Origin: an archaeon
GTDB lineage: Archaea > Nanobdellota > Nanobdellia > CSSed11-243R1
Assembly: GCA_024277205.1 (NCBI GenBank)
Contig: JAJRVP010000005.1
Span: 1 to 64,000, forward strand
Direction of reading: 5' to 3'
Length of the DNA stretch: 64,000 nucleotides
The notes beneath the pieces are model-generated. The model did not search any database and was not told the origin of the DNA. It worked only from the letters and a program-made list of their open reading frames with translations. Of this stretch, positions 1 through 64,000 are shown piece after piece; positions within the stretch are counted from its first letter, which is position 1, and each line of letters begins with the position of its first letter. Position numbers and translations under genes: made by a program.

Positions 1-265
1 TGTAGTTTAAAGAATATGAATCAACTACATCTCCTTCAGTGTCTATTACAACAAGTTCTAATTGAGATGGAGATATTGCATTATTTTCATTATTGACATA
101 AATATATCCAAAAACAAGAAATTCTTCGCCTTCATCAACAAGAATTGTGTCAAAGTCATTGTGTTGTGGAAAAACATCCATTTTTATGTTATAATCAAGT
201 GCATGTGCAACACCAATAATTAATAAAAACATTAAGACTGACAATATAATTTTACTACTTTTCAA
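1..265 (-). CDS. secreted protein, N-terminal part only (runs off window start)
   Basis: Reverse-strand frame from a TTG start at 265: MKSSKIILSVLMFLLIIGVAHALDYNIKMDVFPQHNDFD..., typical signal peptide, open to window edge. Confidence 0.5.
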   Translation of the reverse strand, partial: MKSSKIILSVLMFLLIIGVAHALDYNIKMDVFPQHNDFDTILVDEGEEFLVFGYIYVNNENNAISPSQLELVVIDTEGDVVDSYSLNY

Positions 266-330
266 TTACATCACCCCTAAACAAATCCTAGGTTTTTGAG
301 CTTTATAAATATTACTCTCTAGAATTGGAA

Positions 331-533
331 TGGGGCGATAGGGACTTTCCCAACCTTTTCTTTTGGTCGAGCTTTTCTTTTTAAGAAAAGGTCGTTTTGA
401 ACCCTAATCAGCGGGTCTCTTCAGACCCATTGTTCTTCATTGCCGCAATGGGCTCAGCGCTCCACAACTGAGTTCTGGAGCCCGCCGTTTTTGGCAGTAG
501 TTTTCCACTTCTACCAAGTTAAACTATCGCCCC
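331..533 (-). tRNA. tRNA-Trp(CCA) with three putative introns
   Basis: Acceptor GGGGCGA/TCGCCCC, anticodon stem GCGGG/CCCGC with loop CTCCAGA, T-stem TAGGG/CCCTA. Removing ~488-508 (21 nt, D-stem 3' side), 416-473 (58 nt, anticodon loop) and ~51 nt in the T-loop (within 344-398) leaves a 73-nt cloverleaf. Confidence 0.85.
344..398 (-). repeat. T-loop intron region of tRNA-Trp, nearly identical to 1285-1339
   Basis: 53/55 nt identical to the corresponding region of the tRNA-Arg gene by direct comparison. Confidence 0.85.
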
Positions 534-573
534 ACTCTTTAAAAAAATAGAAATTAAACTTATAAAGTTTTCA

Positions 574-1224
574 TTATTCGTATTCCCTAAAAACTTCTGC
601 AAAAAGCCTTGCTGAAAACAAGAATGGATAAAACATTATTCCTCCAAATAAAAATCCTAAAAATGGAACAAACAAAAGTAATGCAAATAACAAATATACT
701 CCAAGTGAAATTGCATATGCTTTTAAATATGGTATCAATGCTCTTCTAATTCTTGGCAAAATTTCACTTAAACTTATTGCATATCTAATATCTTCGCTTG
801 CAGAATAAAGTATTATTGCCATTGGAAGCAAGAATATTGCAACTAAGAACATAATTGCACTTAAAATTGAAAGAGAAACACCCAATGTATTAAGAGTGGG
901 TGTACTTCCTGATGCTATTGTTGCTAAAGGATTTCCTAATAGGGTTGAAGATGCTACGCTTAATACGAGGGGTGGCAATAGGTATACTAATCCAATTATT
1001 ATGACAAAAAAACCGTGTTTTAGAAATATTTTCCAATTTTCAAGAGTAAACCAATGTGGGAGTTTATTGCTTTGTTGAAGGGTTTCTCTTATTGTTTCAA
1101 CCATATACCCAAAAATAAAGATAATGGGAAATAGAAGAAACCAAAAAACGCCTAGTATAAAGCCCATTAAGAAATTTTTAATATCAAGTATGGGATATTT
1201 TAATGCTTCAATATAATCTACCAT
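574..1224 (-). CDS. DUF4013-like multi-pass membrane protein
   Basis: 216 aa, hydrophobic, GYMVETIRETLQQSNKLPHWFTLENWKIFLKHG resembles DUF4013. Confidence 0.6.
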   Translation of the reverse strand: MVDYIEALKYPILDIKNFLMGFILGVFWFLLFPIIFIFGYMVETIRETLQQSNKLPHWFTLENWKIFLKHGFFVIIIGLVYLLPPLVLSVASSTLLGNPLATIASGSTPTLNTLGVSLSILSAIMFLVAIFLLPMAIILYSASEDIRYAISLSEILPRIRRALIPYLKAYAISLGVYLLFALLLFVPFLGFLFGGIMFYPFLFSARLFAEVFREYE

Positions 1225-1271
1225 TACCTCACCTTTATTTTCAATGTAACCAAAAGTTAAATATGTTATGA

Positions 1272-1486
1272 TGGCCCCGACGGGAATTTCCCAACCTTTT
1301 CTTTTGCTCGAGCTTTTCTTTTTAAGAAAAGGTCGTTTTGAACCCGCGACCTACTGCTTACACCCTTTTCCGCTTCGCGCAAAAGCGCGTCCGGAAAAAG
1401 TAGAAGGCAGTCGCTCTATCCAAATAGCTCCCTACCTTCTTGGCAACCTACCTTCTTACTAAGAAGGTGGACTGAGCTACGGGGCC
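1272..1486 (-). tRNA. tRNA-Arg(UCU) with three putative introns
   Basis: Acceptor GGCCCCG/CGGGGCC, D-stem GCTC/GAGC, anticodon stem ACTGC/GCAGT with loop CTTCTAA, T-stem GCGGG/CCCGT. Removing ~1423-1470 (48 nt, D-loop), 1359-1400 (42 nt, anticodon loop 37/38) and ~51 nt in the T-loop leaves a 74-nt cloverleaf. Confidence 0.85.
1285..1339 (-). repeat. T-loop intron region of tRNA-Arg, nearly identical to 344-398
   Basis: 53/55 nt identity by eye. Confidence 0.85.
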
Positions 1487-1521
1487 ATAATATCTTACAG
1501 AAATCTCATTTAAAAAACTTT

Positions 1522-1779
1522 TTAAGCCAATTCCCAGTACATTCTTTCCAGCTCTTTAGATCGCTCAATTTCATGGGCATATCTGTTTCTCATATAAGAG
1601 TACCACTTTCTTTTTAAAGCAGTTAATACTCCTGTTTTACTAACAAGTTTTTCTAGTTGAGACTCAATCATTTCTAATCTTTTACTTAAATCTTTTATTC
1701 TATTCTTTTCATTTTCATATTTTGCTAGAAAATAGGGATTTGTTAAAAAAGGACCATTCATAAATATGTATTGCAACAT
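1522..1779 (-). CDS. small predicted coiled-coil protein
   Basis: 85 aa ORF, charged helical composition. Confidence 0.5.
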   Translation of the reverse strand: MLQYIFMNGPFLTNPYFLAKYENEKNRIKDLSKRLEMIESQLEKLVSKTGVLTALKRKWYSYMRNRYAHEIERSKELERMYWELA

Positions 1780-1959
1780 TTTATTTTTAAACTTTATGGT
1801 AGTAATCTTTATAAAGAGATTTGATGTGTTTTGTTTGGTTAAAATGGGTGTAATTGATAGGTTTGGGGCATATATTGTAACTGTGCTTTTGCTAATCTGC
1901 TTGCTAATTCTCTTAGCCTAACCGAAAGTGTTTAAATCTTGATAATTTTATTTTAATGT

Positions 1960-4806
1960 ATGGTAAATTTTCAAAAAATTGAGGCTGTGTGGCAAGATAA
2001 ATGGGAAAAGGCAGGTATTTTTGAAGCAGACCCTGATAAGAGAATAAAATATTTTGCTACTGTGCCTTATCCATATACTTCTGGCCCATTTCACATAGGA
2101 CATGGAAGGACATATACTATTGCAGATGTATTTGTAAGATACCACAGAATGAAGGGAGAAAATGTTCTCTGGCCAATGGCATTTCATGTAACTGGCACAC
2201 CAGTATTAGCAATTTCTAAAAGAATAAAAAATGGAGAAAAGGAGTTTATAAAACAATTTGAAAATTATGTAATGCTTCATGAAAAAGACGAAAATAAAGT
2301 TAAAGAAATTGTAAGGGGTTTTGTTGAACCTGAAAATGTAATGAAATATTTTGCTTTGACTTTTAAAAAAGATTTTAAATCAATTGGCTGCTCAATTGAT
2401 TGGAGAAGGGAATTCACAACAAATGATTCTGAATACAATAAATTCATAGAATGGCAATTTGAGAAGCTTAAGGAGTTAGGATTTCTTACAAAGGGAAACT
2501 ACCCTATATTATATTGTCCAAATTGTAAAAATGCGGTTGGTGAGGATGATATAAAAAGTGGGGATCAAATAAAAGCTGAGGTTGGAGAATGGCAGCTTTG
2601 GAAATTTCCATTTGAAGATAAATTTATTGTTTGTGCAACTCTTCGTCCAGAAACAATCTATGGGGTTACAAATATATGGATAAATCCAGATGGTGCTTAT
2701 GTTGAAGCAAAAGTTGAGAATGAGATTTGGATAATAAGTAAGGAAGCTGCTGAAAAATTAAAATTCCAAGGAAGAAAGGTTGAAATTTTAAGAGAATTTT
2801 TAGGAAAAGAATTAATTGGAAAAAATGCAAAAAGCCCAATAGATGAAAAGGAAATCCCTATTTACGAAGGAAAATTTGTAGATTCAAAAAGTGGAAGTGG
2901 GGTTGTTTTTTCTGTTCCTGCGCACGCCCCATATGATTGGATTGCTTTGCAAGATTTAAAAAAGAAAGGAAAAGCAAGTGATGTTAAACCAATTTCAATA
3001 ATAAAAATTCGAGGTTATTCTGAATTTCCTGCAAAAGATGCTTGTGAAAAATTTGGAATTAAGAGTCAGGAAGAAAAAGATAAACTTGAAAAGGCAACTG
3101 AAGAAATATACAAAGCAGAATTTTATTCTGGTATATTAAAAGAAAATTGTGGTGAATTCTCAGGAAATAAAATTGCTAATGTTAAGGATAAAGTTATTGA
3201 AAAATTCAGAAAAGAGAAAAAACTTGACTTTATGTATGATGTGTTTGCAATTGAAAAACCAGTGTATTGCAGGTGTGGAACAGAAATTGTTGTTTCAATG
3301 TTAAAAGATCAGTGGTTTATTGATTATAGCAATGAAAAATGGAAAAAATTAGCAAGAAGTTGCTTGAAAGAAATGGAAATTATTCCTGAAATATATAGGA
3401 AACTTTTTGAGGATACGATTGAGTGGGTTCATCAAAGACCTGCTGCTAGAAAAAGAGGGCTTGGCACAAAACTTCCATTTGATAAAAATTGGATAATTGA
3501 AAGTCTTTCTGATTCAACAATTTACATGGCATTTTATACTGTAATCCACCATATAAAGAAAAATAATATTTATGCTGAAAAATTATCAACTGAATTTTGG
3601 GATTACATATTCCTTGGAAAAGGAAATGTTAATGAAGTTATTGAATCTACTGGGATAAAAAAAGAAATTTTAGAAGAAATGCGCAATGAATTTGAATATT
3701 GGTATCCTATTGATTTAAGGCATACTGCAATTGCACATATAACAAACCACCTAACTTTCTATATATTCAATCATGCAGCAATATTTCCAAAAAACAAATG
3801 GCCAAAAAGAATAACTTTAAACGAATTGCTTATACGCGAAGGTAAAAAGATGTCAAAAAGCCTTGGAAATGTTATTCCATTGGCAGAGGTTCCAAAAAAA
3901 TATGGGGCTGATTTGTTTAGATTCTACATGGCATATGGTGCTGATTTATCATCTATAATGGACTTTAGGGAATCAGAGGTTTTAGCTCTAAAAAATAAAC
4001 TTCTGCAATTCTATAACCTTATTGTTAGTGAAAAAAAATCAAAGTATGCAATAGACAATTCTGTGAAATGGCTTTTGTCAAGGTTTAATAAAAATATAAA
4101 AATAGCAACAGAATTCCTTGAGAAATATTCTCCAAGACAATATGTCCAAACTGCGTTTTTTAACATAATGAATGACATTACATATTTTAAAAGACGTTCA
4201 AAAAATACAGGTGTATTATTAGAAAAAATTTTCCCAGCATGGCTTAAATTACTTTCTCCAGTTATACCTCATCTTTGTGAAGAACTTTGGAAAGAGATTG
4301 GTAACAAAGATTTTGTTTCAATAGAAAAATGGCCAGTATATAACAAAAATGAAATTAATGACGAAGTTGAAGCTGGTGAAGAAATAATAAAAAACCTTGT
4401 TGGGGACATAAATAAAATAATAAAACTTGTTGGAAAAGAGCCAAAGAAAATAAAACTTTTTGTTTCAGAAGGATGGAAATATTTAGTTTTTGAAAATGTT
4501 AAAAAAGAATTGGAAAAAGGAAATGTGAATTTCAAAGCAATAATGAAAAATTTAATGGAAATTGATGAGCTTAAAAAACATGGAAAAGAACTAAGTGCTC
4601 TTCTTCAAAAAATATTAAAGAATACGAGCAAAATCCCAGAAGTATTAATTGGGAAAGAAAAAGAATTTGAAATAATAACTGAGGCAAAAGAGTTTTTAGA
4701 AAAAGAATTTGGATGTAATCTTGAGATTAAACCTGCTGAGAGGAGTAAAGAAGCAAAAGCAAAGCAGGCTTTGCCAAATAAACCTGCAATTTTGGTGGAA
4801 ACATGA
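1960..4806 (+). CDS. leuS: leucyl-tRNA synthetase (archaeal type)
   Basis: HIGH-like GPFHIGHGRTY, KMSKSLGN, full-length 948 aa. Confidence 0.97.
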   Translation: MVNFQKIEAVWQDKWEKAGIFEADPDKRIKYFATVPYPYTSGPFHIGHGRTYTIADVFVRYHRMKGENVLWPMAFHVTGTPVLAISKRIKNGEKEFIKQFENYVMLHEKDENKVKEIVRGFVEPENVMKYFALTFKKDFKSIGCSIDWRREFTTNDSEYNKFIEWQFEKLKELGFLTKGNYPILYCPNCKNAVGEDDIKSGDQIKAEVGEWQLWKFPFEDKFIVCATLRPETIYGVTNIWINPDGAYVEAKVENEIWIISKEAAEKLKFQGRKVEILREFLGKELIGKNAKSPIDEKEIPIYEGKFVDSKSGSGVVFSVPAHAPYDWIALQDLKKKGKASDVKPISIIKIRGYSEFPAKDACEKFGIKSQEEKDKLEKATEEIYKAEFYSGILKENCGEFSGNKIANVKDKVIEKFRKEKKLDFMYDVFAIEKPVYCRCGTEIVVSMLKDQWFIDYSNEKWKKLARSCLKEMEIIPEIYRKLFEDTIEWVHQRPAARKRGLGTKLPFDKNWIIESLSDSTIYMAFYTVIHHIKKNNIYAEKLSTEFWDYIFLGKGNVNEVIESTGIKKEILEEMRNEFEYWYPIDLRHTAIAHITNHLTFYIFNHAAIFPKNKWPKRITLNELLIREGKKMSKSLGNVIPLAEVPKKYGADLFRFYMAYGADLSSIMDFRESEVLALKNKLLQFYNLIVSEKKSKYAIDNSVKWLLSRFNKNIKIATEFLEKYSPRQYVQTAFFNIMNDITYFKRRSKNTGVLLEKIFPAWLKLLSPVIPHLCEELWKEIGNKDFVSIEKWPVYNKNEINDEVEAGEEIIKNLVGDINKIIKLVGKEPKKIKLFVSEGWKYLVFENVKKELEKGNVNFKAIMKNLMEIDELKKHGKELSALLQKILKNTSKIPEVLIGKEKEFEIITEAKEFLEKEFGCNLEIKPAERSKEAKAKQALPNKPAILVET

Positions 4807-5303
4807 TACTAACAAAAAATGAGATATTAAAGGCAATTGAAAAAAAAGAATTAGTTATAAAACCACTTAATAAAAATCAGATTGGTGCTGGCTCAATTGA
4901 TTTGACTCTTGACAACCAATTTAGAATTTTCAAAAAAGATAGTCTTATCAAAATAAGTGAAAATGTTGATTATAAAAAATATACAAAGCTCATTAAAGCA
5001 AAGAAAATTGTTTTGCAACCCCGGGAGATGGCTCTTGGAATAACAAAAGAAAAATTAAAACTTCCCCCAACTTTGTGTGGTTGGCTCCAAGGTAGAAGCA
5101 GGTTTGCAAGGTTGGGTCTTGTTGTTCATGTAACTGCAAGTTTTGTGCAACCTGGCTCTGAAAATAAACAAGTGCTTGAAATGATTAATCTCGGAAAAAA
5201 TCCGATTGAAATCCATGCTGGCGACAGAATTTGTCAATTAATACTTGAACGAACAGAAGGAAAAGCAAAATTTAAGGGTAAATTTGTTAATCAAAATCTT
5301 TAG
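4803..5303 (+). CDS. dcd: dCTP deaminase
   Basis: GAGSIDLTLDNQFRIF, GWLQGRSRFARLGLVVHVTAS; overlaps the leuS stop. Confidence 0.9.
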   Translation: MILTKNEILKAIEKKELVIKPLNKNQIGAGSIDLTLDNQFRIFKKDSLIKISENVDYKKYTKLIKAKKIVLQPREMALGITKEKLKLPPTLCGWLQGRSRFARLGLVVHVTASFVQPGSENKQVLEMINLGKNPIEIHAGDRICQLILERTEGKAKFKGKFVNQNL

Positions 5304-5311
5304 GTGTAAAG

Positions 5312-7051
5312 ATGAATAGCAAGGAACTAAAAAAGAAGTATATTGAATTTTTCAAAAAGAAAGGGCATGTGGAAATAAAAACATCCTCTCTTATTCCTGA
5401 GAATGACCCCACTGTTCTTTTTACAACAGCAGGCATGCATCCTCTTGTGCCTTTTCTTTTAGGGCAACCACATCCTGCTGGCAGAAGATTGGTAAGTGTG
5501 CAAAAATGTTTGAGAACAGGAGACATAGATGATGTTGGGGATGCAACCCATAATACTTTTTTTGAAATGCTTGGAAATTGGTCATTGGGAGATTATTGGA
5601 AAAAAGAAACAATTGAATGGTGCTATGAATTTTTGATAAAAGAATTAAAAATCAATCCAAACAAATTACATGTGAGTGTTTTTGCTGGAGATGAATTAAT
5701 ACCAAAAGATAGCGAATCTGCTGAAATTTGGATATCTCTAGGAATACCAAAAGAAAGAATTCATTTCTTGCCAAGAGAAGATAATTGGTGGGGTCCTGCT
5801 GGAGAAACAGGTCCATGTGGTCCTGATACTGAGATGTTTATTGATACTGGAAAAGAAAAATGTTCCCCAAATTGTAAACCAGGGTGTAATTGTGGAAAAT
5901 ATTTTGAAGTTTGGAATGCTGTTTTTATGGAATATAACAAAACAAAAGGTGGAAATTTCGAACCATTAAAACAAAAAAATGTTGACACTGGGATGGGTGT
6001 TGAAAGAACAACTGCTGTTCTAAACAATTGTAAAAGTGTTTATGAAACAGACTTATTCAAACCAATAATAGATAAAATAAAAGAACTTTCTAAAAAAGAG
6101 GATACAAAAGCAGAAAGAATAATTGCTGACCATCTTCGTGCTGCAACATTTGTGCTTGCTGAAAAAATTGTTCCTTCAAATATTGAAAGGGGATACATTT
6201 TGCGAAGATTAATACGAAGAGCAATAAGATTTGGAAGAATTCTTGAAATGGAAAAAGGATTTACAAAAGAAATTGTAGAAGTTGTTATTGACAACTACAA
6301 AGATGAATATCCAGAACTTGAAAAAAATAAAGATTTCATATTTGAAGAGTTGGAAAAAGAAGAAGAAAGATTTATGAAAACACTTGAAGCTGGATTAAAA
6401 GTTTTTAATAAACTTGCGAAAGAGGGAGATATTTCTGGTGAAAAAGCATTCCTTTTATTCCAATCTTATGGCTTCCCATTAGAAATGACGGTTGAGCTTG
6501 CAAAAGAGAGAGAATTAAAAGTTGATGTTGATGGATTTCATAAAGCATACAAAAAGCACCAGGAGATATCCAGAGTTGGTGCTGAAAAAGAATTTAAAGG
6601 TGGACTAGCAGATAGCTCATACGAAACAACAAAACTTCACACTGCAACACATTTGCTTGCTGAAGCATTAAGAAGAGTTCTTAAAAGAGATATTGTTCAA
6701 AAGGGTTCTAACATAACACCTGAAAGATTAAGGTTTGATTTTAACTTTGATAGAAAATTAACAGATGAAGAAATCAAAAAAATTGAAGATTTAGTTAATG
6801 AAAAAATAAAAGAGGGGCTTCCCGTCATTAAAAAAGAAATGACACTTGAAGAAGCTAAGAAGATTGGAGCACAAGGTGTTTTTGAAGGAAAATATGGTGA
6901 AAAGGTTTTTGTTTATTTTATTAATGATTTTTCAAAAGAAATTTGTGGTGGGCCCCATGTTAAAAATACAAAAGAGCTTGGAGAATTTAAAATAGTCAAA
7001 CAAAAATCTATTGCTGCTGGAGTAAGAAGAATAAAAGCAATTGTTAAATAG
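5312..7051 (+). CDS. alaS: alanyl-tRNA synthetase, short form
   Basis: DPTVLFTTAGMHPLVPFLLGQPHP, TFFEMLGNWSLGDYW; editing-domain motifs HTATHLL and CGGPHV; 579 aa with no C-Ala domain. Confidence 0.93.
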   Translation: MNSKELKKKYIEFFKKKGHVEIKTSSLIPENDPTVLFTTAGMHPLVPFLLGQPHPAGRRLVSVQKCLRTGDIDDVGDATHNTFFEMLGNWSLGDYWKKETIEWCYEFLIKELKINPNKLHVSVFAGDELIPKDSESAEIWISLGIPKERIHFLPREDNWWGPAGETGPCGPDTEMFIDTGKEKCSPNCKPGCNCGKYFEVWNAVFMEYNKTKGGNFEPLKQKNVDTGMGVERTTAVLNNCKSVYETDLFKPIIDKIKELSKKEDTKAERIIADHLRAATFVLAEKIVPSNIERGYILRRLIRRAIRFGRILEMEKGFTKEIVEVVIDNYKDEYPELEKNKDFIFEELEKEEERFMKTLEAGLKVFNKLAKEGDISGEKAFLLFQSYGFPLEMTVELAKERELKVDVDGFHKAYKKHQEISRVGAEKEFKGGLADSSYETTKLHTATHLLAEALRRVLKRDIVQKGSNITPERLRFDFNFDRKLTDEEIKKIEDLVNEKIKEGLPVIKKEMTLEEAKKIGAQGVFEGKYGEKVFVYFINDFSKEICGGPHVKNTKELGEFKIVKQKSIAAGVRRIKAIVK

Positions 7052-7072
7052 AAATAATTACTTCTTCTTTTT

Positions 7073-7477
7073 ATGAGATTAACAGTTAAAGCAATTGTTA
7101 TTATTATTCTTGCCATAATTGTAGCTGCTGTTGCAATTATGTATGCTTTTGGTGTTTTTTCTCAAAGTGGAGAACAAGCAGGTTCATATTGGGAATTTAG
7201 TTTTAATATAACAAAAGGGACAACAGAAAGGGCTGGAGATCAACCTCCGACAGTTAGTAGTTGTAATAATGTTGGGGAAAAATGTTTTGGAAGTAATTCT
7301 AACTGTTGTGGGGATTTAGTTTGTAGGCCAGAATATGCTGGCGGAGATTTAAAATGCCTTCCTTGTGGAGATGGAGATTTGATTGCTGGAACAGGGGACT
7401 TTTGCGAAAGAAATGATGATTGTTGTTCTGGAAAAACCTGCCATAATGTAGGAAGTAATAACGCCTACTGTGCCTAG
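7073..7477 (+). CDS. membrane-anchored cysteine-knot-like small protein
   Basis: N-terminal TM helix, then CNNVGEKCFGSNSNCCGDLVCRPEY...CGDGDLIAGTGDFCERNDDCCSGKTC. Confidence 0.6.
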   Translation: MRLTVKAIVIIILAIIVAAVAIMYAFGVFSQSGEQAGSYWEFSFNITKGTTERAGDQPPTVSSCNNVGEKCFGSNSNCCGDLVCRPEYAGGDLKCLPCGDGDLIAGTGDFCERNDDCCSGKTCHNVGSNNAYCA

Positions 7478-7513
7478 CTAATTAAAATTAGAAAAAGGAA
7501 AAAATAAGTTTAC

Positions 7514-7816
7514 TTATCCAAACAACCCTGCTAGTCCTGCTGCAGCTTCTTCTTCAGTCTTCTTCTCTTCTTTTTTCTCTTCTTTCTTTTCTGCTGGTGC
7601 TGAAGCTGCTGGTGCTGCTGCCACAGGTGCTGCTGCTACTGCTGATGCTTTTTCAATTATCTCTTCTATGTTTGCACCTTCAAGTGCTGAAACAACTGCT
7701 TTAATCATTCCAATGTCTGCATTTGCTCCTGCTGCTTCAAGAACTTTTTTCATATTTTCTTCATTTATCTCCTTTCCTGCTTTATGTAGCAATAAAGCCG
7801 CATACATCATCTCCAT
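7514..7816 (-). CDS. rpl12: 50S ribosomal protein L12 (P1-type)
   Basis: [30 protein letters not shown]..., Ala/Glu-rich C-terminus ending AAGLAGLFG. Confidence 0.95.
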
Positions 7817-7818
7817 TT

Positions 7819-8760
7819 TTAATCACCCTCTTTTTGAGTATTACCCTCTGAATCTTTTGATTCTTCAGGTTTTTCTTCTTTTGTTTCTTGTTTTGGTTTG
7901 TGTTCCTCAACATATGAATCTAATTCGCTTGCTTGTGCTTGAGCCTTAGCCAGAATTTCACCTGCTAAGGCATCGACAAAAATATCTTTTTCTTTTGCAA
8001 GTGTTTTAGCCTCATTAAATGCTTTTGAAATTAATAATGAAATGTTTTGTTTTGTTGGATATGGTAATCCAATTGATAACTTAAATGCTTGGTTTGCTGC
8101 AGATTCTAATTTTGAAATATATTCTTTAACATCAAATACCAACACATCCTTTCCAAATACATAACCCTCCTCCCAAGCACCACTAAATTCTAATCCAATC
8201 TCCATTGGTTTTATTCCAAGTTTTATAAGCAAGTCTGCAACATCCTCTGAAATTTCTTCTCCTTTCTTAACAATAACTGAATCTTCTTGTACAACAATTT
8301 TTCCAGCTTCAACTTTAACTTTGAGTCCTTTCGATTTTAATTCGGATAACATTGGACCTGGTGCAAATGGAGTTGGCCCTGCGCTTATAACAATATCTTC
8401 TGGTGCAATTTGCCCTGGTTTTGCAAATGCAGGTGCTTTATTTTGTGAAAATAATTTTGAGATTTTAAATGGGTCTAATTGAGATAGAATAATTGCTGGC
8501 ATGCCTTCTAATTTTTCTTTTAATTCTTCTATGCCCTTTAGTTTTTCTTTGCATTTTTCAATTGCAAATTTAATAATAGATTTCTTAACTACTTCAATGT
8601 GCATGTTTTCCCTAAGTTTGTTTCTTAAGTTGTGCATTTCTCCTGCTGGAATCCCTTTCATGTCTACTATGCCAATTGTTTTGCTGGTTTGCATTTTTTC
8701 TGCTATTTCATCTATCTTTTTTACTTTCTCTTCTGGCAATTTTTTTGTGAGTATTGTCAT
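7819..8760 (-). CDS. rplP0: 50S ribosomal protein L10 (P0)
   Basis: 313 aa, L10/P0 sequence and operon context. Confidence 0.95.
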
Positions 8761-9410
8761 TATAGCATCACCGGTTTTGACATAGTAAATTTAACATATG
8801 TTTTTTTAATCTGTTGGTCCCCTCTTGGAAGTTTTTTCTTGACAAAATCATAAATAGTTGAAATATTTTGGGCTATTTCTTCATCCTTCATATCTTCTGT
8901 TCCAACAATTGTAGAAACAACTGGTTGTTTTTTTGCTTGAATTCTAACTGTTTTTTGCAATTTCTTAACTAAGGATTTTAAATCTGCTTTTGGAGGAACA
9001 ATACATCCTGATTTTGGATTGGGCATTTTTCCTTTTGGACCAAAAATTTTACCAAAGGTTGCTGCAATATCAGTCATAATTGTTGCTTGAGCAATGAAAT
9101 AATCAAAGTCATTTGCAAGTTTTTTGATTTCTTTCTTTTTTCCAGCCCATTTTGAGAATTCTTCTTTTGTAATTACTTTGTCGCACGCTTCTCTTGCCTG
9201 AGTAACTAAATCCTTATCAACAAGTGCGCAGACTTTTATCTTTTTTCCAATTCCATTTGGAAGAATAAGAAATTCATCTATTTTATTTTCTGGATTTTTT
9301 AAATCTACATCTTTTAACACAATAGAGAAGTCAACTGATTGTTTGAACTTTCTCTTTTTTGCTTCGCTTCTTAATTTTTTAAGTGCTTCTAAAATTTTAT
9401 TTTGTTCCAT
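8760..9410 (-). CDS. rpl1: 50S ribosomal protein L1
   Basis: FGKIFGPKGKMPNPKSGCIVPP; the ORF-track N-terminus (to 9476) looks like translated leader, preferred start MEQNKILEAL at 9410. Confidence 0.95.
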   Translation of the reverse strand: MEQNKILEALKKLRSEAKKRKFKQSVDFSIVLKDVDLKNPENKIDEFLILPNGIGKKIKVCALVDKDLVTQAREACDKVITKEEFSKWAGKKKEIKKLANDFDYFIAQATIMTDIAATFGKIFGPKGKMPNPKSGCIVPPKADLKSLVKKLQKTVRIQAKKQPVVSTIVGTEDMKDEEIAQNISTIYDFVKKKLPRGDQQIKKTYVKFTMSKPVML

Positions 9411-9425
9411 TGTCTCCACCATCTC

Positions 9426-9486
9426 CCACCGAAGTGGTAAAAGCGACGTGGAACGACCATGAAGGTGGCAAGCCACCTTTGGTCGT
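9426..9486 (-). promoter_or_regulatory. structured leader upstream of rpl1 (candidate L1 autoregulatory site)
   Basis: RNA-sense ACGACCA-AAGGTGG-CTTG-CCACCTT-CA-TGGTCGT (9453-9486) followed by CCAC-TTCG-GTGG (9426-9437). Confidence 0.4.
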
Positions 9487-9535
9487 AATGCGCTCGTTCG
9501 GGAAATATAAACAATAACCTAATTATTTATAAATT

Positions 9536-10036
9536 TTACTTAAGGAGCTCATCCCATGCCCCTTCATCAACTTCTTTTTGAACTTCTTTCGGATTCTTAC
9601 CCTCAACTGTGATTCCACAGGATAAGCAAGTGCCAAGTACATTTTTTACAGCATTTTTAATGTTTTTAACACCCATTTCTTCTTGTTTTAGTTTAGCAAT
9701 TTTTATGATAACCTCTTTTGAAGCATCTCCTGCTGTTGGTGGCTTTTCTGCATTTCCTTCCCTCCAAGCACTCCCACTTCCTTTTTGAAGTTTTAATTCT
9801 TTGAATAGTAGTTGTGATGTTGGTGGGCTTCCAACTTTAATTTCCCATTTTTTTGTTTCTGTATCAATTATTATTTCTACTGGGACTTTTATGCCCTCAA
9901 AATCCTTTGTAGCGGTATTAATATCATTAATTAATTGCCCTACATTAATTCCTAAAGGCCCTAGTTTTGGACCTAATGGTGGACCTGCTGATGCTCTTCC
10001 ACCATCGACAAGTGCTTGTATTTTTTCTTTTGCCAT
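9536..10036 (-). CDS. rpl11: 50S ribosomal protein L11
   Basis: GGRASAGPPLGPKLGPLGINVGQLINDIN. Confidence 0.97.
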   Translation of the reverse strand: MAKEKIQALVDGGRASAGPPLGPKLGPLGINVGQLINDINTATKDFEGIKVPVEIIIDTETKKWEIKVGSPPTSQLLFKELKLQKGSGSAWREGNAEKPPTAGDASKEVIIKIAKLKQEEMGVKNIKNAVKNVLGTCLSCGITVEGKNPKEVQKEVDEGAWDELLK

Positions 10037-10068
10037 AGCTACACCTTTAAAATTAGTCTTTAAAAAGA

Positions 10069-10524
10069 TTACTCTTCTTTTTTCTCCTCAGTTTTTATAA
10101 CACGAACAGAATCAAGTTTTACAGTTATTGGGATTTGAACTGCTGCTTCAAGAAGTTCAACTACAACCTCATCTTTTACTTTTGTGATTCTCTTAACGCG
10201 TGCTTTTTCTCCCCTAAATGGTCCGGATATTATTTCAACAATATCCCCAGTATTTATTTTTATAGTCTCCATTGTTGGTACAAGGAATTTTTTGATTTCA
10301 TCTATCCTAATTGCACCAAGAACTCCTTTTGCATGTTGAACTCCATAAATAGAACGATTTATATCATCTTGTTCTTCTGCTTCTACAAAAAAGTATCCTT
10401 TTACTTCTCTTGGTCTTAATATTGCATATACTGGAAGCCCTTGCTGCTTTATTTTAGCAACCATTTTTTCAATTACTTGTGCTTCTCTTCCTGTAGTTGT
10501 TCTTACAACAAATATTTCGCCCAT
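10069..10524 (-). CDS. spt5: transcription elongation factor Spt5/NusG
   Basis: NGN domain plus KOW-type GDIVEIISGPFRGEKARV. Confidence 0.93.
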   Translation of the reverse strand: MGEIFVVRTTTGREAQVIEKMVAKIKQQGLPVYAILRPREVKGYFFVEAEEQDDINRSIYGVQHAKGVLGAIRIDEIKKFLVPTMETIKINTGDIVEIISGPFRGEKARVKRITKVKDEVVVELLEAAVQIPITVKLDSVRVIKTEEKKEE

Positions 10525-10526
10525 TT

Positions 10527-10880
10527 TTACACCAACAATTTAAACAAAGTTTGTAATAAAAATCCTATAAATCCAATTATTAATATACCTATGCCTGAAA
10601 TTTTTGAAATTTCAGAAAGCTCTTCTATATCTGGTTTTCTTGAAACTAAGATAACTCTTTTATATTCTCTTAATGTGTGCATAATCTTTTGTGGCCATGT
10701 TTTTATGTCAAGGTTTAATCTAAATTTAAATGAAGGTAATCTATTTCCAAATTTTTGTTCAAGTTTTTTTCCAAAATCAGAACCTGTGGTACTCTCCTTT
10801 TCTTTAGTCAAACTTTCAGGTTTTGTCTCTACTTCAATTGTTTCTTTTATTTCTTCTTTATGTTCGTTGTTTTCTTCCAT
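10527..10880 (-). CDS. secE: preprotein translocase subunit SecE/Sec61-gamma with long charged N-terminus
   Basis: Single C-terminal TM segment, position between ftsZ and spt5. Confidence 0.75.
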   Translation of the reverse strand: MEENNEHKEEIKETIEVETKPESLTKEKESTTGSDFGKKLEQKFGNRLPSFKFRLNLDIKTWPQKIMHTLREYKRVILVSRKPDIEELSEISKISGIGILIIGFIGFLLQTLFKLLV

Positions 10881-10881
10881 A

Positions 10882-12009
10882 TTAATCCTCTACAAAAGTA
10901 ATTCCTAACTCTTTTTCAATTTCTTTTTGCTTTTTATATTTTAATGTTCTTTCTTTTCCAAATATTTGTGGTGAATTAACACCAGTTATGATTAGCAATG
11001 TTCTAACTGTGTCATGCAAGTCATTTGAGATTTGTGCACCCCAGTTTATTTTTGCATCTTCATCTAATTTTCTTGAAATAACCTCTATTACTTTTTTTGC
11101 TTCTTCAAGTGTCATTGTTGGGCCACCAGAAACAACAATTAATGCCCCACTTGCACCAGAGATATCAACATCAAGCAATGGATTGTTTATTGCTTTTTCA
11201 ACAGATTCTACTGCACGATTTTCTGAATCTGACTCTCCAACACCAATCATTGCAACTCCGCCCTCTTTCATTATATTTTTAATATCTGCAAAGTCTCTAT
11301 TGATTAATCCTGGTTTTGTAATGAGTTCAGAAATTCCTTTAACTGCATTTGTTAAGATTTCATCAGCTACTTTAAATGCTGTATAAAGTGGTAAGTCTGG
11401 TGCAATTTCAAGAAGTTTATCATTTGGAATAACTATGATAGTATCTGTGTTTGCTTGGAGTCTTTCAAGCCCATCAACTGCATTTTCCATTCTCCTTTTT
11501 CCTTCCATTGTAAATGGAATTGTAACAACACCAACAGTAAGAGCTCCAATCTTTTTTGCAATTTCAGCAACAACTGGTGCTGCTCCTGTACCTGTTCCAC
11601 CACCAAGTCCACAAGTAATGAAAACCATGTCTGCTCCTTTTAATGCCTTTTTAATGTCTGCTTCTTGTTCTCTTGCTGCTTCTTCTCCAACTTTAGGATT
11701 AGAACCTGCTCCAAGTCCTCCAGAGGTTTCTTTACCAATTAAAATTTTTTTATCACATACACAGCAAAGTAAATCTTTAGCATCAGTATTAAGTGCAATT
11801 AATTCTGCACCTTTAATTCCTATTTCAGCCATTCGGCTAAGGGTATTGTTACCAGCTCCGCCGATACCAACAACTTTTATTGCAGCTGCTTTTTTAGCAA
11901 GGAGCTCTTCAAGTTCAGTATCAATATCTTTTGTTCTTGAAAGTTCTGGTCTTGGACCTTTTAACCCACTTATGTCATTTTCTTTTTTAATATCAAAAGA
12001 TGTAGCCAT
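10882..12009 (-). CDS. ftsZ: cell division protein FtsZ
   Basis: [32 protein letters not shown]. Confidence 0.97.
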
Positions 12010-12063
12010 TTATTATCACCCTTTTAACTATTGTTATATTTTATCACTTCCTAATTAATAAAT

Positions 12064-12735
12064 TTACCTTTTTTCTTTATTTTGTTTTGTTTGTTCAACA
12101 AATTCTACTTTTTCCAATTTGATATATTTTTTGATATCATCAATTATGACTTTTTGTGCATTTTGAGGTACTGGTTTTTCTTTGGGATAATATATTTTAA
12201 CTTGTTTGTCTTTTAATTCAATTTTATAATCTGATTTGTTGGTATATAATTCTAAAATAGCTTTTACTTTTTCTTTATCATCTTCAATTTTTTTATGGAT
12301 TTTTATCTCATATTCTAAAATTTTACCAGCAAGAGGATGATTGAAATCAACAATTACTCTTCCTGCACCAACTGAAACCACATAACCAACAAGGTTGTCA
12401 ACATTAACTGTCATGCCAGGATAGGGTTTAACCTTTTGATTTTTAAAAAGTCTTTCAGGAATTATTTTCAAAAGTTTTGGGTTCTTTTTTCCAAAGGCTT
12501 TTTCTGGCTCAACTTCAATTTTAAATTCATCTCCTACTTTTTTGCCAATTAATGCTTCATCAATTCCTTTGATTAAATGTCCTGCACCAATAACAATTGT
12601 TATAGGGCCATACTTTGTTTTTTCATTATAAACATTTTCTTTTTTTGCAAGCTTTTCATCTGTTAAATCAAAAATTCTTCCTTCTACTCTGCCAATATAA
12701 TCTATGTTTACAAAATCTCCTTTTTTAAGAGCCAA
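12064..12735 (-). CDS. FKBP/SlyD-type peptidyl-prolyl isomerase
   Basis: GDFVNIDYIGRVEGRIFDLT..., VDFNHPLAGKILEYEIKI. Confidence 0.9.
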   Translation of the reverse strand: MALKKGDFVNIDYIGRVEGRIFDLTDEKLAKKENVYNEKTKYGPITIVIGAGHLIKGIDEALIGKKVGDEFKIEVEPEKAFGKKNPKLLKIIPERLFKNQKVKPYPGMTVNVDNLVGYVVSVGAGRVIVDFNHPLAGKILEYEIKIHKKIEDDKEKVKAILELYTNKSDYKIELKDKQVKIYYPKEKPVPQNAQKVIIDDIKKYIKLEKVEFVEQTKQNKEKR

Positions 12736-12744
12736 GATATCACC

Positions 12745-12981
12745 CTATTTTTCTAAAGTAATCTCTATCAAAGAAGTTCTTTTATCATCTTTCTCTTCAG
12801 TATCTATTTTAATATTTTTTACTTTAAACCCTTCAGCTTTTAGAAGTTCAGCTGTGTCAACTGCTTTTACAGTGTCTCTTCCTATTCCTTTGATTGTAAC
12901 CTCGCTTTTTTCATCAAATGTTTTTTTTGCTTGTTCTACATATTCATTTGTTTCTTTTTCACCAACTAAAATTGTTTCCAT
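12745..12981 (-). CDS. Alba-family nucleic-acid-binding protein
   Basis: VTIKGIGRDTVKAVDTAELLKAEGFKVKNIKI. Confidence 0.75.
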   Translation of the reverse strand: METILVGEKETNEYVEQAKKTFDEKSEVTIKGIGRDTVKAVDTAELLKAEGFKVKNIKIDTEEKDDKRTSLIEITLEK

Positions 12982-13055
12982 ACAAAATCCTCCTTTTGCT
13001 AAGTTATTGCTAAATTAGCAAAAAAATAAGGTTTTAAAAAGGTTATTGTTAATCT

Positions 13056-15860
13056 CTAGTTGAAAGGATTACAATCTGCTGGCCATACAGATGGAGTGGG
13101 AATTAGATCCCATTTATCTGTCCCTCCACAAAGAACTGAATAAGAGTCTCCTCCAACATCTGTTATAGAATCCCCATTATCACAAAATCTCATATAAGTG
13201 TCACATAAAACATGACTATCGTACAAACCATAAATAGAAGATGGTATTCCATAGATATCTGATTTTTCCATGTCATCTGGTATTATTTGTATCTGAAGAT
13301 ATGGATGATAATCCTCCCCTTCTCCAAATGTACAATCTCCTGGAGAATCACAATCAATAAATGCATAACAATATCGCATAGATGTTCTTACACAATCCCA
13401 TATGAATGTCTTTGTAACTGAATTTTCAGGTGCCAATTCAAAACTAGCTTCCTGCAACCAACTATATGGTTCACCAGTAATAAAATCATTGTCTTTTTCT
13501 GTACCTAAATCTACTTTTATTTTCCCTGTTTCTGGAAGATTTCCATAATTTTTAATAGTAATTGAAATTTTGACAAAACCAACATCCTCTCTTCCTACGC
13601 AACACCAATATGTATCATATCCACCCCCTCTTTTAAATTCTACTTGTATCGCTTCAATTAAAACACTTCTTGGTGTTTCACATTTTTGTTTTTCTTCATT
13701 CCACAATTCAGAAGGATTACAACACACACCTGGGACTTTTGGATTGGTGTTCACCTTATTTTCCACAATTGTTTCTTCGGGGTTATTGTATTGTTCTGTA
13801 ACATATTTTAAACCTGGTTTACACATTTCAGAACATGTTGCTTCTTCATTTCGTTCTTTCCATTTTATAACACACCCTCTTGGGTCTGAAAAAGTTGAAT
13901 CTGTTGTTGGACATCTTGAACAACCCAAATTACTACAAGAACCTATAAACTCAGGTAATGTTCCATCTGCAGATTCTCCACAATCTTGTGGGCAGTTCCA
14001 ACATCTTTCTCCCGAATCATATGAACAAATACCATCTCCACAAATTGGAATTTCTGTATAACAAAGAACTCCTTCTCCTTCGCAACCACCCAAAATTTGT
14101 TGGGTTGCTTCCCCAATTGGTTGTAAGTCCTCACCAACAAACATTGGAATGATATCCGTAGTACTTAAAATACTTGGAGCCATGTCATATGAAAATTTCC
14201 AATTGTATGTGTATCTTGAGATTCTGTGGGTGTTATATTCGCAATAGTTATTATCACACCCTTGACTATAATCTGATTGGTGTTGATAACATCCAGTTAC
14301 TGCTTTTCCATCTTCACATCTATAATACTTTGCCATATTATCTATTATGTCTGAATAATTACTCCATAACCATCTTACTAAGTTCTCTTTGTTGGTTGTA
14401 TCTGGTAAGCAAAAAATTGTTTGATCTTCACATTTTGGGCAATCACAATTTGGACCATTTGGTGCAGAACCACCATAACAATTCATTCCATATGTAAAGT
14501 TTCTATATGTTGGGTTTCCGCAATTAATAGAACTTGTTGGTGATATCTGAACATTTTCTCTTTTTGAAGCAAATGAAAAGTGCAATGGGATTGATATTCC
14601 TGCCACATCTTTCCATCTTTGTAATGGTATTTTATCACTGCAAGTATCAATACAATCTGTTTGTCTTCCAAGATAGTCATAACATATACCTAAATCATCT
14701 GGACGTTCATTAATTTCTAATGTAGTTGTAATTGGTGTAAGGGCGCCACCTACATATGTTTGTATGTGATAAACCCCTTGTGGAATGTCTGGTGTTCTAA
14801 ATGCGCAAATTGCAGTTTGATTAAATGACTTAACTTCACACAATTCAGTTGATCCAATTTTTAATTTAACAACTGCATCTTTACAATTTTGTAAGTTATA
14901 TATCTGTGCAAGTATTGTATCATTTCCGCAAGCACGATTTTTTGAAAGTTCTAATATGCCAGCACAATATTGGCATCCTGTTGAAGGGGGTTCAATTACA
15001 TTTACTTGTGCATCATCTGTGTCCTCTATGATTAATGTTGTATTTTTAACTTTCAGATTTATAGTATAAACTCCTGTTGAAGTAAAGGTGTGTTGAATTA
15101 TTTTTCCATACTCAGAGATACCTCCACCATACCAGTAGTATTCGTCTATAAATCCACGCGAGCCACTTCCGTCTAATTTTATAGGATAATCTTTGCATGC
15201 TACTCTGTCAGGTCCTGCATCTGCAACAATTGTACAAGAAGGATCACTTGTATCCCATGTGTACTTGCAAATATTTCCACTACATTGTTTAATCATACAA
15301 GATCTATCTGAACAATCTGTAGAAGATATACATTCAACACAGCTACTTGTTGATGAATCACACAATGGTGTGTCCCCTGAACAAACTGTAGTGGCGTAGT
15401 TACAAGTTGGTGTACAACTGCCACAAGTTCCACTTCCAGTGCAATACTGAGTACAAGATGCTGTTGAAGTTATTGGTGTTTTTAATACATTGCCTTGGCA
15501 AAAAGAAGAACATGTGATTGTGTTTGTTCCGCAAGGAGTAGATGATGGATAATAGCTTGTTAACCCTGTATGTCCTGTTGATGTATCACAATTTGCACTT
15601 GTATCGCAATATGTACAAGGATCACCTGCATAATCTCCTGCGTCACAATCGCAATTTTTTATTTGTCCTGTTACACAAATTGCATTTGTAGGATCGCAAG
15701 TAAGCCCTGAACAACAAGGTATTGAAGCACTACAACTTTCACCTATTTGAGCACAAGTTGGTGCTACACTTTTGCTAATGCTTATGTTAATAAAAACTAT
15801 TGCAAGCACTACAAAAATCTTCAATATTTTTGAATTAACTTTTGATTTCATTTTAATCAT
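13056..15860 (-). CDS. large cysteine-rich secreted protein with PKD-like domain
   Basis: N-terminal hydrophobic segment, CAQIGESCSASIPCCSGLTCDPTNAICV, DAGPDRVACKDYPIKLDGSGS (PKD-like), CGDGICSYDSGERCWNCPQDCG. Confidence 0.75.
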   Translation of the reverse strand: MIKMKSKVNSKILKIFVVLAIVFINISISKSVAPTCAQIGESCSASIPCCSGLTCDPTNAICVTGQIKNCDCDAGDYAGDPCTYCDTSANCDTSTGHTGLTSYYPSSTPCGTNTITCSSFCQGNVLKTPITSTASCTQYCTGSGTCGSCTPTCNYATTVCSGDTPLCDSSTSSCVECISSTDCSDRSCMIKQCSGNICKYTWDTSDPSCTIVADAGPDRVACKDYPIKLDGSGSRGFIDEYYWYGGGISEYGKIIQHTFTSTGVYTINLKVKNTTLIIEDTDDAQVNVIEPPSTGCQYCAGILELSKNRACGNDTILAQIYNLQNCKDAVVKLKIGSTELCEVKSFNQTAICAFRTPDIPQGVYHIQTYVGGALTPITTTLEINERPDDLGICYDYLGRQTDCIDTCSDKIPLQRWKDVAGISIPLHFSFASKRENVQISPTSSINCGNPTYRNFTYGMNCYGGSAPNGPNCDCPKCEDQTIFCLPDTTNKENLVRWLWSNYSDIIDNMAKYYRCEDGKAVTGCYQHQSDYSQGCDNNYCEYNTHRISRYTYNWKFSYDMAPSILSTTDIIPMFVGEDLQPIGEATQQILGGCEGEGVLCYTEIPICGDGICSYDSGERCWNCPQDCGESADGTLPEFIGSCSNLGCSRCPTTDSTFSDPRGCVIKWKERNEEATCSEMCKPGLKYVTEQYNNPEETIVENKVNTNPKVPGVCCNPSELWNEEKQKCETPRSVLIEAIQVEFKRGGGYDTYWCCVGREDVGFVKISITIKNYGNLPETGKIKVDLGTEKDNDFITGEPYSWLQEASFELAPENSVTKTFIWDCVRTSMRYCYAFIDCDSPGDCTFGEGEDYHPYLQIQIIPDDMEKSDIYGIPSSIYGLYDSHVLCDTYMRFCDNGDSITDVGGDSYSVLCGGTDKWDLIPTPSVWPADCNPFN

Positions 15861-18800
15861 TATAATCTATGTATCCTTGAACATAATTAGATGTGCATGT
15901 AAATGATACATAAGAACCATCGCACCACCAATCTCCTGGTTCTTTGTTATACCCTATGCTTGTTCTTAAGGAATCACTACATAAATATCCAGAAATAACA
16001 CAATCTTGACAGTCCCCACTTACTGTTGTTGGATATTGGAATTTTTCACCACATCTTGTATAAGTATCTGCTGTAACTGTGTGTGAATCACACAATGGCC
16101 ACACACCCGTATAATAAACACATGTTGGAGCAGTATCTTGACATATAACAGCAGTGGTACATGAACTAGTACCGCACCCTATAGATACCCCGCTTCCACT
16201 TTTAGCATGCCAGCACTTGCTACCTCCATGGCATAAATTATCAGTACCTAAATATGCTGGGAAATAACATTTATCAAATGGACTTCCACAGTTTACTCCA
16301 ACATAGTATCCTAAAAATCCTGCTGTTCCAGTACAAGTGGGGCAAGGTGGTTGTCCACCCTCTGAGCCACAAGGTACACATGTTCCTCCTGAACAGGTAT
16401 TTCTATACCCTGGAATTGTACCCCATGCTGAAAAAGCAAAGTGGTAACATCCTTGCGTATCATCGAAATAACCATCTGTGTATTCATTATCACAACAGAT
16501 ATCTCCTGCAAACCCACATTCTACACATATTCCACTTCCATTTGGAGCTAAAGGTGGGCTTGTGTCATAACAGCCATTGTACATTCCTGTATCTGTGTAT
16601 GGGCATTGTGGTTGATTAAGAGTTCCGCATGGCACACATTGTGGTGTATTGCCTCCACTGCAATATCCTGTATTACATTTATTATTATCAAATGTGGCTC
16701 CATCTTCAACATTATCACAACATATTTGGTTATCTCCTCCACAAGTATAGCAATATCCTTGTGTATAAGAGTAACTTCCAGTTGAGTAGGTTGATGGCGC
16801 TTTTGCAGTTCCATCTATGCAACCGTTGTAATAATTACTACAATCATCATCACAAGCTTCAAGACCATCCAAACCACAATCATTTATAATTAGTGTTGTT
16901 GATGCTGTTTCTCCAGCATCATTTGTATCTCCATCACCATTAATGTCAACTGTTGCTGTTATTGTGCAGGTTCCTGGTGTTGTAAATGTAATAATTTCTG
17001 ATACGCCCCCAGTATTTATACCGCCAGCCCCAAATGTTTCTGTTGTTACAGAACCGCTTCCACAGCCAGTCCATGAAATTGTGGCTGTTTTTGAGTCGCA
17101 ATAATTACATAAACCAGTTACAATAACATTTGCAGAACTACATTTCTTAATCGATGTTGGATCTACAACAATGTTGACTTCTCCGACACAAACCTCTTCC
17201 CAACATTTATTTTTATAATCACTATCGGCATATGAAGTATTACAACAAGATAATCCTGGGCCCCCAATTCCTTCTCCACAGCATGGACAATCTTCTCCTG
17301 GGAAATTAGCACAATACTCTGTTGTTTCTGGTTTACAAATAGCATCTGTACAATCTGCTGGATCTGGTTCTGCTATTGCTCTTGGAGCATCACCACCAGA
17401 ATCTAAATCAGTAGCATTATATACTTTATCAGAAAATCCTGAGCCAGTATATTCTAAATCAAATGAAGAAATTAAATAACGATATTCTATATCTGCAAAT
17501 GCTTGGAATTCAACAACATGGAATTGATTATTTGCAGTATTTTTTGTTCCAGTTATTCTAATATATTTAACTTTCATTGGCGTAATATTCCATTCTTCAA
17601 CACTTTTATGGCTGCCTGTTGTAGCATCAACTAATTTATTCCAATGAACTCCATCAAGCGAACCTTCTATCTTGTACAAATAATATCTATCATCCTTATC
17701 CCATAAATGTATTCTTACACTATCAATAACATATTCGTCTGCAAGAGTGATTATCATTGCTTGAGCATCATCTACTCCACCATCTCCATTTGGATCCCAT
17801 AATACATATCCATATCCATACGAACCATCATAATGAGTTTCATCACCATCAATTACATGTTGTAATCTTTGATTATACAATTCTCCTTCTATGCGAGCTG
17901 GTGCTGTTGGATCAGAGTAATCAACTGCTTTTATTTGCGCCCCCCAATAGAGAGAAGCAACATTTTTTTCAACTGGTTTAGAAAGCAATTCTTTATTCAT
18001 ACGATTAATAATCCTTTTAATAACACATTTCATAGCATTGTTATCATTATTAGACGTTGTTGAGCAATCTCCACTAAAATAATCAACTCTCAATTTTCCT
18101 TCATCAGTCATAATTGCATGAACTTTGCAATTTCCAGAATATGTATCTGAAATAGATGTTGGAAAACTACAAAGGTTTGGTTCTTCATTTGGATATAAAT
18201 CAGGATTGTTTTTTATGTAATCTACAAGTACTTTAAAGGGTTGTTGCGGGGATTTACAAAGCGTTGTATCCTCTGTACATGTTTCTCCAGGTGCTAAATC
18301 TTTATCAACAGTTCCATCACCATCACTATCAAATTGAGTATCGCTGCATACGCATGCTTCTATGCTACCGTCGCTATAGTGTTTTACAACAGATTGATCT
18401 TTATCGATTATGCTTGGAATTGGAGAGTATTGTGGGTCCTTTAAAAAATCTTCAAAATATTCGTCCTCTACAAAACTTTTTGCCTCATAATAAACATCAA
18501 AAAATCTGGTTTTTGAAAAAAGATGCACATAGGGTTTTACTTCATATTCCACACTTGGATTTTCTGGAGGAACAGATAAGATTATATAATCTTGTCCAAC
18601 AGGTATCCATCTTGTTTGGAGAATTCCATCTTCTGTATTTACATCTCTTTGCAGATTAAAATCTAAATAATAGTTAAAATAAATGGGATACATGGTTCCT
18701 GCTGTTAATGCATTTAAAACATTTTCATTTGGTTTGGCATAAAATTGTCCTGCATATGTTCTGAATGTTTCCATTACTTTTTCAAAACTTGGAATGCAAG

Positions 18801-19308
18801 TATAGGAATTAACGCGCCAATAAGGTAGATATTTTTCAGCAATGTAAGGAACATTTAAATCTTTCCTGCCACAACTAAATCCTGCCCCATTGTTAATATT
18901 TGGAAAACAATAATTTGGTAGAATTACTTGGCTACCTCTACGACATTTACCTTTGTTAATACCAGCAGTTATACATACTGACCCAGTTGGACATGTACTC
19001 CCACAAGTTGGTAATGTGCAATCTTGGCTAGGTATCAAATCTGAAATTGAATATCCTCCAAATGAACCAGTAGCAAAAAGAGATTTATCAACTGCATAAC
19101 CTCTTTCTTGATCTAACAATTTTTTAAACATTTCCGCGTTCTTGGCTGCAGATATAGCACTAAACCTAAAAAAACTTGCTTGAGATGCAGATTCCAAATC
19201 TTTTGAAAGTCCGAGCATACCAACTATTAATATTATTGCTATTGCAAGTGCATACAAAAATGCACTTATGCCATACAATTGGGCTTTTCTTAATCTCATT
19301 CTACGCAC
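15853..19308 (-). CDS. large cysteine-rich surface protein with discoidin (F5/8 type C)-like domain and pilin-like N-terminus
   Basis: N-term MRKAQLYGISAFLYALAIAIILIVGML; IEGSLDGVHWNKLVDATTG...VKYIRITGTKNTANNQFHVVEFQAF; DSDGDGTVDKD Ca-type loop; Cys-rich C-terminal repeats. Confidence 0.75.
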   Translation of the reverse strand: MRRMRLRKAQLYGISAFLYALAIAIILIVGMLGLSKDLESASQASFFRFSAISAAKNAEMFKKLLDQERGYAVDKSLFATGSFGGYSISDLIPSQDCTLPTCGSTCPTGSVCITAGINKGKCRRGSQVILPNYCFPNINNGAGFSCGRKDLNVPYIAEKYLPYWRVNSYTCIPSFEKVMETFRTYAGQFYAKPNENVLNALTAGTMYPIYFNYYLDFNLQRDVNTEDGILQTRWIPVGQDYIILSVPPENPSVEYEVKPYVHLFSKTRFFDVYYEAKSFVEDEYFEDFLKDPQYSPIPSIIDKDQSVVKHYSDGSIEACVCSDTQFDSDGDGTVDKDLAPGETCTEDTTLCKSPQQPFKVLVDYIKNNPDLYPNEEPNLCSFPTSISDTYSGNCKVHAIMTDEGKLRVDYFSGDCSTTSNNDNNAMKCVIKRIINRMNKELLSKPVEKNVASLYWGAQIKAVDYSDPTAPARIEGELYNQRLQHVIDGDETHYDGSYGYGYVLWDPNGDGGVDDAQAMIITLADEYVIDSVRIHLWDKDDRYYLYKIEGSLDGVHWNKLVDATTGSHKSVEEWNITPMKVKYIRITGTKNTANNQFHVVEFQAFADIEYRYLISSFDLEYTGSGFSDKVYNATDLDSGGDAPRAIAEPDPADCTDAICKPETTEYCANFPGEDCPCCGEGIGGPGLSCCNTSYADSDYKNKCWEEVCVGEVNIVVDPTSIKKCSSANVIVTGLCNYCDSKTATISWTGCGSGSVTTETFGAGGINTGGVSEIITFTTPGTCTITATVDINGDGDTNDAGETASTTLIINDCGLDGLEACDDDCSNYYNGCIDGTAKAPSTYSTGSYSYTQGYCYTCGGDNQICCDNVEDGATFDNNKCNTGYCSGGNTPQCVPCGTLNQPQCPYTDTGMYNGCYDTSPPLAPNGSGICVECGFAGDICCDNEYTDGYFDDTQGCYHFAFSAWGTIPGYRNTCSGGTCVPCGSEGGQPPCPTCTGTAGFLGYYVGVNCGSPFDKCYFPAYLGTDNLCHGGSKCWHAKSGSGVSIGCGTSSCTTAVICQDTAPTCVYYTGVWPLCDSHTVTADTYTRCGEKFQYPTTVSGDCQDCVISGYLCSDSLRTSIGYNKEPGDWWCDGSYVSFTCTSNYVQGYIDYND

Positions 19309-19907
19309 CTGCCCCCACTACATTTTAAACCCGGATCGCAAAAATTACCTGGACAACATTCTTTTCCTTTAATCCCACAAGCATCTGTATCTTCTGCCAC
19401 AAACAATTCTGCTGTACCTATTTGTCCAGTTGGGTTGTAAATTGGAATAAAACAAAATTGTTTTATTGTTAAACCTTTTTCTTTGAGTTCGTCCATGATT
19501 TCTTTTCTCAAATCGCCAGATATTCTTTTAGATGCTAAATAACCTTCTATATAAGTTGGTTTTTGCCCCAAAGGTGTTGTTTTTAACTTGGTTGTGTAAT
19601 CAACTAGCGTAGTATTAAATTCGTTTGAAACAAAAATGTATCTTCTATCTCCACCAAAATAATTATACATTTTACTAAATTCTGGGTGTTTGCTTACATT
19701 GTCTCCTTCTCTTATGTATTCATCTCCTATTAAGGGAAGTATCATGAAAAAGCATCTTTGATCTATTTCTTGATCAAGAATGGATATCATGCCCTCAAGT
19801 GTTATACCATTAACAAATGTATTTAAGAAAAATATGCCACCCAACCCAATTACAGCTACTACAACCATTCCAACTAATGCATCTGGTCCAAATTGCGCGC
19901 GTTTCAT
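19296..19907 (-). CDS. pilus-like membrane-anchored protein with C-terminal cysteine cluster
   Basis: MKRAQFGPDALVGMVVVAVIGLGGIFFL; C-term CGIKGKECCPGNFCDPGLKCSGGRC. Confidence 0.6.
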   Translation of the reverse strand: MKRAQFGPDALVGMVVVAVIGLGGIFFLNTFVNGITLEGMISILDQEIDQRCFFMILPLIGDEYIREGDNVSKHPEFSKMYNYFGGDRRYIFVSNEFNTTLVDYTTKLKTTPLGQKPTYIEGYLASKRISGDLRKEIMDELKEKGLTIKQFCFIPIYNPTGQIGTAELFVAEDTDACGIKGKECCPGNFCDPGLKCSGGRCVE

Positions 19908-20989
19908 TTTTTCACATATTTTGCTTTAAATTCAATTTCTGGTAGAGTCATACCTTGATGGTTTTCTCCTTCAAGCAAACAAGTTTGTATGAGCAACACA
20001 CCAGGTTTTAATTCCCCATTATCATAAATACTAATTGGTATGATGGTTCTTTTCACACTTGAAGCATCAAAACATGTGGTATCCAACTGATTCCATATCC
20101 CGATCTGATAGTTTTCTTTGCTTGTGTTTGCTGCAACAGTTCCTTCAAAAACATAAAGTGGTTCATAAACTTTCCATATTGGCAATATCCCACCAGGGTC
20201 GGATTTATTATCCTCTATAACGCAAGCCCCTGAAAAGAGATTTGGTGGATGGTCATCATAATTATCAACATAACAATCTCCTTTTTTACATGATTGTGTA
20301 TATGGATACGCAGTTGTGGATTTACATATATCTGAAACATAACACCCATATGTATTTCCTTCATCATCAACACATCCATTTGCATTCCAGGAATAATCAC
20401 AACCACACATTGCGTGATAGTCCAAATTACATCCTGCAATATTTCCTCTATTTTTATAATTAACTTTACAGGGTACTAATTTTTTATTTATTCTCCCTAG
20501 CAAAGAAGTTACAATTCCTTCCTTAATTGTTGTTGGATTAGTTAAACCAGTCACAAATTGTGGAGTTTCGCCGCTCAAGTCTACAACTGCAATATCATAC
20601 TTAAATGCTGCACCAGTACCTTTAGCAGCATCCCACACACCTTCCGCTACATCTGCTTTTAAGTCATAATTGTCTTTCCTCATACAGTTAATATGTTCGT
20701 AATCAATCACTTTATTTTTATCAATTATATTTGGAAATACTCTGCTAACAAATTTTAATTGTTGGGATTCTAGATTTACAATTATTTCCCTATCCTCATA
20801 AGCTAAACAATCTGCAGAAGAAACAATTCTTCTTGTTGCAAGAAGATAAGCTGTGTTTTCATCAAATTCTCTGATTGTAAATTTAACATGTTGTGTCATT
20901 GACAAGAGTGAGATTAAAACTATGAAAAATATCATTATTGAAACGAGCTGAAGTGCAAAAAATACAAGTAATGCTTGTCCTTTTTTCAT
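19904..20989 (-). CDS. pilus-locus membrane-anchored protein
   Basis: MKKGQALLVFFALQLVSIMIFFIVLI, Cys-containing ectodomain, overlapping gene chain. Confidence 0.6.
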   Translation of the reverse strand: MKKGQALLVFFALQLVSIMIFFIVLISLLSMTQHVKFTIREFDENTAYLLATRRIVSSADCLAYEDREIIVNLESQQLKFVSRVFPNIIDKNKVIDYEHINCMRKDNYDLKADVAEGVWDAAKGTGAAFKYDIAVVDLSGETPQFVTGLTNPTTIKEGIVTSLLGRINKKLVPCKVNYKNRGNIAGCNLDYHAMCGCDYSWNANGCVDDEGNTYGCYVSDICKSTTAYPYTQSCKKGDCYVDNYDDHPPNLFSGACVIEDNKSDPGGILPIWKVYEPLYVFEGTVAANTSKENYQIGIWNQLDTTCFDASSVKRTIIPISIYDNGELKPGVLLIQTCLLEGENHQGMTLPEIEFKAKYVKK

Positions 20990-22287
20990 GGATTTTCCTC
21001 CAAATTTATAGTTACTCCAAAATATGGTTTGGTAGCAATTGATTCATCAACATAACACTTTCCTATTGATATATCGCATGTACAACCTACTGAAGATATA
21101 CAACTGACTTGTGTGACAACCTTAATGCTTCTATATTCTAAGTAAGAATCTCTATTATTAAATGAGGGGTTATCTATTGTAAATTCGCATCTCTCGATAG
21201 AATTTAATTTAGAAATATCAAAACAATAAATATCTACATCTGTTTGTTGTGTCTCATCCACAACATTTTGTGGATCTTGTGCAACTCTTTTTAAACATAC
21301 ATCGCCGATGTTATAAATTTTTATATAATACATTGGTAGGAGTACTATTTCTTTATCTGTAGCTGTACCACTCCAACAAGAATCATATGCTAGCTGGAGT
21401 ATTTCGTATATCGGATCTCCATCATATTTTGGATAAACCCAATTCAATGTATCATAAATCCCATCTCTTATCTTTGAGATTAATATTCTTTCTCTTACAA
21501 TTTTAAATTCAACTACATCTCCATAACCATAATCTTTTAAGTTTGCAAATCCAGGATATTCAATTAACAAAGGATCCTCTAAAACATGACGTGGGAATCT
21601 TGCTGGCATTATTGCTTTTATATAATAAACAAAATCACCTTTTCCATAAATTGTCTTTGTTTCTTTACCTCCCTTTTGAATACCAAAATTTGAAATATTC
21701 ATAAAACCGTTTAAACAAGAAAGTTGCCTCTTAGTTGGTTCTTCCCAAAAACAACCAACATCCTTATTAGAATTACAATCATTTTCATTGAATGTCTCGC
21801 AAGCTTCATAAACACCAACCCCATCTCCGCTACAATATGAGAATATGCTTTCACCATCTACTGTCCTATCATAATAAGGTATACACCCCTCATTTTCACA
21901 TCTATCCTCATCTAATAATCTACACTCATCTACACACTCTGTTCCTGTCCAAGCACATCCTACTAATTTCTGACATTTTTCTTCGGTTTCCATAAACTCG
22001 CAGGATACTATTGCCGCATTACAACCCACATTAGAATCATCCGGTTCTACAAATTGACACATTCTAGGAGGCTGATAATATACTTTGATATTATCTGGCA
22101 CAGAATACGCAACATCTGCTAGGGTTACTGTATCATGTGCAATTACTGCAGCTAATCTTGCCGCATCTGTTAAGGGACCTAAAAGTGCAAATGCAAAGAT
22201 TAATGAACCTATTAATGCTGCTGCGGGTATTACAATTGCGCCAATTGTCAGGGCTATATCAACTTGGGCTTTTTTTGTTTTTAGCAT
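20986..22287 (-). CDS. pilus-locus membrane-anchored Cys-rich protein
   Basis: MLKTKKAQVDIALTIGAIVIPAAALIGSLIF; many Cys. Confidence 0.6.
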   Translation of the reverse strand: MLKTKKAQVDIALTIGAIVIPAAALIGSLIFAFALLGPLTDAARLAAVIAHDTVTLADVAYSVPDNIKVYYQPPRMCQFVEPDDSNVGCNAAIVSCEFMETEEKCQKLVGCAWTGTECVDECRLLDEDRCENEGCIPYYDRTVDGESIFSYCSGDGVGVYEACETFNENDCNSNKDVGCFWEEPTKRQLSCLNGFMNISNFGIQKGGKETKTIYGKGDFVYYIKAIMPARFPRHVLEDPLLIEYPGFANLKDYGYGDVVEFKIVRERILISKIRDGIYDTLNWVYPKYDGDPIYEILQLAYDSCWSGTATDKEIVLLPMYYIKIYNIGDVCLKRVAQDPQNVVDETQQTDVDIYCFDISKLNSIERCEFTIDNPSFNNRDSYLEYRSIKVVTQVSCISSVGCTCDISIGKCYVDESIATKPYFGVTINLEENP

Positions 22288-23153
22288 TTACCACACCAAG
22301 TATCGCAAGGGATTTTATCATTTGCATTATACACAGTACTTCCACCTTCAATTTTCATATTAAGAAACCACCCATAATCTTGTTTTTCTAAAATAAATAT
22401 TTCAAATTTTATTGGTCTTTTTTGGAAGGAATCACCTTTTAATCCAGCAAGCCAAACAAGAGGTTTTCCAAAATAACGAAGCGTACAAGGATACATAGTA
22501 CCATCTGGTGCTCTATATGTGCAACCAATATCTTCTATAATGCGCGCACAATCCATCACTTTTATTCGTTCAACAGCATAATCATTTCCTTCTTTATCAA
22601 ATGCATTCAATAACTTATTGTTCGCCCATGTTGTTATTTTTTGAAATTCCTCTTCCCATGTTGAACCTGCGTTAACAGTAATGAGGTTATTATAAGGAAC
22701 ACAATCAGCAAAGAACGAACTTGAATAATCTATCCTCAGTAAACATAGACACGCATCCTGCAAATTTCCAATATTTGGTGTTGTACATTTTTTAATTGCA
22801 AATTTACCATCGTTCCCGATATCCTTTAATTGCTTTCCATCATAAGACCCACTATAAAGATAATCTGCTGTTTCGCGAGGTATAATAACAGCTGCATACG
22901 CCCTTTGGTCTACATCAGTTCTTAGTTTAAATGGTGTTAAAGTTTCTTCTCCTTGTGTCATAGCTTTTGCCATTAGTGCTTTCAAATCATTAAATGCCTG
23001 TTTATTGTTTGCATCTTCAACTGCTGTTGAAATTGACGAACCAAAATAAATAAAGATGAGCAAAATTACGACAACAATTATTATTCCCCCTATTATTTCA
23101 ATCCAATATTTTGTAAATCCTTTTTTCATCTTTAAAAGGTTAATCATGGACAA
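22281..23153 (-). CDS. pilus-locus membrane-anchored protein
   Basis: KKGFTKYWIEIIGGIIIVVVILLIFI; resembles the neighbouring 23144-24052 product in layout. Confidence 0.55.
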   Translation of the reverse strand: MSMINLLKMKKGFTKYWIEIIGGIIIVVVILLIFIYFGSSISTAVEDANNKQAFNDLKALMAKAMTQGEETLTPFKLRTDVDQRAYAAVIIPRETADYLYSGSYDGKQLKDIGNDGKFAIKKCTTPNIGNLQDACLCLLRIDYSSSFFADCVPYNNLITVNAGSTWEEEFQKITTWANNKLLNAFDKEGNDYAVERIKVMDCARIIEDIGCTYRAPDGTMYPCTLRYFGKPLVWLAGLKGDSFQKRPIKFEIFILEKQDYGWFLNMKIEGGSTVYNANDKIPCDTWCGKC

Positions 23154-24052
23154 TCACTTGAATATACATTGTTTTTATCTTCTTTAAAATCTCCTGCTTT
23201 CAAACTCGGATGGCTATAAAATTCCATATAATAATCTGGACCATAATTTGCAATTGGGCGTTGCATAGACATGGAATCAAAGAATATTTTTCTTACAATG
23301 TAATCTCCAAAGAATCCTGATTTCTTTGTTGCTGGATCAATCCAAACAATGACTTTTTCCTCATGTGACATAGATGGAAGCACTGGAAAACCTCCTTGCC
23401 CAGATGGTGCGTAATATCTGCAGTTTAACTCATCAACTGATTTGCATTGAAGAACAACTATTTTTTCAACAGCATTTGATGTAAGCTCATCTGCTGCTTT
23501 CTCATTCCACTTATTTATTTTATCTATTTGTTCAGCCCATTTTTCTGCTTTTCCTGTGCCCGCATCAATCAATATCTCTCCATTTGAGGATAATGGATTA
23601 ACTCTTGGTATTGTAATTGTATTGTGTGTTGGATTAACACAATACTCTTTTTTGAATCGAACTCTTATGAGGCACCAACACAAATCGCTATCATCCAAGC
23701 AATTTTTAATTCTTCCTTTTGAAACTTTTGTGGTGCATGGATAATACTCTTCACCAAAACATTCATCTAATAAATCAAGTTTATTTGCAAAATCGCTTAC
23801 AAATAATCCTATGGCATATGTATTTGATTTTGTTGGCGCAGACAAACTTATATATGCTGTTGTTTCTGCTCCTTCTGTACAGGTTTTTGACATAACTGAG
23901 GTAAATTTATTAAATGATTTTATATTTTCCATATCTGTTAAAAACTGCAAGAATGGACCTGCAAATCCACTGAAAAGTATAATCATTAATCCCACTACTA
24001 TCATCGAACCTATCATTTCAATTATAAATGGAGATAGCATTCCTCTTTTCAT
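23144..24052 (-). CDS. pilus-locus membrane-anchored protein
   Basis: MKRGMLSPFIIEMIGSMIVVGLMIILF; Cys-containing ectodomain. Confidence 0.55.
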   Translation of the reverse strand: MKRGMLSPFIIEMIGSMIVVGLMIILFSGFAGPFLQFLTDMENIKSFNKFTSVMSKTCTEGAETTAYISLSAPTKSNTYAIGLFVSDFANKLDLLDECFGEEYYPCTTKVSKGRIKNCLDDSDLCWCLIRVRFKKEYCVNPTHNTITIPRVNPLSSNGEILIDAGTGKAEKWAEQIDKINKWNEKAADELTSNAVEKIVVLQCKSVDELNCRYYAPSGQGGFPVLPSMSHEEKVIVWIDPATKKSGFFGDYIVRKIFFDSMSMQRPIANYGPDYYMEFYSHPSLKAGDFKEDKNNVYSSDCP

Positions 24053-24234
24053 GGTCCTGAAATCACCCCTCCAGATGTGTTGTTGATTAATTCATGAGTA
24101 ACATTTCCAATGTTTCTTTCAAAAAGCCCAAATCCTGAAAAATGCCAAATTAAAATAATAATTGAAATTATTAATATGATTATTAAAAAGATTATAAATG
24201 AAAATGGTATGCTTATTCCTTTCATTTTTATCAA
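24049..24234 (-). CDS. small pilin-like protein
   Basis: MKGISIPFSFIIFLIIILIISIIILIW. Confidence 0.5.
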   Translation of the reverse strand: MIKMKGISIPFSFIIFLIIILIISIIILIWHFSGFGLFERNIGNVTHELINNTSGGVISGP

Positions 24235-24431
24235 CCAAAAAATCCAGTTACCTCTTCAGTGGCATTTTTGGACACATTCCCACCGATGTTAAATATGTCA
24301 ATTGATGCTTTGCTGCCCTCTCCAATAACTCCAAAAACATAAAGAAGCACTACTGCTAGTATAATTATACCTAATACTAAGACGATGATTACATGGATGG
24401 GTAATCCCTGTGCTTTTTCTCCAACTCTCAT
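24231..24431 (-). CDS. small pilin-like protein (KAQGLP type)
   Basis: MRVGEKAQGLPIHVIIVLVLGIIILAVVLLYVFG. Confidence 0.6.
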   Translation of the reverse strand: MRVGEKAQGLPIHVIIVLVLGIIILAVVLLYVFGVIGEGSKASIDIFNIGGNVSKNATEEVTGFFG

Positions 24432-24510
24432 TAGTATTTTCTAATACTTATGGATATATAACTTTTAAGAAAACAAAAAATTAAAAGAAAAAATAAAAGC
24501 TTGGCTATGT

Positions 24511-24888
24511 TTAAGGTGTTACTGTTGCACCGCTACAATCCAGTTGTTTTTGTATTCCATTTGCAAAAGTTACATAACATTGTACTCCATAATCGTAACA
24601 ATTAATCTCTTGTGTTTGTCCTTTTAATGCTTGTGAAATACAGTATTTACTATTAACTGAACCTAATAAATCGTCTGGGTCTTGACCTACTGTGTATTCC
24701 ATTGTATTTGCTTTTGTTTGTAATTTTGCACAAGCATCTTCACAACTGGTTCTAAATTGTTGTGGTGCTAATGCACTTCCTGCAGAACTCCCACCCGCTA
24801 CTACAAATCCTGCTGCTAAGATTAAAATCAAAATAGCCAAAGCTGCTATAACAATAAAATTTATTGGCAATCCTTGTGCTTTCATCAT
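24511..24888 (-). CDS. pilin-like protein (KAQGLP type, Cys-rich C-terminus)
   Basis: MKAQGLPINFIVIAALAILILILAAGF...CEDACAKL. Confidence 0.65.
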   Translation of the reverse strand: MMKAQGLPINFIVIAALAILILILAAGFVVAGGSSAGSALAPQQFRTSCEDACAKLQTKANTMEYTVGQDPDDLLGSVNSKYCISQALKGQTQEINCYDYGVQCYVTFANGIQKQLDCSGATVTP

Positions 24889-24944
24889 GCTTACCTCCTT
24901 TTGATGTTAATTTTAACTAATTATATATTAAAAAGGTTTTCTAA

Positions 24945-24975
24945 ATCAGAACCTACGGTTCTGATACATCCTCTT
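24945..24975. repeat. palindromic element family 2, copy A
   Basis: atcagaacctacggttctgatacatcctctt; 8-bp perfect hairpin tcagaacc-tac-ggttctga. Confidence 0.4.
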
Positions 24976-24983
24976 GTAGAAGG

Positions 24984-25328
24984 TTAACATGAAGATGTTG
25001 TTCCACTACAAGAAAGAGTACAGGTAACACCATCGCTTGTTGTTATTTCACAAGTTGTTATTTCGTCGCATCTCAAATCTTCACCAAGTCCTTTTACAGA
25101 TTGAGTTAAGGAACAAAATGGTGAATCCGAATTTGAATATGGGCTCGTTGCGCCTTTTGCTAAATTTATTTCTAAAAGGCATTTTGAATCGCAAGCATTT
25201 ACTGCTGTTTGTGTGTCAACTGCTTCTGTTCGAAATCCTTTAAAGAAAAACATTGTGACAACTACCAAAACTAAAATAACCATAATGGTGATTACAATAA
25301 AACTCATTGGCATTCCTTGAGATTTCAT
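24984..25328 (-). CDS. pilin-like protein (KSQGMP type)
   Basis: MKSQGMPMSFIVITIMVILVLVVVTMFFFKG...CDSKCLLEI. Confidence 0.65.
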   Translation of the reverse strand: MKSQGMPMSFIVITIMVILVLVVVTMFFFKGFRTEAVDTQTAVNACDSKCLLEINLAKGATSPYSNSDSPFCSLTQSVKGLGEDLRCDEITTCEITTSDGVTCTLSCSGTTSSC

Positions 25329-25330
25329 GA

Positions 25331-25612
25331 TCAACAACACGCAGTTCCATCAGGTTTATCACAATCAAGGTAATTACAGCAATTTACACCTGCTTTGTTA
25401 GATGTAGATTTATACGTACTGCAACTGATTCCTCCTTGATTTAGCTTTAAACATTCTGCTTGACACTTTCCATATATCGTTTGTTCAGTTACTCCCTCTT
25501 TCCCACTACCAAGTCCTTTAAAGAAAAATAATAATACTCCAACAAGTACAACTATCACCAATATTATCAAAACAATTGTTGTCATTGGGAGTCCTTGTGC
25601 TTTACTCATCAT
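25331..25612 (-). CDS. pilin-like protein (KAQGLP type)
   Basis: MSKAQGLPMTTIVLIILVIVVLVGVLLFFFKGLG...CQAECLKL; internal Met preferred over the ORF-track start. Confidence 0.65.
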   Translation of the reverse strand: MMSKAQGLPMTTIVLIILVIVVLVGVLLFFFKGLGSGKEGVTEQTIYGKCQAECLKLNQGGISCSTYKSTSNKAGVNCCNYLDCDKPDGTACC

Positions 25613-25655
25613 CTTACCTCCAAATTTTTTAGTTAATTGATTATTAAAAACATTT

Positions 25656-25979
25656 CTAAGTGCAGGATGCACTCCCACCACTACATGTAATTAAACATGC
25701 TGGGGAAACGCTTTCTACTTTGCAAGACAAATAACTATCACAATTAGAATCACAAAAGCCAACATTATTTGCTGCATTGCTTGCTGCTGTAGTTGTTGTT
25801 GGCTCTTGCGATGTTATTTTTGCACATAATGCTTGACACTTAGCAAATATGTTTTGTTCTCCAACTCCTGTTTTTCCTTGCCCAAAACTGCTAAAGAAAA
25901 AAATCAAAACTGCTGCAAGAGTTACAATTACCAAAATGATTAATACAATTGTTTGCATTGGAAGACCTTGGGATTTCAT
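25656..25979 (-). CDS. pilin-like protein (KSQGLP type)
   Basis: MKSQGLPMQTIVLIILVIVTLAAVLIFFFSSFGQGKTGVGEQNIFAKCQALCAKI; closely resembles the previous gene. Confidence 0.65.
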   Translation of the reverse strand: MKSQGLPMQTIVLIILVIVTLAAVLIFFFSSFGQGKTGVGEQNIFAKCQALCAKITSQEPTTTTAASNAANNVGFCDSNCDSYLSCKVESVSPACLITCSGGSASCT

Positions 25980-26281
25980 TAGCAACTACTCCTACAAACA
26001 TTATCTTCACACAAAGTTGTAGCTCCAGTACAGCTAGCACAAGTTGGGGTACATTCACCTGTTTTTGAACAACAATATGGTTTATCACTTGGACAACCAC
26101 CAAAAGCTGCTGAGCCACAGCGTGCTTCTCCTGTTTTATTAAAGCTGATATCCAAAAAAGTTTTTGTAGATTCTTTTCCACCACTGAATCCACCAAAGAA
26201 AAATATTGCTATAACTGCTAGTGCAACTATTGCAATGATTATTATTACAATTGTTGTCATGGGTAGTCCTTGTGCTTTCAT
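25979..26281 (-). CDS. pilin-like protein with knot-like Cys cluster
   Basis: MKAQGLPMTTIVIIIIAIVALAVIAIFFFGG...CPSDKPYCCSKTGECTPTCASC. Confidence 0.65.
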   Translation of the reverse strand: MKAQGLPMTTIVIIIIAIVALAVIAIFFFGGFSGGKESTKTFLDISFNKTGEARCGSAAFGGCPSDKPYCCSKTGECTPTCASCTGATTLCEDNVCRSSC

Positions 26282-26294
26282 ATTTATCACATCC

Positions 26295-26450
26295 TTATGC
26301 CACGCTCTCTGCAGAGCCAAAAAGTTGCCCTATCAAGCTTTTGACTTCTGCCCCATATTTCATTCCTAAAATAATAACTATAACTGCGATTACTACCATC
26401 AAGATTAAAATAATAATTTGGCGTGTTGAAAACTCTATTGAGGCTTTCAT
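26295..26450 (-). CDS. 51-aa pilin-like protein (below ORF-track cutoff)
   Basis: Own translation: MKASIEFSTRQIIILILMVVIAVIVIILGMKYGAEVKSLIGQLFGSAESVA*. Confidence 0.55.
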   Translation of the reverse strand: MKASIEFSTRQIIILILMVVIAVIVIILGMKYGAEVKSLIGQLFGSAESVA

Positions 26451-26662
26451 TGTAATCCTCCACCACCACGAATTATGTTTAATTTATCCACAATAGTTGT
26501 TGTTTGGGATTCGCTTTGTTTTCCAAAATAAATAAGTAAAAATAATACAACTGCCATGCCAACAACTAAAAGAATTATACTTATTATTGTTGCAGAGATT
26601 CCTTTTTTTGAAATTCTTTTCATAATTTTTTTATAAATTTTTTTAAACATGTTTATCCCCAT
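26447..26662 (-). CDS. small pilin-like protein
   Basis: KKGISATIISIILLVVGMAVVLFLLIYFG. Confidence 0.5.
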   Translation of the reverse strand: MGINMFKKIYKKIMKRISKKGISATIISIILLVVGMAVVLFLLIYFGKQSESQTTTIVDKLNIIRGGGGLQ

Positions 26663-26817
26663 TTGAATACTTTACTAAAATTGGTTATTTTATTAAAAGC
26701 TTCGCTCCCACTAAGTTTTTGTCCAAAAAACAAAACTAAAACAACAATTATTGCAAGTATGGCTATGAAAATTATTAAAACAACCATATTGCTTGGGGCT
26801 TCAAGTGCTTTTTTCAT
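26653..26817 (-). CDS. small pilin-like protein
   Basis: MKKALEAPSNMVVLIIFIAILAIIVVLVLFFGQ. Confidence 0.5.
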   Translation of the reverse strand: MKKALEAPSNMVVLIIFIAILAIIVVLVLFFGQKLSGSEAFNKITNFSKVFKWG

Positions 26818-26818
26818 T

Positions 26819-27799
26819 TTAACATCCAATATCATTATCTGCTGCTAATACGCAACCATCACCTGTTTTTTCGCAAGTTACATCTTCATCAAAACACCAG
26901 TATACGCTATCCCATGGTGGGGTTTCTCCTGTCCAACAATCTGCATCTCTTATGTTCTCCCCATATGGCATTTTATCCAGATATTTTATGAACAATCTCC
27001 CTTTTTGTATATATTTACCAGAATAGTAAGTGTCATCAACTTTCTCTCCCCCACCAATTAGTGCACCGCTAACATAGAAAATATAATCGTTTGTCCTTGT
27101 TATTGTAAGCCGCATTCCTCCGTCTGTGCTCTTAATCTTGTCCCAATATGTTATCCCACAACCATCAGGATCACCAGGGTCACATTTTTTATTGCTTGGG
27201 TATTCATGCGTTTTTAGATAATAAACAATTTCTTCGATAGTGACTCCTCTTTCAAGGTTGAAGTTTATTACAAAACAAGTTCTTGGGTTTGGTGGTGTTT
27301 TTCCTGTTAATGGATCAAACTTTCCTTTTGAAAACATACCCCAACAATCAACACTTCTTTCAGCAACTTCTCTCATAAAAACTTCTGGGGAAGTCAAACT
27401 ATCACCACAATCCTTCTCAAAATCCCCTATTTTTATTGTTGGGTTTGGACAATGCATTAAGGGTAATCCAGAAAAAACAACCAAGATTGTATACAACAAA
27501 AAAGCTATGAATGCAGCATAAATTGATAAACAATATATGTTTCCTGGGAATGCTTTACAAAAGGATCCATAAATTACAATTAACAATGCCATTACACCAA
27601 TCATTGCCCAAAAGAACAACCAAATTAAATTAACTAAGATACCCCTCACATAAGATGTCCATGTTATCAATGTTGTACAAATTATTGTTTGAAGATTTGA
27701 AATTAATCCTGCTTTCATGATTAACATTATCCCTATTGCTAGTGAAATAATTGCCAAGATTAACATTACAACTGTTTGCAGAGCAATTCCTTTTTTCAT
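26819..27799 (-). CDS. polytopic membrane protein of pilus locus
   Basis: MKKGIALQTVVMLILAIISLAIGIMLIMKAG plus further TM segments; similar layout to the next gene (PNPRTCFVINFNLE vs PNPRICFTLETYIK). Confidence 0.55.
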   Translation of the reverse strand: MKKGIALQTVVMLILAIISLAIGIMLIMKAGLISNLQTIICTTLITWTSYVRGILVNLIWLFFWAMIGVMALLIVIYGSFCKAFPGNIYCLSIYAAFIAFLLYTILVVFSGLPLMHCPNPTIKIGDFEKDCGDSLTSPEVFMREVAERSVDCWGMFSKGKFDPLTGKTPPNPRTCFVINFNLERGVTIEEIVYYLKTHEYPSNKKCDPGDPDGCGITYWDKIKSTDGGMRLTITRTNDYIFYVSGALIGGGEKVDDTYYSGKYIQKGRLFIKYLDKMPYGENIRDADCWTGETPPWDSVYWCFDEDVTCEKTGDGCVLAADNDIGC

Positions 27800-28695
27800 A
27801 TTTCCTCCACACACCATACTATTGCATCATGAGGTGGGTCGAACTGTCCAAATGGCCCTACTGAGATTCCACCACATGGTGCACTTGATAGCGAGCCAGT
27901 CCAATCAAAGTCATGCCTATCTAAAAACATGACATAGACTCTCGAATCTTTTACTTTGCAATCTGCCCAATCATCTGGGTTGTTCCCTTTAAAAGTGGAA
28001 CCACAATATAAATACAATTTTAAATCGGGTTCCTTACCTAATGGCCATGACGCATTAAAAAGCCTGTACGTTTCATCAAATACGTGCTTCATGTTATCCT
28101 CTGTTTTAATGTAGGTTTCAAGAGTAAAACAAATCCTTGGGTTTGGAGGGTCTATACCAAAAAGTGGATTTAATTCTCCTGCGCCAAGCATATTATAACA
28201 ATCAATTGTTCTTGATGCAATTGTTTCAATAAATTTGTCAGAATCTACTGGCTTGCTTCTAAAACCAACATCGATTGTTAAAGAGGGGCACATAAGGGGA
28301 ATTTTTGGGAACATAGTTAAAATGACAAATAGCATAATTGTACTACCAATTCCTAAATATGAAAATGCCCTAGTCAATGTTCCTTTTGCAACATCTTTTA
28401 AAATTATTTTTGGAACTTTTGTGATGCCTCTAATTCCTGTTTGAAATAATGCTCCAGCACCACCGATAAGTACAGTAAAAATAGTTATCATTGTCAAAGC
28501 AATGCTCAAAAGTGACCAAATTGTTTTAATAAAATAATCCCGAGTATATGCTGAAAAGGTGCAAAACATTACTGCTGTTTGTTCTTTAAATGCTGCAAGC
28601 AGTCCTGTCTGCATTAAAACAAAGATGATTAACACTAAAAAAACAATTCCAACTATGAATTTTACTGCAGTTTCGAGTGCAACTCCTTTTTTCAT
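27796..28695 (-). CDS. polytopic membrane protein of pilus locus, likely paralogue of preceding gene
   Basis: MKKGVALETAVKFIVGIVFLVLIIFVLMQTGL; start trimmed to the internal Met. Confidence 0.55.
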   Translation of the reverse strand: MKKGVALETAVKFIVGIVFLVLIIFVLMQTGLLAAFKEQTAVMFCTFSAYTRDYFIKTIWSLLSIALTMITIFTVLIGGAGALFQTGIRGITKVPKIILKDVAKGTLTRAFSYLGIGSTIMLFVILTMFPKIPLMCPSLTIDVGFRSKPVDSDKFIETIASRTIDCYNMLGAGELNPLFGIDPPNPRICFTLETYIKTEDNMKHVFDETYRLFNASWPLGKEPDLKLYLYCGSTFKGNNPDDWADCKVKDSRVYVMFLDRHDFDWTGSLSSAPCGGISVGPFGQFDPPHDAIVWCVEEI

Positions 28696-28735
28696 CAGAA
28701 CCACCTGCGGGTTCCGATACCTCCCGCATCCTTTT
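28694..28735. repeat. palindromic element family 2, copy B
   Basis: atcagaaccacctgcgggttccgatacctcccgcatcctttt aligns with copy A with gaps. Confidence 0.4.
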
Positions 28736-28740
28736 TTCAT

Positions 28741-28938
28741 TTATTCACCTGTGAGTACTTCAAAAATTCCAGAGCCGAAATTATAAAGGGTTTCACCAGA
28801 TTTTTCAGCTGTTAATCTTGGAATAACAATTATTATAATAATTGCAACTAGCAACAAAAATAAAATAATTTTGATAATATTCCCTGTTGAAAAGTGCATG
28901 CCTTGTTCTTCAAGTCCTTTTTTATTTAGTTTAACCAT
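28741..28938 (-). CDS. small single-TM protein
   Basis: 65 aa, IIKIILFLLLVAIIIIIVIP, within an overlapping gene chain. Confidence 0.5.
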   Translation of the reverse strand: MVKLNKKGLEEQGMHFSTGNIIKIILFLLLVAIIIIIVIPRLTAEKSGETLYNFGSGIFEVLTGE

Positions 28939-30616
28939 TCCAACACCAATCTCCTGTTGGTATTCCTAAGAAATTATCAGTATAATTGTTTTCAGTATAT
29001 TCTGTTGTTTGTAAAAGGGCCTTAGCAGCAATATAATTATCTCCTTTACAATCTAGATTTGTAATTTGACTATTTTCGATATTACATGGAAGGGTTACTT
29101 GAGTAAACCAACATTTTCCTTCAAATGAACCTTCAACTTGGTGAGCAATGAGTCTTGGACGTGATGTGAAGGTTATGCTCTTCAGTATTGGTGTCTGACT
29201 TGTATCTGTTGTTTTTAACATTGCTTTAAAAAATATATTTCTACCTTCAATTAAATCAATTGTTCCTGTATTATCTTTATCGCCAAATGGAGAATCTTGC
29301 CACTCAGTATTGCTCCACCCAGCTATTGTATCTGTTTCATACTGAATGCTAATATCAGTAATTCCAGGGGAAACCTCTTCTTCCCATTCTACTTTTGTCC
29401 AATTAACATCCCTTGGAAGATTTCCAATTGCTTGAGATTCATATTCACCCGTAAAATAAGATTGGATAACTACATCACCAGCACATTCCCACTCTCCCAC
29501 ATCATTAACTAGCCAATTCCCACAAGAAGTACCATCTCCATCTGAATCACAAGTAATCTTATTCCCATCCTCATCATAACACCCATTATCATCACAATGA
29601 TCAATAACATCTTCAAAACCAGGTGGCACCTCTGAAATAGCACATTTTGTTCCTACACAAAATCCAGATAAACAACAATCAGATATAGTACAAGATCCCC
29701 CATTCTGTTCTTTTGGTTTAAAAAAGTAACATACTTGGTCTGCACCAGGTGTCAATGCATTACCATCTTTATCATAACAATATCCTGTATAACTACCACT
29801 AAGACAATATCCATTTGGTGGATTAGGATTATTGCACTGTCCAAATTCATAGCCACTATTTGTAGCTTGTATATTGCAACAATTCTCATCACATGTTGAA
29901 CATTCTCCACAATTAAACCAACCAATGTTTATTATTCGTTGAATGTCTGATGTTTGCATTAAACAAGTACAAAATGGGACCCAACAACCACTACTTTCTC
30001 CAAAACATTGTTTTTCACAACAATCTCCTCTACAAACAAATCCCCCACATTCAGGTAGAGCAACACAGGAGTATGTGGTTCCATCTGATGTAGAACAATA
30101 TTCATTACCACCACAACCACAATCTTCCCAGCAACCCATACAGTTTTCTCCATTTGCCTCTTCGCAGATACCATCTCTATCACAAACATATCCACATAAC
30201 AAATCATCTACTTCATCACAATCATTTCTATTTGCACAACAAACTTTTCCTTCTGTGCAAATACAATCATTTGGGGAGTTACCACAATTTTCGCCTCTAT
30301 TCATGTCACAACTACCATCACCTCTGCAGAAATAGCTATCACTACTTTGAGTACATGTTGAACCAGATGGACATCCACAATCTGCAGAACAGGTGTTACA
30401 ATTTTCAAATATATCGCATAAACCATTTCCGCAGCAATCGCCACAATCATCTGGACATAACAAGCAACTCTCAGAATCGCCACATACGTCATCTCCACAA
30501 GTAGAATCATCATCGCTAGCGATGGGATTAGCAATGCTAATTGTTAGAAAAATTACTACAAAAAACAATATTCCAAAAATTATCTTTCTTTGATTCATCA
30601 TTATCATCCTTGACAA
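28931..30616 (-). CDS. cysteine-rich secreted protein with repeated CGNGxCxxxExCxxCxxDCG motifs
   Basis: CGDDVCGDSESCLLCPDDCGDCCGNGLCDIFENCNTCSADCGC... Confidence 0.7.
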   Translation of the reverse strand: MSRMIMMNQRKIIFGILFFVVIFLTISIANPIASDDDSTCGDDVCGDSESCLLCPDDCGDCCGNGLCDIFENCNTCSADCGCPSGSTCTQSSDSYFCRGDGSCDMNRGENCGNSPNDCICTEGKVCCANRNDCDEVDDLLCGYVCDRDGICEEANGENCMGCWEDCGCGGNEYCSTSDGTTYSCVALPECGGFVCRGDCCEKQCFGESSGCWVPFCTCLMQTSDIQRIINIGWFNCGECSTCDENCCNIQATNSGYEFGQCNNPNPPNGYCLSGSYTGYCYDKDGNALTPGADQVCYFFKPKEQNGGSCTISDCCLSGFCVGTKCAISEVPPGFEDVIDHCDDNGCYDEDGNKITCDSDGDGTSCGNWLVNDVGEWECAGDVVIQSYFTGEYESQAIGNLPRDVNWTKVEWEEEVSPGITDISIQYETDTIAGWSNTEWQDSPFGDKDNTGTIDLIEGRNIFFKAMLKTTDTSQTPILKSITFTSRPRLIAHQVEGSFEGKCWFTQVTLPCNIENSQITNLDCKGDNYIAAKALLQTTEYTENNYTDNFLGIPTGDWCWNG

Positions 30617-31977
30617 ATAGTTTCTTCCAAAGTTAAATAGGGGGGTATTCTATCTGTTGTTAAGTTAGTTGAGGACCCACTTGTGAAATCAGTTACAACG
30701 TAAGTTGGATAATACTGAACAGTATCATCATTCTCGATATTAGCATCTGGGTTTCCAAAATAGGCGTAATATTCAACTTTTGCACCATCAGAAAGGCTGT
30801 CAACAACAAATTCAACAACAGCATAAGTACAATAACCATCTTCATCTGTTTCATAAGATAAAACATTTCTTTCAAGAGGAATATTATCTGAGGTTGTAAT
30901 AACAATCTCTTTTTCACAATCTGTTATGTTTACATCATATCCAAGATAATCATCACTTAAATTTAATTCAACAAGGGCTGTTTCACTTGTAATATCTGTC
31001 CCAACATCGTTTTCTAATTCAATTGTAACTCTATACTTCCACTCTTCGCTATACCACCCACTTGGCTGTTTGGATCTATCAGATTCTATTGTAAAAAGGC
31101 AATCGTCTCCACCGCTATCTTTCATCATAACTTCTCTTCCTTCTTTGTTTGTCATTGATAATGAAACTGTTGCAGTTGGACATAATTCTAAAACATCATC
31201 ACCTGTAATTGAAACTGTGGTTGTTGTTAATGGAATACTTCCATCAAAATCAACACTCAAAATACTGATATTCACTTCCTTCTCAGGGGGAGATACGCAA
31301 AAATCATAACTCTCTTTGAATGAACTTGGTTTATCTTCTCCTTTAAAATATGTTTTTGAATTTGGGTCTTTATCTGCTGTTAAATTGATCTCAATTTCTC
31401 CGTGACAGGGGGTTTGTTGTGGTTTTGTAATAATAAATCTACCTGTGTTTCCATAACTAAACATATAATCTGTGGTATTTTGAACTATTATACTCTCAAA
31501 AATAACTCCATCCCTCTCTCTTTTTTCAGTCATATAAAGAAGTATTTGAGAGGGGACATTTCCCTCATATCTAAAATCCACAATCCATTTTGAATAATTG
31601 AGGTCTTCCATATATTCAGATTCACAGCTTTGTTTACAGGATTCACAATTAGATTGTATGTCTGCTGAACAATAATCACAATTTTCATTTTTAGGATGTG
31701 CGTCACAACTGTGAATCTCTTCACATTTTTCTTTGCAACTTGATTGATTAATTGTTTCTTGAGTAACATCAAGAATAATGATCTTTCCAGGGGTTGAATA
31801 ATGTGGTTTTCCAATCAAACTTGAAACTGTGAAGTTCACACCCAAATCTTCTGCAAAAGATTTATACGATAAAAAAATTCCAAGGAATAACATTGCAACT
31901 GCAATTCCACTTATAATTAATACTAGCATTACTCCTGTTATTGCTTTCTTGTTCATTTCTTTTTTAAACTTCCTCAT
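30604..31977 (-). CDS. membrane-anchored pilus-locus protein with beta-rich ectodomain
   Basis: NKKAITGVMLVLIISGIAVAMLFLGIFLS; VEYYAYFGNPDAN-type ectodomain. Confidence 0.5.
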   Translation of the reverse strand: MRKFKKEMNKKAITGVMLVLIISGIAVAMLFLGIFLSYKSFAEDLGVNFTVSSLIGKPHYSTPGKIIILDVTQETINQSSCKEKCEEIHSCDAHPKNENCDYCSADIQSNCESCKQSCESEYMEDLNYSKWIVDFRYEGNVPSQILLYMTEKRERDGVIFESIIVQNTTDYMFSYGNTGRFIITKPQQTPCHGEIEINLTADKDPNSKTYFKGEDKPSSFKESYDFCVSPPEKEVNISILSVDFDGSIPLTTTTVSITGDDVLELCPTATVSLSMTNKEGREVMMKDSGGDDCLFTIESDRSKQPSGWYSEEWKYRVTIELENDVGTDITSETALVELNLSDDYLGYDVNITDCEKEIVITTSDNIPLERNVLSYETDEDGYCTYAVVEFVVDSLSDGAKVEYYAYFGNPDANIENDDTVQYYPTYVVTDFTSGSSTNLTTDRIPPYLTLEETICQG

Positions 31978-34019
31978 GCAAATTCACCAAGTGCAATTGC
32001 AACTTTTGCCATTCCAGCAAACGCAATTGTTACTCCTAATGCTATAAAGAAATAAATAATTATTGAAATAATTAGTGCTTTTTGAATAGAATCCAACTCT
32101 TGGATTCTATCATCGCCAAATTCTATTTTACTTGCTAAAATTGTTGATATAACTACAATTTCAATAAGATAAATTCCTACAACAATTTGAAAAATTGGCA
32201 AGGGTATTGTATTTGACATCTCAAAAAACCCAAATGCCATTGAACCCCCTAAACCTGCGCCACCAACAGTTCCTGGAACTTCTGCTGCTGAGGTTGCTGC
32301 TGATATTTTCTCACCCAATACTGAAAGAATAATTAATATCATTGATGTCAAACCAACAATAATTCCTGAAATCAAAGGTGCGATAAAAGAAGATTGAAAC
32401 TTTAGAGTTGAAAGAGTTTCTGAAAGAACATCTCTTATTTTTTCTTCAATTCTATGTACTGATTGGAGATAGTGTGCAATGTGCATTAATGAAGCTGCTG
32501 CAACTTCTTCAGATTCTTTTGTGGATTCAATAAAAATCTTCATAACACTTTTTATTAAAGAAGATGGGTACATTACAATAGCGCCATATTTAGAATCAAA
32601 AATTGCTCTTTTTAGGTCCATGCCAAGTTTGGACATGTTGTCTGCAATTCTTTTAATAAATAAAGCCACATTTGATTCTTTCATGGTTGCTGCTGTTTTA
32701 AGCATTGCAATTTCTGCTGGAACACCTTCTGATAATCTGTTTCCTATTTGGAAAACAGCATATGTGAAATCTCTTTCAACACCTTTTATGTCCTTCCTTA
32801 GTTTTACTCTTATTCCTGAAGCTAATTTTGCATAAACAGCAATTCCCATTCCTATTGCCAAAATTAAAAATAATGAAAACAAAACATCATTCTCGCTTGG
32901 AACAGGACTTCTCATAAAAATCAAATACCAAACAAATGGGATTACGAGGACAAAAAAAGTTAATGCTGCTGGTATTGCTGCATGAACTGGTTTACCAAAT
33001 AGATAAAAATGGTCTTTTGGAGGAACAAGAGGGTGTCCTTCGAGATTTATTTGTGGAAATGCTGTTGGTCTTGTTGAAAGTATTTGCATTATCATTAATA
33101 TAACTGCTAATGGAAGAAGTATATCATAAAAAACAAAAAGTGATGATGGGGTTAAAAGATTTGCAAGAAATGCACCAATCAATGGGAGCATGACAAGTCC
33201 CATTATTGGAAGTGTTATACCCAGCATAAAAACTGCGGAGATTGGGGTTCTTAAATCATTTACATAATGAACCATCATCTCATATGTTCCATCAAGAATT
33301 CTTTTTAATGCTTGGTCAAGCATATTAATTCTTCTTTCTTCGCTAATTTGGACTAATGATGTTTCAATTAAATATATAGAATCCACAAATGCCTCATTAT
33401 ACTCTTTCCATTGTTTTAAATAAGCATTAAGTGCTTCTTGAATGTCTGCATACTTTTTTGCAGAAACATCCCAAAGCATTTTTCTAAAATCCATGCCAAG
33501 CGGACCTTCAAGATTATCTGCTGCAAATCTTACTGCTGCTTCAAGATTAGAAACTGTTTTCATGTATATTACAATATACAAAACTGAAAGTATAACTTCA
33601 GTAGATGCTTTTGCCCTTCTTATCTGAACAAGTTTTTGAGGGTAATCTTTTAGATAAAAAAATGCAAATAAACCAAGTGCTATTAGAGCAATACCAAACA
33701 TTAATGAAATTATAAAAAAGAAAACACCAAATACTATTGCTGCTACAAATGTAAGAATTGCAAGGGACATTGCATCTTCTGCGGTGACAGCATAGTTAAA
33801 GGATTTGAAAATATTATCTATCTCTGCTTTTTTGTCTGGGGGGACAGGGTATTTAAATATCTTTCCAGCAAACTGGGCAAGTTTTTCATAAAGCATTGTG
33901 GCTTTTGTTTTTTCAGAAATAAAAATTCTGTATTCCCTAGTCAAAAGTTCTTCTGAGAGTTCCCCTTGCTCTGCTTTATATTGTTCATAAAGCTTACGAG
34001 CAATTTCTTTTTCCCTCAT
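31974..34019 (-). CDS. FlaJ/TadC (GspF)-type pilus/archaellum assembly membrane protein
   Basis: 681 aa, two GspF-like halves with paired TM clusters, adjacent to the ATPase. Confidence 0.8.
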   Translation of the reverse strand: MREKEIARKLYEQYKAEQGELSEELLTREYRIFISEKTKATMLYEKLAQFAGKIFKYPVPPDKKAEIDNIFKSFNYAVTAEDAMSLAILTFVAAIVFGVFFFIISLMFGIALIALGLFAFFYLKDYPQKLVQIRRAKASTEVILSVLYIVIYMKTVSNLEAAVRFAADNLEGPLGMDFRKMLWDVSAKKYADIQEALNAYLKQWKEYNEAFVDSIYLIETSLVQISEERRINMLDQALKRILDGTYEMMVHYVNDLRTPISAVFMLGITLPIMGLVMLPLIGAFLANLLTPSSLFVFYDILLPLAVILMIMQILSTRPTAFPQINLEGHPLVPPKDHFYLFGKPVHAAIPAALTFFVLVIPFVWYLIFMRSPVPSENDVLFSLFLILAIGMGIAVYAKLASGIRVKLRKDIKGVERDFTYAVFQIGNRLSEGVPAEIAMLKTAATMKESNVALFIKRIADNMSKLGMDLKRAIFDSKYGAIVMYPSSLIKSVMKIFIESTKESEEVAAASLMHIAHYLQSVHRIEEKIRDVLSETLSTLKFQSSFIAPLISGIIVGLTSMILIILSVLGEKISAATSAAEVPGTVGGAGLGGSMAFGFFEMSNTIPLPIFQIVVGIYLIEIVVISTILASKIEFGDDRIQELDSIQKALIISIIIYFFIALGVTIAFAGMAKVAIALGEFA

Positions 34020-36346
34020 TATGTCTCTCCTTTTTTAATTCTTGATTTTAACCAAACTTCAAATTCTCTTAGAACTTCTTTTGATTCAGGATATCCTGTT
34101 TCCTCTCTTAAATTATCAAATATTCTATGAAATATATCATTTGCTTCAACAACAAAGTCAGCTTCTAAAAGTCCATTTGGTCCTGTTATTCTGCCTGTTT
34201 TTTCAGCATACTTTCTCAACATATCTTTTATTTCTCCACGCAAAACAATGTTGTCCCAAACTAAATCCCATTTACCAACCCATGCTCTTACTTTTGATGC
34301 AATTGATTTTACAACTTCGCTTTCACCTTCAATCAAATCTCTTGTTGGTACAATTTTATCTTCTTTTGCATCATACTCCATTAAATTCATAAATCCCCCT
34401 TCTTTAAGAGGGTCTTCTTCCCAAGTTTTTCTTATTTCTGTTATGTGAGTTGTTCTTCTTATCTCTCTCATCTGGTCTGGGGTTCTAAGTTTTCCTGCAA
34501 CCACAACTATATCTGTTGCTTTGAAACTTGTTCTTGGAACGCCCAAATCATTTACAACTCTATCAAATACACCATATGGAGAATCTCCATGTATTGTACC
34601 TGCTACAACATTTGCAAGAGCACCAACCCTCATAGCTTCATAAAGCGCTCTTGCTTCTGTGCTTCTTACTTCACCCACAATCAACGCAGAGTCTCCTAAA
34701 CGAAGAGATGTCCTTATGCCATCCTCTGCAGAAAGTTCTGCTTTTTCTCCAACAATTGCTGAACGTACTTTCATTGGAAGGATATTATATCCTATATTTC
34801 TCATGTAATTAACTGGAAGTTCAAGTGTATCTTCAACAGTAATAATTCTAAACTTTCGCATTATTTCAACCATTAATGCACCCAACAAGGAGGTTTTACC
34901 AGCACCTCTTGTTCCTGCGATGAGCATTGAACGTGCACCATCAATTAAAAATGAAAGAAGTCCTGCTGCTTCTTTTGAAAGCGTTTTATAGTGTATGAAT
35001 AAAGGTAGTGTCCATGGTCTTTCTCTATGCTGTCTAAATGCAAAAGAATATCCCCCGGGACTTAATGGATTCTGAATTATTGCGGTTCTTGCTCTTGCAA
35101 CATTTGGGATAAATAATTCGGTATCAAGAACAGGATTTGCTTCATCTAAGGGTCTTCCTGAAATCATTCTAAATCTTGATGCCCATGAATCTGCTTCTCT
35201 TCTTTGAGGAATAATATTAGTTTCACATTCGCCATATTCTGCATGCTTTATGTAAATTGGTAAAGTTCCAATTGGTGCATTGATGTATATGTCCTCAACT
35301 TTTGGGTCGCTAAGAAGAACTTCAATCATTCCAAAACCAACAGTAAGTCTTACAAGAAGTTTTGCGAGCCTTTCTACTTTAGTATATGAAATTTTGATTC
35401 CTTTGTTTTTTGCAACTTGGGTAATCAAATCTTTTGCTATGTTAAAAAATATCGAACGCATTCTTTCTGGGTCAATAAATTCTTCTTCTTTTGGCTTGTA
35501 TCTGGATATAATCTGTCTTGCTTCATCAAGCAAAACATATTCATCCTCTGCTAATTGAAACTCTGGGGATAGAACATGGTATCTTAATCTAACTTGATTT
35601 GGGAGTTTTAAAATAGAAACTGTTGATTTCAGCTCTTTGCCAATTGTATATGTTGCTATTTCTTCAGCCATTGTTGGTGGTTCTGCTTGCAATCTAGTAA
35701 ACATAAAATTTGGACGTATTAGTGGCTCAAAGAATTTAAAATATATGTCCCTGTTCCCAACTTTATATCCTGGTAAATATGGTTTGGCAAGTTTGATTAA
35801 CTCTGTTTTTTCAAGTCTTTCTATGATTTCATCAAGAACAGCTATAAATTTTTGTAAACATTTTTTATATTTTGATTCATAAAGTTCCATCTGTGCCTTT
35901 TTTTCTCTCTTAATCCTTATTGCTGAAACATAAGCACCAACAGGGTCTCTTTTTAGTTGCTCCATTACAATTCTGCGTATGGTATGCAAAAGTTCTGGAT
36001 AAAATTTTTGGCAATCTGGAGAGTCCAATCCAATTGATTCTTTTTTTAATATCTCCCTTTGTTTGATTAAATAAACATAAACAGAAGCAATTTCATTCAA
36101 AAATTTAACTTGTTCAAAGGGATATATGTAATTTCTTTCTGCTTGGTAAGTTATTGTTGTAACTGCACCGGTTTCGATAAGAAGGTTAATTGTTTTTTCC
36201 ATGCATTCTCCGCTATCTTCTAGAGATGGGTAAAATGGACAACCAATTGTATTGATTACAAGATTTATCTCACCACCTTCTCTAACTATTTCATAATCAA
36301 AACACTTTTTTTCTTGTTTTACCATGCTCAACCTCACCAAAGGCAT
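34019..36346 (-). CDS. FlaI/GspE-type secretion ATPase
   Basis: Walker A SMLIAGTRGAGKTSLLGALMVE; EDTLELPVNYMRNIGYNI; Walker B-like SALIVGEVRSTEARALYEAMRVG. Confidence 0.92.
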   Translation of the reverse strand: MPLVRLSMVKQEKKCFDYEIVREGGEINLVINTIGCPFYPSLEDSGECMEKTINLLIETGAVTTITYQAERNYIYPFEQVKFLNEIASVYVYLIKQREILKKESIGLDSPDCQKFYPELLHTIRRIVMEQLKRDPVGAYVSAIRIKREKKAQMELYESKYKKCLQKFIAVLDEIIERLEKTELIKLAKPYLPGYKVGNRDIYFKFFEPLIRPNFMFTRLQAEPPTMAEEIATYTIGKELKSTVSILKLPNQVRLRYHVLSPEFQLAEDEYVLLDEARQIISRYKPKEEEFIDPERMRSIFFNIAKDLITQVAKNKGIKISYTKVERLAKLLVRLTVGFGMIEVLLSDPKVEDIYINAPIGTLPIYIKHAEYGECETNIIPQRREADSWASRFRMISGRPLDEANPVLDTELFIPNVARARTAIIQNPLSPGGYSFAFRQHRERPWTLPLFIHYKTLSKEAAGLLSFLIDGARSMLIAGTRGAGKTSLLGALMVEIMRKFRIITVEDTLELPVNYMRNIGYNILPMKVRSAIVGEKAELSAEDGIRTSLRLGDSALIVGEVRSTEARALYEAMRVGALANVVAGTIHGDSPYGVFDRVVNDLGVPRTSFKATDIVVVAGKLRTPDQMREIRRTTHITEIRKTWEEDPLKEGGFMNLMEYDAKEDKIVPTRDLIEGESEVVKSIASKVRAWVGKWDLVWDNIVLRGEIKDMLRKYAEKTGRITGPNGLLEADFVVEANDIFHRIFDNLREETGYPESKEVLREFEVWLKSRIKKGET

Positions 36347-36432
36347 TATTTTTTTAACATATTTATATTAACACTAAGATATTAAATAGTTAATTATATA
36401 ATCTTAATTAGTATTTTTAAAAAGGAGAGAAA

Positions 36433-36840
36433 ATGGCAAATTTATTAGGTAAACCCCAACAAAAAACACAACCACAACCTGAAATTTCAAATATTTTAAA
36501 AAAAATAGGGCAGCTTAGTGAAAGAACTCGTCTTCTCGAAGAAAGAATGAAGCAAACAAGAAGCAAAATACAAGTTTTAGACGAAACATTTTCAGCTAAA
36601 ATAAACGATTTAAGGGATGCAACAAACAATTTTCAAAATCAATTAATCTCATTGCGTAAAGAATTAAGTGAAACAAAAGAACTTTTAAGAAGAGTTGTGA
36701 AAGAACTTGGTTCTACTGCAAAATTGAGTGATGTAAAAGTTTTAGAAAAATACATAAATATGATTGACATTACAAGACTTATAACAAAAGAAGATGTTGA
36801 AAAAATTGTTGAAGAAAAATTAAAAAAGAAAAAAAGTTGA
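36433..36840 (+). CDS. coiled-coil protein divergent from the ATPase
   Basis: 135 aa heptad-like charged sequence. Confidence 0.5.
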   Translation: MANLLGKPQQKTQPQPEISNILKKIGQLSERTRLLEERMKQTRSKIQVLDETFSAKINDLRDATNNFQNQLISLRKELSETKELLRRVVKELGSTAKLSDVKVLEKYINMIDITRLITKEDVEKIVEEKLKKKKS

Positions 36841-36841
36841 G

Positions 36842-37600
36842 GTGAAAAATTTGGCTTTTAGATTACCATTCGGCAAAAAGAAAGAAGAAGCTCTTCCTGA
36901 GATGCCTGAAACTACAATTCCTGTTTCACAAGTTCTTAGTATGAGGGCGCAAGGCATGACAAATTCTCAAATTGCAAATCAGCTTAGGGCGCAAGGATTT
37001 ACATTAAGTCAGATAAGAGATGCTATTGCTCAAGCAGATATAAAAAGTGCTGTTGTACCTACAGGAATGCCTCAACAACCAATGCAAGAAATGCCAGAGA
37101 TGCCACCTATGCCAGAATTACCACCAATGCCGCAAGAACAACAAATGCCTGGCCTTCCAGAGATGCCACCTGTTCCTGAGATGCCTCCAATGCCAGGAGT
37201 TCCAAGTACACCACCAATGCCTAGTCCTACTCAAAAACCTGTTCTTCCAAAAGGGGCAGTAGGTATGGATGAATTAGTAGAGGAATTACAAAGAATAATC
37301 GAGAACATTATTGAAGAAAAATGGAAAGAAGTTGAACAAAAACTATCTGGGTTGAATGCTTGGAAAGCAAAAATAGAAGAAAAAGTTAATAATCTTGACT
37401 CAAAAGTTTCTGAATTAGACTCAAGAATTGATGATTTCTCTAAGACACTAGTATCGAAAACAGAAGAGTATAAAGACACGATGGGTGAAGTAAGCACACA
37501 AATGGAAGCAATTGAAAAGCTCATGGGTAAGTTAGTACCAAGTTTAGCAGAGGAAATAAAAGAATTAAGAAGTGTTGTTGAAAAAATGAAAAAGAAATAA
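36842..37600 (+). CDS. coiled-coil protein with Met/Pro-rich linker
   Basis: MPQQPMQEMPEMPPMPELPPMPQEQQMPGLPEMPPVPEMPPMPG then a long coiled coil. Confidence 0.55.
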   Translation: MKNLAFRLPFGKKKEEALPEMPETTIPVSQVLSMRAQGMTNSQIANQLRAQGFTLSQIRDAIAQADIKSAVVPTGMPQQPMQEMPEMPPMPELPPMPQEQQMPGLPEMPPVPEMPPMPGVPSTPPMPSPTQKPVLPKGAVGMDELVEELQRIIENIIEEKWKEVEQKLSGLNAWKAKIEEKVNNLDSKVSELDSRIDDFSKTLVSKTEEYKDTMGEVSTQMEAIEKLMGKLVPSLAEEIKELRSVVEKMKKK

Positions 37601-37611
37601 TCTCTTCCTTA

Positions 37612-37642
37612 GAAACTTTTAAGAAAAGTTTCATCAAAAAAA
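37612..37642 (+). repeat. arm-loop-arm-spacer-arm element, family 1
   Basis: gaaaCTTTT-aag-AAAAG-tttcatc-AAAAAAAG, between convergent genes. Confidence 0.5.
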
Positions 37643-37649
37643 GAAAGAA

Positions 37650-38240
37650 TTAGCTTTTAGGTACATAGACTACGAAGAATGTAGCAATTGCTAAAAGCCC
37701 CAATAATACTATCGCACCTAAAACTTTTGGATGGGAAATCATGCATGCTACTGCCCTTCCACCACTAATTGCTGTAAAATCGCATGTTGCTTGAGATGCG
37801 GGTGTGTATTCTGCAGTTACTGTCACATTCCCTTCAGCTGCCGCTCCAGCTCCTGCTTCATAAAGTCCACTCCCAAACATCTGCCCCATTACATAAAATA
37901 CAAATATTAAACTTACTATCACTAATAAAGCAATTATAAATTTGCTTTTGAGCACATCTTCAACCCTTAATCCGAAAAATAAGAATATCATTAACATAAA
38001 AAATACTATTATAAACAATGTTGCCATGAATGGTGCTAAATTCATTAAAAATTTACCAGCACCAGAAAGTGCCACAATTAATGCGATTGCAAAAGATATG
38101 ACTGCATTAATATTTGCATCTTCTGTTAAAAATTTTGTTTTAAGCAAAATTGCATATGTTACTGCAAATACTAATAAAAATGGTAGGAAAAAGTCAAATA
38201 TGTCTGAAAAAAATCCTAATGTTTCGAGTAATGTTGCCAT
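37650..38240 (-). CDS. multi-pass membrane protein (paralogue group 1)
   Basis: ETLGFFSDIFDFFLPFLLVFAVTYAILLKTKFL; parallels 38829-39359. Confidence 0.5.
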   Translation of the reverse strand: MATLLETLGFFSDIFDFFLPFLLVFAVTYAILLKTKFLTEDANINAVISFAIALIVALSGAGKFLMNLAPFMATLFIIVFFMLMIFLFFGLRVEDVLKSKFIIALLVIVSLIFVFYVMGQMFGSGLYEAGAGAAAEGNVTVTAEYTPASQATCDFTAISGGRAVACMISHPKVLGAIVLLGLLAIATFFVVYVPKS

Positions 38241-38250
38241 TTTATATCAC

Positions 38251-38835
38251 CTATTTCCATCCCTTGCCAAATATCCATTTTGGGAGTTTTAAATAATCTT
38301 TTTCTGGTTTTTTAGTTCCAACAATTGCCCAAATTATGCCAATAACAATTATAGCAGCCATAATCATCGCCACATCATCATCTGAAATAGAAACTCCTGT
38401 ACCCTCTGAAATATATCCTGCTGCTGAAAGTTCTGGTGCAACAGCAGAGTATGTCAAAAATATTACAATTATAAATGCGACAATTGCAATAAATGGTGCT
38501 GCTCTTAATCCACCTTCAAATGCATCTGGTGAAAGGAATGCAATTACCATTAGCAATCCTAAAATTGCCATAATTGCAATGCCTATGTTTGGGAAAAGTT
38601 TTGCAATTATAATTGTTGCAAATGCACTGCTTGCCACAAAATAAGAGATTACTGCAGCTACAATGAATGCAATTCCTCTTGATTCTTTAAATAAGGGAAG
38701 TAATTGCAACAATAGGTATATTATACCAAATGAAATCAAAAGGGTTGCCCAAAAATAAACAGGATCTATGCCTATTGGAACAAATCCTTGTAATAGTTTA
38801 CCCATACTTGATAATATACCTGAAATTGTTACCAT
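38251..38835 (-). CDS. multi-pass membrane protein
   Basis: 194 aa hydrophobic ORF, same operon. Confidence 0.5.
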   Translation of the reverse strand: MVTISGILSSMGKLLQGFVPIGIDPVYFWATLLISFGIIYLLLQLLPLFKESRGIAFIVAAVISYFVASSAFATIIIAKLFPNIGIAIMAILGLLMVIAFLSPDAFEGGLRAAPFIAIVAFIIVIFLTYSAVAPELSAAGYISEGTGVSISDDDVAMIMAAIIVIGIIWAIVGTKKPEKDYLKLPKWIFGKGWK

Positions 38836-39359
38836 TTTGATTCACCCTTTTTTCCTCCAGCTTTAACAACAATTGCAAAGGCACCAAAACCAATTATTAA
38901 CATTATGAGTAATGCTATGTCCTCCTCAGTTAAGAAACTTCCAGCTCCTGCTAGTGATTCATTTAATCCTAATCCGAAATATAGTCCTAATCCTAATGCG
39001 ATTACAACAAAAATAAGGGCTCCAGCTTTTACCCAATCGCTTTTAAACAATTCTCCTACATCTCCGCCATAAACCATTGCTGCGAGCATTAAAAATGCGA
39101 CAACAATTAGGGCAATAAAACCAACCCATGGTAAAAATCCTGCAACACCTTTTAATACCCAACTTGTGGTTGAAGCTATGAGGGCAATAACAAGGGCAAT
39201 AATTGCATTTATGTCTTTTCTTCCCTCTCCAAAAACTTGGGTTTTTTCAAGAGCACCATAAATTATTGCAAAAAATAGTATGAATGGTAGGAAAAAGTCA
39301 AAAAATCCTATTTCTCTTAAAGTTTGAATTCCGCCCAACATCAAAGATTCTTCAGTCAT
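38829..39359 (-). CDS. multi-pass membrane protein (paralogue group 1)
   Basis: TLREIGFFDFFLPFILFFAIIYGALEKTQVFGEGRKDINAIIALVIALI. Confidence 0.5.
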   Translation of the reverse strand: MTEESLMLGGIQTLREIGFFDFFLPFILFFAIIYGALEKTQVFGEGRKDINAIIALVIALIASTTSWVLKGVAGFLPWVGFIALIVVAFLMLAAMVYGGDVGELFKSDWVKAGALIFVVIALGLGLYFGLGLNESLAGAGSFLTEEDIALLIMLIIGFGAFAIVVKAGGKKGESKW

Positions 39360-40753
39360 TATTTCACCCTCATCATGATTATTTGGGTGCCCTCTTTTTT
39401 AAATGTCCATGTATACCCACCTTTTAATTTAGAGCACGTATGTCCTTCTTTACGTTTATCTAATTTTTCATTACAAATTGGACATGTTGTACGTTTTGTA
39501 ACATTGTAACTACGCTCAACTTTTATTTTTCCTTTTTTATCTTTTTTTTCAATCCAAACCACAGATTTCCATATGTGGTCAATTTGTTGAATAAATCCTG
39601 CGATAGCATTAATATCTGTATTCAATTTAATGAGGTATTTTTCTAATTCTATTATTAATTCACCTTCACTTCCAGGAACATGGGGATCTGTCAATCGTTT
39701 TAATTCCAAAACTTTTTCTTTAATCTTTCCGATATTAAACATCCTCCTTGTTCTTCCTTTAGAAAGCAAAAGGATTAATTCTGCTAATAATTTTCTTTTC
39801 TCACCAATCCTTAATTTTACTTCTTTTTCTTTTTGTTCTATTTCTTTTTTTAATGATTCTGCTTGATTTATATACTCGAGTGTCATCTCAGCAGCATCTC
39901 TTAACTCTTTTAATTTCCAACCAGGAACTCTTGCATCTTTTATAGCGGTTAATGCTTCAATATCTTTTATTTTCTTTTTTTCTATTTGCAATGAATCCAG
40001 ATTTTTCTTGATTTCATCGATTAATGGGGGTATCCTTTTTTCAAGGGAACGCTCATGCCCATAATCTCGTAATCTTTTTAAAAAATTAATTGTTGAATCT
40101 ACCTCTTTGGGTGAGCTTAATCTAAGTTTCCACCTTCTTGCCCAATCGTTTAAGAATTGATATATTCTTTCGTAGGCTTCATGTTCATACTCTACTGTTT
40201 TAAGTAAATCGCTCATTTCATGAACTGCTTGTTTTTCTTCTTTTTTTATTCGTTCTACATCTTCCTTAATTTCTTCTTCCATTTGAGATTCTTCTTTTTT
40301 CTTCCTTTTTAAAAGCTTGGAGAATAATCCTTCTCCTCTTGGAGCTAATCCTCTTGTTGTAGCTCCAATTCCTCTTCCCCATCTCCAAGTTGCAAGTATT
40401 AATCCACCAAATAAAACCACAAATGCGATAAATGCAAATATAATTCCAAATGTCTCAAGCATTGCAGCCATTAACAAAGCCACACCAGAATATAATGAGA
40501 TCAGGGTTATGGCAACAGTCATTAAAAATACTATTTTATTCAAAGTATGTTCTTCAATATTAGCTTTATCTGTTAAAGGTTTAAGAACAATATATCTTAA
40601 AAGGAAATATGTCAATACACCAAGTATAAGCATGGAAAGTGTAACTGGAACAGCAAGCATTACTGCCTCTGCACCACCAAGCGCTCCAAGGATATAAATC
40701 CAAGGTGTCCATATGTATAATAATACTTTTTCAACCATAGTTGGTTCAGCCAT
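39359..40753 (-). CDS. membrane protein with long coiled coil and C-terminal zinc-ribbon-like motif
   Basis: N-terminal TM segments, central coiled coil, CPICNEKLDKRKEGHTC. Confidence 0.55.
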   Translation of the reverse strand: MAEPTMVEKVLLYIWTPWIYILGALGGAEAVMLAVPVTLSMLILGVLTYFLLRYIVLKPLTDKANIEEHTLNKIVFLMTVAITLISLYSGVALLMAAMLETFGIIFAFIAFVVLFGGLILATWRWGRGIGATTRGLAPRGEGLFSKLLKRKKKEESQMEEEIKEDVERIKKEEKQAVHEMSDLLKTVEYEHEAYERIYQFLNDWARRWKLRLSSPKEVDSTINFLKRLRDYGHERSLEKRIPPLIDEIKKNLDSLQIEKKKIKDIEALTAIKDARVPGWKLKELRDAAEMTLEYINQAESLKKEIEQKEKEVKLRIGEKRKLLAELILLLSKGRTRRMFNIGKIKEKVLELKRLTDPHVPGSEGELIIELEKYLIKLNTDINAIAGFIQQIDHIWKSVVWIEKKDKKGKIKVERSYNVTKRTTCPICNEKLDKRKEGHTCSKLKGGYTWTFKKEGTQIIMMRVK

Positions 40754-40806
40754 AAAACCACCAAATTTTTACATACTTTTTACAATTATATAAATTCCTA
40801 TTATAT

Positions 40807-41412
40807 TTATATGTATTTAACTTTTGGCAATGTTGGATATGTGGACTTTAATCTGTTAATAGCTAAATCAATTGGTGTTTTTGGCAATTCCTCACCACAT
40901 ACCATATATCTCAATAAATCTTCTTCTTTGATTTTATCATTTATTCCTTCTAACAGTTTTAATAATTCTTCTCCATCTTCTGATACAGAGAATTCTATTT
41001 CGGTTTCAACAACATAATTTTTTCCCTTAAATCTAATTTTTCCATTTGGGTAATACCTAAGAAATTGTAGGGCAACATATGCATCTCTTGGTTGAGAATT
41101 GATTGGTGGGTTGTCAATTATCAATATGTTAGGATCATAGATTGAGGTTTCTCTTTCTTTTTTTCTTCGCAATTGTTCTAACTTGTTCATTTTTAATGCA
41201 ATCACTGCCATACATTTCGTATTCGGAGTATAGTGCCTCTCTTGAAGGATTTCAGTTACAATATCCTTTTCAAATTCATATATATTCATCTGTTGAAGTA
41301 AAAACCATTTTCGTTTGAATGAATTTTTTATAGCATTTCTTGGACAAGAACAACTAAGGTTATCTAAATAACTATCAGAAGTAACTATGTTTCTTAAATC
41401 TTTGAAAATCAT
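40807..41412 (-). CDS. hypothetical protein
   Basis: 201 aa ORF, coherent composition. Confidence 0.45.
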   Translation of the reverse strand: MIFKDLRNIVTSDSYLDNLSCSCPRNAIKNSFKRKWFLLQQMNIYEFEKDIVTEILQERHYTPNTKCMAVIALKMNKLEQLRRKKERETSIYDPNILIIDNPPINSQPRDAYVALQFLRYYPNGKIRFKGKNYVVETEIEFSVSEDGEELLKLLEGINDKIKEEDLLRYMVCGEELPKTPIDLAINRLKSTYPTLPKVKYI

Positions 41413-41475
41413 TCTTACACCAACACATACATAACATTACGAATTAAAAAAATTTTTTAAAATAAAAAAAGAAAA

Positions 41476-42405
41476 TTACTGTATTCCTTGCCCTACATTT
41501 ACTGTTCCTTGTTGTTTGTCTTTTTCAATTTGTGTTACTAAATCATCTGTACTTGGCATTGGCATTGGGTTTTGATATGTTGAAAAAGCTGCTGCAATTA
41601 AATCTTTCTCCCCAAATCTACCAACAAGGTCTTCTAACTTATTTCTTGCATCTTGTTCTCCAAGTATATCAGACATACCATATTGTTTTGTTGTCCTGAA
41701 TCTTTTTCTAAATATTTCCCCAGGTAATCTTATCTTTACTTCTCCATGTGGGTCTGGCACTAGTTCTCTTACTAAGACACCACAAGAGCTATACATCTCC
41801 TTTCCACTTTGTGTTTTTTTCTTTGAAAATGGAAATCTGTGTTTTTGTGCTCCACCTAAATCAATAACTTGTACCAAATTGAATGAACCATAAGGTTTTT
41901 TCCTTTCCTCTGGTAATAACCTCTCTGCAAAATCGTATGCTGCAAATAAAGCTGCTTTTTTTCCCATACATAAATGTGGATCTGCTTCAATATCTGTAAT
42001 AGCAGATTCCCTTTGGTCTATTGTATATCTCCCTGGGAATGGAGATAATGTCCATACTCTTGGTTTTTTTCTTTGGTGTGTTGGACATTTGTATCCAGAT
42101 GGATTCATTCCAATACATTCTGGCAAAACTGTTTGTTCTTCAAATGCCATTGTTGGGTCAATTTTCGTTTTTTTATCAAAGTACATTTTCGTGAGTCCAT
42201 ATGCAATTGTCCCACCTGCTGCCATCCATGGAAGTGCTGCTAATAATTGGTTTGAAAGAGATAGACTCTGTGATATCTCTGTACCAACTCCTGCATTGGA
42301 TGCGCTATCTACTAATTTGACACCTAATTGTGTCAAACCAAATGCATACAATGGTTTTGTTACTCCATTCCAAAGTATTTTTTTTGCTTTTTGTAAGTAT
42401 TCCAT
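41476..42405 (-). CDS. hypothetical protein
   Basis: 309 aa ORF. Confidence 0.45.
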   Translation of the reverse strand: MEYLQKAKKILWNGVTKPLYAFGLTQLGVKLVDSASNAGVGTEISQSLSLSNQLLAALPWMAAGGTIAYGLTKMYFDKKTKIDPTMAFEEQTVLPECIGMNPSGYKCPTHQRKKPRVWTLSPFPGRYTIDQRESAITDIEADPHLCMGKKAALFAAYDFAERLLPEERKKPYGSFNLVQVIDLGGAQKHRFPFSKKKTQSGKEMYSSCGVLVRELVPDPHGEVKIRLPGEIFRKRFRTTKQYGMSDILGEQDARNKLEDLVGRFGEKDLIAAAFSTYQNPMPMPSTDDLVTQIEKDKQQGTVNVGQGIQ

Positions 42406-42407
42406 AC

Positions 42408-43175
42408 TTAATCACCACCTTTTTTGATTATATATAGCGCTAATGGATATATCCCATCAACGCCCGAGATTATTCCACCGTAAATCTCGTTTGTCGGCAC
42501 AAATCTAATTGATTCTCCTTCTTGTTTTCCATTACCCAACACTGTTTTCTGTTCAAATTCATTATCTTCTGTTTTTATTGCATAATCTAACCCCATTTTC
42601 AATAAACCTTCTAATTTTTTACCTTGGTAGGGTATTGTCAATTTTACATTGGTTGTTGGGTTTTGTGTTTGTATAACACCACTTATTTCTGTTCCTTTAA
42701 AACCTCCTGCTCCTGCAACTAAAAGAATCTTCTCTGATTTCACTATCTCCTCTAATCTACTTTTTTCATCCCCTAACTCTTTTTGAGCCTCAAGAATCTG
42801 AAGGAATAGGTTGTATGCTTGTATGTAATCTTGTTGTTCTTCTGTTGTAGAATATGTGTTTAATCTCTCTTGAAACTGATCATAAAATTTTGCTATGCCT
42901 TCCTCAGTTGGCCTCTGGTCACTTAGTTTATTCTTAGTTATCTCTATTTCGTCTTTTAGCTTTTTTGGATCAAAAAGGTATTGTTTCAGTAACTCAACTA
43001 AGTGTAAAAAGGTTTTTGCATCATATAATTTTTTCTCATTTTTAGAAGTTGAATCCCTATCTACTACTCCTACTTCAGTTTGTGGTTGTTCGGGTTTTGA
43101 ATTCTTAAGTTCTTTTTGTCTATTATCGCCATACCCGACTATTGCATTACCAACATCGATTTTGTTTCCTACCAT
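42408..43175 (-). CDS. hypothetical protein
   Basis: 255 aa ORF, adjacent co-directional genes. Confidence 0.45.
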   Translation of the reverse strand: MVGNKIDVGNAIVGYGDNRQKELKNSKPEQPQTEVGVVDRDSTSKNEKKLYDAKTFLHLVELLKQYLFDPKKLKDEIEITKNKLSDQRPTEEGIAKFYDQFQERLNTYSTTEEQQDYIQAYNLFLQILEAQKELGDEKSRLEEIVKSEKILLVAGAGGFKGTEISGVIQTQNPTTNVKLTIPYQGKKLEGLLKMGLDYAIKTEDNEFEQKTVLGNGKQEGESIRFVPTNEIYGGIISGVDGIYPLALYIIKKGGD

Positions 43176-43189
43176 TTTTAAATCACCTT

Positions 43190-44338
43190 TTAAATTTCAT
43201 ATCCATACATTATTCTTTCCAAATTCAATTTTTCTCCTTTTTTAAGATAAACATCTGCTATAATTTTAACAGAATCATCCTCAAATTCAACCTTAGCTTT
43301 AAAATGTTGAATCTTCTTACCTGAGGAATCAATAACTGGAATATACGCTATGGATGGTTTTGCTTTTTTGAAAATATCATAATTTTTACCGCTTAAAAAT
43401 AGTGCAAATTCATAAATTTCTCCTTCTTCTAGTTTATCAACAATTGAACCACTTATTTTATCATAAAAAGCCCAATCTACTTCGTTGGTATCAGTAGGTT
43501 CTATTCTCCCTATTAATAAATTCTCCAATCTAAATTCTGGTTTTTTAGTAAAAATTCTTTTAAGGAAAGGCAATTGATTATATTCTTCTAATTCTTTAAA
43601 ATAATTCACAAATTGCCCCATTACACTGAGATAAACTTCTTTGAAAACATCACTTTTTGCAATTTGTAGTGACACTAATTTTGATGCTTTTAATCTAACT
43701 TCTTTGAGATTAATCTCCTCTTTTATTGTTTCTGCTAGCTTATCAGAAACATCTTTAAAGTCTATGTTTAATTCGTGTTTTGTAGCAAGATAAAAAACGA
43801 GTTCCTTTTTAATCTCACCAAAATCCAATTTCTCTTCTAGTTCATTATAAAATGTTTTTTTAAGTGCATCGATTAAATTCTCAAAATTAAGTCCAACAGT
43901 TTCAAGAATATCAGCCAACGGTACCCCTGCCCCGAATTGTTCTTTTAGTTTTTGAGAAAGAGTAGAGTATGCATCTTCTTTAAGTTGATTTACATCAATA
44001 CTTTCAAAAAAATTGGAAATTGTTTTTTGAATGATTTCCTCTTTAAATTCTTGGATGTTTATATCTAACGCTGTGAAAACATCATCTAACTCTACATCTT
44101 CAAGTTCATATTGTTCAGCAATCATTCTCAAAATTTCTTCTTTAGAACCTGAAATATTAAGATAATTTGCAATTGCTTTAAATGCTTCCTCTTTGGACAT
44201 ATCATTAAACATATCACTTATACCTTTGGCTTCAGAATTGAAATCTTGTATAAGTTGTTCCATTTTTTCTCCCACATCTTCTTCTACCATTTTTTCTATT
44301 TCTTCTATGGTTTTATCTCCATCTGTAGGATTTGGCAT
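43190..44338 (-). CDS. hypothetical helical protein
   Basis: 382 aa ORF, helical charged N-terminal part. Confidence 0.45.
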   Translation of the reverse strand: MPNPTDGDKTIEEIEKMVEEDVGEKMEQLIQDFNSEAKGISDMFNDMSKEEAFKAIANYLNISGSKEEILRMIAEQYELEDVELDDVFTALDINIQEFKEEIIQKTISNFFESIDVNQLKEDAYSTLSQKLKEQFGAGVPLADILETVGLNFENLIDALKKTFYNELEEKLDFGEIKKELVFYLATKHELNIDFKDVSDKLAETIKEEINLKEVRLKASKLVSLQIAKSDVFKEVYLSVMGQFVNYFKELEEYNQLPFLKRIFTKKPEFRLENLLIGRIEPTDTNEVDWAFYDKISGSIVDKLEEGEIYEFALFLSGKNYDIFKKAKPSIAYIPVIDSSGKKIQHFKAKVEFEDDSVKIIADVYLKKGEKLNLERIMYGYEI

Positions 44339-44419
44339 GTTGTCACCCCTTGATAATAAACTAAGTTATTAGAGGAAAATCTTATTTATAAATGTTTCTG
44401 TATTGACTACTTAATAGTC

Positions 44420-44866
44420 ATGAAAAACATCGAAGAAAGGCATTTAAAACAAAAAATGGTTCAACTCATTATGAAATGGCTATCAAAAAAGACATTGTTG
44501 CCTTTGTTATTGGCTGGAATATTTTTATCCTCTGTATTAGTGGTTTTCTCAAGTGGTGGACTCCAAAAAAAGCAAGCAGTAATTATAGTTGATATGGGGC
44601 AAGGGCAGGTTTATCAAGGGAAAATTCAGATTAATGAAAAAACAACAGCACTAACTGCACTTTCAAGTTTTGCATACTCTGTTGAAATTGAAAATGGGAA
44701 AGTGTATTGCATTGCTAATTATTGTAACACAAATGTAAGTGTATGGAAATTCTATAAATTAGAACAAACTTCTTTAGGTTCTGTTGAAAAAGAAGTTAAT
44801 CAAAGTATTGAAAATTATAAAGTTGAAGAAGGAGAAATCCTTGTTTTTAGGTATGAATCTATTTAG
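44420..44866 (+). CDS. single-TM hypothetical protein
   Basis: LLPLLLAGIFLSSVLVVFSSG. Confidence 0.45.
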   Translation: MKNIEERHLKQKMVQLIMKWLSKKTLLPLLLAGIFLSSVLVVFSSGGLQKKQAVIIVDMGQGQVYQGKIQINEKTTALTALSSFAYSVEIENGKVYCIANYCNTNVSVWKFYKLEQTSLGSVEKEVNQSIENYKVEEGEILVFRYESI

Positions 44867-45131
44867 ATTTCTTTTTTCTTCTGCCCCGTCTTTTATTTAG
44901 GGGTTCTACCACAATTTTACATCCGCAATTTTGACAAATAAAGGTAATTGGTTTTTGAAATTCTTGGGTTATTTCTCCACTTTTCTTACAATTTCCACAA
45001 GCATATTTTATATTGACAATGTTTGTACCTGTTGGCACCCATGCAACTAGTTTTGTATTGTCATCTAATATTCTTCTTGTAAAAAAAGCGCATTCATCCA
45101 TGCTTTCTGGTTCTTTTAACATGATATTCAC
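44859..45131 (-). CDS. small zinc-ribbon protein
   Basis: CGNCKKSGEITQEFQKPITFICQNCGC. Confidence 0.5.
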   Translation of the reverse strand: MNIMLKEPESMDECAFFTRRILDDNTKLVAWVPTGTNIVNIKYACGNCKKSGEITQEFQKPITFICQNCGCKIVVEPLNKRRGRRKKKSK

Positions 45132-45390
45132 CTTTGTTATAGAAATATTTAGTAGTTAAAAAAACTATTGTCCCAAAAATAACCATATAAACTGCTGTGT
45201 ATGGGAATGGTGGTTTTTCAATTATGAGTTGTGTTGTCTGGGTTGGTGGTGTTTTGTTAATTGATTGTTTTATGTATCCTGGGGTTTGAGCGTAATAACT
45301 AAAAATCCATAAAAATCCAATTATTACAAATATTGCCCCAAATCCAAAATAAAAATACCATGTTTTCTCTGAAATTTTCTTTTTAGTCAT
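45094..45390 (-). CDS. small two-TM membrane protein
   Basis: FGAIFVIIGFLWIFSYYA ... YTAVYMVIFGTIVFLTTKYF. Confidence 0.45.
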   Translation of the reverse strand: MTKKKISEKTWYFYFGFGAIFVIIGFLWIFSYYAQTPGYIKQSINKTPPTQTTQLIIEKPPFPYTAVYMVIFGTIVFLTTKYFYNKGEYHVKRTRKHG

Positions 45391-45408
45391 ATTAGAAACA
45401 TATCAGTA

Positions 45409-45561
45409 TTACTTAATATCCATTTCTATATGGAACGCAATATATACTTTGTCTTTTATTCTGCCAAATACCCCTGTTACTCCTGTAACTTGAGGCATTG
45501 GTACATATGGAACAAGTCCTTGCTCTTTTCGCATATATTCTAAAAATCCTGAGCACACCAT
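45409..45561 (-). CDS. 50-aa protein in a different frame from the listed 45413-45676 ORF
   Basis: Own translation: MVCSGFLEYMRKEQGLVPYVPMPQVTGVTGVFGRIKDKVYIAFHIEMDIK*. Confidence 0.45.
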   Translation of the reverse strand: MVCSGFLEYMRKEQGLVPYVPMPQVTGVTGVFGRIKDKVYIAFHIEMDIK

Positions 45562-45623
45562 TTATAACCACCCCAAAATAGTAAATATTATATATAGTAA
45601 ATTTATAAGTGTTTTGTTGACTT

Positions 45624-45764
45624 ATGTCAACAGGGAACAATGATGAAGTGTTGACACCCAATGAGGCGCAAGCCAATGAAATACAGGGTAGCTACAGAGT
45701 TCCCCGCACCTTTTTAGAAAAAAGCTGCACCAAAAAATTCTACACATTTTTAGAAAAAGTTTGA
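45624..45764 (+). CDS. short ORF whose C-terminus is encoded by the repeat elements
   Basis: MSTGNNDEVLTPNEAQANEIQGSYRVPRTFLEKSCTKKFYTFLEKV*; may be a remnant. Confidence 0.2.
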   Translation: MSTGNNDEVLTPNEAQANEIQGSYRVPRTFLEKSCTKKFYTFLEKV

Positions 45765-45771
45765 TCAAAAG
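45710..45771 (+). repeat. two tandem family-1 elements
   Basis: CTTTTT-aga-AAAAAG-ctgcacc-AAAAAA (45710-45737) and ATTTTT-ag-AAAAAG-tttgatc-AAAAG (45746-45771). Confidence 0.6.
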
Positions 45772-45809
45772 TGCAAACATTTTTAATTCTGGATTGTTTT
45801 AATCTAACT

Positions 45810-45950
45810 ATGGAAATACCTTATGAATTAAGCGTAAATTGGCCATGGATTGTGCTTGCAATTGTAATTATAATTGCAATTCTAACTTTGAAAAATAAAA
45901 TAGTGAGACGGAGATTACATTCTTTATTTGGATGGCCACCAGAACCTTAG
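45810..45950 (+). CDS. 46-aa single-TM protein
   Basis: Own translation: MEIPYELSVNWPWIVLAIVIIIAILTLKNKIVRRRLHSLFGWPPEP*. Confidence 0.4.
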   Translation: MEIPYELSVNWPWIVLAIVIIIAILTLKNKIVRRRLHSLFGWPPEP

Positions 45951-45985
45951 GAAAGCTTTTATTTAATTAATTTTTTGGGATTCTT

Positions 45986-47410
45986 ATGACATTTATATTA
46001 TTCAACACGCTTGGGAGAAAAAAGGAAGAATTTAAACCGCTTGAAGATAATCTAGTTAAGATATATACTTGTGGGCCAACTGTTTACAATTTTGCACATA
46101 TTGGGAATTTTAGAAGTTATGTTGCACAAGATATTCTAAAGAGATATCTGCTTTACAAAGGTTTCAAAGTAAAACATGTTATGAATCTAACTGATATAGA
46201 TGATAAAACAATTAGGGATAGCCAAAAAGAAGGAATTTCTTTAAAAGAATTTACAGAAAGATATACAAAAGCTTTTTTTGAAGATTCTAAAAAACTAAAT
46301 CTCTTGCCAGCAGATATTTATGCAAAAGCAACTGAACATATTGAAGATATGCGAAAATTAATTCAAATTCTTCTTGATGAAGGATTTGCTTACAAAGGAG
46401 AAGACAATTCAATATATTACAACATTTCTAAGTTTAAAGAATATGGAAAACTTTCTGGTATAAAAGTTTCTGAACTAAAAGCTGGAGCAAGAGTAAAACA
46501 AGATGAATATGAAAAAGAAGAAGCAAATGATTTTGCACTTTGGAAAGCTTGGACTCCTGAAGATGGAGATGTTTTTTGGGATGTAAAATTTGTGATTAAT
46601 GGAAAAGAAGAAACAATTCGCGGAAGACCGGGTTGGCATATTGAATGTTCAACTATGAGTATGAAATACCTTGGGGGTACATTGGATATACATGCTGGTG
46701 GGGTTGATTTAATATTCCCACATCATGAAAATGAAATTGCTCAAAGTGAGGCAGCAACTGGAAAAATATTTTCAAGGTTTTGGTTCCACAATGAATGGGT
46801 AATTGTGGAAGGGAAAAAAATGTCAAAGAGATATAAAAATTTTTACACCTTACGTGACATTTTATCAAAAGGTTATAGTCCTAAAGCAATTAGGTATCTT
46901 TTAATGAATGCACATTATCGTTCGCAATTAAATTTCACATTTGAAGGACTAAAAGATGCAGAAACAACAGTTAATCGCTTAATAGAATTTATTGACAAAC
47001 TTGATGAGATTAAAAGTAGTAATTACAATGGAGACATTAAAAATTTAATTGAAAATGTAAAAGAAAAATTTGAATCTGCGATGGATGATGATATCAATAT
47101 GCCTCTAGCACTTTCAGCAATTCATGAGTTTGTTTCTGAAATAAATAAAGCAATTGCTCAAGGAAATTTTGATGAAAAGAATGCAAAAGAAGTAAAAAGT
47201 ATTATGTTGGAGTTTGACAAAGTTTTAGGTGTATTAGAGCATGAAAAAGTTGAAGTTCCAGAAGAAATTAAAAAACTTATCGAAGAAAGAGAAAATGCGA
47301 GAAAAGAAAAGAACTTCAAAAAATCAGATGAAATCCGCGAAAAGATTAGACAAATGGGTTGGGAAGTCCAAGATACACCAGAAGGACCAAAGGTAAGAAA
47401 GAGATTGTAA
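45986..47410 (+). CDS. cysS: cysteinyl-tRNA synthetase
   Basis: YTCGPTVYNFAHIGNFRSYV, KMSKRYKNFYTLRD, GWHIECSTMSMKYLG. Confidence 0.97.
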   Translation: MTFILFNTLGRKKEEFKPLEDNLVKIYTCGPTVYNFAHIGNFRSYVAQDILKRYLLYKGFKVKHVMNLTDIDDKTIRDSQKEGISLKEFTERYTKAFFEDSKKLNLLPADIYAKATEHIEDMRKLIQILLDEGFAYKGEDNSIYYNISKFKEYGKLSGIKVSELKAGARVKQDEYEKEEANDFALWKAWTPEDGDVFWDVKFVINGKEETIRGRPGWHIECSTMSMKYLGGTLDIHAGGVDLIFPHHENEIAQSEAATGKIFSRFWFHNEWVIVEGKKMSKRYKNFYTLRDILSKGYSPKAIRYLLMNAHYRSQLNFTFEGLKDAETTVNRLIEFIDKLDEIKSSNYNGDIKNLIENVKEKFESAMDDDINMPLALSAIHEFVSEINKAIAQGNFDEKNAKEVKSIMLEFDKVLGVLEHEKVEVPEEIKKLIEERENARKEKNFKKSDEIREKIRQMGWEVQDTPEGPKVRKRL

Positions 47411-47447
47411 ATCTAAATAAAATGTCTAATAAGAAGTTGCGAGTGTG

Positions 47448-47478
47448 TTTTTGGTGCAGCTTTTTTCTAAAAAGCTGC
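47448..47478 (-). repeat. family-1 element, inverted copy of 45711-45736
   Basis: 47448-47473 is the exact 26-bp reverse complement of 45711-45736. Confidence 0.7.
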
Positions 47479-47520
47479 AAGGAAAAGAATTTAAAACAAA
47501 CCTTTCTATTTTTAATTTAA

Positions 47521-47676
47521 GCGGGGTTGGCAGAGCAGCTATGCGGCGGACTGCAGTTCGTCAGCGGCGGATCTGGCTGAGGCGCCCGATGATGTGAAGA
47601 GATCCGTTCAGGGGGGTGCGACAAGCCGAACCTGGGCGATTCCTCTTAGATTCGCTCGCTATTCCCCCACCCCGCT
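47521..47676 (+). tRNA. tRNA-Cys(GCA) with anticodon-loop intron and probable T-loop intron
   Basis: Acceptor GCGGGGT/ACCCCGC with U73; anticodon arm GCGGA-CTGCAG[47557-47601]A-TCCGT; T-stem GGGGG/CCCCC separated by 47 nt, implying a ~40-nt insert; mature ~71 nt. Confidence 0.75.
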
Positions 47677-47697
47677 TTTTAGTTAAATGGTGGTAAA

Positions 47698-47952
47698 ATG
47701 GAAGCAAAGATAATCTATAACTGGGATGAATTCCAAAGGGAATTTGAAAAACTTGAAGAGCCAAAATTCTACATAAATCTTGATACAAGTGACAAAGGAA
47801 ATGTTTTAAGAATATATGCAGAAACAAAAGATGTTGTCTTAATATTCGAGCCCGAGGACATGGACTTAAGAAAGTGGAAGAAAAAGCTTGATGATATGAA
47901 CATTGAGTACAAATGGGGGAAAAGCCCTGTAAAGATAATTGAAAATGGATGA
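47698..47952 (+). CDS. hypothetical protein
   Basis: 84 aa ORF, coherent composition. Confidence 0.45.
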   Translation: MEAKIIYNWDEFQREFEKLEEPKFYINLDTSDKGNVLRIYAETKDVVLIFEPEDMDLRKWKKKLDDMNIEYKWGKSPVKIIENG

Positions 47953-48229
47953 GGAATTTTATATTTTTAAACCTTGTAAAACAACTGCTGCTTTTCAAGG
48001 TACTTTGAAAAAACAGATATCCTTAGATATGAATTCTGTTAAAAGAATTTTAGAAAAAGAAGGTTACAAAATTGAATTGGCTCTGAATGATTTAGTCATA
48101 GCACGAAAGGGACATATTGTAAATATCTATAACACTGGAAAAATTCTGATTAAAAATATTGAAGATGAAGAAAAAGCAAAGAAAGTAATCGAATCTATTT
48201 ATAAAAAAATAATAAAAGAAAAAGATTAA
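47945..48229 (+). CDS. hypothetical protein, possibly TBP-fold-like
   Basis: SVKRILEKEGYKIELALNDLVIARKGHIVNIYNTGKILIKNIEDEEKAKKVIESIYKKI. Confidence 0.4.
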   Translation: MDEEFYIFKPCKTTAAFQGTLKKQISLDMNSVKRILEKEGYKIELALNDLVIARKGHIVNIYNTGKILIKNIEDEEKAKKVIESIYKKIIKEKD

Positions 48230-49170
48230 CAAGCTCCGGCTGCTTGTGTTCCTTCTTCTGAAAGTGTTTGTTCACATTCTGCTATTGGTGTACTAAATCC
48301 TGAACAAATTGCATCTTTAAATGCCTCTGAGGTTCTTTCACCATAATATTCTGCGTCATTAATTATCAATGTTGGGGAGCCCCTTACATTATATTGTTCT
48401 GTTAATGCTTGGTCAGCTTCCATAAGCGAAATTCCTTCTGTTGCAACACAATTTTCTATAACTGTTGTATCAATTCCAACTGCTTCTGCTTTTTCTTTCC
48501 AACATGTATCTAAGTTGTCTTTGTTACAAACACCATTAAATTGTTCAATATAGTTCCAAAATGTGGTTGAACCATAATTCTTCCAAATACAAGCTTGTCT
48601 CATGTTTTCATTTGCTTCATATTCTCCATGTAACGAATTAACCTTTCCATCAACTACACTTACAATAAAGTGTGGCTCAATTGCAACCTTGTCTCCAAAC
48701 AATTTAACTACATCAACCATAGCATTTTCTGCTTGTTGTCCATATGGACAGAAACTCATTACAAATAACCTGACTGTTGGAGTTTCTGCATCTGGCGCAT
48801 CAAAAGGTTCATTTTGTTGTTGTGGTTGTGTTGGTTGTTGCATTGTTTGAGACATATCAATTGCTGTTGGAAATAATAATTTTCCATCCCCACTCACATA
48901 TATGTCATTAGTTTGTCCTTGAATTTCAATAGAAACTTTGTACACCCCATTTCCACTTGCACTATTTAAGAATTTAGCTTCAATGCCTGGTGGCAAAAGA
49001 TTGTTGTTAATGAAATTTACTGTTTTTTGCCCAACTGAATTCGCATCTCCTGCGATAAGACATCCTGTTTGCTTTAATGCAAAACTTCCAACTAATGCAA
49101 CTGCTAAAACAATTGTTAATACTTGAAAGATTTGCAGCTTAGATATTTTTATTTTGTTTTTTTCCTTCAA
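48226..49170 (-). CDS. membrane-anchored DsbA/thioredoxin-fold protein with CPYG motif
   Basis: N-terminal TM; FVMSFCPYGQQAENAMVDVVKLFGDKVAIEPHFIV; VRGSPTLIINDAEYYG. Confidence 0.75.
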   Translation of the reverse strand: MKEKNKIKISKLQIFQVLTIVLAVALVGSFALKQTGCLIAGDANSVGQKTVNFINNNLLPPGIEAKFLNSASGNGVYKVSIEIQGQTNDIYVSGDGKLLFPTAIDMSQTMQQPTQPQQQNEPFDAPDAETPTVRLFVMSFCPYGQQAENAMVDVVKLFGDKVAIEPHFIVSVVDGKVNSLHGEYEANENMRQACIWKNYGSTTFWNYIEQFNGVCNKDNLDTCWKEKAEAVGIDTTVIENCVATEGISLMEADQALTEQYNVRGSPTLIINDAEYYGERTSEAFKDAICSGFSTPIAECEQTLSEEGTQAAGAC

Positions 49171-49227
49171 ATCTCACACCCCTTTTGTAGTATTATAACA
49201 ATCTGAAATAAGATAATGTTTAAAAAA

Positions 49228-49890
49228 CTAACCATTGTCTCGAATAAATTGTTTAAGTTTTTCTGCAGACATTTCTCCGCAAACAGCCTTATCTGTTTTA
49301 AATGCATAAAACGAAGGTACTCCCAAAAATCCACAATCTCTTTCAATAGATTCTGCATGCATTAAAAATGTTTGTTTATTTGTTTCGTTGTACCATACTT
49401 CTATTCTTTGGAATCTAACACCAGTTTCATTTTCAACTTGTTCAACAATGGGTTCCATTTTTGCGCAATGTGGACAACCTTCTCCATAGAACATAACAAA
49501 TTCACCAGTAATTACACAAACATTTTCAGATGGAGTCACGTTTTCTACCATGGGTGTAAATACACAATTTTGTGGATTTTGCATATCACAAGTACCATGT
49601 ACTGCTAAGTTGTATATACTATACCCCGTATATGCCATACTTGAGAATAAAGCTATTGTAAAAATCCAAGATATAAATTCAAAATGTTTATGTGTAAATC
49701 TCGCAAGTTTTGGGAATTTCATCAATTTAGAAACTACTCTTGTTTTCATCTTTTGGTCAAATCCGGTTTGGCAAGGACGAAGAGTTATTCTTCTAAAAAC
49801 ACAATCAAATGCTTCTTTAGCAATTTGTCTATGCGAAACGCTGAATATCCCTAGAACTCCAAAAACAATCAATGCAACAATGCAAATCAT
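49228..49890 (-). CDS. membrane-anchored thioredoxin-like protein with CPHC motif
   Basis: TM segments then FVMFYGEGCPHCAKMEPIVEQVENETG...FLGVPSFYAF. Confidence 0.75.
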   Translation of the reverse strand: MICIVALIVFGVLGIFSVSHRQIAKEAFDCVFRRITLRPCQTGFDQKMKTRVVSKLMKFPKLARFTHKHFEFISWIFTIALFSSMAYTGYSIYNLAVHGTCDMQNPQNCVFTPMVENVTPSENVCVITGEFVMFYGEGCPHCAKMEPIVEQVENETGVRFQRIEVWYNETNKQTFLMHAESIERDCGFLGVPSFYAFKTDKAVCGEMSAEKLKQFIRDNG

Positions 49891-49969
49891 AACTTATCTC
49901 TCTCATTTATTGTTTAAAAAGTTATCTTTAACCACAATCTATTTTAAATTTATATCTGTTAACATAAGT

Positions 49970-50203
49970 ATGAAAAAATTTTTCCTTTTTAAAAAGATGA
50001 ATAAAGAAAAACGAAGTAAAATCATCCTTGCTAGTTCATTTTCATCTTTGATAATTATGTGGTTGATATACTTTTTTGTTAATCTCTTTGGGATTAAAGG
50101 AGAACAATATGATAACTTCTTTATATTTATGGTTATAATGTCTTTAGTACTTATTGCTAATTTGGTTTATGCGGTTAAGATGGGGTTGAAATGGAGAAAG
50201 TAA
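49970..50203 (+). CDS. small two-TM protein
   Basis: MKKFFLFKKMNKEKRSKIILASSFSSLIIMWLIYFFV...; internal start of the ORF-track entry. Confidence 0.5.
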   Translation: MKKFFLFKKMNKEKRSKIILASSFSSLIIMWLIYFFVNLFGIKGEQYDNFFIFMVIMSLVLIANLVYAVKMGLKWRK

Positions 50204-51066
50204 TAATTGTTAGGTATGGAGAAATTGGGATAAAGTCTTATTGGGTTAGACGAGAGTTTGAAAAAAGATTAGTAGATAATATCCCGAGGGCTCTTTTAGA
50301 AAATAAAATAGAATTAGAAAAGATATGGCAGAGTGGTGCTAGAACATACATCTGGTGCAAGCCAATTAATAAGGCATTAAAAGTATTGAAAAATGTATTT
50401 GGGGTTGTTTCATATTCTCTTGCATATGTTATAAAAACGGATTTAAATGAAATGAAAAAATTTGCTCTTAAACTGTATAAAAAAAGTGGAAAGAAAAAAT
50501 TCAGAATATCCACACGGAGAATATATAAAAAATTTCCTTTAACATCAATGCAAGTAAGTGCAGAAGTTGGGGCGTATGTTATTGATAAAACAGAAGCTAA
50601 GGTAGATTTAACAAGATACGACATTAATATTTGTTTTGAAATAACAAAAAATAGAACTTTTGTATTTTCTGATTTCTACAAAGGGTGGGGTGGTTTACCA
50701 ATTGGTACACAAGGAAAAGTTCTATGTGTGCTCTCTGATAAAAAAGAATCCCTATTTAACGCATGGTTAATGGCTAGAAGAGGTTGTGAAATTGTTTTGG
50801 CTGGAAAGAATAAGCGTTCTTTTGCAAAAAAATTTGAAAAAAAATACTATTATTTTGAAGAAGAATTGAGTTATTATGATTTAACAGATTTTAGTATTGA
50901 AAAAATAATTGAGATAGCTAAACGGGAAGGTGCAAAAGCCATTGTTGTTGATAATTCCAGAATCAATGTTTTCGAAGGAAAAACAGATTTAATTGTATTT
51001 TATCCTTCTTTGGGATATTCGCCACAACAAATAAGAAAAATTTGGAAGGAATTAGATTTTGATTAG
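50191..51066 (+). CDS. ThiI-like protein (THUMP domain) with degenerate PP-loop
   Basis: VRYGEIGIKS, GGLPIGTQGKVLCVLSDKKESLFNAWLMARRGCEIV. Confidence 0.8.
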   Translation: MEKVIIVRYGEIGIKSYWVRREFEKRLVDNIPRALLENKIELEKIWQSGARTYIWCKPINKALKVLKNVFGVVSYSLAYVIKTDLNEMKKFALKLYKKSGKKKFRISTRRIYKKFPLTSMQVSAEVGAYVIDKTEAKVDLTRYDINICFEITKNRTFVFSDFYKGWGGLPIGTQGKVLCVLSDKKESLFNAWLMARRGCEIVLAGKNKRSFAKKFEKKYYYFEEELSYYDLTDFSIEKIIEIAKREGAKAIVVDNSRINVFEGKTDLIVFYPSLGYSPQQIRKIWKELDFD

Positions 51067-51097
51067 ATTTTTATATAAGTGATTATTTAAGAGATAT

Positions 51098-51463
51098 ATG
51101 GCAAGAACACCATCTACCATCCCGATAGTACTATTTGCTCTATTGGCATTTTTCATATTCTACCTAATAATGATTCCGCCAGTAGAAAGAGCCAGAATTC
51201 TTCAAACAGAAGAAGTTTCAGCAACAAATGTTGTTTATATTGAGGATGGTATGTTTATACCAGAAGAGATTACAATTAGCAAAGGAGATTTTGTATTGTG
51301 GATTAATAATGATATGACAAAACATAGAATAGTTGGTGCTGATTTTAAAAGTCCTGTGTTGCTTCCAAATGCAAGATATATGCACCAATTTGATGAAAGT
51401 GGGGTTTTTGTATATTCCTCTGAGTTTTATCCAGGAATGGTTGGAAAAGTAATTGTTGAGTAA
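51098..51463 (+). CDS. membrane-anchored cupredoxin-like protein
   Basis: MFIPEEITISKGDFVLWINNDMTKHRIVGADFKS...FDESGVFVYSSEFYPGMVGKVIV. Confidence 0.65.
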   Translation: MARTPSTIPIVLFALLAFFIFYLIMIPPVERARILQTEEVSATNVVYIEDGMFIPEEITISKGDFVLWINNDMTKHRIVGADFKSPVLLPNARYMHQFDESGVFVYSSEFYPGMVGKVIVE

Positions 51464-51464
51464 A

Positions 51465-51847
51465 ATGGCAATTAAATTTTATCCATCTATAGAGTTAGAA
51501 CTAAAGATTAAGGATATTGTTGAAAACTTGGAATGGAACACATAGATTTGTCAAGAATAAAATGTATGAAAAGTTATGGTTCTAAAGCGCGACATACAAT
51601 TGCTAGGTGTTATGCTCTTTCTAAAATATGGCAAAAAGCACTAGATATAAAGGCGCATTATATAATAGAAGTAATCTCTGAAAATTTTGACAAATTGCCT
51701 GAAAATGAAAAAGAAAAAGTTCTCATACATGAATTATTGCATGTGCCATTTAGCATGGGTGGTGGATTTAAGCACCACAAAAATTATGTAACACGAAAGC
51801 GAGTAGAGTTACTTCATCGAGAATATAAACAAAAAGTATATAAATAA
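51465..51847 (+). pseudogene. putative metallopeptidase (COG4900-like, HELLH), apparently frameshifted near its N-terminus
   Basis: Frame 1: MAIKFYPSIELELKIKDIVENLEWNT* (51465-51545); frame 2 from 51533: MEHIDLSRIKCMKSYGSKARHTIARCYALSKIWQ...VLIHELLHVPFSMGGGFKHH. Confidence 0.5.
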
Positions 51848-51866
51848 TTGTGTAGAATTTCGACAT

Positions 51867-52160
51867 ATGAGGGAACTAACTCTCTTACAACTCAAAGTAC
51901 TTTGGTTGATAAGCAAAAAGAAGTATCATGGGTATGAATTAATGGAGAGATTAAAAGTATCTCAAGGAACAATTTATCCCCTTTTGCGTTCCTTAGAAAA
52001 AAATAGACTTATACGTTCGTTAAAAAAAGATTTGAAAAAAGAATATCAAATCACAAAAAAAGGTGGAAATTTACTTAAGAAAAGCTGTGAGGAATTTTGT
52101 GAAATTTATGAAGACATCTTCAGAGAGTATGTCTGTAAAAAATGCGGGGTGAAAAAATGA
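51867..52160 (+). CDS. PadR-like winged-helix regulator with Cys-rich C-terminus
   Basis: LLQLKVLWLISKKKYHGYELMERLKVSQGTIYPLLRSLEKNRLI; C-term CEEFCEIYEDIFREYVCKKC. Confidence 0.75.
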   Translation: MRELTLLQLKVLWLISKKKYHGYELMERLKVSQGTIYPLLRSLEKNRLIRSLKKDLKKEYQITKKGGNLLKKSCEEFCEIYEDIFREYVCKKCGVKK

Positions 52161-53365
52161 ATGAATCCATAAGGAAGGATTTTCCATTTCTTAAGAGGAA
52201 GATAAGAGGTAAACCAATAATCTATTTTGATAATACAGCATCAACTCAAAAACCGCAAGTTATGATTGATGCTCTAAAAGATTTTTATGAAAACCATTAT
52301 GCAAATATTCACAGAGGGATATATACTCTTTCACAAGAAGCCTCAGAAATGTATGAAAAAGCGCATGACAAGGTTGCAAAATTTATTGGGGCTCGCGGAA
52401 GAGAAGAAATAATATTCACACGAAATACAACTGAATCTTTGAATTTGGTTGCACACAGTTTAAATCTTAAAAAAGGAGATGAAGTCATTATAACAGAAAT
52501 GGAACACCATTCTAACATGATTCCTTGGATGATGCTTAAAGATAAAGGAGTAAAATTAAAGTTTCTTGAAGTTGATAAAAATGGTGAAATAGTTCTTGAT
52601 AAACTTCCAAGTTTAATAACAAAAAATACCAAAGTGATAAGTTGTGTTCATATGTCAAATTTCCTTGGGACAATAAATCCTGTTGAAAAAATTGGAAAAA
52701 TTGCAAAAGAAAATGGAATAATCTTTGTTGTTGATGGTGCACAATCTGTTCCACATATGCCAATCAATGTTAAAAAAATTAATTGTGACTTTTTGGCTTT
52801 TTCTGCTCACAAGATGTGTGGTCCAACTGGAATTGGTGTACTCTATGGAAAAAAAGAAATTTTAGAAAATATGAAGCCATTTCTTGGTGGTGGGGATATG
52901 ATAAATGAAGTGGATTATGAAGGATACACCACACATACTCTTCCTTGGAAATTTGAAGCTGGCACAGCAAATATTGCTGATGGATATGCTTTTGGTGTAG
53001 CAATTGATTATCTATCTAAAATTGGAATGGACAACATATGGAAACATGAACAAAAGCTAACAAAATTTGTTTTGGAAAAACTTATGCAAATGAAAAATGT
53101 TGAGATATATGGGCCTCTTGATTGGAAAAAGAGGGGTGGTTTGGTTTCATTTAATGTAAAAGGTATGGAAGCGCATGATGTGGCTGGTATTTTAGACAAT
53201 AGGGCAAATATTTGCGTGAGAAGCGGACATCACTGTGCAATGCCTATGCATAAAAAACTTGGTGTAAACGGCTCTGTGAGAGCATCATTTTATTTATATA
53301 ACACAGAAAAAGAAATTGAAGTTTTTATTAAACATTTAAATGAAATTGTAAATGTGTTTGGGTGA
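52157..53365 (+). CDS. sufS: SufS-type cysteine desulfurase
   Basis: YFDNTASTQKPQVMIDAL, DFLAFSAHKMCGPTGIGVLYG, VRSGHHCAMPMHKKLG. Confidence 0.95.
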   Translation: MNESIRKDFPFLKRKIRGKPIIYFDNTASTQKPQVMIDALKDFYENHYANIHRGIYTLSQEASEMYEKAHDKVAKFIGARGREEIIFTRNTTESLNLVAHSLNLKKGDEVIITEMEHHSNMIPWMMLKDKGVKLKFLEVDKNGEIVLDKLPSLITKNTKVISCVHMSNFLGTINPVEKIGKIAKENGIIFVVDGAQSVPHMPINVKKINCDFLAFSAHKMCGPTGIGVLYGKKEILENMKPFLGGGDMINEVDYEGYTTHTLPWKFEAGTANIADGYAFGVAIDYLSKIGMDNIWKHEQKLTKFVLEKLMQMKNVEIYGPLDWKKRGGLVSFNVKGMEAHDVAGILDNRANICVRSGHHCAMPMHKKLGVNGSVRASFYLYNTEKEIEVFIKHLNEIVNVFG

Positions 53366-53702
53366 TATATTGAATCTAAAAGAGAAATTCATAAAAGAAG
53401 TTTTAAAAATTAAAGGAAGTCATAGTTTTGAAACTTCAAAAGAAGATTTAATTGGGTTTTGGTTTGAAGGTGTTGAAGGTGAAGCTCTTTCATTAATTTT
53501 AAAAGATGAAGGTATTGAAGCTTCAACAGAATCTCCTTGTATTAAAAAATACAAAAAATCTTCTGGTTTAACACATGAACAAGCCCATGGTTCTTTAACA
53601 ATAAGATGGGGTGACGCTTTTAATGAAGGTGACGTGAATAAAATGGTAAATGCTATCAAAAAAGGGGTTGAAAAACTAAGAAAAATATCTGGGTGGAAAT
53701 GA
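53352..53702 (+). CDS. stand-alone IscS/NifS C-terminal-like domain with active-site-loop Cys
   Basis: GVEGEALSLILKDEGIEASTESPCIKKYKKSSGLTHEQAHGSLTIRWGDAFNEGDVNKMVNAIKKGVEKLRKIS. Confidence 0.7.
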   Translation: MCLGDILNLKEKFIKEVLKIKGSHSFETSKEDLIGFWFEGVEGEALSLILKDEGIEASTESPCIKKYKKSSGLTHEQAHGSLTIRWGDAFNEGDVNKMVNAIKKGVEKLRKISGWK

Positions 53703-54076
53703 TGGAGTATTCAAAAAAAGTTTTGGAATATTTTAGAAATCCAAAAAATATGGGAAGATTAAAAGATGCTGATGCTATTGGTAAAGCTGGCAATCCTACT
53801 TGTGGAGATGTAATGGAAATTTATATCAAAGTGGAAGATAATAAAATTGTTGATATATCATTTCAAACTCTTGGATGTGCAGTTGCAATTGCTATGTCAT
53901 CTATATTAACTGAGATGGTAAAAGGCAAAACTCTTGAACAAGCTGAAAAGATAACAAGTAAAGAAATTGTAGAAAAACTTGGTGGAGTTCCACCACCAAA
54001 ATTTCATTGTTCTATACTCGCAAAAGAAGCTCTTAAAAAAGCAATAGAAAATTATAAGAAAAAAATTAAGAAGTGA
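53699..54076 (+). CDS. iscU: IscU/NifU-like Fe-S scaffold
   Basis: YSKKVLEYFRNPKNMGRLKDADAIGKAGNPTCGDVMEIYIKV, LGCAVAIAMSS, KFHCSILA. Confidence 0.93.
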   Translation: MMEYSKKVLEYFRNPKNMGRLKDADAIGKAGNPTCGDVMEIYIKVEDNKIVDISFQTLGCAVAIAMSSILTEMVKGKTLEQAEKITSKEIVEKLGGVPPPKFHCSILAKEALKKAIENYKKKIKK

Positions 54077-54335
54077 AATATTTCCTAATTTTTTTATCAA
54101 CTTTAAAGAAATCTAATTTAACTCCTGCGTCAATATATGCCCATGAGATTATAAATGCTTCAAAAGCTTCAATATATTTTCCTTTTTCAAAAAAATATTT
54201 TCCATCTTCAAAATAATTTTCTGCAAAGGAATAAAATTCATCCGCATTTTTATTGTTGATTATCTCTATGTTATCAAAAATTTCTTTCATTCTTTCCATC
54301 TCTCTTTTTGCAGCATCTTTAATTTCCATTTTCAA
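54066..54335 (-). CDS. DUF357-like helical protein
   Basis: YFEDGKYFFEKGKYIEAFEAFIISWAYIDAGVKL. Confidence 0.75.
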   Translation of the reverse strand: MKMEIKDAAKREMERMKEIFDNIEIINNKNADEFYSFAENYFEDGKYFFEKGKYIEAFEAFIISWAYIDAGVKLDFFKVDKKIRKYFTS

Positions 54336-54867
54336 TTGCCTCTTTTAATTTTTCAGGAGATTCCCCAATTATATCAAATATTTCTTCCTCGAGTGAAAAA
54401 ACAAGTTTCTCATCAACTCTTTTTTCAGGAGGAACATTATATCTTTTGATTAGGTCATCTAATCGTTCCTTTACACTTACAATTTTATCGTGCCTAGCTC
54501 TCAAATCTGCATATTGCATAACCTTTTCTTCCCATGTTTTCAAGTTTTGAATTTCTTTTAAGGAATGCATCCTAACAATGTGGCCCAATTCAGGATATCC
54601 TTCTTTAATCAAAATTTTCTCACCATCAAGATGATGGTTCTCGTTCTCAGGCGGAATATGTTCTCGTATCACCTTAGACTTTGCAATATCATGTAATAAA
54701 GATGCCCTATCAACTAAATCAATATTTATATCAATCTCTTTTTCTTTAAGTTTTTTAGCAAGATAAACCGCAATTTTATTTACAAGTTTAGTATGTTCAA
54801 TTATATTTGGAAATGTCTTGTACTTTTCTAAAAGTTTAAAACATTCTTCTCTTGTTGGCAATTTCAT
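54319..54867 (-). CDS. HD-domain phosphohydrolase
   Basis: H..H and HD motifs IIEHTKLVNKIA, DRASLLHDIAKSK; start trimmed to MKLPTREEC. Confidence 0.8.
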   Translation of the reverse strand: MKLPTREECFKLLEKYKTFPNIIEHTKLVNKIAVYLAKKLKEKEIDINIDLVDRASLLHDIAKSKVIREHIPPENENHHLDGEKILIKEGYPELGHIVRMHSLKEIQNLKTWEEKVMQYADLRARHDKIVSVKERLDDLIKRYNVPPEKRVDEKLVFSLEEEIFDIIGESPEKLKEAIENGN

Positions 54868-55925
54868 ACAATCCATCCTCCACCAAGCACAATGTCTTTT
54901 TTTATGAAAACTGCTATTTGTCCTGGAGATACTGCCCATATAGGTTCTTTTGGCACAACTTTAACTTTTTTTCCTTCTGGTACAATTTTTACCTTTTTGG
55001 GTTGAGTTTTATTTCTTACTAAAACTTCTGCATTTATAGGTTTCTTTGGTGTGTCAATGGAAACCCAATTTAATCCATTAACATAAAAGTGTTCGAAGAA
55101 TAAATCTTTTCTCTCACCAACAACAACTTCATTCTTTCTTGGGCGGATTCCAATAACATATAACTTCTTATGACTTTTTATTCCAAGCCCTTTTCTTTGT
55201 CCAATTGTATAATGAATGTATCCATTGTGTTTTCCTAAAATATTTCCATTTTTATCAACAATATTGCCTTTGCCAATTTTTTTATTAATGTTCTCCTCTA
55301 CGAAATCCCCTTTTTCCTTATGAAGAAAACACAAATCTTGATTCTCTGGTTTGTTAAAAACACGAATATGATTTTCTTTTGCAATTTTTCTTATTTCTTC
55401 TTTTGTATAATCCCCAATTGGAAATAATAGTTTTGAAAATACTTTTCTTGGGAGCATTGAAAGAACATAAGATTGGTCCTTTTTTACATCAACTGGGCGA
55501 TTCAAAATTATTTTTTTACCTCTTTTGCATAATCTTGCATAATGTCCTGTTGCAACTAACTCAGCTCCAAGCTTTTCTGCTTCTTTAATTAATGCACCAA
55601 ACTTTACTTTTTGATTGCAAGGCACACAAGGGTTTGGATTTTTGCCTTTTAAACTTTCTTTAACAAAATAATCAATTACTCCTTTTTCAAAAATTTTTCT
55701 TAAATCAATTACATAATGTTTAATTCCTAAATCTTTTGCAACAAGTTTTGCTTGTTTTATATCATCAAGAGAACAGCATTTTGAACCTGGGATTGTTTTC
55801 ATTGTTATACCAAAAACATCTGCACCTGATTTTTTAAGTAAAAATGCGCAGACAGAGCTATCAACACCCCCACTCATAGCTACTGCAATCTTTTTTCCTC
55901 TAACTCTTTTTATTAAAGACTTCAT
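54864..55925 (-). CDS. mnmA: tRNA 2-thiouridylase MnmA/TrmU
   Basis: AVAMSGGVDSSVCAFLLKK, NPCVPCNQKVKFG, ATGHYARL, DLCFL, YTIGQRKGLGI. Confidence 0.93.
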   Translation of the reverse strand: MKSLIKRVRGKKIAVAMSGGVDSSVCAFLLKKSGADVFGITMKTIPGSKCCSLDDIKQAKLVAKDLGIKHYVIDLRKIFEKGVIDYFVKESLKGKNPNPCVPCNQKVKFGALIKEAEKLGAELVATGHYARLCKRGKKIILNRPVDVKKDQSYVLSMLPRKVFSKLLFPIGDYTKEEIRKIAKENHIRVFNKPENQDLCFLHKEKGDFVEENINKKIGKGNIVDKNGNILGKHNGYIHYTIGQRKGLGIKSHKKLYVIGIRPRKNEVVVGERKDLFFEHFYVNGLNWVSIDTPKKPINAEVLVRNKTQPKKVKIVPEGKKVKVVPKEPIWAVSPGQIAVFIKKDIVLGGGWIV

Positions 55926-55980
55926 AAAGACAGATTTAATTTAGCAGTTTTTAAATATAACGAATTGATATAACTATGTT

Positions 55981-56616
55981 ATGAACAACGAAGAATTAGT
56001 TCAACACCTAATTAATCATGGGGCTCTAAAAACAAAAGAAATTATAGAAGCATTTAGAAAAGTTGACAGGGTGAATTTTTGCTTAAAAGAATATAGGCAT
56101 CTTGCTTATGTTGATCAGCCCCTTCCTATTCTTGTTGGACAAACAATTTCTCAACCAACAACAGTTGCAATAATGACTGAATCTTTACAGCCACATAAAG
56201 GAGACAAAGTCCTTGAGATTGGAACTGGAAGTGGATATCAAGCTGCAATTCTTGCAGAAATTGTAAAACCTGGAAAAGTTTATACAATTGAAAGAATAAA
56301 AGAGCTTGTTGAATTTGCAAAAAATAATCTTAAAGACTATGAAAATGTTGAGATTATCCATGGAGATGGTTCTAAAGGATTAAAAGAAAAAGCACCTTTT
56401 GATTGTATCATAGTTACGGCGTGTGCTCCAGAAATACCTGAAATTTTGAAAGAACAATTAGCATATGGTGGGAGAATGGTTATCCCTATTGGTGAAAGTG
56501 AACATTCGCAAGATTTACTTTTAATAAGAAAAAAGGAAAAATTTGAGATAATAAATTTGGGTCCTTTTGCATTTGTGCCTTTGATTGGAAAATATGGTTT
56601 TAAATTGACTCAGTAA
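55981..56616 (+). CDS. pcm: protein-L-isoaspartate O-methyltransferase
   Basis: VGQTISQPTTVAIMTE, KVLEIGTGSGYQAAILAEIV. Confidence 0.95.
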   Translation: MNNEELVQHLINHGALKTKEIIEAFRKVDRVNFCLKEYRHLAYVDQPLPILVGQTISQPTTVAIMTESLQPHKGDKVLEIGTGSGYQAAILAEIVKPGKVYTIERIKELVEFAKNNLKDYENVEIIHGDGSKGLKEKAPFDCIIVTACAPEIPEILKEQLAYGGRMVIPIGESEHSQDLLLIRKKEKFEIINLGPFAFVPLIGKYGFKLTQ

Positions 56617-57493
56617 AAATTGTTTTGACTTCATCGAAGAGTTTTGGAATTTTTTCTTTTGATTCGAATTTTGCTTTTGCATAAGAAATTATTTTTTCAG
56701 GAATGTTAATGCCACTAATTTTAATTGCATCTCCAAGAAGAGGACATAGATTAACATCTACCACAATTGGTTCGGCAGTATCCAAGATATCAACTCTTGC
56801 ATAATCTGTTTTTAAAATATTTGCAACATTAAGTGCAGTTTTGATTATTTTTCGGTTTGGTTTTATTTTTTTCAATTCTCCGCCTGCATAATCAATCTCT
56901 TTTGGTTCTTTTTCTAAAGCAGTTAGTACTTCATCTCCTAAAACAAAAACCTGTATCAATTTTGCTTCTGGGTAATATTCTTCGAAAAGCATTGGCTGTT
57001 CTAAAACTTGAAGTGCATCTATCATTGATTTTGCCTCTTGTTGGGAATTAGCAAGCATTACTTTTTTCTTATCTGTCGGAACTTTGATTAAAATTGGAAA
57101 TCTTAAAAGTTTCAAATCAAATACTCCTGTTTGAGGATCATCTGCAAATATTACTCTTGGCACATTTATGCCAAATCTTGAAAGAATTTGATAAAGAGAA
57201 AGTTTAGAAGATGCTATGTAAAAACTTTTTGGAGAATAAATAGAAATTGCTTTTTCAGGTAATGCCTCTAAAATTGGGGCTGCAAGATTATATTTTGACT
57301 TTGGAATTCTAAATAATATTACATCAAATTTTGAGATGTCTTCATATTCATAAACAAAATTTATTCCATTGTCTATAAGAAGAGAAATACAAGAGATAGG
57401 TATTTGTTTAACATTGGCTATCTTTTTTGCTTCTTCTAAAAGCAATTCATCTGTTTTCTTTTTTTGTTTTGAACTTATTAAACAAATTTCCAT
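56600..57493 (-). CDS. RimK-like ATP-grasp protein (second copy)
   Basis: LSRFGINVPRVIFADDP, RFPILIKVPTDKKKVMLANS, DYARVDILDTAEPIVVDVNLCP. Confidence 0.7.
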   Translation of the reverse strand: MEICLISSKQKKKTDELLLEEAKKIANVKQIPISCISLLIDNGINFVYEYEDISKFDVILFRIPKSKYNLAAPILEALPEKAISIYSPKSFYIASSKLSLYQILSRFGINVPRVIFADDPQTGVFDLKLLRFPILIKVPTDKKKVMLANSQQEAKSMIDALQVLEQPMLFEEYYPEAKLIQVFVLGDEVLTALEKEPKEIDYAGGELKKIKPNRKIIKTALNVANILKTDYARVDILDTAEPIVVDVNLCPLLGDAIKISGINIPEKIISYAKAKFESKEKIPKLFDEVKTIFTESI

Positions 57494-57495
57494 TT

Positions 57496-58371
57496 TTACC
57501 TCTTTGTTTCATTATGGCAAAATCTAACTATTTTTTCAGCAACATTTTTTCCTGTTTTAGTTTGAGAAATTGCTTTTAAACCTGGATTAAGATTAACTTC
57601 AATTACTTTTGGGCCATCTTCGCTTTGAATCATATCAATAGCGCATATTTTTGATTTTACTGCCTCGGCTGCTTTAAAACAAATTTCTTCTTCTTCTTTT
57701 GTAAGATTGTAATCGATTGGTTTTCCTCCTAAAAAAAAGTTTGAACGTTTTTCTCCTTTTTTTGCAACTCTTTTGAAACTAGCAACTATCTCATCTCCTG
57801 CAACAATTCCTCTAATGTCCTCTCCTGGATTTGGAACATAATCCTCAATCAGCAAATCTTGCTTCAAAACACCAAGGGTTTTGAAAACACTTTTTGCAGC
57901 AGTTTCACCCTCTATAAAGAGAACACCTTTCCCACCAAAAGAACTTACAAGTTTGATAACAACTGGGAATTCCATTAATTCTATTATTTCATTTGCTGAT
58001 TTTTGTGAAGCAGTATACATTGTTTTTGGGACAGGTACTCCTTTTTTCTTAATCTCAAAAATCGTTGCAAACTTATTGTGTGCTATTAATATGCTTTCTG
58101 CAGGATATGGCTTTTTAACATTAAAAAAATCTAACATTTTTATTATATGATATCCAAAACTTGCATGCCTTGAATCTATTCTTGGCAAAACATAATCATA
58201 ATCTAGAAGAGAATCATCCTCATAGATAATCCCAAAATTTTCAGAAACTTCGAGTGCAACTTCTTTTAATGGAACAAATTCAACTGTTTTGAACATTTTT
58301 TTAGCTGCAGAAATTAACATATCAGTTGAAACTGATTTCTGTTTTGGGGCAAGTACAAGTAGATTTACCAT
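57496..58371 (-). CDS. RimK-family ATP-grasp ligase
   Basis: FPVVIKLVSSFGGKGVLFIE, AIDMIQSEDGPKVIEVNLNPGLKAI. Confidence 0.85.
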   Translation of the reverse strand: MVNLLVLAPKQKSVSTDMLISAAKKMFKTVEFVPLKEVALEVSENFGIIYEDDSLLDYDYVLPRIDSRHASFGYHIIKMLDFFNVKKPYPAESILIAHNKFATIFEIKKKGVPVPKTMYTASQKSANEIIELMEFPVVIKLVSSFGGKGVLFIEGETAAKSVFKTLGVLKQDLLIEDYVPNPGEDIRGIVAGDEIVASFKRVAKKGEKRSNFFLGGKPIDYNLTKEEEEICFKAAEAVKSKICAIDMIQSEDGPKVIEVNLNPGLKAISQTKTGKNVAEKIVRFCHNETKR

Positions 58372-58372
58372 T

Positions 58373-58732
58373 TTACTCCATCTTTTTTGAGCGCTCAACA
58401 TCAACAATAAAATTAGAACGGATTATATCTCTCCCAATAAGAACTTTGTGCTTTAGATTTCTTCTATTTGCAACACTTACTTCAACAGGAATTTTTTTCC
58501 CACCAATCTCAATTTTTGCTCTAAATACTGGGCGCCTTACATAGGGTTTATCTCCTGTTGTTGCAGATTTAACTCTAACAAATTTTATTACCGGGCCCAA
58601 TCCTGCTTCAATTGCAATTTTTTCATCTACGCAACTTCTTGCAGCACCAGTATCTATCTTTGCGAGTGCTGAAACTGTTTTTTTTCCTATGACTTTTACA
58701 GGTTCTATCAAACCCACAACAATTTTTTTCAT
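58373..58732 (-). CDS. RimB/retropepsin-like aspartic protease-like protein
   Basis: ALAKIDTGAARSCVDE, VRRPVFRAKIEIGGKKIPVEVSVANRRNLKHKVLIGRDII. Confidence 0.75.
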   Translation of the reverse strand: MKKIVVGLIEPVKVIGKKTVSALAKIDTGAARSCVDEKIAIEAGLGPVIKFVRVKSATTGDKPYVRRPVFRAKIEIGGKKIPVEVSVANRRNLKHKVLIGRDIIRSNFIVDVERSKKME

Positions 58733-58737
58733 AAGAA

Positions 58738-59565
58738 TCACTTAATCACACAACTCTTTTTCATAAACAAATAATTTGGAATCTGGATTTCATTCTTGTT
58801 GGAATCCAGCACAGTATATATTAATCCAATCTCTTTAATTTTTCCTTTTTTATTATCAAATTCTATTGTTATGCCTTTTCGGAAATTTCCACTGGATTGA
58901 AGGTATATACCTGCAAAGATATTTAGTGCTAAATCGCGACTTCCAATTAATGCAAATAACACTATGGCTAAAAACACAATTGTAAATCCTGCTGTTAAAA
59001 CACCTACATAAATTCCAACAATATCAAGTGCAATTGTAATTGCAATAAGGAAAATTAAAATTTTCATTAAACCTGACGAAATTGCTGAAATCATGCTTTT
59101 TTCTTTTAATTTTATTGGAGATTTTTCAATTAGATTTCCTACAACATTACCCAACACATCCCCAAACACAAGTCCGCTAATTATTATTATCGCTGATAAA
59201 ATAACTTTTGGAAGGTAAACTGCAATTGACACAAATGCTTTGGCTAAAAGTTGTTCTCCAAATATAACATGCGCTGCAGCTCCAATAAACATAACATATA
59301 TTACCCACTTTATCAAATCCCCTATTAATTCTGAAGTTGTTTTTGTATATCCAAATTTATGAAGAATCTTGTCAGTTCCTTTTGAGAGTTTATCCAAACC
59401 AGTAATCTTTCCAATCTTAACAATAATCCATTTTGTAATTTTTCCAATAATAATGCCTGCTACTAAAAAGATAATTGCTGTAAAAATTTGTGGTAAATAA
59501 CTTGATATCCAATCTGTAATTGTTACTAAACCTGTCCACCCCTGTATAAAAGTTTGATTAGCCAT
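58738..59565 (-). CDS. MscS-family mechanosensitive channel-like protein
   Basis: Multi-TM plus GRDLALNIFAGIYL-type MscS segment. Confidence 0.7.
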   Translation of the reverse strand: MANQTFIQGWTGLVTITDWISSYLPQIFTAIIFLVAGIIIGKITKWIIVKIGKITGLDKLSKGTDKILHKFGYTKTTSELIGDLIKWVIYVMFIGAAAHVIFGEQLLAKAFVSIAVYLPKVILSAIIIISGLVFGDVLGNVVGNLIEKSPIKLKEKSMISAISSGLMKILIFLIAITIALDIVGIYVGVLTAGFTIVFLAIVLFALIGSRDLALNIFAGIYLQSSGNFRKGITIEFDNKKGKIKEIGLIYTVLDSNKNEIQIPNYLFMKKSCVIK

Positions 59566-59587
59566 GAGATTTAGATATTTTTTAATT

Positions 59588-60595
59588 TTAAAAATATTTG
59601 CTTAGTCCTGTTTGATTTTTTTTATTTTCTAGAAGTGATTTTATTTGACTCTCAACTCTTTCTTGGCTAAAATCATATTCGTCAATAAGAAGCTTCATTA
59701 AATTCTCTTTATTTATGTCTCTCCATTCTAATTTGTACTCATCTGTAACATTTGGATTCAAGAACCAATTAAGAATTTCATTAGCATCTACATCACATTC
59801 CCATTTAACAACATTAAGTATCTTTGACAATTTCTTTTCTTTTTTAACCAATGCTAATGATTTTTTGGGCCCATAACCCCTAACACCATCACAATAATCT
59901 GTTCCAATTAACATACCAATTATTATCAATTGTTTTTGATTTATGCCAAGGGTTTTAAGATTCTCATTTAAATCAATTATCTGTGGTTTGATTAATTTGA
60001 ATACTCGCGTTCTTGGCACTTTTTTCCTCCCAGATATAGAAAGGTTTCTCACTAAGAATTTGCTTCCAAAAAGAAGTGAATCCCAATCCTGGGAAGCACA
60101 CGCCCATAACTCCCCTTTCTTAACCATGTGGGATATCTGGGCTTCACCTTCGCTAGGAGCCATTATATATGGAATGCCAAGTGCGTCAAGTAATTTATTT
60201 GCATCCTCAATCATCTCTGGTGTAAGTTTTGAAATCTGCTGGGCATATTTCATTTTGTCTTCTATTGTTTTGGCTTTTTCAAAAGCAATTTGTGCTTCAT
60301 GCTTTCTTTTTTCTCTTTGTTCTAATGTTTTTAATTTAAATTCTGGGGGCTTGCCATCCCAAACATAACAAGGTTTAATATTTTCTTTGAGCAAATTCAT
60401 TGTTCTTGTAAAAAGCCCGATTAAATGAGAAGTAACCCTCCCTTTGCTATCTTTTAAAAGTTCTCCTGTTCTCAACCTAATTGTAGAAAGGAATTGATAA
60501 GTCCAATTATATGCGTCGATACCTATTTTCTTATTTGAAAGATACTTAAGGTCAATTTCTTTTGCTTGGATGATATCTTTTAAATTTACACCCAT
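59588..60595 (-). CDS. fen: flap endonuclease 1
   Basis: IGIDAYNWTYQFLSTIR, YIMAPSEGEAQISHMVKKGELWACASQDWDSLLFG, GMLIGTDYCDGVRGYGPKKSL. Confidence 0.95.
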   Translation of the reverse strand: MGVNLKDIIQAKEIDLKYLSNKKIGIDAYNWTYQFLSTIRLRTGELLKDSKGRVTSHLIGLFTRTMNLLKENIKPCYVWDGKPPEFKLKTLEQREKRKHEAQIAFEKAKTIEDKMKYAQQISKLTPEMIEDANKLLDALGIPYIMAPSEGEAQISHMVKKGELWACASQDWDSLLFGSKFLVRNLSISGRKKVPRTRVFKLIKPQIIDLNENLKTLGINQKQLIIIGMLIGTDYCDGVRGYGPKKSLALVKKEKKLSKILNVVKWECDVDANEILNWFLNPNVTDEYKLEWRDINKENLMKLLIDEYDFSQERVESQIKSLLENKKNQTGLSKYF

Positions 60596-60642
60596 ATCTC
60601 TATTTTAGTTTAGTAATCTATATAACTTATTCCTTTTTTATT

Positions 60643-61545
60643 TTGGATATGGTCTTGGAAAGCATTGTAAGTCCAATTGGTGTTAGAAAAAACCCGAAAA
60701 GTGCATTTTTGCTTGGAGTAATATATGCTGCGATTGCCATTATATTAGCATATTTTATATTTCCCAGTGACCCAAGCATATCTATAATATTTTTAACAAC
60801 TCTTGCTGCACTTCCTTTACTAATTGATGTTTTAATTGCTGAAGAAGAAGAAGGAATGGATTTTCTTAAAAAATTCAAAAAAATGCCCTTGATTAAAACG
60901 CATTTAGATGTTTTCATGGTATTTGCATATATGTTCTTTGGATTTCTTGTTTGTTTTATTGTGGTGTATATATTCATGCCAATGGATACTGTTACTCTCT
61001 TTTTTTCAAAACAAATACAAACAATCCAATCTATACTTGGTCCGAGTGGTTTTTCAACAACAACAGGAAATATGGTTATCCAAGGTGCGGCATTTTCAGC
61101 AGAAGAAAGTTTGAGAATAATCATGGTTAATAACTTCAAAGTTTTGCTTTTTTCTTTGCTCTTTTCATTTCTTTATGGTGCTGGTGCAATATTTGTGCTT
61201 GCTTGGAACTCGAGTGTGCTTGCTGTTGCTATGGGAAACTTTATCAAAAGAGAGCTTGCTGCATTTGGAGAACTAACTGGTCTGGGTGGTGTTGGTGCAT
61301 ATTTTAAAGCAGGTTCTCTTGGGGTGGCAAGGTATATGATACATGGTTTACCTGAAATAGGCGCGTATTTCTTGGGAGCCATTGCAGGAGGCATCATTTC
61401 TGCTGCTGTTGTAAAATCAGATTATAATGACCCAAGATTTTATGAAATTGTTTTAGATTCTTTCGACTTAATTGCACTTGCAGCTTTACTTTTAATCATT
61501 GGTGCACTTTTAGAGGTTGGAGTTACCCCATTGATAATAAGGTAA
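60643..61545 (+). CDS. SpoIIM-like (stage II sporulation protein M family) membrane protein
   Basis: NNFKVLLFSLLFSFLYGAGAIFVLAWNSSVLAVAMG; GLPEIGAYFLGAIAGGIIS. Confidence 0.75.
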   Translation: MDMVLESIVSPIGVRKNPKSAFLLGVIYAAIAIILAYFIFPSDPSISIIFLTTLAALPLLIDVLIAEEEEGMDFLKKFKKMPLIKTHLDVFMVFAYMFFGFLVCFIVVYIFMPMDTVTLFFSKQIQTIQSILGPSGFSTTTGNMVIQGAAFSAEESLRIIMVNNFKVLLFSLLFSFLYGAGAIFVLAWNSSVLAVAMGNFIKRELAAFGELTGLGGVGAYFKAGSLGVARYMIHGLPEIGAYFLGAIAGGIISAAVVKSDYNDPRFYEIVLDSFDLIALAALLLIIGALLEVGVTPLIIR

Positions 61546-61575
61546 TTTTTTAAATGAATAAGGTGAGTTTATTAT

Positions 61576-64000
61576 ATGGCTGAAGAAGAAAATGAGATTG
61601 TTGAAAAAAACACCAAAGAAGAAATTGAAATTGATTTCAATAAAATCGCCTCATTTTTTAAAAATAATCAGCGTATTCTTATTTATTTGATTTTGATTCT
61701 TTTGTTGATTGGTGGAGCATATTCGAGAACTCGGAATGTTTCAAATTTAGAAGGCAAATATCTTGTCAGTCCAGATGACCCCTATGTCTTTTTAAGATAT
61801 TCAACGTATGTAGCTGAAAATGGAAAACTTCCTGCAAATGACACTCTAAGGTATTACCCGGATGGTTTTGATGCTACTCGGGAAAATGCGTTTATGGCAT
61901 ATCTTGCGGGTTATTCATTCAAATTTGCAAGTGCTGTGAACCCGGAGGTTTCAATGTTTGACATTGCTGCTTATTTGCCACCTTTGCTATTTGTAATTGC
62001 TTTAATCTCATTTTTCTTTTTATTAAAAGAAATATTTAATGATGAACTCACTGCTTTGGTTTCGACAGGAATTTTGGCATTTTCGCCAGCAATTTTATTA
62101 AGAACGGTTTCTGGTTTTTTAGAAAAAGAACCAATCTTCTTGCCATTATTTTTTATATCAATGTACTTTTTTGTAAAAGCATATAACCTTTTTTCAGAAA
62201 AAAGCTTAACCAAAAAAGATAAAAGAAAAATTTATCTCTTCGCATCCCTTTGTGGAATCTTCACTGGACTTGCTGCTTTTGCATCAGGACTTTTCTTTTT
62301 TATTGTAATCTACATTTCTGTATTTTTAATAGTTGAAGTCTTGTTGCAGAAAATGAATAAAAATAAACTTATTATTTACATTCTTTGGTTTATTTTTACT
62401 CTTGTAGTAACCTCATTAACAACAACAAAATATGGTGGCTTTTTCAGATTTTACAAACCAATTCAGTTTCAATTGCCAATAATCGCTCTTATTTTTGGAT
62501 TTGTTTCAGTTGGATTTGATTCAATCAAATGGTTAAGATTAATAAAAGAAAAACTTAGTTTTATCCCAAAAGGTTTGTTATACTCCTTTATCACATTTTT
62601 TATTATCCTACTCGGTGGATTGATAGTACTTGGACCATCTGGATTTGTAGCTAAACTTGGTTTCTTGTGGGAAAAAGTGATGATTCCTTTTGGCACTACA
62701 AAAATGGCTGCAAGTGTAAGTGAGAATCAACCACCTGTATTCCTTGGAAGAGGAAGCAGCTGGTGGAATATTTTTGGGGTTGTATTCTTAATGTTTTTCT
62801 TGGGAGCAATTGCATTATTTCACAAAGAGTTCAAAAGATTTAGGTATGGAAAATATTTAGTTAGTGTATTTCCATTATTTTCATTAGCATTGGTTTTTGA
62901 AAACTTTTCGCATGAATTAAAACATAGATGGATTACAATTTTATTCTCACAGCAGTGGTTCTTTATGTTATTATTTGGATTAACTTTCATAATCTTCTTA
63001 TTTTTAGAACATAAATCTCATGAACATATTGAAAAGATTAATTCAATCAATTTATTAGTCATTGTTTGGTATCTTGTTTCAATTGTTGCTGCAAATGGGG
63101 CGGTTAGATTATTTTTTATAATGGCAACACCTGCTGCAATGCTGGCGGGATATTTTATAAAGTGGTGTAAAGAACAAATTCCTAAATTCTCTAACAAAGA
63201 AATTTTGCAATATGTACCGCATCTTCTCATCGCAGCCTTTGTAATATTCTCATTTGTTAATGTCTCAAGTGCTGTGGCGCATATGAAACCTGGTTTGGGT
63301 ATTTGGTATGAATCAATGAATTGGATAAAAGAAGATACTCCAGAAGATGCTATTTTTACGCATTGGTGGGATTATGGGTACCTAATACAAACCATGGCAA
63401 ACAGAAAAACTGTTGGGGACCCTGGTAATTTCTATAAAGAACGCAACTATGATGTTGGTGGACATGTGTTTAATGCATTTAACAATTCAGAAATCTTATG
63501 GTTTACAGATAAATACAATTTAACTGACAAAGATGTTTATCTATTGATTCCATCTGAAGACATACTAAAATTTGTTCAGATAGCTAAATTAGGTAGTTTA
63601 AGCGAGGGAACGTCTGGAAGAGAAGTTTATTTCACATTATTTGGAGTTACAGATCCAAAAAAAGACATAATCCCTAATAATCTAAAGGAATACTCAGAGT
63701 ATCCAATGTTGATATTATATGAACCCCTAACAGGACAACCACAGATTCTAGAAGATTTTAGAATTGGGAATTATGTTTATTCTGGTAATAAAACATTTAT
63801 CCTTAGATATCTCCAACCTGCTTCGCAAAACAAAACAGGACCTTTGCTTGTACAAATTTTTGATGCCACAACTCAAAAAACAAAAATTTTCCCTGTAAAA
63901 TGTATTTGTGAGATTAAAAGAGATTGTTATGATTTAAATGAAACTGGTGTTCCAACTTGTGCTTTAAGAATCCAAGGCGGGATATTGAATATCCCCCACA
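61576..64000 (+). CDS. aglB: AglB/STT3 oligosaccharyltransferase, C-terminus beyond window
   Basis: VSPDDPYVFLRYSTYVAENG; SGFLEKEPIFLPLFF; THWWDYGYLIQTMANRKTVGDPGNFY; open to window end. Confidence 0.93.
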   Translation, partial: MAEEENEIVEKNTKEEIEIDFNKIASFFKNNQRILIYLILILLLIGGAYSRTRNVSNLEGKYLVSPDDPYVFLRYSTYVAENGKLPANDTLRYYPDGFDATRENAFMAYLAGYSFKFASAVNPEVSMFDIAAYLPPLLFVIALISFFFLLKEIFNDELTALVSTGILAFSPAILLRTVSGFLEKEPIFLPLFFISMYFFVKAYNLFSEKSLTKKDKRKIYLFASLCGIFTGLAAFASGLFFFIVIYISVFLIVEVLLQKMNKNKLIIYILWFIFTLVVTSLTTTKYGGFFRFYKPIQFQLPIIALIFGFVSVGFDSIKWLRLIKEKLSFIPKGLLYSFITFFIILLGGLIVLGPSGFVAKLGFLWEKVMIPFGTTKMAASVSENQPPVFLGRGSSWWNIFGVVFLMFFLGAIALFHKEFKRFRYGKYLVSVFPLFSLALVFENFSHELKHRWITILFSQQWFFMLLFGLTFIIFLFLEHKSHEHIEKINSINLLVIVWYLVSIVAANGAVRLFFIMATPAAMLAGYFIKWCKEQIPKFSNKEILQYVPHLLIAAFVIFSFVNVSSAVAHMKPGLGIWYESMNWIKEDTPEDAIFTHWWDYGYLIQTMANRKTVGDPGNFYKERNYDVGGHVFNAFNNSEILWFTDKYNLTDKDVYLLIPSEDILKFVQIAKLGSLSEGTSGREVYFTLFGVTDPKKDIIPNNLKEYSEYPMLILYEPLTGQPQILEDFRIGNYVYSGNKTFILRYLQPASQNKTGPLLVQIFDATTQKTKIFPVKCICEIKRDCYDLNETGVPTCALRIQGGILNIPH
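62188..62218 (+). repeat. family-1 element inside aglB coding sequence
   Basis: CTTTTTT-cag-AAAAAAG-cttaacc-AAAAAAG, in frame as LFSEKSLTKK. Confidence 0.5.

What the first reader, a model, noticed from the sequence alone, without database searches (positions are those of the whole stretch)
45710..45771. Dispersed palindromic element family sharing the tRNA T-loop intron architecture
Elements at 37612, 45710, 45746, 47448 (minus) and 62188 follow the order: 5' arm, 2-3 nt loop, 3' arm, 7-nt spacer, second A-rich copy of the 3' arm. Spacers are TTTCATC, CTGCACC, TTTGATC, CTGCACC and CTTAACC; the tRNA introns have CTCGACC and CTCGAGC. All fit YTNNANC. I infer one family, with the tRNA T-loop introns as members or source. 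I know of no described family matching this, though A/T-rich hairpins can arise by chance.
Basis: partly seen in the sequence, partly recalled or inferred. Interest (0 to 1): 0.85.

Follow-up and report, generated by a model that had tools for sequence, protein, structure and literature searches.

The report
Archaeal hairpin repeats, often tRNA introns
The window holds copies of a real, widespread archaeal repeat (a tiny hairpin followed by a mirror-image purine tail) that has inserted between genes, inside a protein gene and into rRNA and tRNA genes, where it forms the body of predicted introns; it may show how archaeal tRNA introns are gained, though neither splicing nor the moving machinery was observed.

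Summary
Observation confirmed, interpretation partly right. The motif occurs 48 times in the 684-kb host genome against 0 for the reversed motif; a structural scan gives 54 against 0-4 in Markov controls. The host is a Nanoarchaeota-type (DPANN) archaeon. The anatomy differs from the report: the 'spacer' closes the hairpin (NN-A-x-Y-arm / R-arm-x-T-N'N'; NN complementary in 175 of 185 elements), and the 'second copy' is a mirror image of the purine arm, not a direct copy. This Y-R-mirror-R order matches the E. coli BoxC/PIT 'class II intrastrand triplex' repeats, but linker, sequence and domain differ. At least 35 of 37 detected tRNA genes carry introns (71); 40 introns hold an element, nearly all in sense orientation. 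Relatives show clean empty sites in 16S, 23S and tRNA genes, between a stop and a start codon (near-identical strain copy), and in-frame in STT3 (window 62184). The motif is archaeal (116 of 119 hits), with 25-64 copies in methane-oxidising (ANME-1) genomes. Best reading: a mobile DNA hairpin family whose insertions into stable-RNA genes persist as bulge-helix-bulge introns. Mover, splicing and triplex formation are not shown.

The parts
37612..37640 (+). Element, subtype 2 (A-T in place of the C.C mismatch; ATC): GAAA CTTTT AAG AAAAG TTTCATC AAAAA; between two convergent genes
   Evidence: intergenic stretch absent from same-genus ortholog
45706..45737 (+). Element, subtype 1: GCAC CTTTTT AGA AAAAAG CTGCACC AAAAAA; directly 3' of a conserved small ncRNA-like sequence
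   Evidence: G001 ortholog carries a different subtype (core CCTGCACT) at the same place
45743..45771 (+). Second, degenerate tandem copy (TTTTTAG AAAAAG TTTGATC AAAAG; NN does not pair)
47448..47478 (-). Element GCAG CTTTTT AGA AAAAAG CTGCACC AAAAA, between the end of ORF 45986-47410 (+) and a disrupted tRNA-like gene on +
   Evidence: absent from the G001 ortholog interval
62184..62218 (+). Element TAAC CTTTTTT CAG AAAAAAG CTTAACC AAAAAAG, in-frame in the STT3/AglB-like ORF that starts at 61576; adds about 8-9 residues (NLFSEKSLT)
   Evidence: all seven aligned homologs lack these residues
357..394 (-). Element inside the T-loop intron (345-395) of a tRNA-Arg gene with 3 introns (330-534)
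1298..1335 (-). Element (core CTCGAGC) inside the T-loop intron (1286-1336) of a second tRNA-Arg gene with 3 introns (1271-1486)
330..534 (-). Disrupted tRNA-Arg gene, introns 490-510, 419-476, 345-395
   Evidence: splice-aware alignment; missed by ARAGORN and Rfam
1271..1486 (-). Disrupted tRNA-Arg gene, introns 1425-1471, 1361-1402, 1286-1336

Best explanation
A superfamily of very small archaeal interspersed DNA elements (about 30-40 nt plus about 8-12 nt of 3' extension per insertion). Each is a pyrimidine/purine hairpin with a short covarying foot (NNA/TN'N', usually next to a C.C mismatch), a short core, and a tail that mirrors the purine arm (class II purine-motif intrastrand-triplex order Y-R-R'). 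Shown: copies insert and turn over; they are tolerated between genes, at tRNA ends and in a variable protein loop. In tRNA and rRNA genes they sit in sense orientation as the body of introns; typically the NNACC foot can pair with a 3' GGTNN and the intron's last bases with exon bases, giving a bulge-helix-bulge (BHB) site. Inferred: the elements move as DNA, perhaps through a folded single strand; insertions into stable-RNA genes survive only where EndA and RtcB can remove them, so the elements act as seeds of archaeal tRNA/rRNA introns. The enzyme that moves them is unknown, probably supplied in trans.
For: Family: 48 vs 0, 54 vs 0-4, superfamily 93 in G000 and 82 in G001 vs 3-7. Anatomy: NN complementary in 175/185, compensatory pairs vs shuffles and slides; mirror tail 45/62 and 140/194 perfect vs 5 and 20 direct, shuffle maxima 26 and 79. 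Insertions: 16S, 23S, tRNA, stop|start junction with a near-identical empty strain copy and an empty outgroup, STT3 in-frame, uS9-RpoN junction. Host sites: 35 of 37 tRNA genes with introns, 71 introns, 40 of 70 examined introns with an element; 37 sense vs 2 antisense; same 66-nt intron in Gln, Thr and Arg tRNAs, and different element families at the same site in relatives. BHB: 35% vs 7% in controls; perfect in 16S; EndA gene present. Elsewhere: 116 of 119 GTDB stretches archaeal; 25-64 copies in ANME-1 genomes; 102 of 130 intergenic where 14% of DNA is.
Against: No transposase or other mover identified; Y1 transposase and LAGLIDADG_3 absent from the host genome. No constant 3' boundary: the extension beyond the tail differs in each empty-site comparison. 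The strict BHB criterion is met by only 35% of element introns, partly because exon borders from alignment are imprecise. One case (AsnRS 3' end) fits deletion between the NNACC repeats as well as insertion. Splicing and triplex formation are untested; A/T-rich purine triplexes are expected to be weak. All data are metagenome-assembled genomes.
Confidence: 0.62

Rival explanations
1. Introns first: ordinary BHB introns spread between tRNA and rRNA genes by reverse splicing or recombination (as in Thermoproteales), and intergenic copies are escaped or retroposed introns.
For: Near-identical 66-nt introns in Gln, Thr and Arg tRNAs; strong sense-strand bias in tRNA genes; intron transposition is described in Thermoproteales, mechanism unknown (PMC4090602).
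Against: The polarised intergenic insertion (C19 vs C3 and G001) has no GGTNN or exon-complement end; ANME-1 and related genomes carry tens of mainly intergenic copies with no strand preference and no significant flank pairing; the mirror tail has no known role in splicing.
Confidence: 0.2
2. REP/PATE-like non-autonomous elements moved by a Y1 (RAYT, IS200/IS605) transposase.
For: Small hairpin with a foot mismatch, intergenic, inverted pairs with a second hairpin type in ANME-1.
Against: No GTAG/CGTC tag; the foot is variable. Y1 absent from host genome, genus and family; six of the eight genomes with at least 9 copies in the class sample lack it, and several Y1 carriers have 0-1 copies.
Confidence: 0.08
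3. A functional RNA motif (terminator, processing or protein-binding site) conserved at transcript ends and in introns rather than a mobile element.
For: Copies abut tRNA 3' ends, 23S and an ncRNA; T-rich arm.
Against: No orientation rule relative to neighbouring genes in other archaea; insertion in-frame in a coding gene and on the antisense side of an operon junction; a U-rich terminator inside tRNA genes would be harmful.
Confidence: 0.08
4. Chance A/T-rich hairpins.
For: A+T-rich genome.
Against: Controls; covariation.
Confidence: 0.01

Closest known systems
BoxC / PIT / TM_ECO intrastrand-triplex repeats of Proteobacteria (PMC4666352)
   Same: Order Y-arm, loop, R-arm, linker, third purine strand matching the mirror of R (class II purine motif); tens of intergenic copies, no strand bias; two types found as inverted pairs, as in ANME-1; linked to locus instability; no known mover.
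   Different: BoxC is G/C-rich with a 3-nt linker and, in the three E. coli copies read here, no pairing between linker and 5' flank. The archaeal family is A/T-rich with a 7-8 nt core and covarying foot, is archaeal, and populates tRNA/rRNA introns.
tRNA intron transposition in Thermoproteales (Fujishima et al. 2010, as summarised in PMC4090602)
   Same: Similar introns in tRNAs of different isotypes and positions; mechanism unknown.
   Different: Here the intron bodies belong to a repeat family that also exists outside introns and in other phyla, with empty sites.
Archaeal BHB introns (EndA/RtcB spliced)
   Same: Exon-intron pairing of BHB type, rRNA and tRNA sites.
   Different: Intron bodies share a repeat with mirror tail and covarying foot.
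REP/REPIN-RAYT elements
   Same: Short hairpins, intergenic, sometimes paired.
   Different: No GTAG/CGTC tag, no Y1 transposase in the host.
Rickettsia palindromic elements (from general knowledge)
   Same: Palindromic insert kept in-frame in a protein gene (STT3).
   Different: Much smaller; in-frame insertion is the exception.

Membership tests
BoxC/PIT (TM_ECO) | Class II order Y-R-reverse-Hoogsteen R (mirror) | tested here: met
   perfect mirror 45/62 and 140/194, above all shuffles; definition
BoxC/PIT (TM_ECO) | Consensus CCCTCNCCC N3-6 GGGNGAGGG N3 GGGNGAGGG | tested here: not met
   A/T-rich arms, 7-8 nt core; consensus
BoxC/PIT (TM_ECO) | Intergenic, no strand bias | tested here: met
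   102/130 intergenic in other archaea, no orientation rule; differs in tRNA genes
BoxC/PIT (TM_ECO) | Folds into an intrastrand triplex in vitro | not testable with these tools
   needs CD, NMR or footprinting
Archaeal BHB intron | 4-bp central helix with 3-nt bulges at both splice sites | tested here: met
   perfect in 16S; for tRNA introns as a group enriched only: 35% vs 7% control under a strict rule
Archaeal BHB intron | Host encodes splicing endonuclease | tested here: met
   PF01974 hit C6:16881-17141, E 1e-29
Archaeal BHB intron | Intron is removed from the RNA | not testable with these tools
   no RNA data
Transposed tRNA introns (Thermoproteales type) | Near-identical introns in different tRNA isotypes | tested here: met
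REP/RAYT or IS200/IS605-derived | Y1 transposase in host | tested here: not met
   (draft genome, 92% complete)
REP/RAYT or IS200/IS605-derived | Invariant tetranucleotide tag at hairpin foot | tested here: not met
   foot NN variable and covarying
LAGLIDADG-mobilised introns | Homing endonuclease in genome | tested here: not met
   PF14528 absent in G000; 2 matches in G001. Other LAGLIDADG families not tested

The most novel reading that the evidence does not exclude
Archaeal tRNA and rRNA introns in these lineages are domesticated insertions of a triplex-type mobile DNA hairpin family that is shared by horizontal transfer between DPANN symbionts and ANME/methanogen lineages: a general route of intron gain, and the archaeal counterpart of bacterial BoxC repeats.
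Probability: 0.38. Interest if true: 0.9.

Novelty: new variant of a known kind. Interest (0 to 1): 0.76.

Why it matters
[quoted passage not shown] Here the intron bodies belong to an interspersed repeat family with recent insertions outside introns, so intron gain can be followed as an insertion event. It also links bacterial intrastrand-triplex repeats, whose movement and function are unexplained, to archaea. In practice, about three quarters of the detectable tRNA genes of this genome fall below the standard Rfam tRNA threshold (9 over it; at least 37 found), largely because of such introns.

Tried and rejected
Target-site duplication (NNACC...NNACC): rejected as the general rule, because NN in the spacer is the reverse complement of the upstream NN; identity arises only for self-complementary NN. 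Insertion into the loops of pre-existing inverted repeats: flank complementarity no better than shuffled pairs in other archaea. Direct-copy tail: mirror fits better. Y1 and LAGLIDADG_3 movers: absent from the host. Transcription terminator: no orientation rule. tRNA-CCA mimicry of ACCA (considered, not computed): other subtypes have ATC, ACG, ACT, AGG. ARAGORN with excised candidate introns gave only 8 tRNA-linked elements, so a splice-aware alignment was written; one version had a window bug and its output was discarded. Rfam finds nothing in the window. A covariance model was not built; pattern and structural scans with controls served instead.

Full report
Observation. All five listed sites and the two tRNA introns are present. 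AAAAGYTNNAYCAAAA occurs 48 times in the 684-kb host assembly and its reversed control 0 times; in the window there are 8 hits with up to 1 mismatch against 1.3 expected. A structural scan (foot, arms, loop, core, tail) gives 54 against 0-4 in Markov genomes. Widening to all core types gives 93 in the host and 82 in a same-genus genome against 3-7. That genome, G001, has contigs of the same lengths as the Nanoarchaeota MAG AUK188 records, so the host is a Nanoarchaeota-type DPANN archaeon.

Anatomy. The element reads 5'-NN A c C-Y-arm - loop of mostly 2-5 - R-arm-G y T N'N' - A y C - mirror(R)-3'. N'N' is the reverse complement of NN in 175 of 185 elements (shuffled mean 69, maximum 85). On 23 distinct sequences with fixed arms, the two foot pairs show 24 cells changed on both sides, against 6 in shuffles and 0-1 in slid versions. 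The base before T is usually a C.C mismatch followed by ACC (139 cases) or an A-T pair followed by ATC (17). The tail is the mirror of the R-arm: perfect in 45 of 62 host elements and 140 of 194 others, against 5 and 20 for a direct copy and shuffle maxima of 26 and 79. Long arms show it plainly: TTTCTCTTTT ga AAAAGAGAAA CGTGCACG AAAGAGAAAA. Main cores are GCTNNACC, CGTNNACG, CCTNNACT, CCTNNAGG and GTTNNATC. Single-strand DNA folding gives the hairpin, with z-scores of -1.6 to -5.8.

Where it sits. Rfam finds only 9 tRNA genes over threshold in the host but about 40 in each of two class-mates. A splice-aware alignment with class-mate tRNAs finds 37 tRNA genes, 35 with introns, 71 introns, up to four per gene, at D-loop, anticodon-loop, variable and T-loop positions. 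Of 70 introns of 20 nt or more, 40 carry an element. In tRNA genes 37 elements are in sense and 2 in antisense orientation. BHB geometry (central helix at least 3 of 4, inner helix at least 3) is met by 35% of element introns against 7% of slid controls. A splicing endonuclease gene is present. Outside tRNA genes, elements lie between genes, at stop codons, directly 3' of 23S rRNA, and within 0-7 nt of tRNA ends in several genomes.

Insertion evidence. (a) 16S rRNA: 44 nt, ACACC-hairpin-GTACCAAAGAAGGTGCGGTAA, present in G000, absent in G002; exon ACCG-TG^A with intron CGGT-AA^A is a perfect BHB. (b) 23S rRNA: 47 nt in G003, absent in G002 and G000. (c) tRNA genes with intronless orthologs, e.g. 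His, and an Arg T-loop site whose syntenic counterpart in G002 is intronless. (d) Contig C19 against C3, flanks about 95-98% identical within the same assembly: 48 nt inserted between a stop and a start codon; C3 and the outgroup G001 are empty, so this is most simply a gain, with the 5' boundary exactly at NNACC. (e) uS9-RpoN junction: element in G000, 4-nt spacer in G001. (f) Window 62184: eight to nine residues in an STT3/AglB-like protein that seven homologs lack. (g) Turnover: at shared tRNA sites relatives often carry a different element family, and one 66-nt intron recurs in Gln, Thr and Arg tRNAs. At the AsnRS 3' end deletion between the NNACC repeats explains the data as well as insertion.

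Distribution. ANME-1 genomes hold 25-64 copies (controls 0-1). In other archaea 102 of 130 elements are intergenic although 14% of the DNA is, without orientation rule. In ANME-1 the element is often followed by an inverted hairpin with the CCTNN(A/G)CT core. In other DPANN phyla it again occurs inside tRNA genes.

Interpretation. The order Y-R-mirror(R) is that of class II purine-motif intrastrand triplexes, known from the BoxC/PIT repeats of Proteobacteria: intergenic, unoriented, sometimes in inverted pairs of two types, associated with locus variability, mover unknown (PMC4666352). Three E. coli copies read here show no pairing of the linker with the upstream flank, so the covarying foot is an archaeal feature. 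That paper states that purine-motif triplexes do not form in RNA; if the mirror is kept by triplex formation, the relevant state is DNA. This is inference. My preferred reading is a mobile DNA hairpin family whose insertions in tRNA and rRNA genes persist when they happen to complete, or evolve, a BHB. Shown: family, anatomy, distribution, insertion. Inferred: DNA-level movement, removal by EndA/RtcB, order of events. Unknown: the mover. Y1 transposase is absent from host genome, genus and family and does not track copy number; LAGLIDADG_3 is absent from the host.

Limits. Metagenome-assembled genomes; tRNA borders come from alignment; a strain variant within one assembly is used for the most recent insertion; no RNA data.

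Noticed in passing
window 45632-45704 (+): Conserved small ncRNA-like sequence (terminal stem GGGAAC/GTTCCC, box-C-like ATGATGA) upstream of the elements at 45706/45743; conserved in G001; no Rfam match.
   Followed up: partly
window about 47518-47690 (+): Disrupted tRNA-like gene on the + strand, ends GCGGGG.../...CCCCGC; the G001 ortholog interval also holds a LAGLIDADG-like ORF.
   Followed up: partly
G000 contig ends (C1/C20, C1/C6, C2/C10, C2/C8, C3/C19, C7/C13): Contigs overlap at their ends at 96-99% identity without being merged, suggesting strain variation; one overlap differs by an element insertion.
   Followed up: partly
ANME-1 loci, e.g. L063, L070, L096: The element often lies between a repeat resembling CACAGATTACACAGATTTCCAC and an inverted second hairpin TTTTCTTTTAGCACAGG..., forming a larger composite repeat.
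   Followed up: no
L033, L072, L087 (tRNA 3' side); L052, L056, L106 (tRNA 5' side, antisense): Elements abut tRNA genes within about 1 nt, with the element's 5' foot next to the tRNA; a target preference or a selection effect.
   Followed up: partly
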